This document shows, piece by piece, positions 1-64,000 of a stretch of 64,000 nucleotides of DNA (position 1 is the first letter of the stretch; each line of letters starts with the position of its first letter). The notes under the pieces were generated by a model that did not search any database, had not been told where the DNA came from, and worked only from the letters and a program-made list of their open reading frames with translations. Source of the stretch: Enterobacteriaceae endosymbiont of Donacia crassipes (GTDB lineage Bacteria > Pseudomonadota > Gammaproteobacteria > Enterobacterales > Enterobacteriaceae); the NCBI RefSeq assembly GCF_012569785.1, contig NZ_CP046202.1, forward strand, positions 120,643 to 184,642. The letters are read 5' to 3'. Both the position numbers and the translations under genes were made by a program.

Positions 1-994
1 TAGGATCATAATATTTTTTATTGGGTTTATTTATTCCTTCTGGATTACCTAATTGTTTTTGTAAATAAAATTTATATTTTTTATAAAAATTTAATATTCC
101 TTTCCATGTAGCCCATTGAGTGTCTGTATCAATATTCATTTTAACAACACCATATTTTATAGCTTTTTTAATTTCTGTTATTGAAGATCCAGAACCTCCA
201 TGAAATACAAAATTTATAGGATTTTTATGAAGATGATGTTTTTTACTAATAAATTTTTGTGAATTTTTTAAAATTTTAGGTAATAATTGTACATTCCCTG
301 TTCGATATACTCCATGTACATTACCAAAAGAAGCAGCTATAATAAATTGAGAACTGATTAATTTTAATTTTTCATATGCATAATTTACATCATTAGGATC
401 AGTATATAATAATTTTTTATTTAAATTACTATTATCAATACCATCTTCTTCTCCTCCTGTACATCCTAATTCTATTTCTAATGTCATTTGCATTTTTGAC
501 ATTCTTTTTAAATAAGCACTACATATTTTAATATTATCTTTAATAGATTCTTTTGATAAATCTATCATATGTGAGGAAAATAAAGATTTTTTATGTTTTG
601 AATAATATTTTTCATTTTCATATAATAGATCATTAATCCAAAATAATTTACTTTTTGAACAGTGATCAGTATGTAAAATAACTGGTATTCCATAATATTG
701 TGCAATGTTATGAACATGTTTAGCTCCAGATATAGCACCTACTATGGACGCTAATCTAGGATTAATTATTTGCAATCCTTTACCAGCAATAAAAGCAGCT
801 CCTTCATTTGAAAATTGAATAATTACTGGAGATTTCATTTTTACTGCAGTTTCCAACACTATATTGATAGAATCAGTACTTATACAATTAATAGCTGGTA
901 TAGCAAAATTATGTTTTTTAGCTATCTTAAATATAGTTTGTACATCATGGCCAACAACTACACCAGGTTTTATATAATTTAAAATTTTAGACAT
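1..994 (-). CDS. fbaA: Class II fructose-bisphosphate aldolase (C-terminus cut by window edge)
   Basis: This zinc-dependent class II aldolase cleaves or forms fructose 1,6-bisphosphate in the cytosol. The minus strand is open from an ATG at 994 to the window edge, giving 331 codons of a family usually near 359 residues, so only the last ~28 are missing. Seen: an N-terminus (MSKILNYIKPGVVVG) very close to E. coli FbaA, the HTDHC motif at about residues 108-112 holding the catalytic Asp and a zinc-binding His, an EIELGCTGGEEDG segment, FHGGSGS and NIDTDTQWATW. It lies directly downstream of pgk, as in the E. coli epd-pgk-fbaA operon. No frame breaks are seen. Identity is near certain. Confidence 0.97.
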   Translation of the reverse strand, partial: MSKILNYIKPGVVVGHDVQTIFKIAKKHNFAIPAINCISTDSINIVLETAVKMKSPVIIQFSNEGAAFIAGKGLQIINPRLASIVGAISGAKHVHNIAQYYGIPVILHTDHCSKSKLFWINDLLYENEKYYSKHKKSLFSSHMIDLSKESIKDNIKICSAYLKRMSKMQMTLEIELGCTGGEEDGIDNSNLNKKLLYTDPNDVNYAYEKLKLISSQFIIAASFGNVHGVYRTGNVQLLPKILKNSQKFISKKHHLHKNPINFVFHGGSGSSITEIKKAIKYGVVKMNIDTDTQWATWKGILNFYKKYKFYLQKQLGNPEGINKPNKKYYDP

Positions 995-1059
995 AATATA
1001 TACTTTACATTTTATAATTTTTATTAGATATTTTATAATCTTAATTATAAGATTTAATC

Positions 1060-2214
1060 TTATGAAATATTTTCTAATAGAGATGTAACAGGTAACTTAT
1101 TTTTTTCTATATATTTTAAAAAAGCACCACCTCCTGTAGAGATATAGGAAATTTTATTAAAAACATTAAATAATTCTAATGCAGCTAATGTATCTCCTCC
1201 ACCTACAATAGAAAAAACATTACTATTAATAATAGTATTAATAATACTTTCAGTACCTTTTCTAAAATTTTTAAATTCAAATACTCCAACTGGTCCGTTC
1301 CATAAAATGGTTTTAGCTTTTTTAAGTTCATCTTGAATTATGTTTATAGTTTTATTTCCTATATCAAGAATTTTTTCATTTTTTAAAATATTAGTAATTT
1401 TTTTTATTTGTGTTAAAGAATTATTTGAAATAGTTGTACTAACAACACAATCAACAGGAATAATTATATTTTTGTATTTTTGTATTATTTCTTGAGCTAA
1501 TAAAATTGCATTAGGTTCATATAATGAATTACCAATATTATTATTTAATGCAATTAGTGTATTAGCTATACCACCTCCTACAATAACTTTATCTGATAAT
1601 GTAGATAATTTTTTTAAAATATTAAATTTAGTGGATATTTTAGATCCACCAATAATAGAAATTATTGGTTTTAAAGGATTTTTTAAAAATTTTGTTAAAT
1701 TTTGTATTTCATTTATTAATAAAAGACCAGCACAAGATTTTTTTGCAAATTTAATAATACCATAAGTAGAAGAATGAATACGATGAGCAGTCGCAAATGC
1801 ATCCATTACAAATATATCACATAAAGATGCATATTTTTCTGCTAATATTTCATTGTTACTTTTTTCACCAATATTAAAACGAACATTTTCTAAAAGAATA
1901 ATTTCATTATATTGAAAATATAAACCATTTAAATAATGTTTTTTTAAAATAACTTTATGATTTAAAATTTTTGTTAAATATATGCTTATTTTTTTAAGAG
2001 ATAAAAAATCATTATATTTTCCTTCAATAGGATTTCCTAAATGAGAAGCTATAATAATTTTACAATTTTTACTTAAAGCATATTTAATAGTAGGTAATGA
2101 TAATTTAATTCTAATATCTGATGTAATATTACCATTTGAATCTATTGGTACATTTAAATCAGCTCTAATCAATATTATTTTATTTTTAATATCTAAATCT
2201 AAAATACTTAACAT
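1060..2214 (-). CDS. pgk: Phosphoglycerate kinase
   Basis: Catalyses the ATP-forming conversion of 1,3-bisphosphoglycerate to 3-phosphoglycerate in glycolysis. 384 aa, against 387 in E. coli. Seen: RADLNVP near residue 18, an AHRIHSST stretch, the GGSKISTK/GGGIANT hinge region, WNGPVGVFE and the GGGDTLAAL nucleotide loop near the end. The SHLGRP substrate motif reads SHLGNP, so an Arg that contacts the 3-phosphoglycerate side in characterised enzymes is Asn here. It sits between tktA (37 bp upstream) and fbaA (65 bp downstream). In E. coli epd lies between tktA and pgk; it is absent. A short 7-bp hairpin (1037-1054) lies between pgk and fbaA. Confidence 0.97.
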   Translation of the reverse strand: MLSILDLDIKNKIILIRADLNVPIDSNGNITSDIRIKLSLPTIKYALSKNCKIIIASHLGNPIEGKYNDFLSLKKISIYLTKILNHKVILKKHYLNGLYFQYNEIILLENVRFNIGEKSNNEILAEKYASLCDIFVMDAFATAHRIHSSTYGIIKFAKKSCAGLLLINEIQNLTKFLKNPLKPIISIIGGSKISTKFNILKKLSTLSDKVIVGGGIANTLIALNNNIGNSLYEPNAILLAQEIIQKYKNIIIPVDCVVSTTISNNSLTQIKKITNILKNEKILDIGNKTINIIQDELKKAKTILWNGPVGVFEFKNFRKGTESIINTIINSNVFSIVGGGDTLAALELFNVFNKISYISTGGGAFLKYIEKNKLPVTSLLENIS

Positions 2215-2251
2215 AAGTTATTTAACTCCTATATTTTAATAAAAAAAATAA

Positions 2252-4261
2252 TTAATTATATAATTTAAAAAATTTTTTTATTTTTAATACAATATTTTCA
2301 ACAGTAAAACCAAATATTTTAAATAATTTTTTTCCAGAAGCAGAATATCCAAAAGTATTCATACCAATAATAATTCCAGTTAAACCTACATATTTATACC
2401 AAAAATCTTTAGATCCCGCTTCAATAGCTACTTTATATTTTATATTACTAGGTAATACATAATTTTTATATTCTTTGCTTTGTTTATCAAAAATATCAGT
2501 AGAGGGCATAGATATAACTCTAACTTTATATTTTAAAATAGATAATTTTTCATATATTTTAACAGCTAAAGATACTTCTGAACCAGTAGCTATTAATATA
2601 ATTTGGGGATTTTGATCTATACAATCTTTTAAAATATATCCTCCATATGATATATATGATATAATTTTTTTATTTCTTTGTTGTGTAGGTAATGTTTGTC
2701 TTGATAAAACTAAAACAGTTGGTTGTTCTATATTTTCAATACCTATTTTCCAGGCTATAGCTGTTTCAATTTTATCACATGGACGCCAAATATTTATATT
2801 TGGTATTAATCTTAAACTAGATAATTGTTCTATTGGTTGATGTGTTGGCCCATCTTCTCCTAACCCTATAGAATCATGAGTATAAATCATTATATTTCTA
2901 ATTTTCATTAATGAAGCCATTCTTATGGCATTACGACAATAATCTGAAAAAACTAAAAAAGTAGCTGTATAAGTAATAAATCCATTATATAAAGAAATAC
3001 CATTAGAAATAGCAGTCATACCAAATTCTCTTACACCATAATAAATATAATTACCATCTTTAAATTTATTAATTGGTTTAGAATTATCTACAATTGTTAA
3101 ATTACTATGAGATAAATCTGCAGAACCACCTAATAATTCAGGTAATAATTTTGAATATTTTTGTAAAATAAATTGTGATGCTTGTCTTGTTGACAAATTT
3201 AAATCATTAGAATTTAATTCTAAAATAAATTTATTTATTTCAATATTCCAATTACAAGGAAGAATTTTATTAATTCTTCTTGTAAATTCTTTTGCTAAAA
3301 TTGGAAATTTATAACAATAATTTTTAAACATGTTTTTCCATTTTTGTTCTTTTATATCACCTATTTTTCTTGCATCCCATGCTTTATATATATGTAAAGG
3401 AATTTTGAAAGGTTTAAAATCCCATTTTAAATATTTTTTTGTTAATAAAACTTCTTCTTTTCCTAAAGGTGAACCATGTGAAATATTTTTATTTGCTTTA
3501 TTAGGCGAACCAAAAGCAATAATTGTGTTACAAATTAACAATGATGGTTTATTATTTGTATGTGATTTAGCTTTTTTAATAGCTATTTCTATATTTTCAG
3601 AATTATGACCATTTATATTAGATATAACATTCCAACCATAAGATTCAAATCTTTTTTTAGTATCGTCATTAAACCATCCTTTAATGTTTCCATCTATAGA
3701 TATTTTATTATTATCATAAAATACTATTAATTTTTTTAATTTTAATGTTCCTGCTAAAGAACAAACTTCGTGTGAAATACCTTCCATTAAACATCCATCA
3801 CCTACAAAAACATAAGTATAATGATCAATAATATTAAAATTTAATTTATTAAATTGTGCAGATAATGTTTTTTCTGCTATAGCCATTCCCACAGCATTAG
3901 CTAATCCTTGTCCTAAAGGACCTGTACTAGTTTCAACTCCTGGAGTACATTTAAACTCTGGATGTCCTGGTGTTTTAGAAGATAATGTACGAAAATTTTT
4001 TAAATCAGAAATAGATAAATCATATCCAGTTAAATGTAATAAACTATAAAGTAACATTACACAATGTCCATTAGATAATATAAATCTATCACGATTTATC
4101 CACATAGGATTATTAGGATTATGATTTAAAAACTTACGCCAAAGTATTTCTGCTATATCTGCCATACCCATTGGAGCTCCAGGATGTCCTGAATTAGCAT
4201 TTTCTATAGCATCTATACTTAAAAATCTAATAGCATTAACTATATCTTTTTTATAATTCAT
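2252..4261 (-). CDS. tktA: Transketolase
   Basis: Thiamine-diphosphate enzyme of the non-oxidative pentose phosphate pathway. It moves two-carbon units between sugar phosphates and supplies ribose-5-phosphate and erythrose-4-phosphate, the latter feeding the shikimate route whose last step (aroC) is also in this window. 669 aa, against 663 in E. coli. Seen: the N-terminal GHPGAPMGMADIAE motif, the thiamine/Mg motif GDGCLMEGISHEVCSLAGT near residue 155, and the C-terminal GEDGPTHQPIEQL. It starts a tktA-pgk-fbaA run on the minus strand and is divergent from metK, with 196 bp between. tktA and tktB cannot be told apart by sequence here; synteny with metK and pgk favours tktA. Confidence 0.96.
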   Translation of the reverse strand: MNYKKDIVNAIRFLSIDAIENANSGHPGAPMGMADIAEILWRKFLNHNPNNPMWINRDRFILSNGHCVMLLYSLLHLTGYDLSISDLKNFRTLSSKTPGHPEFKCTPGVETSTGPLGQGLANAVGMAIAEKTLSAQFNKLNFNIIDHYTYVFVGDGCLMEGISHEVCSLAGTLKLKKLIVFYDNNKISIDGNIKGWFNDDTKKRFESYGWNVISNINGHNSENIEIAIKKAKSHTNNKPSLLICNTIIAFGSPNKANKNISHGSPLGKEEVLLTKKYLKWDFKPFKIPLHIYKAWDARKIGDIKEQKWKNMFKNYCYKFPILAKEFTRRINKILPCNWNIEINKFILELNSNDLNLSTRQASQFILQKYSKLLPELLGGSADLSHSNLTIVDNSKPINKFKDGNYIYYGVREFGMTAISNGISLYNGFITYTATFLVFSDYCRNAIRMASLMKIRNIMIYTHDSIGLGEDGPTHQPIEQLSSLRLIPNINIWRPCDKIETAIAWKIGIENIEQPTVLVLSRQTLPTQQRNKKIISYISYGGYILKDCIDQNPQIILIATGSEVSLAVKIYEKLSILKYKVRVISMPSTDIFDKQSKEYKNYVLPSNIKYKVAIEAGSKDFWYKYVGLTGIIIGMNTFGYSASGKKLFKIFGFTVENIVLKIKKFFKLYN

Positions 4262-4457
4262 AATATATATTTTTCCTAAATTTAAAAATATTTTATAAAA
4301 AATTCTTTATATAAAGGAATATATACGTAAAATGTTTTAAAATCTATTTATTATAATTTTAAAATTTTTAATAAATTAAAAATTTTAATTTTATATGAAT
4401 TTTTTTTAAAAAAATATATAATAACAGTATTAAATATATTTATAGGAAATAAATTTA

Positions 4458-5615
4458 ATGACAGAATATTTATTCACTTCAGAATCTGTATCAGAAGGTC
4501 ATCCGGATAAAATTGCAGATCAAATTTCTGATGCAATATTAGATAATATAATAAAACAAGATATTAAATCACGTGTAGCATGTGAAACATATATTAAAAA
4601 TAATATGGTGTTAATTGGAGGAGAAATAACTACTAAAGCTAATATAAATATAGAAAAAATAACAAGAAAAACTATAAAAGAAATCGGATATACTAATTCT
4701 AAAATTGGATTTAATGCTAATACATGTACGATATTAAATATTATAAGCAAACAATCTGATGATATTAATCAAGGAATTACATCTAATTTAGATAAATATA
4801 ATCAAGGAGCTGGAGATCAAGGATTTGTATTTGGATATGCTACTAATGAAACTGATGTTTTTATGCCGGCACCTATCATCTATGCACATAAACTAATGTA
4901 TCAACAAGCACAGGTTAGAAAAAAAAAAATTTTATCATGGTTAGAACCAGATGCTAAAAGTCAAATTACATTTAAATATAAAAATAATAAAATTATAAAT
5001 ATAAATTCTGTTGTTTTATCTACACAAATTTCTAAAGAAATATCTTCTAAAAAATTAATAGAAGCTGTTATGGAAGAAATTATTAAACCAGTATTACCAA
5101 AAAAATGGATTAATAAACAAACTAAATTTTTTATTAATCCTTCTGGCCGTTTTATTGTAGGTGGTCCTTTTGGAGACTGTGGTTTAACTGGAAGAAAAAT
5201 TATTGTAGATACTTATGGCGGTATGGCTCGACATGGAGGAGGTGCTTTTTCAGGTAAAGATCCATCAAAAGTAGATAGATCTGCTGCATATGCAGCACGT
5301 TATATAGCAAAAAATATAGTTGCGTCAAATTTAGCTTCACGCTGTGAAATACAAATTGCATATATTATCGGCATTGCTAAACCAATTTCAATTATGGTAA
5401 ATACTTTTGGTACTAGTAAAATTTCTGATAGAAATATTATGTTATTTATTAAAAATAATTTTGATTTACGACCTTTTAATTTAATTAATATGCTAAATCT
5501 TTTAAAACCTATATATAGAAAAACTGCATCGTACGGACATTTTGGTAGAAATATTTTTACATGGGAAAAAACAAATAAGATAAATGAATTTAAAAATTTT
5601 TTTAATATAAAATAA
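4458..5615 (+). CDS. metK: S-adenosylmethionine synthetase
   Basis: Makes S-adenosylmethionine from methionine and ATP; the product feeds the methyltransferases encoded here (rsmH, rsmA, rlmB, prmB). 385 aa, against 384 in E. coli. Seen: [16 protein letters not shown] at about 15-30, [12 protein letters not shown], the P-loop-like [18 protein letters not shown], and a C-terminus ending shortly after ASYGHFGR. Divergent from tktA and convergent with gyrA. AGGAAA (4445-4450) lies just upstream of the ATG as a plausible ribosome binding site. A TATAAT at 4417-4422 could be a -10 box, but I see no convincing -35. Confidence 0.97.
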
Positions 5616-5624
5616 ATTAATTTA

Positions 5625-5642
5625 TTCAATAAATATATTGAA
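5625..5642. terminator. Possible weak bidirectional hairpin between metK and gyrA
   Basis: A 7-bp stem (TTCAATA/TATTGAA) with a 4-nt loop lies in the 44-bp gap between the convergent ends of metK and gyrA. It is A/T-rich, so stability is doubtful and chance is possible. Confidence 0.3.
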
Positions 5643-5659
5643 ATATAACATTTAATAAT

Positions 5660-8197
5660 TTAAATTTTTTGTAATCCTATTACTTTTTCATTAAATTTAG
5701 TTTTAATTATAATAACACCTTTAGTATTACGTCCAACAACACAAATTTCAGATATATTAATACGTATTAAATTACCCATATTTGTTATTATAATAACTTG
5801 ATCATTTTGTTTAACTTTTAGTGATCCTATTAATAATCCATTTCTTTTATTAATTATCATAGATAAAATTCCTTTAGTATATCTAGATCTTGTAGGAAAT
5901 AACTCATTATTTGTACATTTACCATATCCATTTTCTGTTATAGTAAAAATATTACCTTTAAAAGGGAGTTTAATGACTGTTAATGAAACAACAAAATCAT
6001 TTTTCTGTTTTAAAATATTAATTCCTTTTACACCTACTGTATTTCTACCCATAGATCTAACTTTTGTTTCACAAAATTTTACTACTTTTCCTTGTGACGT
6101 AAATAACATAATTTTATCTTTTATATCTACAATAGATACTCCAATTAAAACATCATTTTCTTTTAGTTTAATTGCAATAATACCTTTAGATCTTGGATGA
6201 CTAAATTTTTTCAAATTAGTTTTTTTTATTATTCCTTGTCTAGTTACCATAATTAAATTAGAATTATTTTTATATTCATTTACTATTAATAAACTAGTAA
6301 TTTTTTCCTTATTTTTTAAGGAAAGTAAATTAATAATAGGTTTCCCTTGAGAAAATCTACTAAATTTAGGGATATTATATACTTTTAACCAATATAATTT
6401 ACCTATATTAGAAAATAATAAAATACTATCATGAGTATAAGCTATTAAAATTTTATAAATAAAATCATTTTCTTTTAATTTTGTAGTTAATTTTCCTCTA
6501 CCTCCTCTATGTTGTAGATGATATTCATCAATTTTTTGATATTTTATGTAACCTTGGTAAGATAAAGTAATAATGACTTTTTCATGTTTAATTAAATCTT
6601 TTGTATTTATAATAGGAATGTTTTTATCTAAAATAATTTCAGTTTTTCTATTATCTCCAAATTCTTTTTTAATTATAATTAATTCATTATATATTACTTT
6701 CATTAAATATTTATAACTATTAATAATTTTAACTAATTTAGAAATTTTATATATCAAATTTTGATATTCAATACACAATTTTTTATATTCTAATGTTGTT
6801 AATTTATTTAATTTTAAATCTAAAATAGCTCTAACTTGACTATAACTAAAATGATAATTTTGATTAAATTTTACTAAATTAGAGTTAGTTAAATAACTAT
6901 TTAACAATTTTTGTTCTTGAAATAAAAATAATTGTGATATATCTGGTATTTTCCAAGATTTTGTACAAATTTCATTTTTTATAGTATCTGATATTTTAGA
7001 AGAACGTATAATTTTTATTATTTCTTGTATATTTAACAAAGCAACTATTAATCCTTCTAATATATGTGCTTTATTACGAGTTTTATTAATTTGATAATTT
7101 GTTCTTCTTATTACTATTTCACGACGATGAGAAATAAATGCTTTAATAATATTTTTTAAAGACATTAAAATAGGTTCACCCTTATATAGGGAAACCATAT
7201 TTATATTAAAAGTAATTTGTAAAGGTGTTAATGTATATAAATAATTTAAAATAATATTAGTAGAAATATCAATTTTTACTTTAATTAAAATTCTTATTCC
7301 ATCTTTATCTGATTCATCTCTTAAAGTTTTAATTCCTTGAATTTTTTTTTCTTTTATTAATAAAGCTATTTTTTTTATTAATTTAGATTTATTTACTTGA
7401 TAAGGTAATTCATAAATTATAATAGTTTTATATTTTTTTTGTTTATTTTTAATAATTTTAGTACGTCCTCTAAGAAAAATTTTTCCTTTACCTGTAGAAT
7501 AAGCATTTTTAATACCATTAATACCATAAATAATACCGGATGTAGGAAAATCTGGACCTGGAATATAATTCATTAATTCTTGTACAGAAATTTTATTATT
7601 ATTTATATAAGCTAAACAACCATTAATTACTTCAGTAATATTATGAGGAGGTATATTAGTTGTCATTCCTACAGCTATTCCTGATGATCCATTTATTAAT
7701 AAATTAGGTATTTTAGTAGGCATTATTTCAGGAATTTTTTCTGTTCCATCATAATTAAATACATAATTAACTGTATCTTTTTCTAAATCATTAATGATTT
7801 CCTGAGATATTTTAGTCATTTTAATTTCTGTATAACGCATAGCTGCAGCTGAATCTCCATCAATGGATCCAAAATTTCCTTGTCCTTTAATTAAAGGATA
7901 TCTTAATGAAAATGTCTGAACTAATCTTACAATTGTGTCATATACTGCATTATCCCCATGCGGGTGATATTTACCAATAACATCTCCTACTATTCTAGCA
8001 GATTTTTTGTAAGACTTATTCCATGTATTACCTAATACATACATCGCGTATAATATACGTCTATGCACTGGTTTTAATCCATCCCTTATGTCTGGTAAGG
8101 CTCTACCTACTATAACTGACATTGCGTAATCTAAATAAGAATTTTTTAATTCTTCTTCAATATTAATTAATTTTATTTCTTTAGCAAAAAAATTCAT
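5660..8197 (-). CDS. gyrA: DNA gyrase subunit A
   Basis: Breakage-reunion subunit of DNA gyrase, which introduces negative supercoils with GyrB. 845 aa, against 875 in E. coli; the loss is at the acidic C-terminal tail. Seen: the catalytic Tyr122 in AAMRYTE, the winged-helix region around [14 protein letters not shown], and in the C-terminal beta-pinwheel the GyrA-box-like QHRGGRGK. The position of E. coli Ser83 in the quinolone-binding helix is Asn (GDNAVYD). Convergent with metK; its start is 94 bp from the stop of mutS on the same strand. The frame is intact. Confidence 0.97.
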
Positions 8198-8291
8198 GTA
8201 AATAAATATCCTTTAAACTTTAATTAAATTAATTTCTTAATTATAAAACTAATAGAATTTATATTTATTTAAACCTAACTTTTATAAAAAT

Positions 8292-10685
8292 TTAGTTTAA
8301 AGTATTATGATTTTCTAATTGTTTAATTTTTTTTTTTGCCTGATTAATAACTTCTTTAGGAATTCCTGCTAAGGATGCTACAAATAAACCATAATTTTTA
8401 TTTATTGATCCATTTTTAATTTTATGTAAAAAAACAATAGAATTATTTAATTCTACTGCATCAAAATATACATTTTTTACACATTTGTTTGTATCTTTTA
8501 AATTAGTTAATTCGATATAATTAGTAGCAAATAAAGTAAGTGATTTAATTTTTTTTGCCATATTTTCAGCACAAGCCCATGCAATTGCTAAACCATCATA
8601 TGTTGATGTTCCTCTTCCTATTTCATCCATTAATACTAAACTTTTATTTGTTGCATTTCTTAAAATATTTGCTGTTTCTATCATTTCTACCATAAAAGTA
8701 GATAATCCAGAAGAAATATCATCAGTTGATCCTATTCTAGTAAAGATCCTATCTATTGGTCCTATAATAGCTTTATCAGCTGGAACATAACTTCCTATAT
8801 AAGTCATTAAAATAATTAATGCAATTTGTCTCATGTAAGTGCTTTTCCCCCCCATATTTGGTCCTGTTATTATTAACATATGATTTGTTTTTGTTAAAAA
8901 TATATTATTAGGTATAAACGGTAACTTTCTAATATTTTCAACGATAGGATGTCTTGAATTAGTTAAAGATATTCCTATTTTTTTATTAATAATAGGACAA
9001 GTATAATTTAAAGTTAAAGAACGTTCAGCTAAATTACATAATACATCTAATTCTGATAAATATAATGATAATTCTTGCAAATTTTTCAAAAAAGGATTTA
9101 TATAATAAAATAATTTATTATATAAAGTTTTTTCTAAACTTAAAAGTTTTTCTTTGGAATATAAAATATCTGTCTGATATTTTTGTAATTCTGGTATTGT
9201 ATACCTATTAAAATTTTTTAAAGTTTGAATTTTAATATATTTATTTGGTATATTTAATTTATAATTTTTATTAATTTGAATATAATATCCATGGATTGTA
9301 TTAAAACCTATTTTTAATTTTTTTAAATTTAATAAAATTTGTTCTTTCTTTTCTAAAAAAGATAAATATTTTTTAGAATCTTTTGAAAATTTTCTTAACT
9401 TATCTAATAAAAAATTATAGCCTGTAGCTATAACATTTCCATCTTTTAAAGATAATGAAGGTTTTTTTTTTATAGATTTTATTAATAATTCTTTTAATTT
9501 TAAAAATAATCCTAAATTTAAAATTTTGGATTTTATTTCACAAACATCTATAATATTTAATATTTTATGAATTTTAGGTAAATGAATTAATGTATTTCTT
9601 AAAGAAACCAAATCATTTGGTTTAGCAGTTTGTAATGCTAATCTAGCAATAATTCTTTCAATATCATTAATTTTTAATAAATTTTTTTTAAATTTTAAAT
9701 AATATTTTTGTAATACAGAAATACTATTTTGTCTATCTAAAATAATTTTTATATTTCTTATAGGGTTATTTAACCAACGTTTTAATAAACGACTACCCAT
9801 ACTAGTTGTAGTATGATCTAATACTTTAATTAAAGTATTATTATCATTACCAGAAATACTGTTGATGATTTCTAAATTTTTACGAGTATTTTCATCTAAA
9901 ATAATTTCATTATCATGATTTTCTAAATAAATATTATTAATATGAGGTAAATATACTTTTTGAGTATCTTGAACATACTGAAGCAAACAACCTGCTGCAC
10001 GAATAGCTATCAATGAATTTTCGATACCAAAACTTTTTAAATTTTTAGTTCCAAATTGCATGTTTAATTTTTGTATAGATGTATCTACATCAAATTCCCA
10101 TAATGGTCTACATTGAATAAATTTTATTTTTTTTATTAAATTCATATTATTAAAATTTTCTGGATATAATAATTCTGTAGGATTTGTTCTTTGTAATTCT
10201 CCTCCAATTATATTAATATCCTTATTTTCTGTGATTCTAAAATCACCAGAACTAATATTTAATGTTGCATAACCAAATCCTAATTTTATATCTTGATAAA
10301 TAGCAGCTAATAAATTATCAACATGATCATTTAATAAAACATCATCACTAACTGTTCCAGGAGTGATAATTCGAACTATTTTCCTATCCAAAATTTTTTT
10401 TTTATATGATAAATTTTTGTTTTCTACTTGTTCACAAATAGCTATTGATTCTCCTAATTTAATTAATTTAGATAAATAGTTTGCAACTTTATTAACTGGT
10501 ATGCCTGCCATAGGAATAGATTTTCCATTAATTTTTCCTCTTTTAGTTAATACAATATTTAATAATTGAGATGCTTTTTTGGCATCTTGAAAAAACATTT
10601 CGTAAAAATCTCCTAATCTATAAAATAGAATAATATTAGGATATTGTTTTTTTATTTCTAAATATTGTTTTATCATAGGTGTCAT
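8292..10685 (-). CDS. mutS: DNA mismatch recognition ATPase MutS
   Basis: Recognises base mismatches and short loops and, with MutL (also in this window), starts mismatch repair. 797 aa, against 853 in E. coli. Seen: mismatch-wedging Phe27-x-Glu29 in GDFYEMF, Walker [10 protein letters not shown] near 605-613, [13 protein letters not shown]alker B/signature, and TGPN/ATNY C-terminal ATPase motifs. The start is at [12 protein letters not shown], matching the usual beginning of the mismatch domain after a short missing N-terminal tail. It ends at QLENHNTLN, so the C-terminal tetramerisation tail of E. coli MutS is gone. Many host-restricted symbionts have lost this system, so its retention is of note. 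Confidence 0.96.
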
Positions 10686-10798
10686 ATGTTATATTTATAA
10701 TTTTAAAATATATTAATTATTTATTTTAATGTCTTAATTTACATAAAAAAGTTTTTATATAAAAAAAGTTAAATTTATATTTTTTATATACAAAATTA

Positions 10799-11530
10799 TT
10801 ATTTATCATCATCATTATTACTAATCATACGTAATATTATAAAAAATAAATTAATAAAATCCAAATATAACATAAGTGCACCTAAAATAGCATATCTTCT
10901 TAAATTATCTTGATCATGTTCATTTAAACTAATTTTTGTTGCAATATTTTTAAGTTTTTGAGTATCATAAGCTATAATTAATGTAAAAAAAATTACACCA
11001 AGATAATTAACTATAGATGCTATAAAGCTATTTTGTAACCATAAATTTATAAAAGAAGAAATTAATATACCAATAATACCCATAATAATTATGCTACCTA
11101 AATTAGTTAAATCTTTTTTAGTAAAAAACCCCCAAATACACATAAATAAAAAAGTTAATGATGTAGTTATAAACGCCGTAAAAATAGTATTTTGACTATA
11201 TATAGAAAATATTCCAGCTGTTGTGAATCCTGTTAAACATGAATAAAACATAAATAAAGTAGTTAATGTTTTTCCAGATAATCGATTTATAAAACTAGAA
11301 ATAATAAAAACCAATATAAACTGTATAAAACATACACTTAATAAAAAATATTTATTACTTAATAAATATTTTGTAATTTGTACTGTATTAGATATATACC
11401 AAGCAATAAATGCAGTTAATAATAAACCACAAGACATCCAGCCATATACTTTTTGAAAGTATTTTTGTATATAAAAATTTTTTTCTTTTTTTAATAAAGT
11501 AGTACTTTTAGAATTTGGATATTCTATCAT
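10799..11530 (-). CDS. ybhL: BAX-inhibitor-1 family inner membrane protein (YbhL-like)
   Basis: A multi-pass inner-membrane protein of the BI-1/TMBIM family; the molecular function in bacteria is poorly defined (the family includes pH-sensitive calcium leak channels and YccA, an FtsH modulator). 243 aa, against 234 for E. coli YbhL. Seen: the N-terminal VYGWMSCGLLLTAFIAWY segment, about seven hydrophobic helices, AYDTQKLKN in the penultimate region, and GALMLYLDFINLFFIILR, all matching YbhL rather than YccA. The gene stands alone between mutS and the dcw cluster, divergent from rsmH. The family call is firm; the exact orthologue slightly less so. Confidence 0.85.
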   Translation of the reverse strand: MIEYPNSKSTTLLKKEKNFYIQKYFQKVYGWMSCGLLLTAFIAWYISNTVQITKYLLSNKYFLLSVCFIQFILVFIISSFINRLSGKTLTTLFMFYSCLTGFTTAGIFSIYSQNTIFTAFITTSLTFLFMCIWGFFTKKDLTNLGSIIIMGIIGILISSFINLWLQNSFIASIVNYLGVIFFTLIIAYDTQKLKNIATKISLNEHDQDNLRRYAILGALMLYLDFINLFFIILRMISNNDDDK

Positions 11531-11668
11531 AAATATTACCTTTTAAAAATTTAACCAAATTTTTAAATAAATATTAATTTATATTAAAAATATTTTAATT
11601 ATAAATTAATATATTATAGTATATAATATATTAATTATACAGTATTTAATTAAATTAAATGTCATATA

Positions 11669-12592
11669 ATGAGTCATATTCCAGTTTTATTAAAAGAATC
11701 TATTAATAGTTTAAATATTAAAAAAAATGGAACGTATATAGATGCTACATATGGTTGTGGAGGACATACAAAATTAATTTTATCTAAATTAAGTAATCAA
11801 GGGAAAATTTATGCTATAGATCGTGATATAAAAACATTATTAAAACATAAAATTTTAGATAAAAGAATTATTTATATTAATGATAGTTTTTCAAATTTAC
11901 AAAAATTATTTAATAACAAAATAAGTATAATAGATGGTATATTATTTGATTTAGGTATTTCTTCATTTCAATTAGATAATCCTAAAAGAGGTTTTTCTTA
12001 TATGTTTAATGGACCATTAGATATGCGTATAAATCAGAATGAAAAAATGACTGCCTATGATTTATTAAGTCATATAAATGTAAAAAAATTATCAGAAATA
12101 TTAAAAATATATGGTGAAGAAAAATATCATAAAAAAATAGCATATAATATAAAAAAATATATATCTAATAATAAATTAAATAGTACACATGATTTATCAT
12201 CTGTAATTTCTATGGTTAGTAAAAAAAATAGATTTAAACATCCAGCAAAAAGATCTTTTCAAGCTATAAGAATTTTTTTAAATAAAGAAATAGAAGAATT
12301 AAAAAAAGGATTAAATATTTCATTAAAATTATTAAAAAAAGGAGGAATTATATCAATAATTAGTTTTCATTCTACAGAAGATAGAATTATAAAATTATTT
12401 ATGAAAAAACATAGTTCTTATCAAAATCAAATTAATAAATTACCTTTAACAGAAAAACAGATAAAGTTTTTTTATTCTAAAGATATAAAATTAACATTAA
12501 AAATTATTGGTAAAATTTTTCCTAAAAAAAATGAAATTTTAAAAAATTTAAGATCTAGAAGTGCAATATTACGTGTTGCACAAAAAATATAA
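11669..12592 (+). CDS. rsmH: 16S rRNA m4C1402 methyltransferase RsmH (MraW)
   Basis: SAM-dependent methyltransferase modifying the N4 of C1402 in 16S rRNA. 307 aa, against 313 in E. coli. Seen: the start MSHIPVLLKESINSL, SAM-binding DATYGCGGHT near 26-35, GILFDLGISSFQLD, RGFSYMFNGPLDMRI, the central HPAKRSFQAIRI and C-terminal SRSAILRVAQ. First gene of the dcw-type cluster, with 54 bp to murE; the normal followers ftsL and ftsI are absent. The upstream mraZ is also missing. No strong Shine-Dalgarno sequence is visible. Confidence 0.96.
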   Translation: MSHIPVLLKESINSLNIKKNGTYIDATYGCGGHTKLILSKLSNQGKIYAIDRDIKTLLKHKILDKRIIYINDSFSNLQKLFNNKISIIDGILFDLGISSFQLDNPKRGFSYMFNGPLDMRINQNEKMTAYDLLSHINVKKLSEILKIYGEEKYHKKIAYNIKKYISNNKLNSTHDLSSVISMVSKKNRFKHPAKRSFQAIRIFLNKEIEELKKGLNISLKLLKKGGIISIISFHSTEDRIIKLFMKKHSSYQNQINKLPLTEKQIKFFYSKDIKLTLKIIGKIFPKKNEILKNLRSRSAILRVAQKI

Positions 12593-12646
12593 AAAATAAT
12601 AATTTTAGTATAAATGTAATAATTTATTTATATTAAGGACTTATCA

Positions 12647-14152
12647 TTGAATCTTCCTTTATTTAGTTTACAAAAACTATTAAGTAATTATATTAAACAT
12701 AATTTAATAAAAAATATTTTGATAAATAAAATTGTTTTAGATAGTAGAAAAATTGAAGGTAAAAATTGTTTATTTATAGCAATTAAAGGATATAAATATG
12801 ATGGTAAAAATTTTATAACACAAGCTATATTAAAAGGAGCAATAGCAATATTAACATATTCTGATAAAAAAATATTACCTTATACCATAAAAGTAAAAAA
12901 TAATATACCTATTATCTATTTACCAAATTTACGCAAACAAATTTCATATCTTGCAGGTATATTATATAATCATCCAAGTAAAAAAATTCCCATTATAGGA
13001 ATCACTGGAACTAATGGAAAAACAAGTATAACACATTTTTTAATGCAATGGATTAAATTATTAGGTTATAAACCTGCTATTTTAAGTACTATAGGAAATG
13101 GTTTTTATAAAAATTTAATTAAAACAAATAATACAACTGATTCTGCTATAGAAATACAATCTACATTAAAAAAATTTATAGATAAAAAAGCAAATATTGT
13201 AATTATGGAAGTTTCATCACATGGATTAGATCAATTTAGAGTAGCTAATATAATATTTTCTATTGGTGTTTTTACAAATTTAACAAGAGATCATTTAGAT
13301 TATCACATTAATATGAAAAATTATGAATTATCTAAATGGAAATTTTTTTCTACTCATAAAATAAAAAAAAAAATTATAAATATTGATGATAATATAGGAT
13401 TAAAATGGTGTAAAAAATTATCAAATGTTACAGTTATTACTACTAAATCAAAAAATTTATTATATAAATCAAATTTATTTATATATATAAAAAAAATAAT
13501 TTATTTATCTAATTATACTATTATTAAATTTAATTCTATTTGGGGAAATGGAAAAATAAAAACAAATTTAATAGGTCAATTTAATGTAATAAATATTATA
13601 TTATGTATGGCTACATTATTAAATTTAAATTTTCCTTTAAAAAAATTAATAAAAACAGTTTCAAAAATTTTTCCTATTCAAGGAAGAATGCAAAAAATTT
13701 TTTTTAAAAAAAAATATACTAATATAATAATTGATTATGCTCATACTCCTGATGCACTTAAAAATGTATTATTAACCATTAAATTAAACATTAAAGGAAA
13801 AATATGGTGTATCTTCGGATGTGGAGGAGAAAGAGATATAGGAAAAAGACAAATAATGGGATATATAGCTACAAAATATGCTGATATTATAATTTTAACT
13901 ACTGATAATCCTAGAAAAGAAAACATTAATAATATTATTAATGATATAAAAAAAGGATGTATTACATTAAAAAATGTTTATATTATTTTAAATAGAATTA
14001 AAGCTATTTCTTATGCAATATCTCATTCATCTAGAATAGATACTATTTTAGTCGCTGGTAAAGGTCATGAAAATTATCAAATTATAGGTAATAAAATTTT
14101 TAATTATTCAGATTTTAATGCTATTCAAAAAATTTTAAGAAAGAAAAAATGA
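12647..14152 (+). CDS. murE: UDP-MurNAc-L-Ala-D-Glu:meso-DAP ligase
   Basis: Adds meso-diaminopimelate to the peptidoglycan precursor UDP-MurNAc-dipeptide. 501 aa, against 495 in E. coli. Seen: ATP loop GITGTNGKTSITHF near 120, EVSSHGLDQFRV, TNLTRDHLDYH, GRMQKI, DYAHTPDALKNVL, CGGERDIGKR, and DNPRKE, where the Asn-Pro-Arg motif indicates DAP rather than lysine. The start is a TTG at 12647, preceded by AAGG at 12635-12638 with about 8 nt spacing. No in-frame ATG gives a better N-terminus. It overlaps murF by 4 bp (ATGA), implying translational coupling. Confidence 0.96.
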   Translation: MNLPLFSLQKLLSNYIKHNLIKNILINKIVLDSRKIEGKNCLFIAIKGYKYDGKNFITQAILKGAIAILTYSDKKILPYTIKVKNNIPIIYLPNLRKQISYLAGILYNHPSKKIPIIGITGTNGKTSITHFLMQWIKLLGYKPAILSTIGNGFYKNLIKTNNTTDSAIEIQSTLKKFIDKKANIVIMEVSSHGLDQFRVANIIFSIGVFTNLTRDHLDYHINMKNYELSKWKFFSTHKIKKKIINIDDNIGLKWCKKLSNVTVITTKSKNLLYKSNLFIYIKKIIYLSNYTIIKFNSIWGNGKIKTNLIGQFNVINIILCMATLLNLNFPLKKLIKTVSKIFPIQGRMQKIFFKKKYTNIIIDYAHTPDALKNVLLTIKLNIKGKIWCIFGCGGERDIGKRQIMGYIATKYADIIILTTDNPRKENINNIINDIKKGCITLKNVYIILNRIKAISYAISHSSRIDTILVAGKGHENYQIIGNKIFNYSDFNAIQKILRKKK

Positions 14153-15519
14153 ATAAATTAATTAGTTTAAAAAAAATATCACAAGTAATAAATGGTAAAT
14201 TAATTGGTAATAATATTAAAATATTAAATTATTCTATAAATAGTAAAAAAATTAAACAAAATTGTATTTTTATTGCTATATGTGGAAATAAATTTGACGG
14301 ACATCATTTTATTAATGATGCCATTAAAAATGGAGCATCAGCTATATTAGTACATAAATATATAAATACTAATATTCCTCAAATTATTGTATTAAATACA
14401 ACTATAGGATTAGCTAAATTAGGTTTATGGAAAAGAATGCAATTTAAACATAGTGTAATTGGTATTACTGGATCATCTGGCAAAACATCAGTTAAAGAAA
14501 TGACTGTATCTATTTTAAAGAATAAAAATAAAACTATTTTTACTAAAAAAAATATGAATAATCATATTGGTGTACCTTTAACTTTAATAAAGTTAAAAAA
14601 TAAATATAAGTATGCAGTAATTGAAATAGGAGGAAATCAAATTAATGATATTTCTTATATTGCTAATTTAGTAAAACCTAATATTGCATTAATTAATAAT
14701 ATATCAGAATCACATTTAGAAGGTTTTAAATCTTTAAAAAATATTATTAAAAATAAAAGTGATATTTTTAAATATTTAAAAAATAAAGGAACTGCAGTTA
14801 TTAATTATGATGATAAAAATCAAAAAAAAATTTTTGAAAAATTAAATAAAGATAGTAATATCTTAACTTTTTCTTTACAAAATAGTAAAGCAGATTTTTT
14901 TGCTAAAAATATAATTATTTTACCTAATAAAATTACATTTTTATTAATTTCTCCTATAGGTAAAATATTAATTACATTATTTCTTATTGGTGGAGGAATA
15001 CATAATATTAATAATGCATTAGCATCAGCAACATTATCATTTTCTGTAGGATCTACTTTAAAAGATATAGCAATTGGATTAAAAAATTTTAAATCTATTA
15101 AAGGAAGAATGTATCCAATTATTATTGATAATAATAAACTTATTATAAATGATACTTATAATGCAAATCCAAATTCAGTAAATATAGCTATCAATATTTT
15201 AGAAAATTTTTCTGGTAAAAAAATTTTGGTTATTGGTGATATGTTAGAATTAGGTGTTTATACTATTTTTTATCATAAAAAAATAAAAGAATTAATTTTA
15301 AAATCTAATATAGATTATGTTTTTAGTATTGGTAAGTATAGTTATTATTGTACTAAAAATAATATAAAAGCACAACATTGTTTTTATAAAAATATACTAG
15401 TAGAGAAATTATTTTTAATGATTAAAAATTTTAATAATTATACTATTTTGTTTAAAGGGTCACGTAAAAATAAAATAGAAATATTAATTGAAATGTTATT
15501 GGAGAAATTAAAATGTTAA
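14149..15519 (+). CDS. murF: UDP-MurNAc-tripeptide:D-alanyl-D-alanine ligase
   Basis: Adds the D-Ala-D-Ala dipeptide (made by DdlB, also here) to the UDP-MurNAc-tripeptide, completing the cytoplasmic precursor. 456 aa, against 452 in E. coli. Seen: P-loop GITGSSGKTSVKEM near 105, KNMNNHIGVPLTL, EIGGNQINDI, NISESHLEGF, the adenine-side NDTYNANPNSV and LVIGDMLELG. It overlaps the end of murE by 4 bp and the start of mraY by 7 bp, so the three are probably one coupled transcript. Confidence 0.96.
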   Translation: MNKLISLKKISQVINGKLIGNNIKILNYSINSKKIKQNCIFIAICGNKFDGHHFINDAIKNGASAILVHKYINTNIPQIIVLNTTIGLAKLGLWKRMQFKHSVIGITGSSGKTSVKEMTVSILKNKNKTIFTKKNMNNHIGVPLTLIKLKNKYKYAVIEIGGNQINDISYIANLVKPNIALINNISESHLEGFKSLKNIIKNKSDIFKYLKNKGTAVINYDDKNQKKIFEKLNKDSNILTFSLQNSKADFFAKNIIILPNKITFLLISPIGKILITLFLIGGGIHNINNALASATLSFSVGSTLKDIAIGLKNFKSIKGRMYPIIIDNNKLIINDTYNANPNSVNIAINILENFSGKKILVIGDMLELGVYTIFYHKKIKELILKSNIDYVFSIGKYSYYCTKNNIKAQHCFYKNILVEKLFLMIKNFNNYTILFKGSRKNKIEILIEMLLEKLKC

Positions 15520-16595
15520 TAATACTGTTTACTTATTTTAAAAATTATTTAAAATATGTAAATTTTTTTTTTATAAATTTTAAAATACGTTCTATAATGA
15601 CATTTATAACATCATTTAGTATTACATTTTTTTTAATTCCAATTTTTATTAATTATTTTTATAAAAAAAAAATTTCTCAAATAATTAGAAAAAATGGTCC
15701 AATTACACATTTTGCTAAAAAAAAAACCCCTACTATGGGAGGGATTATTATATTACTATCTATCTTTATTTCTGTAATTCTTTGGTCAGATTTATCTAAT
15801 AAATATATTTTATATATATTATTTATAACATTTTTATATTCTATAATTGGTTTTATAGATGATTTTTATAAAATTATTTTAAAAAATTCAATAGGATTGA
15901 CTGCATATAAAAAAATTTTTTTACAATCAATTGTTAATATTTTTTTTATATTATTTATATTAATAAATAATAAAAAAGAGTTATATATACAATTTATTAT
16001 ACCTTTTACACATAAAATTATTAAATATAATTTAAATATTATTTTATATATAATAATATATTATTTTATTATAATAATAATTAGTAATTCTGTAAATTTA
16101 ACTGATGGGTTAGATGGTTTAGCAATTATGCCTATTATTTTTATTTCATTAGGTTTAACTTGCTTATCCTATTTTACAGGAAATGTATATTTTTCTAAAT
16201 ATTTTAATTTTGTTTATATAAAAAATTCTACAGAATTAATAATTATTTGTTTATCTATAGTTGGTTCTGGATTAGCATTTTTATGGTATAATGCATATCC
16301 TGCAAAAATTTTTATGGGAGATGTAGGTTCATTATCTTTAGGTTGCATGATCTCAATAATTGCAATTTTTATAAAACAAGAATTCTTATTTCTTATAATG
16401 TGTGGTATATTTATTATTGAATCAATTTCTGTTATTATTCAGTTAATAAAATTTAAATATACGAAAAAAAGATTTTTTTTAATGGCTCCTTTGCATCATC
16501 ATTATGAATTACAAGGGATTTTAGAACCTTGTATTATTATTAGATTTTGGATTATTTCATTAATATTAATATTGTTTACTTTTATAATAATATAA
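15513..16595 (+). CDS. mraY: Phospho-MurNAc-pentapeptide translocase (lipid I synthase)
   Basis: Integral membrane enzyme transferring phospho-MurNAc-pentapeptide to undecaprenyl phosphate to make lipid I. 360 aa, the same as E. coli. Seen: about ten hydrophobic segments, PTMGG in the N-terminal third, a DDFYK aspartate motif (IIGFIDDFYKI), NLTDGLDGLAIMP near 195, NAYPAKIFMGDVGSL, and the histidine motif APLHHHYELQG near the C-terminus. All catalytic aspartates and the HHH motif are present. In E. coli murD then ftsW follow; here murD follows 19 bp later and ftsW is absent. Confidence 0.96.
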   Translation: MLIILFTYFKNYLKYVNFFFINFKIRSIMTFITSFSITFFLIPIFINYFYKKKISQIIRKNGPITHFAKKKTPTMGGIIILLSIFISVILWSDLSNKYILYILFITFLYSIIGFIDDFYKIILKNSIGLTAYKKIFLQSIVNIFFILFILINNKKELYIQFIIPFTHKIIKYNLNIILYIIIYYFIIIIISNSVNLTDGLDGLAIMPIIFISLGLTCLSYFTGNVYFSKYFNFVYIKNSTELIIICLSIVGSGLAFLWYNAYPAKIFMGDVGSLSLGCMISIIAIFIKQEFLFLIMCGIFIIESISVIIQLIKFKYTKKRFFLMAPLHHHYELQGILEPCIIIRFWIISLILILFTFIII

Positions 16596-16614
16596 TATTT
16601 GACAACATACGAAA

Positions 16615-17958
16615 ATGAATAAAAAAATACTTATTATAGGTTTAGGTATAACAGGTATATCTTGTTTAAGATTTTTATTAAAAAAAAAAATTATCCCAAC
16701 TGTTATGGATGAACGTAATGATTCTTACTTACTAAAAAAAATACCTTTATATGTACCATATCATCTTGGTTCTTTAAATAAGAATTGGATACTTAATTCT
16801 CAATTAATTATTTTAAGTCCCGGTATATCAATATTTAATAATTTAATATTAAAAGCTCAAAAAAAAAATATTGAAATTATAGGAGATATGGAATTATTTG
16901 CTCGTTATAATACTACTCCTCTAATAGCTATAACAGGTACTAATGGTAAAAGCACTGTAACTAATATGATTACTAATATTATGAAAAAAAATAATTTTCA
17001 GGTTAGTATTGGAGGTAATACTGGATATCCAGTAATGGATCTTTTATCTTTTAAAAAAGATTTTTATATTTTAGAAATATCTAGTTTCCAATTAGAAACA
17101 GTTAAAAAATTAAATATATATATTGCTATAATTTTAAATATTTCACAAGATCACATGGATAGATATCCTTTAGGTATTGAACAGTACCGTAATTTTAAAT
17201 TACGTATTTATAAAAATGCCGATATTTGCATATATAATGCTGATGATATATTATGTTATCCTAAAAAATTTTATAATGAGAAAAAATATATTACATTTGG
17301 TAAATTTTTAGGCACATATAATTTATTTTTTAGTAAAAAAAATATTTATTTAAAAATAAATAATAAAAAAATATTTAATTTTAATAAAACTAAATTAATT
17401 GGCATCCATAATTATTTAAATTTTTTAGCTGTATTAGCTGTCACAGATATATTAAAAATTTCTAAAAAAAATTTTTTTAAAGAAATTAATAATTATAAAA
17501 ATATGGATCATATATTACAAATTATTCATAAAGAAAATGGAGTAACTTGGATTAATGATTCAAAATCAACTAATATTAGTAGTACAAAAGCTGCTTTAGA
17601 GTATTTACATAGAAAAAAAAGAATTTGGTTATTTTTAGGAGGTTATGACAAAAATTGTAACTTATCTTTATTAAAAAAATATTTACAAAAAAAAAATAAT
17701 ATAAAAATTCTTTGTTTTGGTAAATTAAGCGAAAAAATATTACCTATTTTCCCTCGAGCAATAATAGTAAAAACAATACATGAAGGAGTAAAAAAAATTA
17801 TTAAATTAGTAAAATTTGGAGATATTGTATTATTATCTCCAGCATGTTCTAGTATTGATCAATTTAAAAATTTTAAACATCGTGGAAATGAATTTATTAA
17901 AATAGTAAAAAAAATACATAAATATACATATACTTCTGTAAAAAAATTTATAATTTAA
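16615..17958 (+). CDS. murD: UDP-MurNAc-L-alanine:D-glutamate ligase
   Basis: Adds D-glutamate to UDP-MurNAc-L-alanine. 447 aa, against 438 in E. coli. Seen: a dinucleotide-like N-terminal loop IIGLGITGISCLRFL, ATP loop ITGTNGKSTVTNM near 104-114, EISSFQLETV, NISQDHMDRY, NDSKSTNISSTKAAL and LSPACSSIDQFKNFKHRGNEF near the end. These are all Mur-ligase signature positions. murG starts only 27 bp downstream; ftsW, which separates them in E. coli, has been removed cleanly. Confidence 0.96.
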   Translation: MNKKILIIGLGITGISCLRFLLKKKIIPTVMDERNDSYLLKKIPLYVPYHLGSLNKNWILNSQLIILSPGISIFNNLILKAQKKNIEIIGDMELFARYNTTPLIAITGTNGKSTVTNMITNIMKKNNFQVSIGGNTGYPVMDLLSFKKDFYILEISSFQLETVKKLNIYIAIILNISQDHMDRYPLGIEQYRNFKLRIYKNADICIYNADDILCYPKKFYNEKKYITFGKFLGTYNLFFSKKNIYLKINNKKIFNFNKTKLIGIHNYLNFLAVLAVTDILKISKKNFFKEINNYKNMDHILQIIHKENGVTWINDSKSTNISSTKAALEYLHRKKRIWLFLGGYDKNCNLSLLKKYLQKKNNIKILCFGKLSEKILPIFPRAIIVKTIHEGVKKIIKLVKFGDIVLLSPACSSIDQFKNFKHRGNEFIKIVKKIHKYTYTSVKKFII

Positions 17959-17985
17959 ATATTTTAAATATTAAATTTTAATAAA

Positions 17986-19049
17986 ATGAAAAAAAAAATT
18001 CTTATAGTAGCTGGAGGTACTAGGGGACATATCAATCCAGCTTTAAATATAGCATATATTTTAAAAAATAAAGGTTGGGAAGTACGTTGGTTAGGAACAG
18101 ATTCTAGGATGGAAGCACAAATTATTCCTAAAAAAAATATACATATTTATTTAATAAAATTTTATAGATTTAAAAACAAAAATATATTTTTTCAATCATT
18201 TTTACTATTATTAAATTAATAATATCAACTTATAAATCTATTTTAATTTATAAAAAATATAAACCACATATAATACTAACAATGGGTAGTTATATTTCAG
18301 GACCTAGTGGATTAGCAGCATGGTTATGTCGGATACCGTTAGTAATACATGAACAAAATAATGTTTCCGGTATGACAAATAAAATTTTATATAAAATAGC
18401 AACTAAAACTATGCAAGCATATCCTAATACATTTACTAATGCTATATTGGTAGGTAATCCCTTAGATTGTAATATTATTAAATTATCTTTATATAAAAAA
18501 AAATTTTTTGAAATTCACAAACCAATTCATTTATTAATTACAGGAGGAAGTCAAGGAGCACATATAATAAATAAAATAGGTGTAAATCTAGCTAAAATTT
18601 TAAAAAATAAAATATTTATTTTACATCAAGTAGGGAAAGGTAATTTTAAAAAAATATTTTGTAAATATAAAAAATATAATATTATTAGTAATATCATTAT
18701 TAAAGAATATATACAAGATATTCATAAAGCATATGAATGGGCTGATATAATCATATGTAGGTCAGGAGCTATGACTGTTAGTGAGATTACTGCAATAGGG
18801 CTACCTGCTATTTTTATACCTTTTCAACATAAAGACAAACAACAATATTTTAATGCAATATATTTAAAAAATATAGGAATAGCTAAAATTTTTGAACAAA
18901 ATAATATAAATTATAATAAAATTGCTAATTTAATATTAAATCTTAATAAAAATCAAATTATAAACATGATAAATAAAACTTGTAGTTTATCTATAATTAA
19001 TTCTACAGAATTAATTTATGAAGAATTAAATAAAATAAAAATTAATTAA
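17986..19049 (+). pseudogene. murG: murG, N-acetylglucosaminyl transferase (lipid II synthase) with one frameshift
   Basis: MurG adds GlcNAc to lipid I to form lipid II on the inner face of the membrane. The N-terminal ~77 codons (from 17986) and the rest (through 19049) are in different frames and together cover the whole protein of ~355 aa. The second frame is open from 18174, so the two overlap at 18174-18219. A single missing T in the T6 run at 18187-18192 would restore the frame and give an alignment one residue longer than E. coli. Downstream motifs are intact (GSYISGPSGLAAW, HEQNNVSG, GGSQGAHIIN, CRSGAMTVSEI, PFQHKDKQQ). The N-terminal glycine loop reads GGTRGH instead of GGTGGH. It may be a recent pseudogene, a sequencing error, or expressed by slippage or frameshifting; intact neighbours argue for some rescue. 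Confidence 0.85.
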
Positions 19050-19075
19050 TATTTAAATTCAAATATATAAAAAAT

Positions 19076-20533
19076 ATGTCTAGTATAATAAATTTTCAAA
19101 AAATACCAAAAATGAGAAATATTAATCATATATATTTAATTGGTATTGGTGGTTCTGGCATGGGAGGAATCGCAAAAATTTTAGTAAAACAGGGATTTAG
19201 AGTTAGTGGTTCAGATTTAATTTCTAATTTTATTACAAAAAATTTAATTTCATTAGGTATTAATATTTATTTCGAACATAAAATTAAAAATATTACAAAT
19301 AATATAGATCTTATTGTTAAATCTAGTGCTATTAAAAATAATAATCCAGAATTAGTTATTGCAAAAAAATTAAATATTACTATAATTAGTAGAGTACAAA
19401 TGTTAGTAGAATTGATGAAATTTTACTATGGAATTACCATTACAGGTACACATGGTAAAACTACAACTACAGCTATGATTTATGAAATATACAGATTATC
19501 TGGATTAGATCCTACATTTATAAATGGGGGGATCTTAAAATTTTCTAAAGAATATGCTTATTTAGGTTCTGGCAAATATTTTATTACAGAAGCAGATGAG
19601 AGTGATAAATCATTTTTATATTTAAAACCAACTATTAATATAATAACAAATATTGAAAATGAACATTTAGATTGTTATAAAAATAACATAGAGGTTTTAA
19701 AAAAAACATTTTTAAAATTTTTAAAAAAAATACCATTTTATGGTTGCATAATTATTTGTATAGATAATATTAATAATTATGATTTAATAAAAAAAAATAA
19801 ATTTAATATTAAACAAAATATTATTACATATGGTTTTAATAAAAATGCTGATATACAATTATATAATTACAAACAAATTGGTTATAAAAGTCAATTTTAT
19901 ATATTAGAAAAAAAAACATATTTATCTTTTAAAATTAACTTAAGTATTCCTGGATATCATAATGCATTAAATGCAACAGCAGCATTTGCTACTGCAAAAT
20001 TTAATAATTTAAATAATAAAATTATTTTAAAATCATTAAAAAATTTTCATGGAATTATACGAAGATTTGATATTTTAGGTACAATTTATCTTAAAAAAAA
20101 AATATCATGCCAATGTAATGTATTAATTATTAATGATTATGGACATCATCCAACTGAAATAAACGTAACTATAAATACAGCACGTAAAATATGGCCAAAT
20201 AAAAAATTAATAATGGTTTTTCAACCTCATCGTTATTCAAGAACCAAAAATTTATTAGATGAATTTATTAAAGTATTATCTAAAGTTGATAAATTATTTT
20301 TATTAAAAGTTTATTCAGCAGGAGAAAATTTTATCAAAAATTCTGATAGTAAATTTTTATCTAAAAAGATAAATGAATTAGGTATTATTATTTCTCAATA
20401 TATAAAATTAACAGATTATTATAGTATTACACATTATATTTTTTCTAAATTAGAAGGGAATGAAATATTAATTTTTCAAGGAGCTGGTGATATTAATAAT
20501 TTATCATCATTTTTTATAAAAAATAAATTCTAA
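19076..20533 (+). CDS. murC: UDP-MurNAc:L-alanine ligase
   Basis: First Mur ligase, joining L-alanine to UDP-MurNAc. 485 aa, against 491 in E. coli. Seen: GIGGSGMGGIAKIL near residue 22, SGSD, ITGTHGKTTTTAM near 121-132, EADESDKSFLYL, NIENEHLDCY, PGYHNALNATAAFA, NDYGHHPTEI and FQPHRYSRTKNL. The frame is intact throughout. It follows murG by 26 bp and precedes ddlB by 41 bp, as in E. coli. Confidence 0.96.
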   Translation: MSSIINFQKIPKMRNINHIYLIGIGGSGMGGIAKILVKQGFRVSGSDLISNFITKNLISLGINIYFEHKIKNITNNIDLIVKSSAIKNNNPELVIAKKLNITIISRVQMLVELMKFYYGITITGTHGKTTTTAMIYEIYRLSGLDPTFINGGILKFSKEYAYLGSGKYFITEADESDKSFLYLKPTINIITNIENEHLDCYKNNIEVLKKTFLKFLKKIPFYGCIIICIDNINNYDLIKKNKFNIKQNIITYGFNKNADIQLYNYKQIGYKSQFYILEKKTYLSFKINLSIPGYHNALNATAAFATAKFNNLNNKIILKSLKNFHGIIRRFDILGTIYLKKKISCQCNVLIINDYGHHPTEINVTINTARKIWPNKKLIMVFQPHRYSRTKNLLDEFIKVLSKVDKLFLLKVYSAGENFIKNSDSKFLSKKINELGIIISQYIKLTDYYSITHYIFSKLEGNEILIFQGAGDINNLSSFFIKNKF

Positions 20534-20574
20534 AACAAAAAATATTAAATTAATTAATAAGTTTTATTTTAAAT

Positions 20575-21498
20575 ATGTCTAATAAAATAGTTGTTTTATT
20601 TGGAGGTAGTTCTCTAGAAAGAGAAATATCTTTAAAATCTGGTAAATCAATTTTAAATACTTTAAAAAAATCAGGAATTAATGTTATTGGAATAGATCCT
20701 ATTACTTTCCCATTATTATATTTAAAAAAATATGGATTTAAAAAAGCTTTTATAGCTTTACATGGCAAAGGAGGTGAAGATGGAACTGTGCAAGGAATAT
20801 TAGAGTATTTAAATATTCCTTATACTGGAAGTGGGATATTATCTTCAGCAATAACTATAAATAAATTTTTAACAAAAATTATTTGGAAAGAGCATGGATT
20901 ACCTATTATTTATCCATATTTTCTATTAAATAAAAAAGATTTTATTAAAAAAAATTATTTAACGATAGAAAAAAAAATTTTACAAATAACATTACCTGTT
21001 ATTATCAAACCCAATTGTAATGGATCTAGTTTAGGTATTTTTAAAGTTAATCATATGGATAATTTATTTAATATACTAGAAAAATCATTCGTATATGATA
21101 ATAATCTTTTAATTGAAAAATATGTAAAAGGAACAGAATATACAGTAGGAATATTAAATAATAAAATATTACCTCCTATTAAAATAGGATATTCAAATAT
21201 TTTTTATGATTATCAATCTAAATATTATTTAAATACTACTAAATATTTTTGTCCTAGTGGTTTAAATAAAAATAAAGAAAAAGAGTTAGAAGATATAATT
21301 TTGAAAGCTTGGAAAGTTTTAAACTGTAGAGCATGGGGGAGAATTGATGTGATTTTAGATGAAAAAAAAAATTTTCGATTATTAGAAATAAATAGTATTC
21401 CAGGAATGACACCAAAAAGTTTATATCCTATAGCAGCACAAAAGGCAGGATTATCCTTTTATAATTTAATTATTAAAATTTTATCTTTAACTAAATAA
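20575..21498 (+). CDS. ddlB: D-alanine:D-alanine ligase
   Basis: ATP-grasp enzyme making the D-Ala-D-Ala dipeptide used by MurF. 307 aa, against 306 for E. coli DdlB. Seen: VVLFGGSSLEREISLKSG at the N-terminus, ALHGKGGEDGTVQG, PYTGSG, KPNCNGSSLGI, EKYVKGTEYTVG and the metal-binding EINSIPGMTPKSLYP near the end. It is the last gene of the murein cluster. ftsQ, ftsA, ftsZ and lpxC would follow in E. coli; here only 33 bp separate it from the next gene, on the opposite strand. Confidence 0.95.
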   Translation: MSNKIVVLFGGSSLEREISLKSGKSILNTLKKSGINVIGIDPITFPLLYLKKYGFKKAFIALHGKGGEDGTVQGILEYLNIPYTGSGILSSAITINKFLTKIIWKEHGLPIIYPYFLLNKKDFIKKNYLTIEKKILQITLPVIIKPNCNGSSLGIFKVNHMDNLFNILEKSFVYDNNLLIEKYVKGTEYTVGILNNKILPPIKIGYSNIFYDYQSKYYLNTTKYFCPSGLNKNKEKELEDIILKAWKVLNCRAWGRIDVILDEKKNFRLLEINSIPGMTPKSLYPIAAQKAGLSFYNLIIKILSLTK

Positions 21499-21531
21499 AA
21501 TTTTAATAATTTTATATAAAAAATTTTATAT

Positions 21532-22017
21532 TTAATTATTTGCTATTTTAATAAATTTTTCTATTGTTAAACGTAATTTTGTTGAACTTTTTTTTGAAAC
21601 ATGAAGTAATAAGTTAGCACTAAATTTACTTAATATATTTTTTTTTAATTCTGTTTTTTTTTTTTTTAAATTTTTTTTTGAAAAAATAGGATTAATTTTA
21701 ATATCTATTTTCTTTAAAGAAGGAATAACATATTTTTTTACGTAAAATAAAATATTTGATTTTTCAGATAATAATCTGAACATAGAACTAGCATTATTTG
21801 TTTCTATGATTAAAATATTATTTTTTACATTTTTAATATTATACCAATTATGTAATTTTATTGGTAAATATTTTTTGATAATTTTATTAATTTTTATTAG
21901 AATATTTGTATGTATATATATTTTATATAGTATTTTTGTATAAGATGAATAATATTTTTGTTGAAAAAATTTATTAATTAATAATAATTTATTATTACGC
22001 ATATTTTTTTTATCCAT
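21532..22017 (-). CDS. DUF721 / DciA-like protein (probable)
   Basis: A small basic protein of 161 aa. Residues ~55-110 (from LHNWYNIKNVKNNILIIETN on, with SSMFRLLSEKSNIL next) fit the DUF721/DciA fold: a W, a short beta-hairpin with a hydrophobic V-x-V-x core, an 'S-x-M/W-x-x-x-L' helix, then KIDIKINP. In several gammaproteobacteria a DUF721 gene lies on the opposite strand between lpxC and secA, exactly this position. DciA proteins help load or operate the replicative helicase DnaB in bacteria lacking DnaC. The C-terminal part is lysine-rich and not recognisable. The family call is by motif and position; function is inferred. Confidence 0.6.
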   Translation of the reverse strand: MDKKNMRNNKLLLINKFFQQKYYSSYTKILYKIYIHTNILIKINKIIKKYLPIKLHNWYNIKNVKNNILIIETNNASSMFRLLSEKSNILFYVKKYVIPSLKKIDIKINPIFSKKNLKKKKTELKKNILSKFSANLLLHVSKKSSTKLRLTIEKFIKIANN

Positions 22018-22123
22018 TTAATTTTTAATAAAAAGAATTATAAATATTTTTTATATTTAATTAAAATACATAATAAATAATATTTATAATTATACAATCA
22101 TATCTCTTATTAAGAGTATTTAT

Positions 22124-24661
22124 ATGTTAAAAAAAATTTTTACTAAAATTTTTGGTAGCAATAATGATAATATTTTAAAATGTGTTCAAAAAATAGTAAA
22201 CACTATTAATAATATGGAAAAAGAATTTGAAAATTTAACTAATTTTGAATTACAAAATAAAACTATATTTTTTAAAAAAAAATTACAAAATAACTTTACT
22301 TTAAAAAATATTCTTCCAGAAGCTTTTGCGACAGTTAGAGAAGCTAGTAAAAGAATGTTTAATATGCGTCATTTTGATGTTCAATTAATTGGAGGTATTG
22401 TTTTAAATAATAATTGTATAGCAGAAATGAAAACTGGTGAAGGAAAAACATTAACATCTACATTACCAGCTTATTTAAATGCTTTAACTAATAAAGGAGT
22501 TCATATTGTTACTGTAAATGATTATTTAGCTCAACGTGATGCGCAAAATAATAGAATGCTATTCGAATTTTTAGGTTTAACTGTAGGTCTTAATATATCT
22601 AATATATCATTAAAAGAAAAAAAAAATGCATATAAAGCAGATATTACATATGGGACCAATAATGAATTTGGATTTGATTTTTTAAGAGATAACATGGTTT
22701 TTGATTATAATAATAAAGTACAACGTGGTTTAAATTTTGCTATTATAGATGAGGTTGATTCGATATTAATTGATGAAGCTCGTACACCTTTAATTATATC
22801 AGGACCTACTGAAGATAATTCAGAATTATATATTAAAATAAACCATATTATTCCTAGATTAATATATCAAAAACAAGAAGATTCTAATTTATATACAGGT
22901 AAAGGACATTTTTTTATAGATGAAAAATCTCGTCAAGTATATTTAACAGAAAAAGGTTTAATTTTTTTAGAAAAATTTTTAACAAAAAAAAAAATAATTA
23001 ATATAGGTGAATCTTTATACTCTAATAATAATATAATTATTTTGCATCATATTATTTCTGCATTAAGAGCACATAAACTTTTTAAAAAAAATGTAGATTA
23101 TATATTAAAAAATAATAAAGTTATAATAGTAGATGAACATACTGGAAGATTAATGGAAGGTAGAAGATGGTCAGAAGGATTACATCAAGCAATAGAAGCA
23201 AAAGAAAATGTTAAAATTAATAATGAAAATCAAACTCTTGCGTCTATTACATTTCAAAATTATTTTAGACTATATAAAAAATTATCAGGCATGACAGGTA
23301 CTGCTAGTACAGAATCTTTTGAATTTAAAGAAATATATAAATTAGATACAATAATTATTCCAACTAATAAACCTATGATTAGAAAAGATCTTCCAGATTT
23401 AATTTATTTAACTAAAAAAGAAAAAATAAATGCAATTATTAATGATATAAAAGAAAAAAATTCAAAAGGTCAACCTGTATTGGTTGGTACTATTTCGATA
23501 AAAAAATCAGAATTGATATCTAAAAAATTAAAAAAAATAGGTATAAAACATAATATTTTAAATGCTAAATTTCATGTAAAAGAAGCAGAAATTATAGCAC
23601 AAGCAGGTATAAAAAAAGCAGTAACAATTGCAACTAATATGGCTGGTAGAGGAACAGATATTGTTTTAGGTGGTAATCTTTTAATAGATAAAAAATTTAG
23701 TTTTAATAAAATTGAAAAATTGAAATTAGAATGGCAGATAAAACATAATGAAATTATAAAATTAGGAGGTTTATATGTAATAGGTACTGAACGTCATGAA
23801 TCAAGAAGAATTGATAATCAATTAAGAGGTCGTGCTGGAAGACAAGGTGATCCTGGTATATCTAGATTTTATTTATCGATGGAAGATTCTTTAATGCGTA
23901 TTTTTGCACCAAAAAATATGTTATTTTTGATGAATAAATTAGGGATGAATGCCAATGATTGTATTGAACATCCCTGGATTACTAAAGCTATATCTAATGC
24001 ACAAAAAAAAGTAGAAAGTTATAATTTTGAAATACGTAAACAATTAATTGAATATGACGATATTATTAATGATCAACGTTTAATTATATATTTACAAAGA
24101 AATACATTATTAAAATCATTAAATTTTACTCAAATTATTAGAAATTTTAAAATTGATATATTTACAAATATAATAAATAATTATTTAAAATCTAATTCTT
24201 TTATTAAAGAAAAATTAAATTTTAAAAAATTAGAAATTTATTTTAAAAATATTTTTCATATTGAATTACCAATTAAAATTTGGATTGATGAATATCAAAA
24301 AAAAAATCAAAAAAAATTTAATAAAAATTCTATTATCAAAAAAATTATTGATTTTACAGAAAAAAAATATTTGAAAAAAATTTCTGTTTTAGAGAAAAAA
24401 TATGTAAATATTTTTGAAAAAAATATTATTTTACAAAATTTAGATAATTTATGGAAAGAACATCTTTCAACTATAGAATGTTTAAAACAAGGAATCCATT
24501 TAAGAGGTTATGCTCAAAAAGATCCAAAACAAGAATATAAACGTGAATCTTTTTTTATGTTTAATAATATGTTATATAACTTTAAAAAAAAAGTACTTAT
24601 TACTTTAAGTAAAATAGATAATAAAAAAATTCAAAAAATAATAAAACTACAATGTTTTTAA
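22124..24661 (+). CDS. secA: Preprotein translocase ATPase SecA, C-terminal tail lost
   Basis: Motor of Sec-dependent protein export, working with SecYEG at the inner membrane. 845 aa, against 901 in E. coli. Seen: [11 protein letters not shown], Walker A MKTGEGKT at 102-109, [63 protein letters not shown] and the helical-scaffold [15 protein letters not shown]. It stops at ...KIIKLQCF, before the acidic linker and the zinc-binding CxCx8CH tail that binds SecB and phospholipids. An eroded copy of that tail survives downstream in another frame (24786-24860). No secM leader precedes it. A CTCTTA/TAAGAG inverted repeat (22104-22116) lies just before the start. Confidence 0.96.
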
Positions 24662-24698
24662 AAAAAAAATATAGTTTTAAATAAAAGTTTAAAACAAA

Positions 24699-24722
24699 AT
24701 CATTTAATTATTATTAAATGAT
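24699..24722 (+). terminator. Possible A/T-rich hairpin after secA
   Basis: A 10-bp stem (ATCATTTAAT/ATTAAATGAT) with a 4-nt TATT loop lies 38 bp after the secA stop, within the eroded secA 3' region. It contains one C-G pair and no following U-run, so terminator function is doubtful. Confidence 0.3.
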
Positions 24723-24785
24723 AAAACTAATATTTCTGTAAATAAAAAATAAATATTTAAATGATATAAATTTTTTTCAAAAAAA

Positions 24786-24860
24786 ATAGGACGAAATGAA
24801 AAATGTTTTTGTTATTTAGGTAAAAAATATAAATTTTGTTATGGATTAATATTTAAATAA
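24786..24860 (+). pseudogene. secA: Relic of the SecA C-terminal zinc-binding tail
   Basis: Reading from 24786 gives IGRNEKCFCYLGKKYK, then FCYGLIFK and a stop at 24858-24860. E. coli SecA ends [22 protein letters not shown], so this is plainly the old end of secA. It is in a different frame from the secA body (codon starts at 0 rather than 2 modulo 3), and several stops lie in the 124 bp between. That distance matches the length of the E. coli linker. The zinc ligand His is Tyr, so binding would be impaired even if it were translated. Position, length and sequence make the call strong. Confidence 0.88.
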
Positions 24861-24915
24861 TAACAACAGAGGGTATAAAAAATAAATTTATTTTTTATAC
24901 CCTCTGTTGTTATTA
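24858..24915. terminator. Perfect 58-bp palindrome between secA and dnaJ, probable bidirectional terminator
   Basis: Two 29-base arms are perfectly complementary with no mismatch and no spacer (centre between 24886 and 24887). The arm includes ACAGAGGGT, unusually G/C-rich for this genome. Its outer ends are the TAA of the relic secA tail (24858-24860) and the TAA of dnaJ (24913-24915 on the plus strand as TTA). It therefore fills exactly the space between the ancestral ends of two convergent genes. A hairpin could form in transcripts of either strand. Terminator function is inferred; trailing U-runs are poor. Confidence 0.7.
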
Positions 24916-26025
24916 GATTTTTATCTTATAAAAAAAATTTTTAATTTTTTCTAAAAATTTTTTTATTTTAGGAAAATTTTTATAATTAGAAAATTCATGA
25001 AAATTTTCATTTAATTGATATAAAATATCTTTTTGTTTTTTGTTTAAATTAGTTGGAGTTTCAATTATTATTTTACATAGTAAATCGCCAGGAATACTAC
25101 TTCTTTTAGTTAATTTTATTCCTTTATTACGTATTCTAAACATTTTTCCTGTTTGAGTACCTTCAGGAATTTTTAATTTTACATAACCATTTAATGTAGG
25201 TATCTTTATATTTCCCCCTAATGTAGCTATTATAAAACTAATAGGTAATTCACAATATAAATTATTACCTTCTCTAATAAATAAATGATGTTTTTTAATT
25301 TTAATTTCTATATATAAATCTCCAGAAATTCCATTTGAACCTATCTCTCCTTCACCGTTTAATCTAATGCGATCTCCAGTATCAATTCCACTCGGTATCT
25401 TTACTGATAAAGTTTTATAAGATTCTAATTTACCTTTACTTTTACAATAAAAACAAGGATTTTTAATAAAATTACCTTGTCCATGACATTTAGGACAAGT
25501 TTGTTGTACAGTAAAAAAACCTTGACTCATTTGTATTTGTCCATGACCATTACATGTATAACATTTTTGTAATGAACCATGTTGTGCTCCTGTCCCATTA
25601 CAATAATTACAATTTTTTAAAATAGGAATTTTAATTTCTTTTGTTATACCTGTAATTGCTTCTTCTAATGAAATTTCAATTAAATATTTTAAATCAGCAC
25701 CTTTTTTAGGTCTTTGATTTGTTCTTGAATTACCAAATATATCTCCAAAAACATCTCCAAAAATATCACTAAAATCAGTTGTATTATTTATATTTTCTTG
25801 TTCAAAAGCAGCATGTCCATATTGATCATAAGCAGTTCTTTTTTTTGAATCACTTAAGACTTCATAAGCTTGTTTTATTTCTTTAAACTTATCTTCAGCA
25901 TTTTTATTTCCGGGATTACGATCTGGGTGAAATTTTATAGCTAAACGTTTATATGCTTTTTTAATTTCACGATCTTCAGCATTTTTGCTAATACCTAAAA
26001 TATCATAATAATCTTTTTTTGCCAT
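24913..26025 (-). CDS. dnaJ: Chaperone DnaJ (Hsp40)
   Basis: Co-chaperone that delivers substrates to DnaK and stimulates its ATPase. 370 aa, against 376 in E. coli. Domains in order: J-domain (residues 4-70) with HPD at 33-35, a short G/F-type linker with [12 protein letters not shown], four CxxCxGxG-type zinc repeats (from CNYCNGTG to CFYCKSKG), and C-terminal beta domains with [19 protein letters not shown]. It lies downstream of dnaK on the same strand with 107 bp between, carrying a conserved-looking hairpin. Its stop codon forms one end of the 58-bp palindrome. Confidence 0.97.
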
Positions 26026-26054
26026 AATAAATATACTGTCCTAATCCCATAATT

Positions 26055-26094
26055 TTATTAATACCGATTATTAATTGATAAACGGTATTAATAA
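26055..26094 (-). promoter_or_regulatory. Hairpin in the dnaK-dnaJ intergenic region
   Basis: A perfect 12-bp stem (26055-26066 with 26083-26094) encloses a 16-nt loop; its inner bases include ACCG/CGGT. It lies between the dnaK stop and the dnaJ start. It may act as a partial terminator or mRNA-processing element setting the DnaK:DnaJ ratio; role inferred. Confidence 0.55.
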
Positions 26095-26132
26095 TATATT
26101 TAAATATATGTATTTACAAAATAATTAAATAA

Positions 26133-28055
26133 TTATTTTTTTTTATCTTTTACTTCTTCAAATTCAGCATCTACAACTTCATTATTTTCATTTTCATTTT
26201 CAGATTTTACATTATTATTATTTTCTTTTTTAATATTATTATTATCTTGATTTATATTCATAATACTACTAGATAACTCAATTATTTTTTGTATTTTATT
26301 TTGTATGTCATCTTTATTTTCTGTTTTAAGAACTTTATTTAATTCATTAATAGCATTTTTTATTATTAACTTATCTTCTTTTTTAATTTGATTATCTAAT
26401 TCCTTAAGTTTTTTTTCAGTACTATGTATAAGTTGATCACCTTCATTACGTATTTTAACTAATTCTTCAAAAATACGATCAGATTCACTATTAGCTTCTG
26501 CATCTCTTATCATTTTTTCAACTTCTTCTTTATTTAAACCTGATGATGCCTGTATAGTAATTTTTTGTTCTTTACCACTTTTTTTATCTTTTGCAGAAAC
26601 ATGAAGTATTCCATCTGCATCTATATCAAATGTTACTTCTATTTGAGGTATGCCTCTAGGAGCTGGACTAATTCCATCTAAATTAAATTGTCCTAATGAT
26701 TTATTATCATTAGCTTTTTTACGTTCTCCTTGTAAAATATGAATAGTTACAGAAGACTGATTATCTTCTGCTGTTGAAAACACTTGACTATGTTTTGTAG
26801 GAATAGTTGTATTTTTATTAATTAATGGTGTCATTACACCACCCATAGTCTCTATACCTAAAGATAACGGAGTTACATCTAATAATAAAACATCTTTTAC
26901 ATCACCAGCTAATACTCCTCCTTGTACTGCGGCACCTATAGCTACTGCTTCATCAGGGTTAACATCTTTTCTTGGTTCTTTATTAAAAAATAATGTAACT
27001 TTACTTTGAACCATAGGCATACGAGTTTGTCCACCTACTAAAATTATATCATTAATATCTGAAACAGTTAAATTAGCATCTTTTAAAGCCATTTTAACTG
27101 GTTTTATTGATTGATCTACTAAATCTTCTACTAAAGATTCTAATTTAGCTCTTGTTAATTTTATATTTAAATGTTGTGGTCCTGAAGAATTTGCAGTAAT
27201 ATAAGGTAAATTTATATCAGTTTGTTGTGTTGAAGATAATTCAATTTTAGCTTTTTCAGCAGATTCTTTTAATCTTTGCATAGCTAATGGATCATTTTTT
27301 AAATCTATTCCTTGATCTTTTTTAAATTCAGTTACTAGGTAATTAATAATTCTACTATCAAAATCTTCTCCTCCTAAATGAGTATCTCCATTTGTTGATA
27401 ATACTTCAAAAGTTTTTTCACCATCAACATCATCTATTTCAATAATAGAAATATCAAAAGTTCCTCCACCTAAATCATAAACTGCTATAATACGATTTCC
27501 TTTGCCTTTATCTAATCCATATGCTAATGCAGCAGCTGTAGGTTCATTAATAATTCTTTTTACTTCTAATCCTGCTATTTTACCTGCATCTTTTGTAGCT
27601 TGACGTTGAGCATCATTAAAATATGCAGGTACTGTAATAACAGCAGCATTTACTTTAATGCCTAAAAAATCTTCAGCAGTTTTTTTCATTTTTTTTAAAA
27701 CTTCAGCAGAAATTTGTGGTGGTGCCATTTTTTTCCCTTCAATGTCAATCCAAGCATCACCATTATTAGATTCTACAATTTTATATGGCATTATTTTAAT
27801 ATCACGTTGTACCTCTTCATCATTAAATCTTCTTCCAATTAATCTTTTAATAGCAAAAAGAGTATTTTTAGGATTAGTAATCGCTTGACGTTTTGCTGGT
27901 TGTCCTACTAAAATTTCTCCATCTTTTGTATAAGCAATTACAGACGGAGTAGTTCTATCTCCTTCTGCATTTTCTAAAACTCTAGGTTTATTCCCATCTA
28001 TAACTGCCACACAAGAATTAGTGGTGCCTAAGTCAATACCTATTATTTTACTCAT
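26133..28055 (-). CDS. dnaK: Chaperone DnaK (Hsp70)
   Basis: ATP-dependent Hsp70 chaperone. 640 aa from the chosen ATG at 28055, against 638 in E. coli. I prefer this start because [15 protein letters not shown] matches the family N-terminus and AGGAGA precedes it closely; an upstream in-frame ATG at 28085 would add ten unmatched residues. Seen: the phosphate loops DLGTTNSC and [11 protein letters not shown], the hinge [21 protein letters not shown], substrate-domain motifs such as [14 protein letters not shown], and the C-terminal [13 protein letters not shown]. The gene has lower A/T and stronger conservation than its neighbours. It is transcribed from a sigma-32-type promoter at 28158-28190. 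Confidence 0.98.
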
Positions 28056-28157
28056 ATTAGAATCTCCTATACATTTATTTACCATTTATGGTATGAAATT
28101 TAATATACAAAAATATTTAATTTAATTTGTATAAATAAAAATCCCTAATGAAAAGGA

Positions 28158-28190
28158 AAATGGGGCCACATATTAATGCATCAAGGGGGG
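28158..28190 (-). promoter_or_regulatory. Sigma-32 heat-shock promoter of dnaK
   Basis: On the minus strand CCCCCCTTGAT (-35, CTTGAT at 28185-28180) is followed after exactly 14 nt by CCCCATTT (-10, 28165-28158). This is nearly identical in boxes and spacing to the E. coli dnaK P1 promoter. It is a conspicuous G/C island in an A/T-rich spacer, about 100 nt upstream of the dnaK start. Confidence 0.88.
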
Positions 28191-28416
28191 AATTTTATTT
28201 TTTTTAAAAAAATTTAAAATAATTTAAAAATTTTTAAATGTTTTTGTAATTATTAATTATAAATTATTTATAAAATATCACTAGATAATGTTATATAATA
28301 ACATTATCTAATAAATATATATTTTTTATATAATATTATTTATTATACATCATAATTTAAATTAAAATCAATATTTAATTTAAATTATTAAAATACTCTA
28401 TTATAGGAAATAAAAA

Positions 28417-29904
28417 ATGGAATATATAACAGATAAAATTATTTTCCCAAATAAAATACTATTAGACAGTATAGTAATACCTATATATGAAACATATAAA
28501 TTTTCTAAAATTACAAAAAAAATAAATCAAATATCTAATAATTATATATTAAATATTCTAAAAGAAAATAATATACAAGGTAAAATTAATCAAAGCATTA
28601 TTTTATATAATATTCCTAATGTTTTATGTAAAAAAATTTTAATTATTGGTTGTGGTATTCAAAATAAACTTAATAGAAATAAAAATAAATTAATTGTATG
28701 TAATACTATCAATATTTTAAAAAAATCTTCTTTTAAAGAAATTAATTGGTATCTTACAGATTTAAAAATAAATAATCTTGATTTATATTGGAATATAAGA
28801 GATACAATAGATATAATTGAACATAATATTTATAAATATAACAGATTTAAAAAAAACAAAACTTATTTTAAAACAAAAATAAAATTTATTATTACTAATA
28901 CTAATGACAATATTTATCATACTGCTATTAAACATTCTAAAGCTATTAATTTAGGTATAAAAAAAGCTAAAGATTTAGCTAACTTGCCTCCAAATATATG
29001 TACTCCTAAATATTTATCAAAAAAAGCAAAAAAATTAACAACAAAATATAAAAATATTTCCGTAAAAATTATTAATATAAAAAATATCAAAAAAATAGGT
29101 ATGAATGCTTATTTAGCAGTAAGTAAAGGATCAAAAAATAAACCTTTTATATCAATAATAAAATATCAGAATAACAATAAATCACAACCTATAGTATTAT
29201 TAGGCAAAGGAATTACTTTTGATTCAGGTGGTTTATCTTTAAAACCAAGTACTAATATGGGTGAAATGAAATATGATATGTGTGGTGCAGCAGCAGTATA
29301 TGGTACTATACATACAATAGCTGAATTAAAATTACCTATAAATATTATAGCTATTTTAGCTGGATGTGAAAATATGCCAGATAGTAATGCATATAGGCCT
29401 GGTGATATTATAAAAACATTATCTGGTATTACTGTAGAAATTACAAATACAGATGCAGAGGGACGTTTAATTTTATGTGATATATTAACTTATATTGAAA
29501 AATATAATCCTAAATATGTAATTGATATAGCGACCCTAACAGGAGCATGTGTTATTGCATTAGGTAATAATATAAGTGGTTTAATGGCTAATAATAAAAT
29601 ATTATCTAATAAAATTATAAAAGCTTCATTAGAAACAGATGATCGTGTTTGGGAATTACCTATTGATGATATTAGTTATTTTAATCAATTAAAATCTAAT
29701 TTTGCCGATTTAATTAATAGTAGTAGTGGTATTGCAGGAGCAATTACTGCAGCTTGTTTTTTATCTAAATTTACTAAAAAATATAATTGGGCTCATATAG
29801 ATATAGCTGGTACAGCATGGTATTACATAAATAATAAAGCTATTGCTTCAGGAAGACCAATTAATATGTTAAGTCAATTTTTAATTAATCAAACACAAAT
29901 ATAA
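28417..29904 (+). CDS. pepA: Cytosol aminopeptidase PepA
   Basis: Leucyl aminopeptidase of the M17 family, a manganese-dependent hexamer that recycles peptides; in E. coli it is also a DNA-binding accessory protein. 495 aa, against 503 in E. coli. Seen: LANLPPNICTPKYL, the metal site GKGITFDSGGLSLKPSTNMGEMKYDMCGAA (continuous, ~265-295), the NTDAEGRLIL loop, ATLTGACVIALG and WAHIDIAGTAW. Metal and catalytic Lys/Arg positions are kept. The N-terminal DNA-binding domain is poorly conserved. It starts a pepA-valS-argI run; holC, between pepA and valS in E. coli, is missing. Confidence 0.96.
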   Translation: MEYITDKIIFPNKILLDSIVIPIYETYKFSKITKKINQISNNYILNILKENNIQGKINQSIILYNIPNVLCKKILIIGCGIQNKLNRNKNKLIVCNTINILKKSSFKEINWYLTDLKINNLDLYWNIRDTIDIIEHNIYKYNRFKKNKTYFKTKIKFIITNTNDNIYHTAIKHSKAINLGIKKAKDLANLPPNICTPKYLSKKAKKLTTKYKNISVKIINIKNIKKIGMNAYLAVSKGSKNKPFISIIKYQNNNKSQPIVLLGKGITFDSGGLSLKPSTNMGEMKYDMCGAAAVYGTIHTIAELKLPINIIAILAGCENMPDSNAYRPGDIIKTLSGITVEITNTDAEGRLILCDILTYIEKYNPKYVIDIATLTGACVIALGNNISGLMANNKILSNKIIKASLETDDRVWELPIDDISYFNQLKSNFADLINSSSGIAGAITAACFLSKFTKKYNWAHIDIAGTAWYYINNKAIASGRPINMLSQFLINQTQI

Positions 29905-29959
29905 TAATCATTAATATTAATTTTGACATAAATTTTATTTATATAGGATATTTTTTATT

Positions 29960-32752
29960 ATGGGAAAAATATATAATCCAAAAATATTTGAACAAAAAAT
30001 TTATAATTATTGGGAAAAAAATAATTTATTAAAAAATAATTTTGATAATTCTAAAGAATGTTTTTCTATTATGGTACCACCACCTAACATTACAGGTTAT
30101 TTACATATAGGGCATGCATTACAATACACATTAATTGATATTTTAGTACGCTATCATAGAATGTTAGGGGAAAATATACTATGTCAAGTAGGAATAGATC
30201 ATGCAGGTATTGCAACTCAAAATTTGATAGAACAAAAAATTTTCAATAAAACTGGAAAAACAAAAAATTGTTACAGTAAAAAATTTTTATTAAATAATAT
30301 TTGGAAATGGAAAAATAAATATTGTAAAATCATTTATGATCAAATGAAACGTTTAGGTTTATCTACGGATTGGGAAAAAACAAGATTTACAATGGATAAA
30401 AAATTTATTAAATCTGTTAAAAATATTTTTATTATTCTTTATAATAATAATTTAATTTATAAAAAAAAAAGATTAATACATTGGGATTTAAAACTTAAAA
30501 CTGTTATATCAGATCTAGAAATAAAACACAAAAAAATTAAAACAAATTTATGGTATATAAAATATTTATTTGCAGACAAAACTTTAACTTTAAATAAAAA
30601 AAATTATTTAATAGTAGCTACAACTAGACCTGAAACTTTATTAGCAGATATTGCTATAGCAGTTAATCCACTAGATAAAAGATATAATAGTTTAATTGGT
30701 AAATTTGTAATTGTTCCTATAATACATCGTCAAATACCTATTATTGCTGATAATTATGCGAAAATTACAAAAGGTACAGGATGTGTAAAAATTAGTCCTG
30801 CTCATGATTTTAATGATTATGAAATAGCAATTAAACATAATTTACCTTTAATTAATATTTTAGATTTAAATGGAAATATTTTAACAACTTACCAAATATT
30901 AAATAATAAAAAAAATATTATAAATTTTAATAACAATATTCCTAAAAATTTACAAAAAATAAATTTCATTAAAGCAAGAAAGATAGTAATAAATGAAATA
31001 ATTCACAAAAATTTATTAGATAAATATGAAATAAAATATACATTAGTTCCTTTTAGTATTCGAAGTAATACTATTACTATTCCTATGTTAACTGATCAAT
31101 GGTATTTAAAAACTAAAGTTTTATCTCAAGAAGCAATTAATGCAGTAAAAGATAAACAAATCATATTTTTTCCTGAAAAATATAAAAATATGTTTTATGC
31201 ATGGATGAACAATATTCAAGATTGGTGTATATCTCGTCAATTATTGTGGGGACATAAAATACCAGCGTGGTATGATATAAAAAATAATATTTATGTAGGG
31301 AATAATGAAGAAGAAATTAGAAAAAAATATAATTTAGATAAAAATATTTCTTTAACACAAGATACTGATGTATTAGATACTTGGTTTTCTTCTAGTTTAT
31401 GGACATTTATTACTTTAAATTGGCCTGATAATAAAAATTTTTTTTTCTTTCATCCTACCAATGTTATTATAAGTGGTTTTGATATTATATTTTTTTGGAT
31501 ATCTAGAATGATAATGATGACAATGTATTTTGTTAAAAATAAAAATAATATATCTCAAATCCCTTTTAAAAATATTTTTTTAACAGGCTTAATAAGAGAT
31601 AATAAGGGTAATAAAATGTCAAAGTCTCAAGGTAATGTAATTAATCCTATGTATTTTATTGAGGGTAATTCTTATATAAAAAAAACAAAAAAATTTAAAA
31701 ATAATTTACCTGTGGATAACAAAATTTATGGTGCAGATGCTTTAAGATTTACATTAGCTGCATTATCATCTACAGGTCGTGATATTTATTGGGATCTAAC
31801 AAGATTAGAAGGTTATAGAAATTTTTGTAATAAAATTTGGAATGCAAGTATTTTTATCTTAAAAAATATAAAATATGAATTTATAAAAACAAAAAAAAAT
31901 TTATCTATTATCGATAGATGGATTTGGTCTGAATATTATTTAGTTATTAAAAATTATACAAAAGCATTAAATGAATATCGTTTTGATAACGCAACTAATA
32001 TTTTATATAGTTTTATATGGAATAAATTTTGTGATTGGTATTTAGAATATAGTAAAATAATTTTTCAAGAAAATGATCAATTAAAATGTATTAGTATACA
32101 TTATACATTATATAATCTTTTTGAATCCTTATTAAGATTATCTCATCCAATAATTCCATTTATTACTGAAGTAATATGGCAAAAAATAATTCCAAATCAA
32201 AAAAATAAAAATAGTATTATGATTCAATCTTTTCCTAAATTGAATGATGTTTTTATAGAAAAAAAAATTATAAATATTTTTAATACATTTATCAATATAA
32301 TTACTATTATCCGTAATTATAGAGCAGAGATGAATATTAAAAATAAAACAAGAATTAATTTATATATAAGAAACATAAATAATAAATTTCATACTTTTTT
32401 AAAACAATATATAAATATTTTTAAAAAATTTGTAAATCTTAATAAAATTTTTTTTCTAAAAAAAGATATTAATTTTCCTGATAAAACTTTTATTAATAAT
32501 ATTAATAATATTGAATTTGCTATTCAATTAAATAATAAAATTATTGATCAAAAAAAATTATTAGATAAAATAAATAAAAAAATAAATGATAATCAAAAAA
32601 TAATTAATTTTTTAAATAAAAATATTAAAAATCAATCTTTTTTGTCTAAAGCACCAAAAATAATTATAAAAAAAAATTTACAAAAATTAAAAAAAAGTAA
32701 AATATTAAAAACAGAATTATTACAAAAATTTTTTTTAATTAAAAATTTATAA
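29960..32752 (+). CDS. valS: Valyl-tRNA synthetase
   Basis: Class I synthetase charging tRNA-Val. 930 aa, against 951 in E. coli. Seen: MVPPPNITG with the family Pro-Pro-Pro at 40-42, HIGH at 49-52, the editing-domain TTRPETLLAD and a KMSKSQGNVI signature near 552. The C-terminal tRNA-binding coiled coil is present but lysine-rich and divergent. The PPP motif is a known EF-P-dependent stalling site, which matters here because the EF-P modification enzymes are pseudogenes. Preceded by pepA (55 bp) and followed by argI (33 bp). Confidence 0.96.
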   Translation: MGKIYNPKIFEQKIYNYWEKNNLLKNNFDNSKECFSIMVPPPNITGYLHIGHALQYTLIDILVRYHRMLGENILCQVGIDHAGIATQNLIEQKIFNKTGKTKNCYSKKFLLNNIWKWKNKYCKIIYDQMKRLGLSTDWEKTRFTMDKKFIKSVKNIFIILYNNNLIYKKKRLIHWDLKLKTVISDLEIKHKKIKTNLWYIKYLFADKTLTLNKKNYLIVATTRPETLLADIAIAVNPLDKRYNSLIGKFVIVPIIHRQIPIIADNYAKITKGTGCVKISPAHDFNDYEIAIKHNLPLINILDLNGNILTTYQILNNKKNIINFNNNIPKNLQKINFIKARKIVINEIIHKNLLDKYEIKYTLVPFSIRSNTITIPMLTDQWYLKTKVLSQEAINAVKDKQIIFFPEKYKNMFYAWMNNIQDWCISRQLLWGHKIPAWYDIKNNIYVGNNEEEIRKKYNLDKNISLTQDTDVLDTWFSSSLWTFITLNWPDNKNFFFFHPTNVIISGFDIIFFWISRMIMMTMYFVKNKNNISQIPFKNIFLTGLIRDNKGNKMSKSQGNVINPMYFIEGNSYIKKTKKFKNNLPVDNKIYGADALRFTLAALSSTGRDIYWDLTRLEGYRNFCNKIWNASIFILKNIKYEFIKTKKNLSIIDRWIWSEYYLVIKNYTKALNEYRFDNATNILYSFIWNKFCDWYLEYSKIIFQENDQLKCISIHYTLYNLFESLLRLSHPIIPFITEVIWQKIIPNQKNKNSIMIQSFPKLNDVFIEKKIINIFNTFINIITIIRNYRAEMNIKNKTRINLYIRNINNKFHTFLKQYINIFKKFVNLNKIFFLKKDINFPDKTFINNINNIEFAIQLNNKIIDQKKLLDKINKKINDNQKIINFLNKNIKNQSFLSKAPKIIIKKNLQKLKKSKILKTELLQKFFLIKNL

Positions 32753-32785
32753 TATTTTATAATTTTAAAAGAAAGGATTTATATT

Positions 32786-33826
32786 ATGAATCAATTTTAC
32801 AATAAACATTTTTTAAAATTATCAGATTTTTCTAAAAAAGATCTTTATGAATTAATTACAATTTCAAGAAAATTAAAATATAATAAAAAAAATTTTAAAG
32901 AAAAAAAATTATTAATTGATAAAAATATTATTCTTATATTTGAAAAGAATTCTACACGCACTAGATGTGCTTTTGAAATAGCTTGTTTTGATCAAGGAGC
33001 AAATATTACTTTTTTAAATATAAAAGATAGTCATATAGGTTATAAAGAATCATTAAAAGATTCTATTAGGATTCTAAGTAAAATGTATCATGGATTAGAA
33101 TATAGAGGACAAAATCAAAAAAATATTGAAACACTAGCTAAATATTCAACAATTCCGATATGGAATGGATTAACAAATGAATTACATCCTATTCAAATAT
33201 TATCAGATTTATTAACTATTAAAGAAAATTTAAAAAATAAAAACATAGATCAAATTAAATTATCTTATATAGGTGATATAAATAATAATATATCTTATAG
33301 TCTTATGGAAGCATCAATGATAATTGGTTTTACATTATATCTAATTTCTCCACAAAAACTTGAATTTAAGAATAATTTTTACATTAAAAATATAATAAAA
33401 AAAATTAAATATTGTAATAATATTCATATTACTGATAATATAAATATAGGTGTAAAAAATACTGATTTTATTTATACAGATATTTGGTTATCTATGAGTG
33501 AAAAAAACTCACTTACATTATGGGATAATAAAATAAAACTTTTATACAATTATCAAGTTAATAAATCAATTATAGAAAAAAGTGAAAATGATAATGTTAA
33601 AATTATGCATTGTTTACCTTCATTACATTTATATAATCATTATAGAAAATTATTTAATAAGAACATCATATCTAAATACAATTTATATAATGGGATAGAA
33701 ATAACAAATGATGTTTTTGAATCTGATAAAAGTATTATTTTCCAACAAGCAGAAAATAAAATTCATATAATTAAAGCAATAATGATTACTTCTTTATTAA
33801 AAGAAAATATTAACATTTTAATTTAG
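32786..33826 (+). CDS. argI: Ornithine carbamoyltransferase
   Basis: Makes citrulline from ornithine and carbamoyl phosphate, the latter probably from CarAB (carB is at the right end). 346 aa, against 334 in E. coli. Seen: carbamoyl phosphate motif STRTRCAFE at 56-64, LWNGLTNELHPIQ-type motif (IWNGLTNELHPIQILSDLL), and the ornithine-side HCLPSLH with its catalytic Cys. The DARNN segment of E. coli reads DINNN, a small divergence. Position after valS matches argI of E. coli rather than argF. AAAGGA at 32770-32775 is a good ribosome binding site. Confidence 0.93.
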   Translation: MNQFYNKHFLKLSDFSKKDLYELITISRKLKYNKKNFKEKKLLIDKNIILIFEKNSTRTRCAFEIACFDQGANITFLNIKDSHIGYKESLKDSIRILSKMYHGLEYRGQNQKNIETLAKYSTIPIWNGLTNELHPIQILSDLLTIKENLKNKNIDQIKLSYIGDINNNISYSLMEASMIIGFTLYLISPQKLEFKNNFYIKNIIKKIKYCNNIHITDNINIGVKNTDFIYTDIWLSMSEKNSLTLWDNKIKLLYNYQVNKSIIEKSENDNVKIMHCLPSLHLYNHYRKLFNKNIISKYNLYNGIEITNDVFESDKSIIFQQAENKIHIIKAIMITSLLKENINILI

Positions 33827-34269
33827 GATTTTTAAAAAATTTAATATTTTATTTAAAATAAAATAATAAGATTATATAAAAAAATGATTTCTGCTAAAAA
33901 AATTTTATTTTCTATAGTAAATTGTATACAAAATATTATATATAGAAATATTTTTTTATTTTTAAATTAATATTTATTAATTTAATTTACTGGATTAATT
34001 CCTAAAAAAATTAATAAATAAAATTTTTAATTTTAGGAAATATTAAATTTTTTTAAGAAAAATTTTTATATTAAAAATATAATTAAAATAATAACTTTTT
34101 TGTAAAAAATTTAAATAATTTTAATTAAATAAGTTTAATTTATAAAAAATATTTTTAAAAAATTATAAAAATTATTCAACTAAAATTTTTTTTAAAATAT
34201 CTAATTTACCTAAAATATAGAAATTAAAACTATTATGATGAAAATATGATTTATATTTTATAAGGTTTA
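33827..34269. other. 443-bp A/T-rich spacer between argI and potD, no gene seen
   Basis: Stops occur in all frames and I recognise no decayed gene, including potC which would precede potD in E. coli. A 9-bp stem (TTCCTAAAA at 33999-34007 with TTTTAGGAA at 34031-34039) with a 23-nt loop could be a weak argI terminator. A 28-codon open frame at 33884-33970 has no recognisable similarity. Confidence 0.6.
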
Positions 34270-35334
34270 ATGAAAATGTTTTTATTTTTTAGATTAATGT
34301 GTATATTATTAATTATATTATTATTTCCAATAAAAAGATATTTAGATAAAAAAAAATCTTATCAAGATACTATTTTTTTTTATAATTGGACAGAATATGT
34401 TCCTCAAGAAATTTTAAATCAATTTACTAAAGAAACAGGTATTAAAATTATTTATTCTACATATGATTCTAATGAAAGTATGTTTACTAAATTGAAAATT
34501 TATAAAAAACAATCATATGATTTAGTTGTTCCTTCAACATATTTTGTAGATAAAATGAAAAATGAGGGTATGATACAAAAAATTGAAAAAAATAAAATAC
34601 CTAATTTTAAAAATTTAGATCCTAAATTTTTAAATAAATCTTTTGATTATAATAATGAATATTCTATTCCATATATATGGGGAGCTACTGCTATAGGTAT
34701 TAATACAAAAGTTATAGATTATAAACATATTAATAGTTGGAATGATTTATGGAATAAAAAATATTATAAATCTATTTCTTTAACAGATGATGCTAAAGAA
34801 GTATTTCAAATGTCATTAATAAGATTAAAATTACCAGTAAATACTACTAATACTAATTATATTAATAAAGCTTTTATAGAATTAAAAAAATTAATGCCAA
34901 ATGTTATCTCTTTTAATTCTGGTAATCCTGGATATCCTTTTATTGAAGGATCTGTAAATATAGGAATGATTTGGAATGGATCTGCTTATGCTATTCAAAA
35001 ATTAGGTATACCTTTAAAATTTATTTGGCCCAAAGAAGGTGGTATTTTTTGGATGGATAGTTTTGTAATTCCTAGTAATGCAAAAAATCCAAAAGGAGCT
35101 TTAAAACTAATTAATTTTTTATTGAGACCTGATATTGCTGTAAAAATATTAAAAAAAATAGGTTTCTCTACTCCAAATTTAGAAGCAAAAAAATTATTAC
35201 CATTAGAAATAATTAATAATGAAACATTATATCCTAATGATAAAATCATTAATAATGGTATATGGCAAAATAATAATAATATTAATATAAATAAACAATA
35301 TGAAACATATTTTCAAAAATTAAAAAATTTATAA
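34270..35334 (+). CDS. potD: Spermidine/putrescine-binding protein PotD
   Basis: Substrate-binding component of the PotABCD polyamine ABC importer. 354 aa, against 348 in E. coli, with near-continuous similarity from FYNWTEYVP onward: FTKETGI, YDLVVPSTYFVDKM, NFKNLDP, YIWGATAIGINT, LTDDAKEVFQMSL, KKLMPNV, GMIWNGSA, WPKEGGIFWMDS and NFLLRPDIA. The N-terminus has one hydrophobic helix (about residues 5-20) with no Ala-x-Ala cleavage site, so it may be an uncleaved membrane anchor. potA, potB and potC are not adjacent. An orphan PotD is inferred to work with transporter genes elsewhere. Confidence 0.93.
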   Translation: MKMFLFFRLMCILLIILLFPIKRYLDKKKSYQDTIFFYNWTEYVPQEILNQFTKETGIKIIYSTYDSNESMFTKLKIYKKQSYDLVVPSTYFVDKMKNEGMIQKIEKNKIPNFKNLDPKFLNKSFDYNNEYSIPYIWGATAIGINTKVIDYKHINSWNDLWNKKYYKSISLTDDAKEVFQMSLIRLKLPVNTTNTNYINKAFIELKKLMPNVISFNSGNPGYPFIEGSVNIGMIWNGSAYAIQKLGIPLKFIWPKEGGIFWMDSFVIPSNAKNPKGALKLINFLLRPDIAVKILKKIGFSTPNLEAKKLLPLEIINNETLYPNDKIINNGIWQNNNNININKQYETYFQKLKNL

Positions 35335-35437
35335 TACTAAATATAAAAAAATATTTTATATAAAATTATAAATTAATATATTTAGTTAAATTTTAATTTA
35401 CAAATATATTTTATTAAATACAAAATTATGAATTTTC

Positions 35438-35467
35438 TTGACATATAAATAAAATATAATATATATT
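35438..35467 (+). promoter_or_regulatory. Sigma-70 promoter of tRNA-Asn
   Basis: Consensus TTGACA (35438-35443), 18-nt spacer, TATATT (35462-35467), about 18 nt upstream of the tRNA. The same -35 and 18-nt spacing recur at the other two tRNA genes of the window. Confidence 0.6.
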
Positions 35468-35484
35468 ATTTACATATTTATTAA

Positions 35485-35557
35485 TCCTCTGTAGTTCAGT
35501 TGGTAGAACGGCGGACTGTTAATCCGTATGTCACTGGTTCGAATCCAGTCAGGGGAG
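35485..35557 (+). tRNA. asnT: tRNA-Asn (GTT)
   Basis: A 73-nt cloverleaf almost identical to E. coli tRNA-Asn. The acceptor TCCTCTG pairs with CAGGGGA (one G-U), the D-arm is TTCAGTTGGTAGAA, the anticodon GTT lies at 35518-35520, and the T-loop is GGTTCGAATCC. Discriminator G at 35557; CCA is not encoded (TAA follows). E. coli has several identical copies, so the symbol is nominal. Confidence 0.97.
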
Positions 35558-35632
35558 TAAATTGATATAGTTTTCACATCATAAAATATATTTTATTAAA
35601 TAATTAAATTATATTTTTTATAAGGTATATAT

Positions 35633-36544
35633 ATGATAATGAAATTAAACCAAATTTTAAAAAAAAAAATTATAATAAAAGAACTTTTTTCCATACAAGA
35701 TGTAGTTCGTTGGATAGCAAGTTGTTTTAGTATGGCTGATTTATGGTATGGGCATGGTGCTGATAATCCATGGGATGAAGCTATAAATTTAGTTTTACCT
35801 TTATTAGGATTGCCTCCATATATTTGGAATATAGTTTATAAATCTAAATTATCTATTAAAGAACGTAAAATTATTTTTGAATTGGTTATAAAACGTATAA
35901 AAAAGAAAATTCCTGTAGTTTATTTAACAAATAAAACTTGGTTTTGTGGACATGAGTTATATATTGATGATAGAGTATTAATACCTAGATCTCCTATTTC
36001 TGAATTAATTAATAACAAATTTAAATCTGTTATTTCTTCTTATAAAAATCCTAAATTTATATTAGATTTGTGTACTGGTAGTGGGTGTATTGCTATTGCA
36101 TGTGCATATTTATTTCCTAACGCACATATAGATGCTGTAGATATTTCTTTAGATGCAATTAATGTGGTTGAATATAATATTCAATTACATGGATTAGAAA
36201 ATCGTATTACTCCTATATGTAGTAATTTATTTGATAAATTACCTAAATATACTTATGATTTAATTATCAGTAATCCTCCATATGTAAATAAAAAAGATAT
36301 AAATTTTTTACCAAAAGAATATTTATATGAACCTAAAATAGGATTTATTTCTAAAAACAATGGTATAGAAATTATTGAAAAAATAATATCTATGTCACCT
36401 TTCTTCTTAAGAAAGAAAGGTATTTTAATTTGTGAAGTTGGAGATAAAATGATAAAAATTATAGAAAAATATCCAGACATATATTTTCAATGGTTAAATA
36501 TAAAAAATGGAGGAGTAGGTATATTTAAAATAGAAAATAAATAA
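35633..36544 (+). CDS. prmB: Ribosomal protein uL3 glutamine methyltransferase
   Basis: Methylates a glutamine of ribosomal protein L3 using SAM. 303 aa, against 310 in E. coli. Seen: the specific N-terminal WYGHGADNPWDEA, YLTNKTWFCGHELYIDDRVLIPRSPI, SAM loop LDLCTGSGCIAIA and the catalytic NPPYV. These N-terminal motifs separate it from PrmC. An alternative start two codons in (35639) is possible; AAGG lies upstream of both. aroC follows 41 bp downstream, as in E. coli. Confidence 0.95.
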   Translation: MIMKLNQILKKKIIIKELFSIQDVVRWIASCFSMADLWYGHGADNPWDEAINLVLPLLGLPPYIWNIVYKSKLSIKERKIIFELVIKRIKKKIPVVYLTNKTWFCGHELYIDDRVLIPRSPISELINNKFKSVISSYKNPKFILDLCTGSGCIAIACAYLFPNAHIDAVDISLDAINVVEYNIQLHGLENRITPICSNLFDKLPKYTYDLIISNPPYVNKKDINFLPKEYLYEPKIGFISKNNGIEIIEKIISMSPFFLRKKGILICEVGDKMIKIIEKYPDIYFQWLNIKNGGVGIFKIENK

Positions 36545-36585
36545 TATATATAAAATATAATAGAATATTACAGGAGTAAACTTTT

Positions 36586-37665
36586 ATGTCAGGTAATAGT
36601 ATTGGAAAATTATTTACAGTTACAACTTTTGGTGAATCACACGGTAAGGCTTTAGGATGTATAGTTGATGGTGTACCACCTAAAATTCCATTAACGATAA
36701 TAGATATACAAAAAGATTTAGATAGACGCAAACCAGGAACATCTAAATATACTTCTTCACGTCAAGAATTAGATCAGATAAAAATTTTATCTGGTGTATT
36801 TAATGATTTAACAACTGGAACAAGTATTGGTTTACTAATAAATAATATGGATGTTAGATCTCAAGATTATCAAAAAATTAAAAATATTTTTCGTCCTGGA
36901 CATGCAGATTATACTTATGAAAAAAAATATGGTATTCGTGATTATAGAGGTGGTGGACGTTCTTCAGCTAGAGAAACAACTATGCGTGTTGCAGCAGGTG
37001 CTATAGCTAAAAAATATTTATCCATAAAATATAATATAAAAATTAAAGGATATTTATCCCAAATGGGAGATATTATTTGTAATTTTGATAATTGGAAAGA
37101 AGTTAATAAAAATTCTTTTTTTTGTCCAAATAAATATCAAGTTAAATTATTAAAAAATAAAATTAATTATTTAAAAAAACGTGGTGATTCTGTAGGTGCT
37201 AAAATTACTATTGTTATAAATAATGTACCAGTAGGATTAGGAGAGCCTGTATTTGACAAGTTAGATGCTGATTTAGCTTATGCATTAATGAGTATTAATG
37301 CAGTAAAAGGTGTTGAAATAGGGGATGGATTTAATTGTATAAATAAATTAGGAAGTAATTATAGAGATGAAATTAGAAATTATGGATTTAAAAGTAATAA
37401 CTCAGGAGGAATTTTAGGAGGTATTAGTACAGGACAAAATATTATTGTTAATTTTGCAGTAAAACCTACTTCTAGTATTTTAACACCATGTAAAACTATT
37501 AATTCATTAGGGAAAGAAACATATTGTATTACACAAGGAAGACATGATCCTTGTGTAGGAATTAGAGTTGTTCCAATAGGAGAAGCAATGGTAGCAATAA
37601 TTTTAATGGATCATTTATTACGTTATCGTGCACAATGTGCTGATATTATTAGTTATCCATCATGA
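36586..37665 (+). CDS. aroC: Chorismate synthase
   Basis: Last step of the shikimate pathway, making chorismate from EPSP with reduced FMN; chorismate feeds aromatic amino acids and folate. 359 aa, against 361 in E. coli. Seen: [14 protein letters not shown] at the N-terminus, [41 protein letters not shown] and the late [21 protein letters not shown]-binding His and Arg residues are present. It ends in TGA only 10 bp from the stop of the convergent peroxiredoxin gene. AGGAG at 36572-36576 gives a strong ribosome binding site. Confidence 0.97.
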
Positions 37666-37675
37666 GTATTAATAA

Positions 37676-38278
37676 TTATAATTCATCTATATGATGAGAT
37701 AAATAATTAACTATATCAATAGGATTAGGATTTATACTTTTTTTACCTTCTTCCCATTGTGCCGGACATACATTACCATATTTTTCATTATGATTTAAAG
37801 CATCAATCATACGAATTATTTCATTTATATTTCTACCAAATGGTAGATCATTTACTAATTGATGTCTAATTATTTTTTTTTTATCTATTAGAAATACTGC
37901 CCTTAATGCTATTCCTAATTCAGGATGTTCAATGCCATAAGATTTTTGAATATTTTTTTTAATATCAGAAATCATTATAAATTTAATATGTCCTATACCT
38001 CCTTTATTAATAGGGGTATTACGCCAAGCATAATGAACGAATTGTGAATCACATGATATTCCTAAAATTTTGACATTTCTTTTATTAAAAGAATTTAAAT
38101 GTTTATTTAATGATATAATTTCTGTAGGACAAACAAATGTAAAATCTAAAGGCCAAAAAAATAATACAGTAATTGTATTATTTGAATAATCATATAAATT
38201 AAAATTATCAATAATAGATCCATCTTCTAAAACTGCAGATGCATTAAAATCCGGCGCTTTTTTAGTAACTAAAATCAT
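37676..38278 (-). CDS. 2-Cys peroxiredoxin (AhpC/TSA family)
   Basis: Thiol peroxidase reducing hydrogen peroxide and organic peroxides. 200 aa. Seen: peroxidatic Cys50 in FTFVCPTEI, the Thr three residues before it, the FFWPLDF segment, a DLPFGRN Arg motif, and resolving Cys171 in NVCPAQWEEG. Both cysteines and the typical 2-Cys spacing are kept. It resembles the AhpC/TSA protein retained in Buchnera rather than E. coli AhpC. The reductant is not encoded nearby; thioredoxin is the likely donor. No other antioxidant gene is in the window. Confidence 0.93.
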   Translation of the reverse strand: MILVTKKAPDFNASAVLEDGSIIDNFNLYDYSNNTITVLFFWPLDFTFVCPTEIISLNKHLNSFNKRNVKILGISCDSQFVHYAWRNTPINKGGIGHIKFIMISDIKKNIQKSYGIEHPELGIALRAVFLIDKKKIIRHQLVNDLPFGRNINEIIRMIDALNHNEKYGNVCPAQWEEGKKSINPNPIDIVNYLSHHIDEL

Positions 38279-38820
38279 ATTTACCTCAAATTATTATTTT
38301 TTTTATAAAGAATTAGTTTTTATATATATAAAATATATAATTTTTATTTTATTTATAAAATTAATATATAAAAAAAATAATTTATTACTAATTAAATTAT
38401 TTTATTATAAATAAAAAAAAATATTTTTGTAAAAAAATATTAATATCTTGTGAAAATTTTTTATTATAAAATAATAATTATAATTAATAATTTTTTATAT
38501 ATATTTTATATGTTATTATTAAAAATTTTAAAAAAATATATATATTTATATATTATATAATTATTATTATAATAATTTTTATAATTAATTATTTTAACTT
38601 AAAAATATTTTTTATTTTCTTTTTTTTATAAATTATATAATATAAATTATTATTATTTAATATTTAAATTTAAATGTTATTAAAATAATTAATATTTATA
38701 TCAATAAATAATATTAATTTATAAAATAAATTAATATTATATTTTTTATAAAAATAAATTTTAAATTTATAAATTCATTCTTAAATAAATAAAAAAGTAT
38801 TTATAAATAAAATTCATATT
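38279..38820. other. 542-bp almost purely A/T spacer, no gene seen
   Basis: Between the peroxiredoxin and apaH genes. Nearly all bases are A or T, no frame of useful length exists and I see no decayed motif. It is probably a fully eroded deletion scar plus the upstream region of the peroxiredoxin gene (minus strand). Confidence 0.7.
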
Positions 38821-39657
38821 TTATATGATACAAGTTATACTATGAAATTTTTTAGTTTCCCATGTAAAAATAGTTAATTTATTTCCCCAACAACATCCAG
38901 TATCTAAACCTATAATATTTTTAGGAGTATATCCTCCACCTTGTAAATCAGACCAATGACCAAAAAAAATTGTATATTTTTTATATAAAACATTAGGAAT
39001 ATCAAACCATGGTTTTAATATAATTGAATTAATATCATTAGGAGCTTTTTTAGTTAACATTTCTAATGTACCATCTGGATAACAATATCTCATTTTTGTA
39101 AATGCATTAATAATAAAACTAAAACGTTGAAATCCAATTAATTTATTTTTTTTCCAATCATTTATTTGATATTTTTCATTATTTATATAATCAAAAAAAA
39201 TTTTATTGTCTTTACTAGAAATTATATTTTTTGCTTCATTAGAAGCAGATAATATAGTATTGATATTTTTCCATTGAGGTGTAATACCCGCATGTGACAT
39301 TAAAATTTTTTTATTTTTATCATATTGTACTAAAGGTTGATATTTTAACCAAGAATCTATAATAAACTTTATTTTTGTATCTTTTAATAAATTTAAAATT
39401 ATTGGGTCATTAATATTACTACTCATTGAACCCAAAGATAATGATATTAAATATAAATCATGATTTCCTAAAACTAACTTTACAGATTTTCTAATAGAAT
39501 ATAAGTAATACAAAACTTTTTTAGAATCAGGTCCTCTAGAGATAAGATCACCTGTAATCCACAATTGATCATTTTTATTATTAAAATAAATTTTTTTTAA
39601 TAAGGAAATAAATTCATTATAATAACCATGAATATCTCCAATAAAATAAGTAGTCAT
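38821..39657 (-). CDS. apaH: Diadenosine tetraphosphatase
   Basis: Hydrolyses Ap4A symmetrically to two ADP and, in E. coli, can remove NpnN caps from RNA 5' ends. 278 aa, against 282 in E. coli. Seen: the metallophosphoesterase motifs GDIHGY (7-12), GDLISRGPDS and GNHDLYL, plus a C-terminal GLDTGCCWG. It is downstream of apaG (20 bp) in the same order as E. coli ksgA-apaG-apaH. Confidence 0.95.
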   Translation of the reverse strand: MTTYFIGDIHGYYNEFISLLKKIYFNNKNDQLWITGDLISRGPDSKKVLYYLYSIRKSVKLVLGNHDLYLISLSLGSMSSNINDPIILNLLKDTKIKFIIDSWLKYQPLVQYDKNKKILMSHAGITPQWKNINTILSASNEAKNIISSKDNKIFFDYINNEKYQINDWKKNKLIGFQRFSFIINAFTKMRYCYPDGTLEMLTKKAPNDINSIILKPWFDIPNVLYKKYTIFFGHWSDLQGGGYTPKNIIGLDTGCCWGNKLTIFTWETKKFHSITCII

Positions 39658-39677
39658 AATTTTTATAGATTATTAAT

Positions 39678-40058
39678 TTAATGTATATAAGTTTTTATTG
39701 CTAATCGAAAAATTGGAATATCTACATGATAAACATGATTATTTTCATCAATCATTATATAATGACCTTGCATTATACCAATAGGTGTTTCTAAAATCGC
39801 GCCACTAGTATAGTGAAAATTATTACCTGGTTTAATATATGGCTTTTTACCAATAACTCCTTCACCATATATTTGAGTTTTTTTACCATTTCCATTAGTT
39901 ATAGTCCAATAACGACTAATTAATTGTAAAATTTTTTTTCCTAAATTATGTATAGTAATTGTATAAGCAAAAACATAACGATTAATTGTAGGTATAGACT
40001 GAGATTCAATATACATACTATGTACTTTTATATAAACTTGAGATAATAATGATTTCAT
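39678..40058 (-). CDS. apaG: ApaG, Co2+/Mg2+ efflux-associated protein
   Basis: A small single-domain beta-sandwich (DUF525) protein of uncertain biochemical role, linked genetically to cobalt tolerance and Ap4A levels. 126 aa, against 125 in E. coli. Seen: [49 protein letters not shown] and the GIMQGHYIM core, all family hallmarks. It is located 4 bp after rsmA and 20 bp before apaH, so probably co-transcribed. Confidence 0.94.
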
Positions 40059-40062
40059 AAGT

Positions 40063-40863
40063 TTATAACCTTTTATGATTTATTTTTAACCAGTTAGCTA
40101 AATAACAATATTCTAATATTGAAACATCTTCAGCACGAATTTTATAATCAATACCTAAATAATCTAATTCTTCTATAGAAAATAAATTTATTAAACTATT
40201 TCGTAAAATTTTTCTTCTCATACTAAAAGCTTGTTTAATAATTTTTTTTAAAAAAAAAATATTATCTAAATTATAAGAATTATTAACATAAGGTCTCATA
40301 TATATCATATTAGAAAATATCTTAGGTTTAGGATAAAAATTATTTGGGTTTATTTCTAATAAAATTTTTATTTTACAAAATAATTGAATCATTATACTTA
40401 AACATCCATAATTTTTACCTCCTGGATAAGCGATTAAACGATTTACTACTTCTTTTTGCATTATAAAATGCATATCTTTAATATTATTTAAGTAATTAAA
40501 TAAATAAAAAATTATTTTTGTAGAAATATTATATGGTAAATTACCAAATATTCGTATTCTTTTTTTATATTTTTGAATTAAAGTTAAAAAATTAAAATTT
40601 AATATATTATTTAATATAATATCAATATTTGAATTAATTAAAATTTGTTTTTTTTTTAAAAAATCAACAAAATTTTTATCTATTTCAATAATAGATATAT
40701 TTTGATTATATTTAACCATTGGTATAGTTAATGCACCTAAACCAGGACCTATTTCTACCATAATATGGTGAAATTTAGGACGTATGAAAGATATTATTTT
40801 TTTTATAATTTTTTTATTTACTAAAATATGTTGTCCATATTTTTTTTTAAGAAATATTTGCAT
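40063..40863 (-). CDS. rsmA: 16S rRNA dimethyladenosine transferase (KsgA)
   Basis: Dimethylates A1518 and A1519 of 16S rRNA, a late ribosome assembly step. 266 aa, against 273 in E. coli. Seen: [11 protein letters not shown], the SAM loop [10 protein letters not shown], a [11 protein letters not shown] catalytic NLPY motif and QKEVVNRL. It heads the rsmA-apaG-apaH run. In E. coli pdxA, surA and lptD precede it; here those are missing and a 395-bp spacer separates it from djlA. Confidence 0.96.
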
Positions 40864-41258
40864 ATTATATTTATGTTTTAAATTGTAAACTAATATTATA
40901 AATTATAATTATTAATTTATATTTAATATATACGATTCATATTTTTTACTCAATTTTATTTTAAAAAAAGTAATTTTTATAAAAAATAATTAATTTAATT
41001 ATCTTTATATATATTTTATCTTTATTTTTATTTCATAAAAATAATTGATGATTGATTTTTATAATTTTTTTTATTAAAAAATTTTATTTTTTTAATTTAT
41101 TAATTAATTTTAATATTATAAATTTATATATAAATATTTAATTTATTAAATATAAAAAATATATAATTTTTAATTAAAATTTAATTCAATTAAATTAATA
41201 TCAATAAATTATTAATTATCTGTTATAATAAATTTATTTTAATACATTTGTAAAATAA
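40864..41258. other. 395-bp A/T-rich spacer where lptD, surA and pdxA would lie
   Basis: Lies between the divergent rsmA and djlA genes. E. coli carries lptD-surA-pdxA at this position. I see no readable remnants of any of them; only A/T-rich sequence with stops in all frames. It must contain promoters for both flanking genes, but I cannot place them with confidence. Confidence 0.65.
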
Positions 41259-42155
41259 ATGGATATATATCCTGGATATCAATTATTATTTTTTATTTAC
41301 AAAAAAATAATTGATAATCATGAATATAAATATTTTAGTTTATTAATCAAAATAATATTAGGAGTATTTTTTACTGTATTAATAAACAATATATTTTATT
41401 TTTATAATCAAAAATATCAATTTTTTTATACAAAAAATATAAAAAAAGAATATTTAAAAATTAATTTTGAAATCATGGGATATATAAGCAAATCTAAAGG
41501 TTATGTTAGTAAACATGATATAGATTATACAATGAAATTTTTAAATAAAGTAAATTTAAATAAAAAAAATATAATTTTTATGCAAAAAGCTTTTTTATAT
41601 GGTAAAAATAAAAATTATCCATTAATTAGTAAATTAAACTATTTAAATTTTTTAATTTCTTATTATAATCCTAATTTAATAAATAATTTTTTAAAAACAC
41701 AAATTGAACTATCATTTATTAATAAAAAATTACATTTCAAAACTAAAAAAATATTAAATATTATTTTTCAACATTTAAATATATCAATATTTGATATTCT
41801 TTTAATTGTAAATAAATTAAAATATCATAATAAATATATTAATGAAAAAGATTTATTTTTTCATAATTTTTTCTTTTATCAAAAAAAAGTATATACTCAT
41901 TATGATCATAATTATTTTAAAAATAAAAAAGATATAAATAATAAATTAGCTTTAAAAAAAGCTTATAAATTATTAGGAGTAAAATATAGTGATAATTTTT
42001 TAACTATAAAAAGAGCATATTATAAATTACTTAGTAAGTATCATCCAGATAAGTTAATATCAAAAGGTTATTCATCAAAACAATTAGAAAAAGCAAAAGT
42101 TAAAACACAAAATATACATAAAGCATATAATATGATTAAAAAATATATAAAATAA
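41259..42155 (+). CDS. djlA: Membrane-anchored J-domain protein DjlA
   Basis: Inner-membrane DnaJ-like co-chaperone that stimulates DnaK. 298 aa, against 271 in E. coli. Domains: an N-terminal hydrophobic anchor (about residues 26-47) preceded by ~25 extra residues; a TerB-like central domain starting FEIMGYISKSKGYVSKHDID; and a C-terminal J-domain from ALKKAYKLLGV with HPD at ~262-264 and DPDK-type YHPDKLISKG. The glycine-rich linker of E. coli DjlA is replaced by a Lys/Tyr-rich one. Position beside the rsmA cluster is conserved. Retention is unusual for a much reduced genome. Confidence 0.92.
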   Translation: MDIYPGYQLLFFIYKKIIDNHEYKYFSLLIKIILGVFFTVLINNIFYFYNQKYQFFYTKNIKKEYLKINFEIMGYISKSKGYVSKHDIDYTMKFLNKVNLNKKNIIFMQKAFLYGKNKNYPLISKLNYLNFLISYYNPNLINNFLKTQIELSFINKKLHFKTKKILNIIFQHLNISIFDILLIVNKLKYHNKYINEKDLFFHNFFFYQKKVYTHYDHNYFKNKKDINNKLALKKAYKLLGVKYSDNFLTIKRAYYKLLSKYHPDKLISKGYSSKQLEKAKVKTQNIHKAYNMIKKYIK

Positions 42156-42170
42156 CATTTTATAATAATT

Positions 42171-42557
42171 TTATTGTTTTTCAATAATAACTATTGTACA
42201 TGCATATTTTTTTTCATCTGAAAATGAAACATGTATTTTATATTTAAAATTCATATTTTTTAAAAATTTTAATGCTTGTTTATATAAAATTATTTTTGGT
42301 TTTTTATTTTTAAAACTTAAGATTTCTATTTGGTTAAAAAAAATATTATTTGTAAAACCAGTACTCAAAGCTTTTACTGTTGCTTCTTTAGCTGTAAAAA
42401 ATTTTGCTAAAATTTTAATTTTATTATTATTTTTTTTATATATAGATAATTCATACCTTGTTAATATTTTATAAGCAAAACGATTGCCAAAACGCATAAA
42501 AATTTTTTTAATTCTATTAATTTCTATTATATCGATACCAATACCAAAAATATTCAT
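42171..42557 (-). CDS. acpS: Holo-[acyl-carrier-protein] synthase
   Basis: Transfers 4'-phosphopantetheine from CoA to ACP, activating it for fatty acid synthesis. 128 aa, against 126 in E. coli. Seen: IFGIGIDIIEINRIKK with the metal Asp, RILTRYEL-like KILTRYELSIY, and FTAKEATVKALSTGF with the second metal site. In E. coli it ends the lepA-lepB-rnc-era-recO-pdxJ-acpS block; recO and pdxJ are deleted here, leaving 31 bp between era and acpS. Confidence 0.95.
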   Translation of the reverse strand: MNIFGIGIDIIEINRIKKIFMRFGNRFAYKILTRYELSIYKKNNNKIKILAKFFTAKEATVKALSTGFTNNIFFNQIEILSFKNKKPKIILYKQALKFLKNMNFKYKIHVSFSDEKKYACTIVIIEKQ

Positions 42558-42588
42558 AGTTTTAATTAAAATAATATTATTTAATAAA

Positions 42589-43407
42589 TTATTGAATTTT
42601 TATCCATATATTTAATTTTAATTTTTTTTTAAAAAATTTTTCTATATTTTGTTCAGATCTATTTTTAATTAATTTTATATTATTAGAATTTTTACCTATT
42701 ATTATTTTTTTATGATTTATCTTTTTTACTAAAAATATAATATTTATTTCATTTAATAGAATTTTAGAAAAAATTACTTTAATTTTAATTAAATATGGTA
42801 TTTCTTTATGAAGAAATTTCATAATATTTTCTCTTATAATTTCTTTAATAATTACCTGATCTGTTTGATCTGTAATATAATTTTTAGGATACAAATGTTT
42901 TTTTTTAGGTAAATTACTACAAATAATATCATAAATATTATTTGTATATAATTTGTATTTAGCCGAAATTATAAATAAATAAAAAATATTTATTTTTTTT
43001 TTAAGAAAATTAATATATGGTAATAATATATTTTTATTTTTAATTTGATCAACTTTATTAATAATTAATATTATTGGTATATTAATTTTAGAAAAAATTT
43101 TTGTAAAATTTTCTTCTATATAATTCCATTTATTTTTATCTAAAATAAATAATATAAAATCATATTTATTATTTTTTAATAAATTAAAAATTTTATTTTT
43201 AGAAAATATATTTCCAGGAGTATCAATAAATTCTATTTGATAAATATCATTATTATAAACTCCTATAATATTATTATTTGTAGTATTTTTTTTATGAGAA
43301 GTAATAGATATTTTTTTTTTTACTAAAAAATTTAATAAAGTAGATTTACCTACATTAGTTCTACCTAATAGTAAGATACTTCCATAATATGATGATATCA
43401 TTTTCAC
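42589..43407 (-). CDS. era: Ribosome-assembly GTPase Era
   Basis: GTPase with a C-terminal KH domain that binds the 3' end of 16S rRNA during 30S maturation. 272 aa, against 301 in E. coli. Seen: G1 LGRTNVGKST near 14-23, G3 FIDTPGN, G4 NKVDQ, SAKYK, and a weakened KH core IIIGKNSNNIKLIKN. The switch I region is divergent: RKAQTTRHRI of E. coli reads HKKNTTNNNI. The first Met codons (MKM) give equivalent starts. It follows rnc by 26 bp. The call is firm although this is one of the more diverged proteins here. Confidence 0.92.
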   Translation of the reverse strand: MKMISSYYGSILLLGRTNVGKSTLLNFLVKKKISITSHKKNTTNNNIIGVYNNDIYQIEFIDTPGNIFSKNKIFNLLKNNKYDFILFILDKNKWNYIEENFTKIFSKINIPIILIINKVDQIKNKNILLPYINFLKKKINIFYLFIISAKYKLYTNNIYDIICSNLPKKKHLYPKNYITDQTDQVIIKEIIRENIMKFLHKEIPYLIKIKVIFSKILLNEINIIFLVKKINHKKIIIGKNSNNIKLIKNRSEQNIEKFFKKKLKLNIWIKIQ

Positions 43408-43433
43408 ATAAATAACCTTTTATATTAAAATAA

Positions 43434-44102
43434 TTATTTTAGTCCAAGTTTTTTTAATGCTTTTTCAGCAGCTGATTGTTCTGCTTTGCGACGACTAGAT
43501 CCTATACCTGTAATTATTTTTGATATTCCACTAATTTTACATTGTATTGTAAATTTTTGATTATGTACTTCTCCATTTATTTGTAAAATAAAATAATATG
43601 GTAAAGGAAGATGTGATCGTTGTAAATATTCTTGTAACCTTGTTTTAGGATCTTTCTGATTATTACCAGGTAAAATTTTTTTTAATCTAAATTGATACCA
43701 AACTAAAATAATTTTTTCTACAATTTTAATATTACTATCTAAACATATACTTCCTATTAGTGCTTCCATTGTATCTGCTAAAATAGATTCTCTATTATAT
43801 CCCCCATTTTTATATTCGCCAGGTCCTAAAAATAAATATTCACCTAGTTTGAATTCTCTTGCAATACTTGCTAGAGTATTACCTCTAACTAAAGAAGCAC
43901 GCATACGACTCATGTTTCCTTCATTTACATCAGGAAATTTATTATATAATGCTTTAGCTATTATATAGCTTAATATAGAATCACCTAAAAATTCTAATCT
44001 TTCATTATGTTTACTACTTGCACTTCTATGTGTTAAAGCCTGATATAATAAATCTTGATGATTAAAAATATAACCTAATTTTTTTTGTAATTGATTAATC
44101 AT
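43434..44102 (-). CDS. rnc: Ribonuclease III
   Basis: Double-strand-specific RNase that processes rRNA precursors and some mRNAs. 222 aa, against 226 in E. coli. Seen: catalytic [13 protein letters not shown] (about 38-50), [33 protein letters not shown] with the second metal site, and a C-terminal dsRNA-binding domain from [11 protein letters not shown] to [16 protein letters not shown]. Very well conserved relative to its neighbours lepB and era. Gene order lepA-lepB-rnc-era is as in E. coli. Confidence 0.97.
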
Positions 44103-44162
44103 AATAAAATTTATTTAATTGTATTTTAAATCTAAAATTAGATAAAAATATTTTTTTTAAAA

Positions 44163-44963
44163 TTAATTTATTTTACATATTCGATTAAATTTTATTTTAT
44201 AAAACCATAAATGTGTTGTTTTTTGAATACTTAACCAAATAAATATAGCTTTTCCTAATAAATATTTTTCATGAACAAAACCCCAATATCTACTATCAAG
44301 ACTATCATCACGATTATCACCCATAACAAAATAACATTTTTTAGGAACTACCCAAGTATATAAAGGAAGATTTTTTTGTATATATATTTTTTCGTTTATT
44401 TTATTTTCTATTTCAGGTGTAAATAAAATTTTATGTGATAATTTATTTATATATTCTGTATATTGAAAATATCTTATACTTCCAAATTTATAAAATTTTA
44501 TAGAATTTTTTTTTAAAAAAACATATTTTTTTTGAGTAATATTTTGAAATATTTTAAAATATTTACTTTTTTTTAATTTTTTATATTTAAAAATATTTGT
44601 TTTAATATATTTATCATTATATAATATAATTTGTTTGTTTTTAACATTATAAATAATTGTATCTCCTGGTAGTCCTATAATTCTTTTAATATAATTTGTT
44701 TTGGTATTTTTAGGATATTTAAAAACAACTATATCTCCTCTTTGAGGTAATTTATTTTTAATGAAAATTTTATTATTAAAAGGATTCCTAATTCCATAAA
44801 TAAATTTATTTACTATAATAAAATCACCTGCATTTAAAGTAGGCATCATAGATTCAGAAGGTATATAAAAAGGTTCGTATACAAAAAAACGAATCATTAA
44901 AATTAATAATATAATAGGAATTATAGAAAATATTTGATTTATTAAAAATTGTATTTTTTTCAT
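44163..44963 (-). CDS. lepB: Signal peptidase I
   Basis: Inner-membrane serine protease that removes signal peptides after Sec export. 266 aa, against 324 in E. coli. Seen: one N-terminal membrane helix (about residues 8-28), catalytic Ser38 in IPSESMMPTL, general-base Lys93 in NYIKRIIGLPGD, and MGDNRDDSLDSRYWGFV near the end. E. coli LepB has two membrane helices; the first helix and cytoplasmic loop are gone, so topology resembles that of the shorter signal peptidases. The start at MKKIQFLINQ is the only good one. Confidence 0.95.
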   Translation of the reverse strand: MKKIQFLINQIFSIIPIILLILMIRFFVYEPFYIPSESMMPTLNAGDFIIVNKFIYGIRNPFNNKIFIKNKLPQRGDIVVFKYPKNTKTNYIKRIIGLPGDTIIYNVKNKQIILYNDKYIKTNIFKYKKLKKSKYFKIFQNITQKKYVFLKKNSIKFYKFGSIRYFQYTEYINKLSHKILFTPEIENKINEKIYIQKNLPLYTWVVPKKCYFVMGDNRDDSLDSRYWGFVHEKYLLGKAIFIWLSIQKTTHLWFYKIKFNRICKIN

Positions 44964-45081
44964 AAATTATCATCTAATAATAAATATTACATTTTATGTA
45001 AATAAAACAATGTATAATTTTTTTATAAAAAAATGTAATATTTTTTTATTTAAATTTTAAAAAATTTTTCTTTTAAAATAA

Positions 45082-46872
45082 TTATTTTGTTATTTTTAAT
45101 ATATTCAAAAAAATTGAAGATGGTAATTTAATGTTACCAAAATTTTTCATACGTTTTTTACCTTCTTTTTGTTTTTGAATTAATTTTTTTTTTCTACTCA
45201 CATCTCCTCCATAACATTTAGCAATTACATTTTTACGTAATTGTTTAATACTTGCACTAGAAATAATTTTTTTACCAACAGCAGCTTGTATTGTAATATT
45301 AAATTGTTGTCTAGGAATTAATATTTTAAGTTTTTCTATTAAAAAACGACTATAAGAATAGATTTGACTTTTATAAGTAATTGTTGTTAATGCATCGATA
45401 TATTTTTTATTAATTAATATATTTATACAAACTAAATCTGATTTTTTAAATTTTAAAAAACTATAATTTAATGATCCATAACCTTTTGTAATAGATTTTA
45501 ATTTATCAAAAAAATTTATAATAATCCCAATCATGGGGATTTCATATATTAAAATAACATTATTATTATGATATATAATATTTTTTTGTATGCCATATTT
45601 ACTAATACATAATTTAATAATTTTACCTATATATTTTATAGGAGAAAAAATTTTACATTTTAAAATAGGTTCTCTTATTTCTTTAATTAAAAAAGAATTT
45701 GGAAATTTTGATGGATTATCTATATATAAAATATTGTTATCTACCATTTTTATTTGATATTTTACTGTAGGTATAGTTGTAATAATATCAATATTATATT
45801 CATTCAATAATCTTTGTTGTATAATTTCCATATGTAATAGACCTAAAAAACCACATCTATATCCATATCCTAATATTTCTGAATTTTCTGGTTCAAAAAA
45901 TAAAGAAGAATCATTTAAACTTAATTTTTTTAATGCATTACTAAATATAGTATATTCATCTGAAATTATTGGAAATAATCCTGCAAAAACTTTAGGTACA
46001 CTTTTTTTAAATCCAGACAGTTTTTTACTAGATGGATTTATATATGATGTTATTGTAGCACCTACTGGTACTTCAGTTATATTTTTTATTCCTAATACTA
46101 TCCAACCAACATCACCACATTTTAATACATTTAAATTTATTTTTTTAGGTGTAAAAATACCTATTTTTTCTATACAATATTTTTTTTTTGTATTTAAAAT
46201 AATAACTTTCATGCCTTTTAAAATTTGTCCATTTTTTATACAAACTAATGCTATTATTCCTAAATAATTATCAAACCAAGAATCTATAATTAATGCTTGT
46301 AATTTTTTTTTAATATTACCTATAGGAGGAGGAATTTTTTTTACTATATTTTCTATTACCTCTTTTACACCTAAACCTGTTTTAGCTGAACATTTAAGAA
46401 AATTTACAGACTTAATTCTAGTAATTTCTTGTATATCATTTTTAATTTTTTCTATATCTACAGATAATATATCTATTTTATTAATAACTGGTAATACTTT
46501 TAATCCCATATCCATAGCTGTTTTACAATTAGATATCGTTTGTGCTTCTATACCTTGTGAAGCATCTATTAATAATAAAGCACCTTCACATGCAGCTAAA
46601 GATCTAGAAACTTCATAAGAAAAATCTACATGTCCTGGAGTGTCAATAAAATTTAATTTATAAATATTATTGTTTTGTGATTTATATTTTAAAGTAACAC
46701 TTTGTGCTTTTATTGTAATACCTCTTTCTTTTTCTAAAACCATACTATCTAAAACTTGTGATGTCATTTCTCTTGTAGATAATCCTCCACAAATTTCTAT
46801 TAATCTATCTGCAAATGTTGATTTACCATGATCGATATGAGCAATAATGGAAAAATTTCGTATATTTTTCAT
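45082..46872 (-). CDS. lepA: Translation factor LepA (EF4)
   Basis: Ribosome-associated GTPase implicated in initiation, ribosome biogenesis and possibly back-translocation. 596 aa, against 599 in E. coli. Seen: [24 protein letters not shown] (start plus G1), [28 protein letters not shown], the EF-G-like domains, and the LepA-specific C-terminal end with [22 protein letters not shown]. It heads the lepA-lepB-rnc-era-acpS run. The 118-bp gap to lepB is longer than in E. coli. Confidence 0.97.
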
Positions 46873-46919
46873 AAAATAATTATTTTAAATCCTATTCATA
46901 TAAAAAATAAATTTTTTAT

Positions 46920-48959
46920 TTATATTTTAATGCCTCTTTGTTTAAGTAACATATTATAATTTAATTTTCTACCACTAAATTTTTTAAATAAAATCATAGG
47001 ATCTACAAAATTACATAAAGATAAAAAATTTTTTAAAAATTTTTTACCTATTATTGGATTAAATAACCCATTTTTTTGAAAATAACAAAATGAATTTGCT
47101 GCTAATTGTTCTGACCATAAATAACTATAATATCCTGCAGCATATTCTCCACCAAATATATGATTAAATATATTTGTATATTTATTCCAAACTGGGATAG
47201 GAGAAATTGTAATAATATCTTTTCTTATTTCTTCAATTAAATTTGATATTTGGTTGTTTTTTTTTAAAGAAAATTCGTTATGAATTCTTATATCAAATAA
47301 ACTTAATTCTATTTGGCGCATAAGTGATAAAGCAGAATTATATTTTTTAGATGTAATTAATTTATTCATTATATTTATTGGCATATCTGTATTTTTTTGA
47401 TAATGTTGAGAAATCAATTTTAGAGATTTACGTTCCCAACACCAATACTCCATAAATTGACTAGGAAATTCTACAATATCTAAAGGCAACCCATTAATCC
47501 CTGATATATTAGATATATTAATACAAGAAGTAATATGATGTAAAGCATGTCCAAATTCATGAAATAAAGTTAAAATATCATTATGATGTAAAAGAAAAAT
47601 ATTATTAATTGAAGGAGTAAAATTACAATTAACGAATGCTATAGGATATTGTAATTTACCATTAGATTTTAAAAGTCTTGATTGACAAATATCCATCCAA
47701 GCACCACTACGTTTTTCCATTCGAAAAAATAAATCAAAATAAATACTTCCACATAATTTATTATTATAATCAAAAACATTAAAAAACATTACATTTTTAT
47801 GCCAAACTGAAACTTTTTTTAATATAAATGATAAACCATAAATATTATTAATAATTTTAAACATACCTTTTATTACAATATTAATTGGGAAATATTCACG
47901 AATAATATTATTATTTATTCCATATAAATAAAATTTATATTTTTCTGCAAAAAAAGATACATCCCATGAATTAATATTAATAATATTATATTTTTTTTTA
48001 ACAAAATTTTTTAGCTTTACAACTTCTTTTATGGCTTGTTTTTTAGATAATTTAAGTAATGTATATAAAAAAGATAAAACTTTATTTATTTTTTTTGCTG
48101 ATTTATTTACTAAAGATTGTTCAGAATAAGAATTATATCCTAATAAATTAGATAATTTTAAACGTAAAGATAATTCTTTTTCTATAATTAGTTCATTTTT
48201 AAATGAGGATTCTTCATTCAATGATGAAGCTCTTGTATTATATTTATAATATATTTCTTTTCTTAAATCTTGATTATTACAAAATGTTATTATTGATAAA
48301 TAAATTGGATCATCTAAACTTATTAAGTATCCTTTTTTATTTTTTAATAAAGCATTTTTTTGCATAAATTTTATTATATCATCTGGAATACCATCTAATT
48401 TTTTTTTATTTAAAACATATTTTGTAAATTTTCTTGTACTGTCAAAAACATTATTATTAAAATTATTTTGTAATTTTAATAATTGTTTAATGATTTGTAA
48501 ATATAAAAATTTTTTTTCTTGATTTAACAAAATGCCTGATAATTTAAAATTACGTATAATATTATTAATAGATTTAATTTGTAATTTATTTAAATTTAAA
48601 ATATTTTTATTTTTTTGTATATATATATATATTTTATATAAAGATAAATTTTGTTTAAACCATATATCATAATTAGTTATCATTTTAATAATAATTTCAT
48701 AGTTTTTTCTGATTTTTTTATTATTATTAATATAATTTAAATGACTAATAGGAGCAAAAATACGATATAAATTTTCTTCTAATTCTAGAATTTTTTGACA
48801 AAAATTTTCCCAATTATAATTATTTTTGTTATTTTTTAATATTTTATTAATTTTTTTTTTAATATTATTAATCGTAATTATAATCGCCGGAATCATACAA
48901 TCGTTATTGATTTGATCAAATGGAGGTAATGAGAAATCCGATAACAAAGGATTGTTCAT
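46920..48959 (-). CDS. prlC: Oligopeptidase A (M3 family)
   Basis: Zinc metalloendopeptidase of the cytosol that degrades peptides, including cleaved signal peptides. 679 aa, against 680 in E. coli. Seen: the zinc motif HEFGHALHH near residues 467-475, the downstream VEFPSQFMEYW with the third zinc ligand Glu, and the N-terminal NPLLSDFSLPPFDQI matching the family start. Its position next to lepA is not the E. coli one (prlC-rsmJ), so a rearrangement or large deletion joined these regions. The pairing with lepB and secA suggests signal-peptide turnover is kept. Confidence 0.94.
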   Translation of the reverse strand: MNNPLLSDFSLPPFDQINNDCMIPAIIITINNIKKKINKILKNNKNNYNWENFCQKILELEENLYRIFAPISHLNYINNNKKIRKNYEIIIKMITNYDIWFKQNLSLYKIYIYIQKNKNILNLNKLQIKSINNIIRNFKLSGILLNQEKKFLYLQIIKQLLKLQNNFNNNVFDSTRKFTKYVLNKKKLDGIPDDIIKFMQKNALLKNKKGYLISLDDPIYLSIITFCNNQDLRKEIYYKYNTRASSLNEESSFKNELIIEKELSLRLKLSNLLGYNSYSEQSLVNKSAKKINKVLSFLYTLLKLSKKQAIKEVVKLKNFVKKKYNIININSWDVSFFAEKYKFYLYGINNNIIREYFPINIVIKGMFKIINNIYGLSFILKKVSVWHKNVMFFNVFDYNNKLCGSIYFDLFFRMEKRSGAWMDICQSRLLKSNGKLQYPIAFVNCNFTPSINNIFLLHHNDILTLFHEFGHALHHITSCINISNISGINGLPLDIVEFPSQFMEYWCWERKSLKLISQHYQKNTDMPINIMNKLITSKKYNSALSLMRQIELSLFDIRIHNEFSLKKNNQISNLIEEIRKDIITISPIPVWNKYTNIFNHIFGGEYAAGYYSYLWSEQLAANSFCYFQKNGLFNPIIGKKFLKNFLSLCNFVDPMILFKKFSGRKLNYNMLLKQRGIKI

Positions 48960-49083
48960 AATTAATTTCCAGTTTATGTGAAAAATATAATTTAAAAATA
49001 TTTATTAAATATATAATAATTTTATAAAAAAAAAAATTATATTTTATTTTTAATAACAAACATTTATTAGTTAATTTATAATA

Positions 49084-49827
49084 TTAGAAAATATAATTTT
49101 GTCTATTTATTTCAAAAAGAAAAATACTAGTAGCAACAGAAACATTTAAAGAATTTACGTTATTAAACGTAGGAATAGAAAGTAATATATCACAATTATT
49201 TTTAATAATAGATTTTATTCCTTTATTTTCTGACCCCATAATTAAACATATTGGATATTTTAATTTGTAATTATAAATTGTATTATTTATTAAATTATTA
49301 TCAGTACCAATAATAAAAATATTAAGAGATTTTAAAAATTTAATAATATTAACTAAATTTTTTACAAAAATTATAGGTATATTATCTGATGTTCCACAAG
49401 ATACTTTTTTTACTGTAGCATTTATTTTAGCAGAATATTTTTTAGGTAAAATAATCATATTTACATCAAAAGCAACAGCACTTCTAATACAAGCCCCTAA
49501 GTTATGGGGATCTGTAATACGATCTAATATTAAAATTAATATTTTTTTAGAAAAACTAATAATATCCATTATATTTTTTTCTTTAAAATATGTTAATTTA
49601 TTTAAAAAACCCATGCATCCTTGATGCATACTATTATTAGTTTTATTATCTAACCATTTTTTAGTTACTTTACATATACATATTTTATATTTTTTTACAT
49701 AAAAAAATAATTCTTTAATTTTAGTAGATTTTTTTTTGCTATTTAAAATAAATATTTTTTTAAAAGAAAAGGGATTTGTTTTCAACATATTAATAATAGG
49801 ATGTATGCCAAAAATAATATTTTTCAT
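49084..49827 (-). CDS. rlmB: 23S rRNA Gm2251 2'-O-methyltransferase
   Basis: SpoU/TrmH-family enzyme methylating the ribose of G2251 in 23S rRNA. 247 aa, against 243 in E. coli. Seen: an N-terminal substrate-binding domain starting IIFGIHPIINML, motif 1 LDRITDPHNLGACIRSA, motif 2 LIMGSENKGI and motif 3 SLNVSVATSIFLFE, which form the knotted SAM site. It lies downstream of miaA. In E. coli hfq, hflX, hflKC, purA, nsrR and rnr intervene; all are deleted. Confidence 0.94.
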   Translation of the reverse strand: MKNIIFGIHPIINMLKTNPFSFKKIFILNSKKKSTKIKELFFYVKKYKICICKVTKKWLDNKTNNSMHQGCMGFLNKLTYFKEKNIMDIISFSKKILILILDRITDPHNLGACIRSAVAFDVNMIILPKKYSAKINATVKKVSCGTSDNIPIIFVKNLVNIIKFLKSLNIFIIGTDNNLINNTIYNYKLKYPICLIMGSENKGIKSIIKNNCDILLSIPTFNNVNSLNVSVATSIFLFEINRQNYIF

Positions 49828-49890
49828 TTTATGTTTAATTTTAATTAATAATTGTTTATATAATAAAACATAATTTTTTTTATAAAAAAA

Positions 49891-50868
49891 TTATTTTATT
49901 TTTTTAAAAATAAATTTTGTGATAAAATTATATGCCTTATAAATATTATTGCTATCAAATAAATAAATGTTTTTCCAATGACGTAACCAAGTTAATTGTT
50001 TTTTTGCTAAATGACGTGTTGAAATGGTAATTTGTTGTATCATTTCTTTATAAGTAATTTTATTTAAAAGATAAAAAAACATTTGTTTATATCCAATACA
50101 ACGTATTGCAGGAAAATTTATCTTTAAAAATTTAAATTTTATAAGATCACTTACTTCTTTTTCGAATCCTAATTCTAACATTTTTAAAACTCTAGTTTCT
50201 ATTTTTTGATATAAAATTTGACGATTATAGTAAGTTAAACCAAATTGATATATTTGATAAGGAATTTTATTTCCAGAAGTTTTTTTTAATTTACTTAAAG
50301 TTTTACCTGTTAAAAAAAAAATCTCTAAAGCTCTTATAATTCTTCGTGTATCATTTAAGTGAATTTTATTTGCAGATATAATATCTATTTTTTTTAACAT
50401 ATCATGATATGATATATATATTTTATTTTTTATTTGATTTGTAATCATATTACGTATATTACGATCTGATGCTGGTAATAAAGGAGATATTGTATTAATT
50501 AATGTTTTATAATAAAACATACTACCTCCAACTAATAAAGGTATTTTTCCTCTTTTAGTGATGTTATTCATAATATTTAAAACATCATTATAAAATTCTA
50601 TAACTGAATATTTTTGATAAGGTTCTTTAATATCAATTAACCAATGTTTTGTATAAAAACGATCAGTTTTTTTAGGTTTATCTGTCCCTATATCTAATTT
50701 TTTATAAATTAAAGAAGAATCTACACTAATTAATTCTATAGGTAATATTTTAGCTAAACGAGTAGCTAAATAAGTTTTTTTAGATGCTGTTGTCCCCATT
50801 AAAAAAATTGCTAATGGTAATTTATTAATTTTAATATTCATATTATTAATTATATTTCTATTAAGCAA
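49891..50868 (-). CDS. miaA: tRNA dimethylallyltransferase with altered P-loop
   Basis: Adds a dimethylallyl group to A37 of tRNAs reading UNN codons. 325 aa, against 316 in E. coli. Seen: LPLAIFLMG at the start of the P-loop, VDSSLIYKKLDIGT, PLLVGGS (VGGT in E. coli), DTRRIIRALEIF and RQLAKRQ-like TRHLAKKQLTWLRHW. The Walker A motif GPTASGKT reads GTTASKKT at 25-32: the second glycine is Lys30. It overlaps the end of mutL by 19 bp with this start; a second Met at codon 10 (50841) would avoid the overlap and fits the E. coli N-terminus equally well. Confidence 0.93.
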   Translation of the reverse strand: MLNRNIINNMNIKINKLPLAIFLMGTTASKKTYLATRLAKILPIELISVDSSLIYKKLDIGTDKPKKTDRFYTKHWLIDIKEPYQKYSVIEFYNDVLNIMNNITKRGKIPLLVGGSMFYYKTLINTISPLLPASDRNIRNMITNQIKNKIYISYHDMLKKIDIISANKIHLNDTRRIIRALEIFFLTGKTLSKLKKTSGNKIPYQIYQFGLTYYNRQILYQKIETRVLKMLELGFEKEVSDLIKFKFLKINFPAIRCIGYKQMFFYLLNKITYKEMIQQITISTRHLAKKQLTWLRHWKNIYLFDSNNIYKAYNFITKFIFKKIK

Positions 50869-52541
50869 AATAATTTTTCTATTATAAAATTATTATTATT
50901 TAAATATAATAATTCTAATTCCATTAATAAATCTATAATTTTATAATTATCCCATATAACGTATGAATTATTAATACAATTAATTAATAATTTTGTAATT
51001 TTTTGTAGAGATATTACTTGTATATCTACAATATTTTTTAATAAATTAAGAAAAATTTTTTTTATATTACAATATGATAAAAATATAGGTACATAAATAA
51101 CATGTAATATATTTTTATTATTTAATAATAAATTAAAACCTAATTTTGATAAAATTTGTTTTATTTTATGTAAAAGAATATATTCTTTTTCTGTTATATT
51201 AATTTTAATATCTATTTTAAAATTATTAATTGTATTCTTTTTTTGTAAAAATAATTGAAATTTATTTTTTAAAAAAAAATAAAATAATTTTTTAATTGTA
51301 ATAAAATACAAAAAATTATTTTTTTTTACAATAATAAAATTATTTTTTATTATCGTAAGAAATTTACCAAAATTTTTAAAATAAAAATTTGGTCTATTAT
51401 CTAAATAAATTATTTTTTGTTTTATCATATTATTAATTAAAGTATTTTCTATATTAGTAGAATATTTATAATATTCTAAATTTATTTGATCCTTTTTTTT
51501 TGAAAAATAAATTTCCTGATTATAATTTATCATTTGAAAATTATTTTTATATAAAATTTTTGTAATATTTTTATATATAAAATTATATATTAATGGTGTG
51601 TTATAAAAACAAATATCAGTTTTTTTAGGATGTATATTTACATCAATTTTATTTGATTCTATTTCTAAATATAATAAGAAAGAAAAAATATAATTTTGAT
51701 TAAATTTGTTTTGAATTATTTCTTTAATTGTACGATATAAAAAATTATTATTTATAATACGATCATTCACATAAAAATATTTAAATAAATTATTAGATAT
51801 ATTTTTTCTATTTAAAATAATAATTCTTCCATATAATTTTAGTTTTTTATAATTTGCATTAATTTCTAATGAATTTTTTAAAAAATTATTACCAAAAATA
51901 ACTTTTATTCTATTTATATAAGAAATATTATCTGTAACTTTTTTAAAATTATAAATAATTTTATCTTGGTATTTAAATCTGATTCCTATACCTAATTTCA
52001 TTAAAATAATTTTTTTAATAATATTTTTAATATAAATAAATTCTATTCTATCATCTGATAGAAATAATCTTCTAGCAGGTAAATTATAAAAAACATCAGA
52101 TATAATAATAGTTGTTCCCGTAGGATGAGAAATTGGATTTAAAGAAAGTATTTGTTCATTAAATCCCTCTGTGTATAATTGCCATGCAAATAATTGTTTT
52201 AATGTTTTGGATATAATAGTCATTCTAGATATAGATTTTATACTAGTTAAAGCTTCTCCTCTAAAACCAAAACTATTTAAAAAATTAAAACTGTCTAAAT
52301 TATTTATTTTACTTGTGGCATATTTTTTTATACATAAAATTAAATTTTTTTTATTCATACCTATACCATTATCATTAATATTAATATATTTTCCTCCTTT
52401 TTCTATATGTAAATTTATTTGTGATGCTTTTGCATCAATACTATTTTCGATTAATTCTTTAACTATAGTTGCTGGTCTATCTATTACTTCTCCTGCAGCT
52501 ATTTTTTTTATTATATTTTTAGGTAAGATTTTAATAGACAT
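50850..52541 (-). CDS. mutL: DNA mismatch repair protein MutL
   Basis: GHKL ATPase that couples MutS recognition to strand incision. 563 aa, against 615 in E. coli. Seen: IAAGEVIDRPATIVKELIENSIDA (ATP/Mg site, 13-36), DNGIGM, the ATSKI loop, FGFRGEALTSI, GTTIIISDVFYNLPARRLFL. The linker and C-terminal dimerisation domain are present but much diverged and Asn/Ile/Lys-rich. It is first of the mutL-miaA-rlmB run and its end overlaps miaA. With mutS it implies a mismatch repair system is retained; mutH is not in the window. Confidence 0.95.
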   Translation of the reverse strand: MSIKILPKNIIKKIAAGEVIDRPATIVKELIENSIDAKASQINLHIEKGGKYININDNGIGMNKKNLILCIKKYATSKINNLDSFNFLNSFGFRGEALTSIKSISRMTIISKTLKQLFAWQLYTEGFNEQILSLNPISHPTGTTIIISDVFYNLPARRLFLSDDRIEFIYIKNIIKKIILMKLGIGIRFKYQDKIIYNFKKVTDNISYINRIKVIFGNNFLKNSLEINANYKKLKLYGRIIILNRKNISNNLFKYFYVNDRIINNNFLYRTIKEIIQNKFNQNYIFSFLLYLEIESNKIDVNIHPKKTDICFYNTPLIYNFIYKNITKILYKNNFQMINYNQEIYFSKKKDQINLEYYKYSTNIENTLINNMIKQKIIYLDNRPNFYFKNFGKFLTIIKNNFIIVKKNNFLYFITIKKLFYFFLKNKFQLFLQKKNTINNFKIDIKINITEKEYILLHKIKQILSKLGFNLLLNNKNILHVIYVPIFLSYCNIKKIFLNLLKNIVDIQVISLQKITKLLINCINNSYVIWDNYKIIDLLMELELLYLNNNNFIIEKLFCLIEI

Positions 52542-52602
52542 GTATTATTTTAAAATTAAATTTTAATAAATATTAATACAATAATTTTTATATATATTAT
52601 TA

Positions 52603-52675
52603 AGCGGGAAACGAGATTCGAACTCGCGACCCCAACCATGGCAAGGTTGTACTCTACCAACTGAGCTATTCCCGC
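52603..52675 (-). tRNA. glyV: tRNA-Gly (GCC)
   Basis: A 73-nt cloverleaf close to E. coli tRNA-Gly(GCC). The acceptor GCGGGAA pairs with TTCCCGC, the D-arm is AGCTCAGTTGGTAGAG, anticodon GCC lies at 52642-52640, and the T-arm is GCGAGTTCGAATCTCGT. Discriminator T at 52603; CCA is not encoded (TAA follows). E. coli has several identical copies, so the symbol is nominal. Confidence 0.97.
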
Positions 52676-52710
52676 TAAAATTTAATAAGATATGTAATAA
52701 AATACAATTT

Positions 52711-52740
52711 ATCATATTAAATTTATATTTTATTTGTCAA
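52711..52740 (-). promoter_or_regulatory. Sigma-70 promoter of tRNA-Gly
   Basis: Minus-strand TTGACA (52740-52735), 18-nt spacer, TATGAT (52716-52711), roughly 35 nt upstream of the tRNA. The -35 box lies inside the last codons of orn, so the tRNA can be transcribed independently. Confidence 0.6.
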
Positions 52741-53301
52741 TATATTTTTAATATTATTTGTTTTAAATATATATTTTTTATAGAATTTTAATTCATTTAT
52801 AGAGTCATTAATATCATCAAAAGCTTTATGAAAAGATATTTTTTTTTTAAATTTTAAATAAATATTAGGATACCAAATTTTTGTAAGTTCTTTTATTGAA
52901 CTTACATCAATATTTCGATAATGAAAATATTTTTCTAAATTTGGCATATAATTAAATAAAAAAATTCTATCTTTATAGATAGTATTACCACATAAAGGAG
53001 ATTTATTAGGTTGAACCCATAATTTTAAAAAATTTAATATATATATTTCTGTTTTTTTTAAATCAAATTTACTATTTTTAACTTTTTTAATTAATCCAGT
53101 TTTTGTGTGAATATTTTTATTCCAAATATTCATTGAATTTAAAATATTATTAGGTTGATATATTGGAATAGTTAAACCTTTATTTATAATTTTTAAATTA
53201 GAATTAGTAATAATAATAGCAATCTCAATTATATGATCTTTATTAGGATTAAGACCTGTCATTTCTAAATCCAACCATACTAAATTAGTATTTACTTTCA
53301 T
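52723..53301 (-). CDS. orn: Oligoribonuclease
   Basis: DEDDh 3'-5' exonuclease that finishes RNA decay by degrading di- and short oligonucleotides. 192 aa, against 181 in E. coli. Seen: LVWLDLEMTGLNP with Asp11 and Glu13, the middle NTIYKDRIFLFNYMP with its Asp, and HKAFDDINDSINELKFYKKYIF with the catalytic His and Asp. About ten extra residues extend the C-terminus. In E. coli rsgA lies between orn and psd; here rsgA is gone and 104 bp separate the divergent genes. Confidence 0.95.
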   Translation of the reverse strand: MKVNTNLVWLDLEMTGLNPNKDHIIEIAIIITNSNLKIINKGLTIPIYQPNNILNSMNIWNKNIHTKTGLIKKVKNSKFDLKKTEIYILNFLKLWVQPNKSPLCGNTIYKDRIFLFNYMPNLEKYFHYRNIDVSSIKELTKIWYPNIYLKFKKKISFHKAFDDINDSINELKFYKKYIFKTNNIKNILTNKI

Positions 53302-53405
53302 AAATAATATCCTTATATTAATTTTTAATTAAAATTAAAATTTTATATACTTAAAATATAAAAATTTTTATATTAAAATAATACATAATAATATTTCTTC
53401 ATAAA

Positions 53406-54278
53406 ATGAAAAAAAAAATATATTTATACATACAACGTTTTTTACCAAAATTATTTATTACAAATATTTTTGGATATTTATCTAAAAAAAAATTAAATTT
53501 TATAACTACTTTTTTTATATTTTTATTTATAAAAATTTACAAAATAAATATGAAAGAAACAAAATATCCTAATATTTTCTATTATAAAACTTTTAATAAA
53601 TTTTTTATCAGAAAATTAAATATGTCTAATAGACCTATTGATAATAATAAAAATCATATTATTCATAATTCAGATGGTATAATTAATGAGATTGGTTTTA
53701 TAAAAAAAAACAAACTTTTTCAGTTTAAAGGGTGTAAATATTCTTTATATAATCTTATAGGAAATAATAAATATATTAATAAGATTTTTACTAATGGAAA
53801 TTTTATTAATGTTTATTTGTCTCCTAAAAATTATCATAGAGTACATATGTCTTATAATGGAATTTTATTAAAGATGATATATATTCCTGGAAAATTATTT
53901 CCTGTTAATAACATTATTACAAATAATTTATGTAATTTATTTATTTTAAATGAGAGAGTAGTTTTTTTATTCAAAACAAAATTTGGTTTTATGATTAAAA
54001 TTTTGATTGGTGCTCAAATAGTTGGAAGTATTCATACTTCTTGGTATGGTTCAATAATACCTCCTAGAACAAATAAAATTTTGACTTGGAATTGGCCATA
54101 TATTAATAATTTTAATAAAAAAGATTTTATTTTTTTGAAAAAAGGTGAAGAAATGGGTTATTTCAATATAGGATCAACTGTTATCACATTGTTTCCACCT
54201 AAAACAATTAAATTTAATCCTATTTTAAAAAAAGGGTTGAAAATAAAAATTGGAGAATTATTAGCATCATTTAAATAA
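53406..54278 (+). CDS. psd: Phosphatidylserine decarboxylase
   Basis: Makes phosphatidylethanolamine, the main zwitterionic lipid, at the inner membrane. It self-cleaves to generate a pyruvoyl cofactor. 290 aa, against 322 in E. coli. Seen: FFIRKLNMSNRPID, DGIINEIG, the YLSPKNYHRVHMSYNG active-site region, and the processing motif GST with Ser257 in YFNIGSTVITLF (LGST in E. coli reads IGST). The C-terminal alpha chain is shortened. Convergent with an epmA pseudogene; mscM, which lies between them in E. coli, is absent. Confidence 0.94.
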   Translation: MKKKIYLYIQRFLPKLFITNIFGYLSKKKLNFITTFFIFLFIKIYKINMKETKYPNIFYYKTFNKFFIRKLNMSNRPIDNNKNHIIHNSDGIINEIGFIKKNKLFQFKGCKYSLYNLIGNNKYINKIFTNGNFINVYLSPKNYHRVHMSYNGILLKMIYIPGKLFPVNNIITNNLCNLFILNERVVFLFKTKFGFMIKILIGAQIVGSIHTSWYGSIIPPRTNKILTWNWPYINNFNKKDFIFLKKGEEMGYFNIGSTVITLFPPKTIKFNPILKKGLKIKIGELLASFK

Positions 54279-54292
54279 TAAATAATTTTTAA

Positions 54293-55228
54293 CTAAGATT
54301 TAATGATAGAAAAACTTACAGATTTATGAATAAATTTTTGTTTTAATAAAAACATAATAAACTTATCTAAACCTAAAACCATAATTAAACAATTAGATAT
54401 ATTACCATATTTTATCGATTTTAAAAAAAAAATCTATTTTTTTAGAAGATAAACTCATTAGTTTTCTTTTATTATTAATTTGATTAAATCATTTTGTTTA
54501 TTCTAAAATATCATTTAATTCGTAAAAACTATTTCCTAATTTTATTCTTTTAAAAAAAGTTTCAAATTTATTTGCCAAATTTTTTTTATTTATAGTTTCT
54601 GTAATTTTTTGTGTTAATGAAAAATGATATATTATAATTAGATTTTTGTAACTTAATTTAGGAATGATATATAAATTAAATTATATTTGTATATAATCAT
54701 TAGTTATATTTTAAGTAAAATTTTTATTATTATTTTTTACAAAATTAATATTCTTTATTAAAGAAAATAATTTTTTTTTGTTTAACATTAAAAAAATTTA
54801 TATTTAAAAATTTTAAAAAAATATTTTTATATGAACATTTTTTAAAAATATTAAATTCAAATTCTATAAAAAATTTATTTACTTCTAACATTAATTGTGA
54901 TAGATCATAACTAATATGATGTCATTTTAACGTATTAAATTCTGAGTTATAATATTTTTCTAATTCTTCATTGCAAAAATTATGATATATTTGATAAATA
55001 AATTTGTTTATATTTGATACAAGAATTTTTTTCTTATGATATTCAGGACTAGTAATTAAAAATAACTTCTTTTTTTTTATAATTAATAAAATTTGTATTA
55101 AACTATTTTAAATAAGGGCTAGTATTTTAAATTGAGTTAATATTGATGTTTCTACTTCAATAAAATTTTTTTATTAAAAAAATTTTTTTTCTTCTTACTA
55201 TAAAAAAACGTTTAATTAGATTAAACAT
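54293..55228 (-). pseudogene. epmA: epmA pseudogene (EF-P beta-lysyltransferase, PoxA/GenX)
   Basis: EpmA is a LysRS-like enzyme that ligates (R)-beta-lysine to EF-P. No long frame exists, but segments in different minus-strand frames follow E. coli EpmA in order. They are: MFNLIKRFF (start at 55228), FIEVETSILTQ, LFLITSPEYHKKKILV, NEELEKYYNSEF then a TGA where E. coli has Trp (54924-54922), IIIYHFSLTQKI, RIKLGNSFYELNDILE, and a terminal GLGLDKFIMFLLKQK reaching a stop at 54293-54295. The span of 936 bp equals nearly the full 325-codon gene. Motif 2 Arg is Cys (FCNEE for FRNEE), and motif 3 Arg is Lys. Several frameshifts and stops make it non-functional. Position between psd and efp matches E. 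coli. Confidence 0.88.
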
Positions 55229-55286
55229 TTTAATACTAGTTAACTAATTAAAATTTTTTTTTTTTAATTTTTTTGAAATATATTAT

Positions 55287-55859
55287 CTATAATTTATAAC
55301 GAGAAATATATTTTTTTTTTCTTATATCAATTTTAATCAAATCACCTACTTTAATAAAAGAAGGTACTTTAATTAATTCTCCATTACTTATTATTGCTTG
55401 TTTATTGTGATTAATTATTGTATTTCCTTTTACTACAAAATCTGTATTAATTACTTTTAATCTAATAAAATTAGGTAATGTTAAAAATATAGGTAATTGG
55501 TTCCAAAATGTAATTATATAATTATATTGAGGAATTAACCATTTTTTTTTATTTTTAATAATTTGATTATCAATCATAATTTGTTCAAAATTATTTTCAT
55601 ACATAAAATAATAAAAATTATTTTTTTCATTATATAAATATTTTAATTTTTTTTCTAAAATATCAGCAGTATCTAAATTATCAGTTGATTTAAAAGTTTT
55701 ATCAATTAATTTTTTTGTAATTAAATTACGCATTTTGATTCTAACAAAAGCTTGCCCTTTACCAGGTTTTACAAATTCATTGTTTTCTATAATATAAGGT
55801 TGATTTAAAAATATAAATTTCATTCCAATTTTAAAATTATTACTAGAATAATTAATCAT
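55287..55859 (-). CDS. efp: Elongation factor P
   Basis: Binds between the ribosomal P and E sites and relieves stalling at polyproline stretches. 190 aa, against 188 in E. coli. Seen: N-terminal KOW-like domain with the loop FVKPGKGQAFVRIKMRNL carrying Lys34, the residue that is beta-lysylated in E. coli; TFKSTDNLDTAD; a middle OB domain; and the C-terminal VKVGDLIKIDIRKKKYISR-like end. The loop is intact although the genes for its modification (epmA, epmB) on both sides are pseudogenes, so EF-P probably acts unmodified. The middle domain is more diverged than the N-terminal loop. Confidence 0.95.
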   Translation of the reverse strand: MINYSSNNFKIGMKFIFLNQPYIIENNEFVKPGKGQAFVRIKMRNLITKKLIDKTFKSTDNLDTADILEKKLKYLYNEKNNFYYFMYENNFEQIMIDNQIIKNKKKWLIPQYNYIITFWNQLPIFLTLPNFIRLKVINTDFVVKGNTIINHNKQAIISNGELIKVPSFIKVGDLIKIDIRKKKYISRYKL

Positions 55860-55924
55860 TTTTTTCTTTTTTTAAAAAATTATTAATTTATAATATAATA
55901 TATTTATCAAAATAAAAAATTTTT

Positions 55925-56674
55925 ATGAAAGAATTATGGTTACAATAATTATCAAATATTATTAATATTTAATATTAATCTAATCAAAATCACAAAAATA
56001 ACCAAAAAAACAATCAACCATTTTTATATAAAAAAAATATAAAATTTAATGTTAAAATACTTTTTATTTTTATAAAAAAATAGAAAGAACTAATTATCAA
56101 GATCTAATCTTATTACAATTTATTTTACATAAAAAAATTAATTAAAAATAAAAAGTATAATAATCATTTTAAATGAAAAATTTATTATTCCAGGGATGAT
56201 CCATAAATCTAAAAATAGAATATTAATTCTAATTATAGGAATATGTGCAATTGTTTCTGTAAAAATAATAAACAAATAAATTTAATAAAAATTTTTAGTA
56301 AATATAAATTTAATATTGTTATAGTTACTCATATTTATCTAATAAAATTAGTGAAAAATTATTTAATAAAATTTTACTTTTAAAAAAAAAAGGTATTACC
56401 TTACTAAATCAAAATATTTTATTAAAAAATATCAATAATAATTATAATATTTTAATTAGATTAAGTAATAGTTTATTTAACATTGGAATATTACCCATAT
56501 TATATTTATTAGATATAAATAAAAGAAGTCAATATTTTATTATTTCTGAAAAAAAAAGTTAAAAAAATTATACAAAAAATATCATTATTTTTATCAAGAT
56601 TTTTAATTCCTAAATTAACTAAAGATATTTATGGGAAAAATATAAAAAATGTATTGTATAATAAATTCCCATAA
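55925..56674 (+). pseudogene. epmB: epmB pseudogene (lysine 2,3-aminomutase for EF-P)
   Basis: EpmB is a radical-SAM enzyme converting lysine to (R)-beta-lysine for EpmA. Pieces in shifting plus-strand frames follow E. coli EpmB in order: MKELWLQ then a stop; ERTNYQDLILLQFIL; IPGMIHKSKNRILIL followed by CAI where E. coli has the CxxxCxxC iron-sulfur motif (only one Cys left); GITLLNQNILLKNINNN; NSLFNIGILPILYLLD; then, after a frameshift in an A-run, SRFLIPKLTKDIYG to a stop at 56672-56674. About 80 codons of the radical-SAM core are deleted (750 bp against 1029). It is divergent from efp exactly as in E. coli. Confidence 0.87.
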
Positions 56675-56708
56675 AAAAAGCTGTGCTTAAAAAATTCATG
56701 CACAGCTT
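56672..56708 (-). terminator. Rho-independent terminator of groSL
   Basis: A 9-bp stem AAGCTGTGC (56678-56686) with GCACAGCTT (56700-56708) and a 13-nt loop. Read on the minus strand it is followed directly by seven T residues. It lies about 60 bp after the groL stop. Confidence 0.8.
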
Positions 56709-56769
56709 AGTAAATAATTTAAATTAAAAAATATTGTATTTAAATAAACAAAAAATTTTATTGTAAAAC

Positions 56770-58440
<1,671 letters not shown>

Positions 58441-58496
58441 TTAAATTTATATTAAAATTATATTTTATAAAATCTTATTTATTTTTAGATAAAGTT

Positions 58497-58787
58497 TTAT
58501 TTAACAATAGCTAAAATATCACTTTCAGACATTATAAGAATTTCTTCATCATCAATTTTTTCTGTTTTAACACCATAACTATCATTAAATATAATTGTAT
58601 CACCTTTTTTTACATCTAATGGCTTAACTACACCATTATCTAGTATACGTCCTTTACCTACAGCTAATACTTCTCCACGAGTAGATTTACCAGCAGCAGA
58701 ACCAGTTAATACAATTCCACCTGTAGATTTACATTCAACTTCTTTTCTTTTTACAATAACTCGATCATGTAATGGACGAATATTCAT
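58497..58787 (-). CDS. groS: Co-chaperonin GroES (Hsp10)
   Basis: Seven-fold lid of the GroEL chamber. 96 aa, against 97 in E. coli. Seen: [18 protein letters not shown], the mobile loop [20 protein letters not shown], the [16 protein letters not shown] turn and the C-terminal [15 protein letters not shown] lies just upstream of the start. It is first of the groSL operon, with a sigma-32-like promoter about 75-100 bp upstream. Confidence 0.98.
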
Positions 58788-58859
58788 TTTAATAATCTCC
58801 TTTAAGAAAAGTTTAATTAATTAATAATTTTCTAATATATTTAGATAATGTGCACTAAA

Positions 58860-58887
58860 GATAAGGACATATAATCTATGTTTCAAG
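58860..58887 (-). promoter_or_regulatory. Sigma-32-like heat-shock promoter of groSL
   Basis: Minus-strand CTTGAA (58887-58882), 15-nt spacer, CCTTATCT (58866-58859). The E. coli groE promoter has CTTGAA, the same 15-nt spacing and CCCCATTT. Two core -10 positions have gone from C to T, so it is weaker in match than the dnaK promoter. Confidence 0.6.
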
Positions 58888-58956
58888 TCTTATTTTAAAA
58901 TTTTATTTTATTAATGTTTTAAAAATAAAAAATATAATAAAATATTAATAAAAACA

Positions 58957-58986
58957 TTGACGTTTAATTATTATTATTGTCATAAT
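58957..58986 (+). promoter_or_regulatory. Sigma-70 promoter of tRNA-Phe
   Basis: TTGACG (58957-58962), 18-nt spacer, CATAAT (58981-58986), ending 14 nt before the tRNA. Each box has one mismatch to consensus. Confidence 0.6.
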
Positions 58987-59000
58987 ATAACTATTATTTT

Positions 59001-59073
59001 GCCCGAATAGCTCAGTCGGTAGAGCAGTGGACTGAAAATCCCCGTGTCGGTGGTTCAATTCCACCTTCGGGCA
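59001..59073 (+). tRNA. pheV: tRNA-Phe (GAA)
   Basis: A 73-nt cloverleaf close to E. coli tRNA-Phe. The acceptor GCCCGAA pairs perfectly with TTCGGGC, the D-arm is AGCTCAGTCGGTAGAGC, anticodon GAA lies at 59034-59036, and the T-loop GGTTCAATTCC. Discriminator A at 59073; CCA is not encoded. The symbol is nominal. Confidence 0.97.
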
Positions 59074-59121
59074 ATATTAATTTAATATACTTATAAAATA
59101 AAAAATTAATGAACTAAAATT

Positions 59122-59155
59122 AAAATGCAGAAAGAATTTACTTTCTGCATTTTTT
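59122..59155. terminator. Bidirectional Rho-independent terminator between tRNA-Phe and ompA
   Basis: A 13-bp perfect stem (59122-59134 with 59141-59153; core ATGCAGAAAG/CTTTCTGCAT) and a 6-nt loop, flanked by A- and T-runs. It is well placed to end tRNA-Phe transcripts (+) and ompA transcripts (-). Confidence 0.8.
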
Positions 59156-59177
59156 ATTATTTTTAATAAAGATATAA

Positions 59178-60425
59178 TTATTTCTTAATTTTAATTAAGA
59201 AATAATTACTTTTGATAATAAAATTTTTATACATAAAAAGAATACTTTGATAAACATATAATTTATTAAAATAATCGTAATAATGATAATTATTTTTATA
59301 ATTTATTAATTTTTTTTTTATAAAAAAATATTTTTTAATAGGTTTAAAAAACTTTAAAATTTTTATTTTAACAGAACGATTTGTTATTAAATATTTTTCA
59401 AGAAGTTTATGATTATGAATTTTTTGATATTTTTTATTAATAAATAAATTATTTTCTAATTCTTTAACAAAAATAATTTTTTTTGCTAAATGATTATTTA
59501 TAGATAGTAAATATTTAGCAATTTCTTCTGTTCTTTTTTGAAATAAAAAATTATTTTTATGATTTTGTTCAAAATAATTAATATGATCTAAAGCTACTAT
59601 TTTGGTATTAATATTATTTAATAAATTTTTTAATTTTAATGAAAAAAATTTGTGCAAAATTTTTTTATTTTTCTTGTTTAAGAAAATATTTTTGAAAATT
59701 TTGATAAAAAATTTTTCTTTAGATAAAAGATTATTACCATAATTATTATTATAATAATTTTTTGATTTATTAATTAAATTTTTTACTGAAGGTAAATGAT
59801 ATTTATCAAAAAATTTATATATTATACTAATGCTAAACATGAAATTATTTGTTTTTTGTCCTAAACTATCATCATTTTTATTTCCAATATTTTTGATTAC
59901 TCGATATTCAATTCTAGATGATAAGTTATCTTTAATTTGATATTCACTACCAAAAGAAAATAATGGAGAAACATTATAATATAAGTTATCTAAATTATGA
60001 TATTTATAATTATTACTAAATTGATTAAAATAAGATTTAGCAAAAAATCCCCCTAAACGAGTATATAAATATAAATTTGTAAATATAGGATATCTAATAT
60101 TAGTTGTTAGTTGTATTCCTTTTACTTCAAAAACATTTTTAATATTATTATCAATATTTTTTTTAATAGTTCCTAACCAATCTAATCCTAATTCTAAACC
60201 TAGAAAATTATTTGTTTGATATCCCAAAAAAAATCCATTTCCTAGTTTATTAAAAAAAGTATATTCTTTATCATCAATGTCTTTTTCTAACAATTTAATA
60301 TTATTATATTGTGATAATCCAAATGTAGAACCAAAATACCAATAATCTTTAAAGTTAGACTTAGCATTAGCAATATTATGAATACTTATCATAATTATTG
60401 TAAAAATAATAATTATTTTTTTCAT
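59178..60425 (-). CDS. ompA: Outer membrane protein OmpA with divergent C-terminus
   Basis: Eight-stranded outer-membrane beta-barrel with a periplasmic peptidoglycan-binding domain. 415 aa, against 346 in E. coli. Seen: a signal peptide of 21 residues cleaved after ANA; a barrel domain (~22-205) with WYFGSTFGLSQY, FFLGYQTNNFLGLELGLDWLG, YTRLGG and FSFGSEYQI; a linker; and a degenerate OmpA_C domain (~265-360) in which VALDHIN aligns with the TDRIGS Asp and FQKRTEEIAKYL with the LSERRAQSVVDYL Arg, the two DAP-contacting residues. The last ~60 residues are a Lys/Tyr/Asn-rich extension with no family match. The Pro/Ala hinge is lost. Confidence 0.88.
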   Translation of the reverse strand: MKKIIIIFTIIMISIHNIANAKSNFKDYWYFGSTFGLSQYNNIKLLEKDIDDKEYTFFNKLGNGFFLGYQTNNFLGLELGLDWLGTIKKNIDNNIKNVFEVKGIQLTTNIRYPIFTNLYLYTRLGGFFAKSYFNQFSNNYKYHNLDNLYYNVSPLFSFGSEYQIKDNLSSRIEYRVIKNIGNKNDDSLGQKTNNFMFSISIIYKFFDKYHLPSVKNLINKSKNYYNNNYGNNLLSKEKFFIKIFKNIFLNKKNKKILHKFFSLKLKNLLNNINTKIVALDHINYFEQNHKNNFLFQKRTEEIAKYLLSINNHLAKKIIFVKELENNLFINKKYQKIHNHKLLEKYLITNRSVKIKILKFFKPIKKYFFIKKKLINYKNNYHYYDYFNKLYVYQSILFMYKNFIIKSNYFLIKIKK

Positions 60426-60565
60426 TTTTTATATAAACCTTTTTTTATGAAATAAAATTTAAATTTATATTTTTTACTTTATTAATGTATTAATAATTTT
60501 TTTAAATATTTTTTATTTATTTAAAATAATATAACCTCACTTAAATAACTAAAATTAATATTTTA

Positions 60566-61540
60566 CTAAAAAACTTTAATAATAAAAAAAATACTATTTT
60601 TATCTTTTTTAAATCTAATTAAAGATTTTTTAATGAAATTGCCTTTTAATATAACTTGTATCAAAAACACATTTGATTTAATTCTTAATATTTTTAAAAT
60701 AATTCTATTTCTTATAATTCTCCATTTTTCATCTTTATCATTTTTAAATTCTAATAAATCATTATATAATGGTATAGTTTTTAATTGACCTTTTAATAAA
60801 AATAATTTTTGATTTATTTTATTTTTAAATTTTAAACTACTAATAATTTCTTGTCCTAAATAACATCCTTTATTAAAATCAATAGCATTCATTTTATTAA
60901 AAATGAATTGTTGTGGTAAAAATAAATTACAATGATGATCTATATCAATAATATAATAACCTATTTTCATATAAAATTTATCCCAAAAATTATTATTTTG
61001 TAAATAAATAATTTTAGATAAAAAAAATTTTTTTATAATACAGTAAATATTTTTTTGAGATAAAATTATAAAATAATAATTTTTAGAATATTTAAATTTT
61101 AATAAAATATCTTCATTAAAAAAATGAAGTGTTTCTTCTTTAAAAGAAATATTATTTTTTTTAAAAATTTTAGATATAATTTGTATTTTTTTTACATTTA
61201 AAATTCCAAAAATTTTCTTTTTTTTATCTAAAAATATTGTTATTTTATATAATAAAATATATTTTTTAATATTTTTTAAATATTTTTTTAATATGTTTTT
61301 TCTAATTATATATTGATAGGTATTGTTACATATTTTGTATATATGCATATTCGTTAAAACTTTACCTTGTGAATTACAATGAAAAGCATTAAAAAAATGT
61401 ATTTTATTATCTAATTGATTTATATCAATTGTTAATTGATTTTGTAAAAAAATTTTACTATCAGGTCCTGTTATTGTTATAATTTGTAAATTATTTAAAT
61501 TAACATAATTTAATAAATTATTATTTTCTTTAACATTCAT
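60566..61540 (-). CDS. ygfZ: Folate-binding Fe-S cluster maintenance protein YgfZ
   Basis: A GcvT-like tetrahydrofolate-dependent protein supporting repair or synthesis of some iron-sulfur enzymes and tRNA thiomethylation. 324 aa, against 326 in E. coli. Seen: an N-terminal ITGPDSKIFLQNQLTIDI segment, AFHCNSQGKVLTNM, and the signature NKGCYLGQEIISSLK near residue 222 with the functional Cys. The rest is strongly diverged and Lys/Ile/Phe-rich. In its E. coli context it is a single gene; here it lies between carB and ompA. Confidence 0.9.
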   Translation of the reverse strand: MNVKENNNLLNYVNLNNLQIITITGPDSKIFLQNQLTIDINQLDNKIHFFNAFHCNSQGKVLTNMHIYKICNNTYQYIIRKNILKKYLKNIKKYILLYKITIFLDKKKKIFGILNVKKIQIISKIFKKNNISFKEETLHFFNEDILLKFKYSKNYYFIILSQKNIYCIIKKFFLSKIIYLQNNNFWDKFYMKIGYYIIDIDHHCNLFLPQQFIFNKMNAIDFNKGCYLGQEIISSLKFKNKINQKLFLLKGQLKTIPLYNDLLEFKNDKDEKWRIIRNRIILKILRIKSNVFLIQVILKGNFIKKSLIRFKKDKNSIFFIIKVF

Positions 61541-61593
61541 TTTATGAAATAACTTTAATATAAATTTAAATTTTTAAATTATATAATAAAAAA

Positions 61594-64000
61594 TTATTTT
61601 TTATAATTCTTATGTAATTCTTGTAAAGAAAATACTTTTATTCGAAAATTATTTTTCATTGAAATTATTGTAGCTATAGCTCCATTAATAGTTGTGTTAT
61701 AATAAATGTTATTTTGTAAAGCTAAAATTCTAATTAATCTAGAATTATTAATAGATTCTTTTTTTCTTACTGTATTAATAATATAAGTATATCTTTTATT
61801 TTTAATAAAATTAAGTATATTTGGTTGTTTTTCTGTAGCTTTATTAACTATTGTAACTATTAACTTAAATTTCTGTAAAAATTTAGCTGTTCCATATGTA
61901 GCTTCAATTATAAATCCATAAGAAATTAATTTTTTAACTAATGAAATAATTAATTTTTTATCTTCATCTTTAACTGATATTAAAATAATACCTTTTTGTT
62001 TTATGTAAAATTTAGTACTTAATATTGTTTTATAAAATGCTTCAGCAAAAGTATATCCTATACCCATAACTTCACCTGTAGATCTCATTTCAGGTCCTAA
62101 AATAGGATCTATATTATTAAATTTATTAAAAGGTAAAATTGCTTCTTTAACAGAAAAAAAAGATGGATAAATTTCTTTTTTAAGATTTAAACTTGATAAA
62201 GATTTTCCAATCATAACTAATGTACTCATTTTTGCTAATGGGATATTAATTGCTTTAGAAACAAATGGTATTGTTCTAGATGCTCTAGGATTAACTTCAA
62301 TAATATAGATTATATTATTTTTAATAGCAAATTGTATATTTATAAGTCCACATATATTAATTTTAATTGCTAATTTTTTAGTTTGTAATTTAATTTCATT
62401 TAAAATTTCTTGTTTTAAATTACGTGTAGGTAAAGAACAAGCAGAATCACCAGAATGAATTCCTACTTGTTCAATATGTTCCATAATACCACCTATGAAA
62501 ATATCTTTTCCATCACAAATTGCATCTACATCTATCTCTATTGCATTATCTAAAAATTTTTCTAATAAAATAAAAGTATTATTTTTTCTATTCAATAAAA
62601 AATAATTTTGTAAATCATTTATATTATATACAATTTCCATGCGTCTACCTCCTAAAACATAAGAAGGTCTAACTATTAGAGGATAACCTAAAATATTAGC
62701 TTTTTTAAAGGCTTCATTTAAATTTTTTACTATATAATTAGGAGATTGTTTTAATTTTAAAAAATTAATAATATTTTGAAATTTTTTTCTATTTTCAGCT
62801 AAATCTATAGAAAAAGGACTTGTTCCTATAATATTTACACCTTCTTGTTCTAATTTTTTAGCTAAATTTAATGGATTTTGTCCTCCATATTGGATAATGA
62901 TGCCTAATGGTTTTTCTATTCTAACAATTTCTAATATATTTTCTAAAGTTATAGGTTCAAAATATAAACGATTAGAAATATCATAATCTGTTGAAACAGT
63001 TTCTGGATTACAATTAATCATTATTGTTTCAAAATTATTTTCACGTAAAATTATAGATGCATGTACACAACAATAATCGAATTCTATTCCTTGTCCTATT
63101 CTATTAGGGCCACTACCCAAAATAATAATTTTTTTTTTATTATTATTAGGATTTGCTTCACATTCTATCCCGTATGTTGAATATATATAAGCAGTATTAG
63201 TTTCAAATTCTGCAGAACATGTATCTACTTTTTTATATACTGGATGTATATTACATTTATATCTTAATTGTCTTATTGTTTTTTCTGATACATTTAAAAT
63301 GTTAGCTAATCGGATATCAGAAAATCCTTTTTTTTTTAAATTAAAAAAATATTTTTTATTATTTAAATGTTGAATACCTAACATTTTAATTTTTTTTTCA
63401 GTTAAAATTATATCTTCTATTTGTGATAAAAACCACATATCTATTTTAGAATAATTATATATTTCTTTAGTAGAAATATTTATTCTTATAGCATTTGCAA
63501 TAAATCGAATTCTATCTGGTCCTGGTTTTTTTAATTCTTTTATAATTAAATTATAATAATCTTTATTATTAATTTTATTAACTATAATTGGTTCAAATCC
63601 ATAAATACCATTTTCTAAACTACATAATGCTTTTTGAATAGATTCTTGAAAAGATCTACCTATAGACATAACTTCACCTACTGACTTCATTTGTGTTGTT
63701 AATCTATCATTAACATTATAAAATTTTTCAAAATTAAATTTAGGTATTTTTGTTACTATATAATCAATAGATGGTTCAAATGCAGCTGAAGTACAATTAT
63801 TGGTTATATCATTTGTTAATTCATCTAATGTATAACCGATAGAAAGTTTAGCTGATATTTTAGCTATTGGAAAACCAGTTGCTTTTGATGCTAAAGCAGA
63901 AGAACGAGAAACACGAGGATTCATTTCAATTACCATTAATTTTCCAGTTATAGGATTAATTGCAAATTGTACATTTGCCCCTCCAGATTCAAGACCAAAC
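61594..64000 (-). CDS. carB: Carbamoyl-phosphate synthase large subunit (N-terminus beyond window)
   Basis: Makes carbamoyl phosphate for pyrimidines and, via argI, arginine. The frame stays open past the right edge: residues [15 protein letters not shown] precede the first Met (63936) and match E. coli CarB from about residue 277, so the start is outside. About 801 residues are seen, close to the 797 expected. Present: [29 protein letters not shown]-like [26 protein letters not shown], the second ATP-grasp half with [36 protein letters not shown] and a C-terminal allosteric domain ending after [10 protein letters not shown]. carA would lie to the right in E. coli order. Confidence 0.97.

Follow-up and report, generated by a model that had tools for sequence, protein, structure and literature searches.

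Joint loss of the EF-P beta-lysylation genes epmA and epmB, with efp retained, in symbionts of reed beetles

In the symbiont of the reed beetle Donacia crassipes, the two genes for beta-lysylation of elongation factor P (EF-P), epmA and epmB, are both broken on either side of an intact efp. Both genes are intact in the closest relatives, and they have been lost jointly on four branches of the genus, with efp kept together with its Lys34. Beta-lysylation is generally regarded as important for EF-P function in this bacterial branch. As described in PMC5354580, beta-lysine is the product of EpmB, and EpmA is the enzyme that joins it to Lys34.

The source genome (G000) consists of two contigs with 464,968 bases in total, the larger one of 458,439 bases and the remainder of 6,529 bases. 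Positions refer to the window, i.e. the whole stretch of 64,000 nucleotides that was analysed. For comparison we used a genus set of 24 reed-beetle symbiont genomes, G000 included; Table 1 of PMC7289800 gives 26 species of reed-beetle hosts, and the symbionts of D. versicolorea and D. semicuprea are without counterpart in our set. Hosts were assigned as D. piscatrix for G003 (NZ_CP046200.1), D. tomentosa for G006, D. cincticornis for G022, D. proxima for G015, Macroplea for G002 and G020, Neohaemonia for G017, and Plateumaris for G010, G012, G014, G016 and G019. Genomes with both enzymes are referred to as keepers, the others as losers. The features of the region are as follows.

53406..54278, plus strand: psd, intact flanking gene (phosphatidylserine decarboxylase; PF02666, E = 3.5e-57)
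54294..55258, minus strand: epmA pseudogene (EF-P--(R)-beta-lysine ligase), identified by NF006828 in pieces, by DNA identity to G015, and by stops and indels
55287..55859, minus strand: efp, intact, elongation factor P of 190 aa with K34 in PGKGQ, identified by TIGR00038 and Pfam and assessed by dN/dS
55925..56661, plus strand: epmB pseudogene (radical-SAM lysine 2,3-aminomutase type; TIGR03821, E = 4.3e-14), with indels and deletions; its start was set by eye from the sequence and its end from the alignment
56770..58428, minus strand: groEL, intact flanking gene, an open frame of 552 aa with an ortholog in 25 of 25 compared regions

The name groEL reflects our own reading of the protein and is presumed. 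Further along the window, the first half of 59178-60425 (minus strand) encodes a PF01389 OmpA-type membrane domain, and the second half has no Pfam match; its product is 33-81% identical to the other genus copies found.

The presence of relics in the two spacers was established by profile search of G000. The EpmA profile NF006828 matched in two pieces on the minus strand (E = 5.0e-24 and 2.2e-15; window 54426-55191 overall) and the EpmB profile TIGR03821 matched on the plus strand (E = 4.3e-14; window 56338-56565), confirming the first-pass annotation, which had read broken copies of both genes next to an intact efp. At 82.6 and 54.3 bits, the EpmA pieces stay below the cut-off of 264, and they carry stops; a full-length EpmA frame (NF006828 / TIGR00462) is absent. 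In the nearest keeper, G022, EpmA reaches 341.8 bits against the same cut-off, and for EpmB the best-matching profile is TIGR03821, at 355.7 bits, below the curated 369.3. At the DNA level (blastn), the epmA relic shares 85% identity with its intact counterpart in G015 across an alignment of 975 positions (E printed as 0.0), and the best epmB piece shows 88% identity over 394 positions (E = 1.6e-137).

Aligned to the intact epmA of G022, the epmA relic contains 9 in-register stops, among them W6 TAG and W115 TGA, and 5 frame-shifting indels. Its motif 2 has changed from SFRNE to NFCNE, with loss of the arginine (R to C); we take SFR to hold the class II motif-2 Arg. The TGA at a Trp codon, the several frameshifts and the lost motif-2 arginine had all been read correctly at first pass. 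The epmB relic displays 1 in-register stop and 11 frame-shifting indels relative to G022 and has 244 bases deleted, including one 213-bp and one 13-bp deletion; this amounts to approximately 81 codons, in agreement with the earlier estimate of about 80. By contrast, the earlier reading that two of the three Fe-S cysteines of EpmB were lost has to be corrected: the 13-bp deletion takes out only the middle Cys codon of CxxxCxxC, while the first and third are still found in the DNA, the third out of frame. A full-length EpmB frame with the motif is absent. Searching the genome with the profiles revealed no second EpmA copy and no second EpmB (TIGR03821) match, which answers the concern that intact copies might lie elsewhere in G000. 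Four further EpmA-profile matches fall below the EpmA cut-off inside open frames of 485-582 codons, which by our reading are presumably aminoacyl-tRNA synthetase genes.

The codon signature is gone from both relics. At the first, second and third codon positions, identity with G022 amounts to 0.83, 0.86 and 0.85 for the epmA relic and 0.86, 0.90 and 0.90 for the epmB relic, and the corresponding values for the intact pair G022-G015 are 0.89, 0.96 and 0.84 (epmA) and 0.94, 0.95 and 0.86 (epmB). Constraint has been lost to a similar degree in the two: against G022, G015 and G003, dN/dS is 0.53-0.60 for epmA and 0.51-0.53 for epmB, as compared to 0.20-0.31 for the intact pairs among these three genomes. 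Against the more distant G007 the relics yield 0.58 (epmA) and 0.39 (epmB), with 0.25-0.43 for intact pairs involving G007. Values of this size correspond to a path about half free of constraint, and selection thus seems to have been absent from both genes along much of the D. crassipes branch. On this terminal branch the decay looks old and near-simultaneous in the two genes, and not as if it had only just begun.

Next we consider the distribution of the two enzymes across the genus. Both are present in 15 of the 24 genomes, both are broken in two (G000 and G006), neither is detectable in seven, and none has only one. EpmA scored above its cut-off in 15 genomes, and those same 15 carry a full-length open EpmB frame of 345-365 bits, slightly below the curated 369.3. 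SFR and CxxxCxxC are each kept in 15/15 intact copies, and the intact genes evolve under constraint in the groups tested (dN/dS 0.21-0.39; 11 to 13 genomes grouped for the test). The dN/dS groups for efp and the intact enzymes were formed without G006, G017 and G007, that for carA also without G003; G007 was used for the relic dN/dS. With G018 as the aligned reference, the epmA of G006 shows 8 in-register stops, of which one falls on the start codon, together with a single frame-shifting indel; its epmB shows 5 stops and 5 frame-shifting indels. The G006 relics show dN/dS of 0.39-0.46 (epmA) and 0.32-0.36 (epmB), with 0.24-0.53 for the intact pairs in that set; as there is no clear rise, the loss is either recent or undatable, should the test be too weak on this long branch.

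The seven gene-less genomes (G002, G010, G012, G014, G016, G019 and G020) gave no EpmB match and no EpmA-profile match beyond long open frames scoring below the cut-off. Their spacers of 48-711 bases hold no recognisable epmA or epmB remnants, tblastn at E 0.01 detected none in these genomes, and blastn returned only short matches (29-41 bases), which fell on the wrong gene no less frequently than on the right one.

These states were placed on a tree of 8 proteins (3465 columns; LG+F+G4), with G028 as outgroup. G003 is represented without carA and carB, G023 without ygfZ, and the outgroup by orn, groEL and groES only. In G003 (completeness 83) the best open frames for carA and carB have only 173 and 167 aa, perhaps due to sequencing errors. 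G000 falls within a bootstrap-100 clade with the keepers G022, G003 and G015, and groups with G022 at 88. G006 alone forms the first Donacia branch (99), the Macroplea symbionts G002 and G020 are together sister to the keeper G017 (99), and the five Plateumaris symbionts are grouped (100). The deeper order of the published host tree, as given in PMC7289800, agrees with that of our symbiont protein tree. In the outgroup, both enzymes are encoded by open frames that include the motifs. A minimum of four losses is needed for either gene, and the branches concerned coincide: D. crassipes, D. tomentosa, Macroplea and Plateumaris. The joint loss of one modification pathway, proposed at first pass from G000 alone, hence receives support and recurs on four branches within the genus. 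For losses placed at random by branch length, the chance of two four-loss sets coinciding is approximately 1.1e-4; with equal weight for each of the 46 branches it is 5e-6. Both figures take the number of losses as given, treat branches as independent and ignore lineage-wide erosion. Given that epmA and epmB lie on opposite sides and opposite strands of efp, a single deletion cannot take both and spare efp.

A local block deletion was also considered and rejected. The gene adjoining epmA, psd, has no match in G002, G008, G010, G012, G014, G016, G017, G019 and G020 and is 155 aa long in G011. Ten of the 24 genus genomes therefore lack psd or have a short version of it, namely seven of the nine losers and three of the 15 keepers (G008, G011 and G017), and the gene is intact in G000 and G006; the patterns overlap only partly. 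The absence of psd from seven of nine losers indicates that shared erosion of whole lineages is possibly part of the story.

EF-P itself is retained throughout. The search for efp gave one match per genome, an open full-length frame without stops, in 24/24 genus genomes; 18 of these score above the curated cut-off of 185.8 bits and six slightly below it (179-185 bits). The EF-P of G000 belongs to TIGR00038 by its score of 198.5 bits and contains the three EF-P domains PF08207, PF01132 and PF09285. Lys34 and the PGKGQ loop, already recognised in G000 at first pass, are present in all 24 genomes, including all nine losers, which is the loop of the beta-lysylated subtype. Nei-Gojobori dN/dS of efp was averaged by group, the losers covered being Plateumaris, Macroplea and G000. 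The ten Plateumaris pairs have a mean of 0.30, the single Macroplea pair stands at 0.24, and G000 versus its three sisters averages 0.22; the keeper groups lie at 0.18 over 28 pairs, 0.31 over three pairs and 0.37 for one pair. There is thus no visible relaxation of EF-P after enzyme loss in the losers covered (without G006), and inspection of the alignment by eye made no convergent EF-P change evident in the genus losers. The earlier suggestion that EF-P works unmodified fits this purifying selection on efp.

The same annotation had offered, as a second possibility, that the proteome has shed its dependence on EF-P. A scan of G000 for CCNCCNCCN found 46 sites, and the counts overlap between the nine losers (46-49) and the 15 keepers (43-54), both strands being counted with frames unsorted. 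In frames of at least 40 codons, five PPP readings of G000 lie in the longest frame at the site; one of them is located upstream of the likely gltX start and was excluded, leaving four counted as genes. We take these to be glyQ, gpmA, valS and lepA, of which only valS is backed by a profile match. PPP in ValS is kept in 24/24 genus genomes. Shedding of dependence holds only partly: just four PPP genes are left in G000, ValS among them, but a shedding peculiar to the losers was rejected on account of the overlapping CCNCCNCCN counts and the universal PPP of ValS. As PPP-type counts do not separate losers from keepers, the scarcity of PPP may explain why loss is possible, not which branches are affected. 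At approximately C1:53273-53280 of G000, the frame read as GlyQ carries PPP (KPPPYN); the E. coli site reads KPSPDN, and the PPP in G000 may be a gain and not a loss.

Stand-in factors were sought as well. Replacement by EfpL was rejected on the basis of the efp model, which gives one match per genome in 24/24; EF-P and EfpL models cross-match strongly, and an EfpL should thus have appeared. The ABC-F linker PF12848 matched 0/24 genus genomes; as a control, the same model matched eight of 14 named genomes, E. coli among them.

To view these losses in a wider frame, we surveyed the family. From 392 genomes drawn, 75 had no EpmB match; 20 of those 75 were examined and combined with 41 small genomes (up to 1.8 Mb) having some match into a set of 61, which is not exhaustive. 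Both enzymes were found in 38 of these small genomes, EpmA only in three (G099, G106 and G166, the state described for Buchnera APS, with EF-P loops still reading PGKGQ), EpmB only in none, and neither in 20. G146 and G415 (E about 5e-4) and G397 (broken, 9e-27) were scored as without EpmB, and G162, G147 and G328 as with EpmA despite stops in the matches. From three EpmA-only and zero EpmB-only genomes among 61, EpmB may go first in some lineages; the 24 reed-beetle symbionts include no such one-enzyme intermediate. G397 has both enzymes broken around an intact efp, and G167, G269 and G339 of the same genus keep both. Among the 20 enzyme-less genomes, efp was matched in 16, with one broken copy (G169) and one containing 2 TGA (G148); no efp match was obtained in G029, G030, G094 and G124, the last only 84% complete. 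Lys34 is present in all 15 readable loops of these 16 genomes. Three of the 15 loops are changed (PGKGK in G146, PGKCK in G148, PGKGH in G135), as against 29 of 29 unchanged PGKGQ loops read from the 38 genomes with both enzymes, a contrast that was noticed post hoc and is small. These departures from PGKGQ, together with missing or broken efp in enzyme-less genomes, could reflect relaxed function.

Taken together, we consider it probable that epmA and epmB are dead relics, that the beta-lysylation pathway was lost as a unit, and that bare EF-P stays needed. With a handful of PPP motifs in the proteome, the benefit of beta-lysine on Lys34 would fall below the reach of selection. Decay of either enzyme would then render the other neutral, and both would vanish; we know of no use for EpmA or EpmB except together. 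EF-P with a bare Lys34, as it presumably occurs in the losers, would be enough for the remaining PPP proteins (ValS, LepA, GpmA and GlyQ by our reading), and may also give general help at slow peptide bonds. Counting against this is the importance of beta-lysylation for EF-P activity in E. coli and Salmonella, as described in PMC4739656 and PMC5354580. On balance we lean towards the view that an EF-P of the beta-lysylated subtype is selected and works with bare Lys34 in the long term, a threshold that would have been crossed at least four times, the pathway becoming dispensable through proteome shrinkage and not through a replacement enzyme.

Several other explanations have to be weighed. EF-P might be turning useless and be the next to be lost, its retention being a time lag; among the 20 enzyme-less small family genomes, efp is indeed unmatched in four and broken in one. 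However, Plateumaris symbionts, in which no trace of the enzyme genes is left, still have a full-length efp in 5/5 genomes with dN/dS of 0.30 (Macroplea: 0.24), and in G000 the relics reach 0.51-0.60 against the three nearest keepers where efp shows 0.22, so that we regard such a lag as unlikely. The invariance of Lys34 and PGKGQ in all nine genus losers looks as if the residue were still needed, and Lys34 might still be modified by another enzyme, through a YmfI-type route as in Bacillus, a promiscuous LysRS or a novel enzyme. According to PMC11611912, the same EF-P position carries different modifications across bacteria; the EarP described there modifies Arg, though, and not Lys. Beyond the relic, the EpmA-profile matches in G000 fall in long frames that we read as aminoacyl-tRNA synthetases, and the only EpmB-profile match is the relic; with the search covering these two profiles, we hold continued modification to be quite improbable.

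A host or a co-resident bacterium might instead supply the modification, by a transferred gene, an imported enzyme or imported beta-lysine, in line with the host supply of missing amino-acid synthesis steps that PMC7289800 proposes for these symbionts. Yet any supplied beta-lysine would still have to be attached by EpmA within the symbiont, where this enzyme is gone, so that import of a protein would be required; we hold this to be very unlikely. Finally, homopolymer runs are common in this AT-rich genome, and the shortened carA and carB frames of G003 (completeness 83) illustrate that the breaks might be sequencing or assembly errors. Against this, 10 in-register stops, 16 frame-shifting indels and a 213-bp deletion are spread over two genes while efp, psd and groEL are intact, and codon-position identity is flat in both relics; errors as the cause of the breaks are therefore extremely improbable. 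The loss of the pathway as a unit, with EF-P remaining in use, is the reading that we retain.

The E. coli type EpmA-EpmB-EF-P system has the same gene set and loop sequence as the region studied here, but in the window both enzymes are pseudogenes. The closest known parallel among insect symbionts is Buchnera APS, in which efp and epmA (poxA) are present and epmB (yjeK) is lost, as stated in PMC2821294 and by Rajkovic et al. 2015 (PMC5354580). Both keep efp, and each has 4 PPP genes, by PMC5354580 and by our count for G000, respectively. Unlike the D. crassipes symbiont, which has lost both enzymes, Buchnera APS keeps EpmA, so that alpha-lysylation is possible there; it also differs from the genus in that the loss reported here is paired, occurred on four branches and left no one-enzyme state among 24 genomes. 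A lysine-sparing idea put forward for Buchnera does not separate losers from keepers, as PMC7289800 describes lysine synthesis as retained in the symbionts of all four host genera. For the mollicutes analysed in PMC4014445, EF-P is present without homologs of EF-P modification enzymes. They share with our losers a reduced genome and an EF-P retained without EpmA and EpmB, but belong to another bacterial branch, whereas the loss reported here took place inside a single genus, where relics occur next to sister lineages with intact genes.

In the literature searched on EF-P modification and symbionts, we found no description of a repeated complete paired loss. The main text of the genome paper of these symbionts mentions neither an elongation factor nor pseudogenes, the main text of PMC12508126, a source of RNA-seq data for the symbionts of M. 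mutica and D. marginata, mentions neither efp nor epmA, and PMC11611912 left 14 symbiont genomes out of one of its analyses. As far as searched, the repeated paired loss thus appears undescribed, yet it extends a known theme. PMC5354580 asks whether obligate symbionts trend towards incomplete EF-P modification; our data answer that many in this family are incomplete and that the loss can be complete.

Closely related lineages with and without the enzymes all keep EF-P, and further enzyme-less genomes exist in the family. D. crassipes versus D. cincticornis and Macroplea versus Neohaemonia provide matched pairs for asking what benefit the modification confers. If our reading is true, the genus would constitute a natural replicated experiment on the purpose of the modification, and the repeated loss suggests that EF-P serves these shrunken bacteria well enough without being modified.
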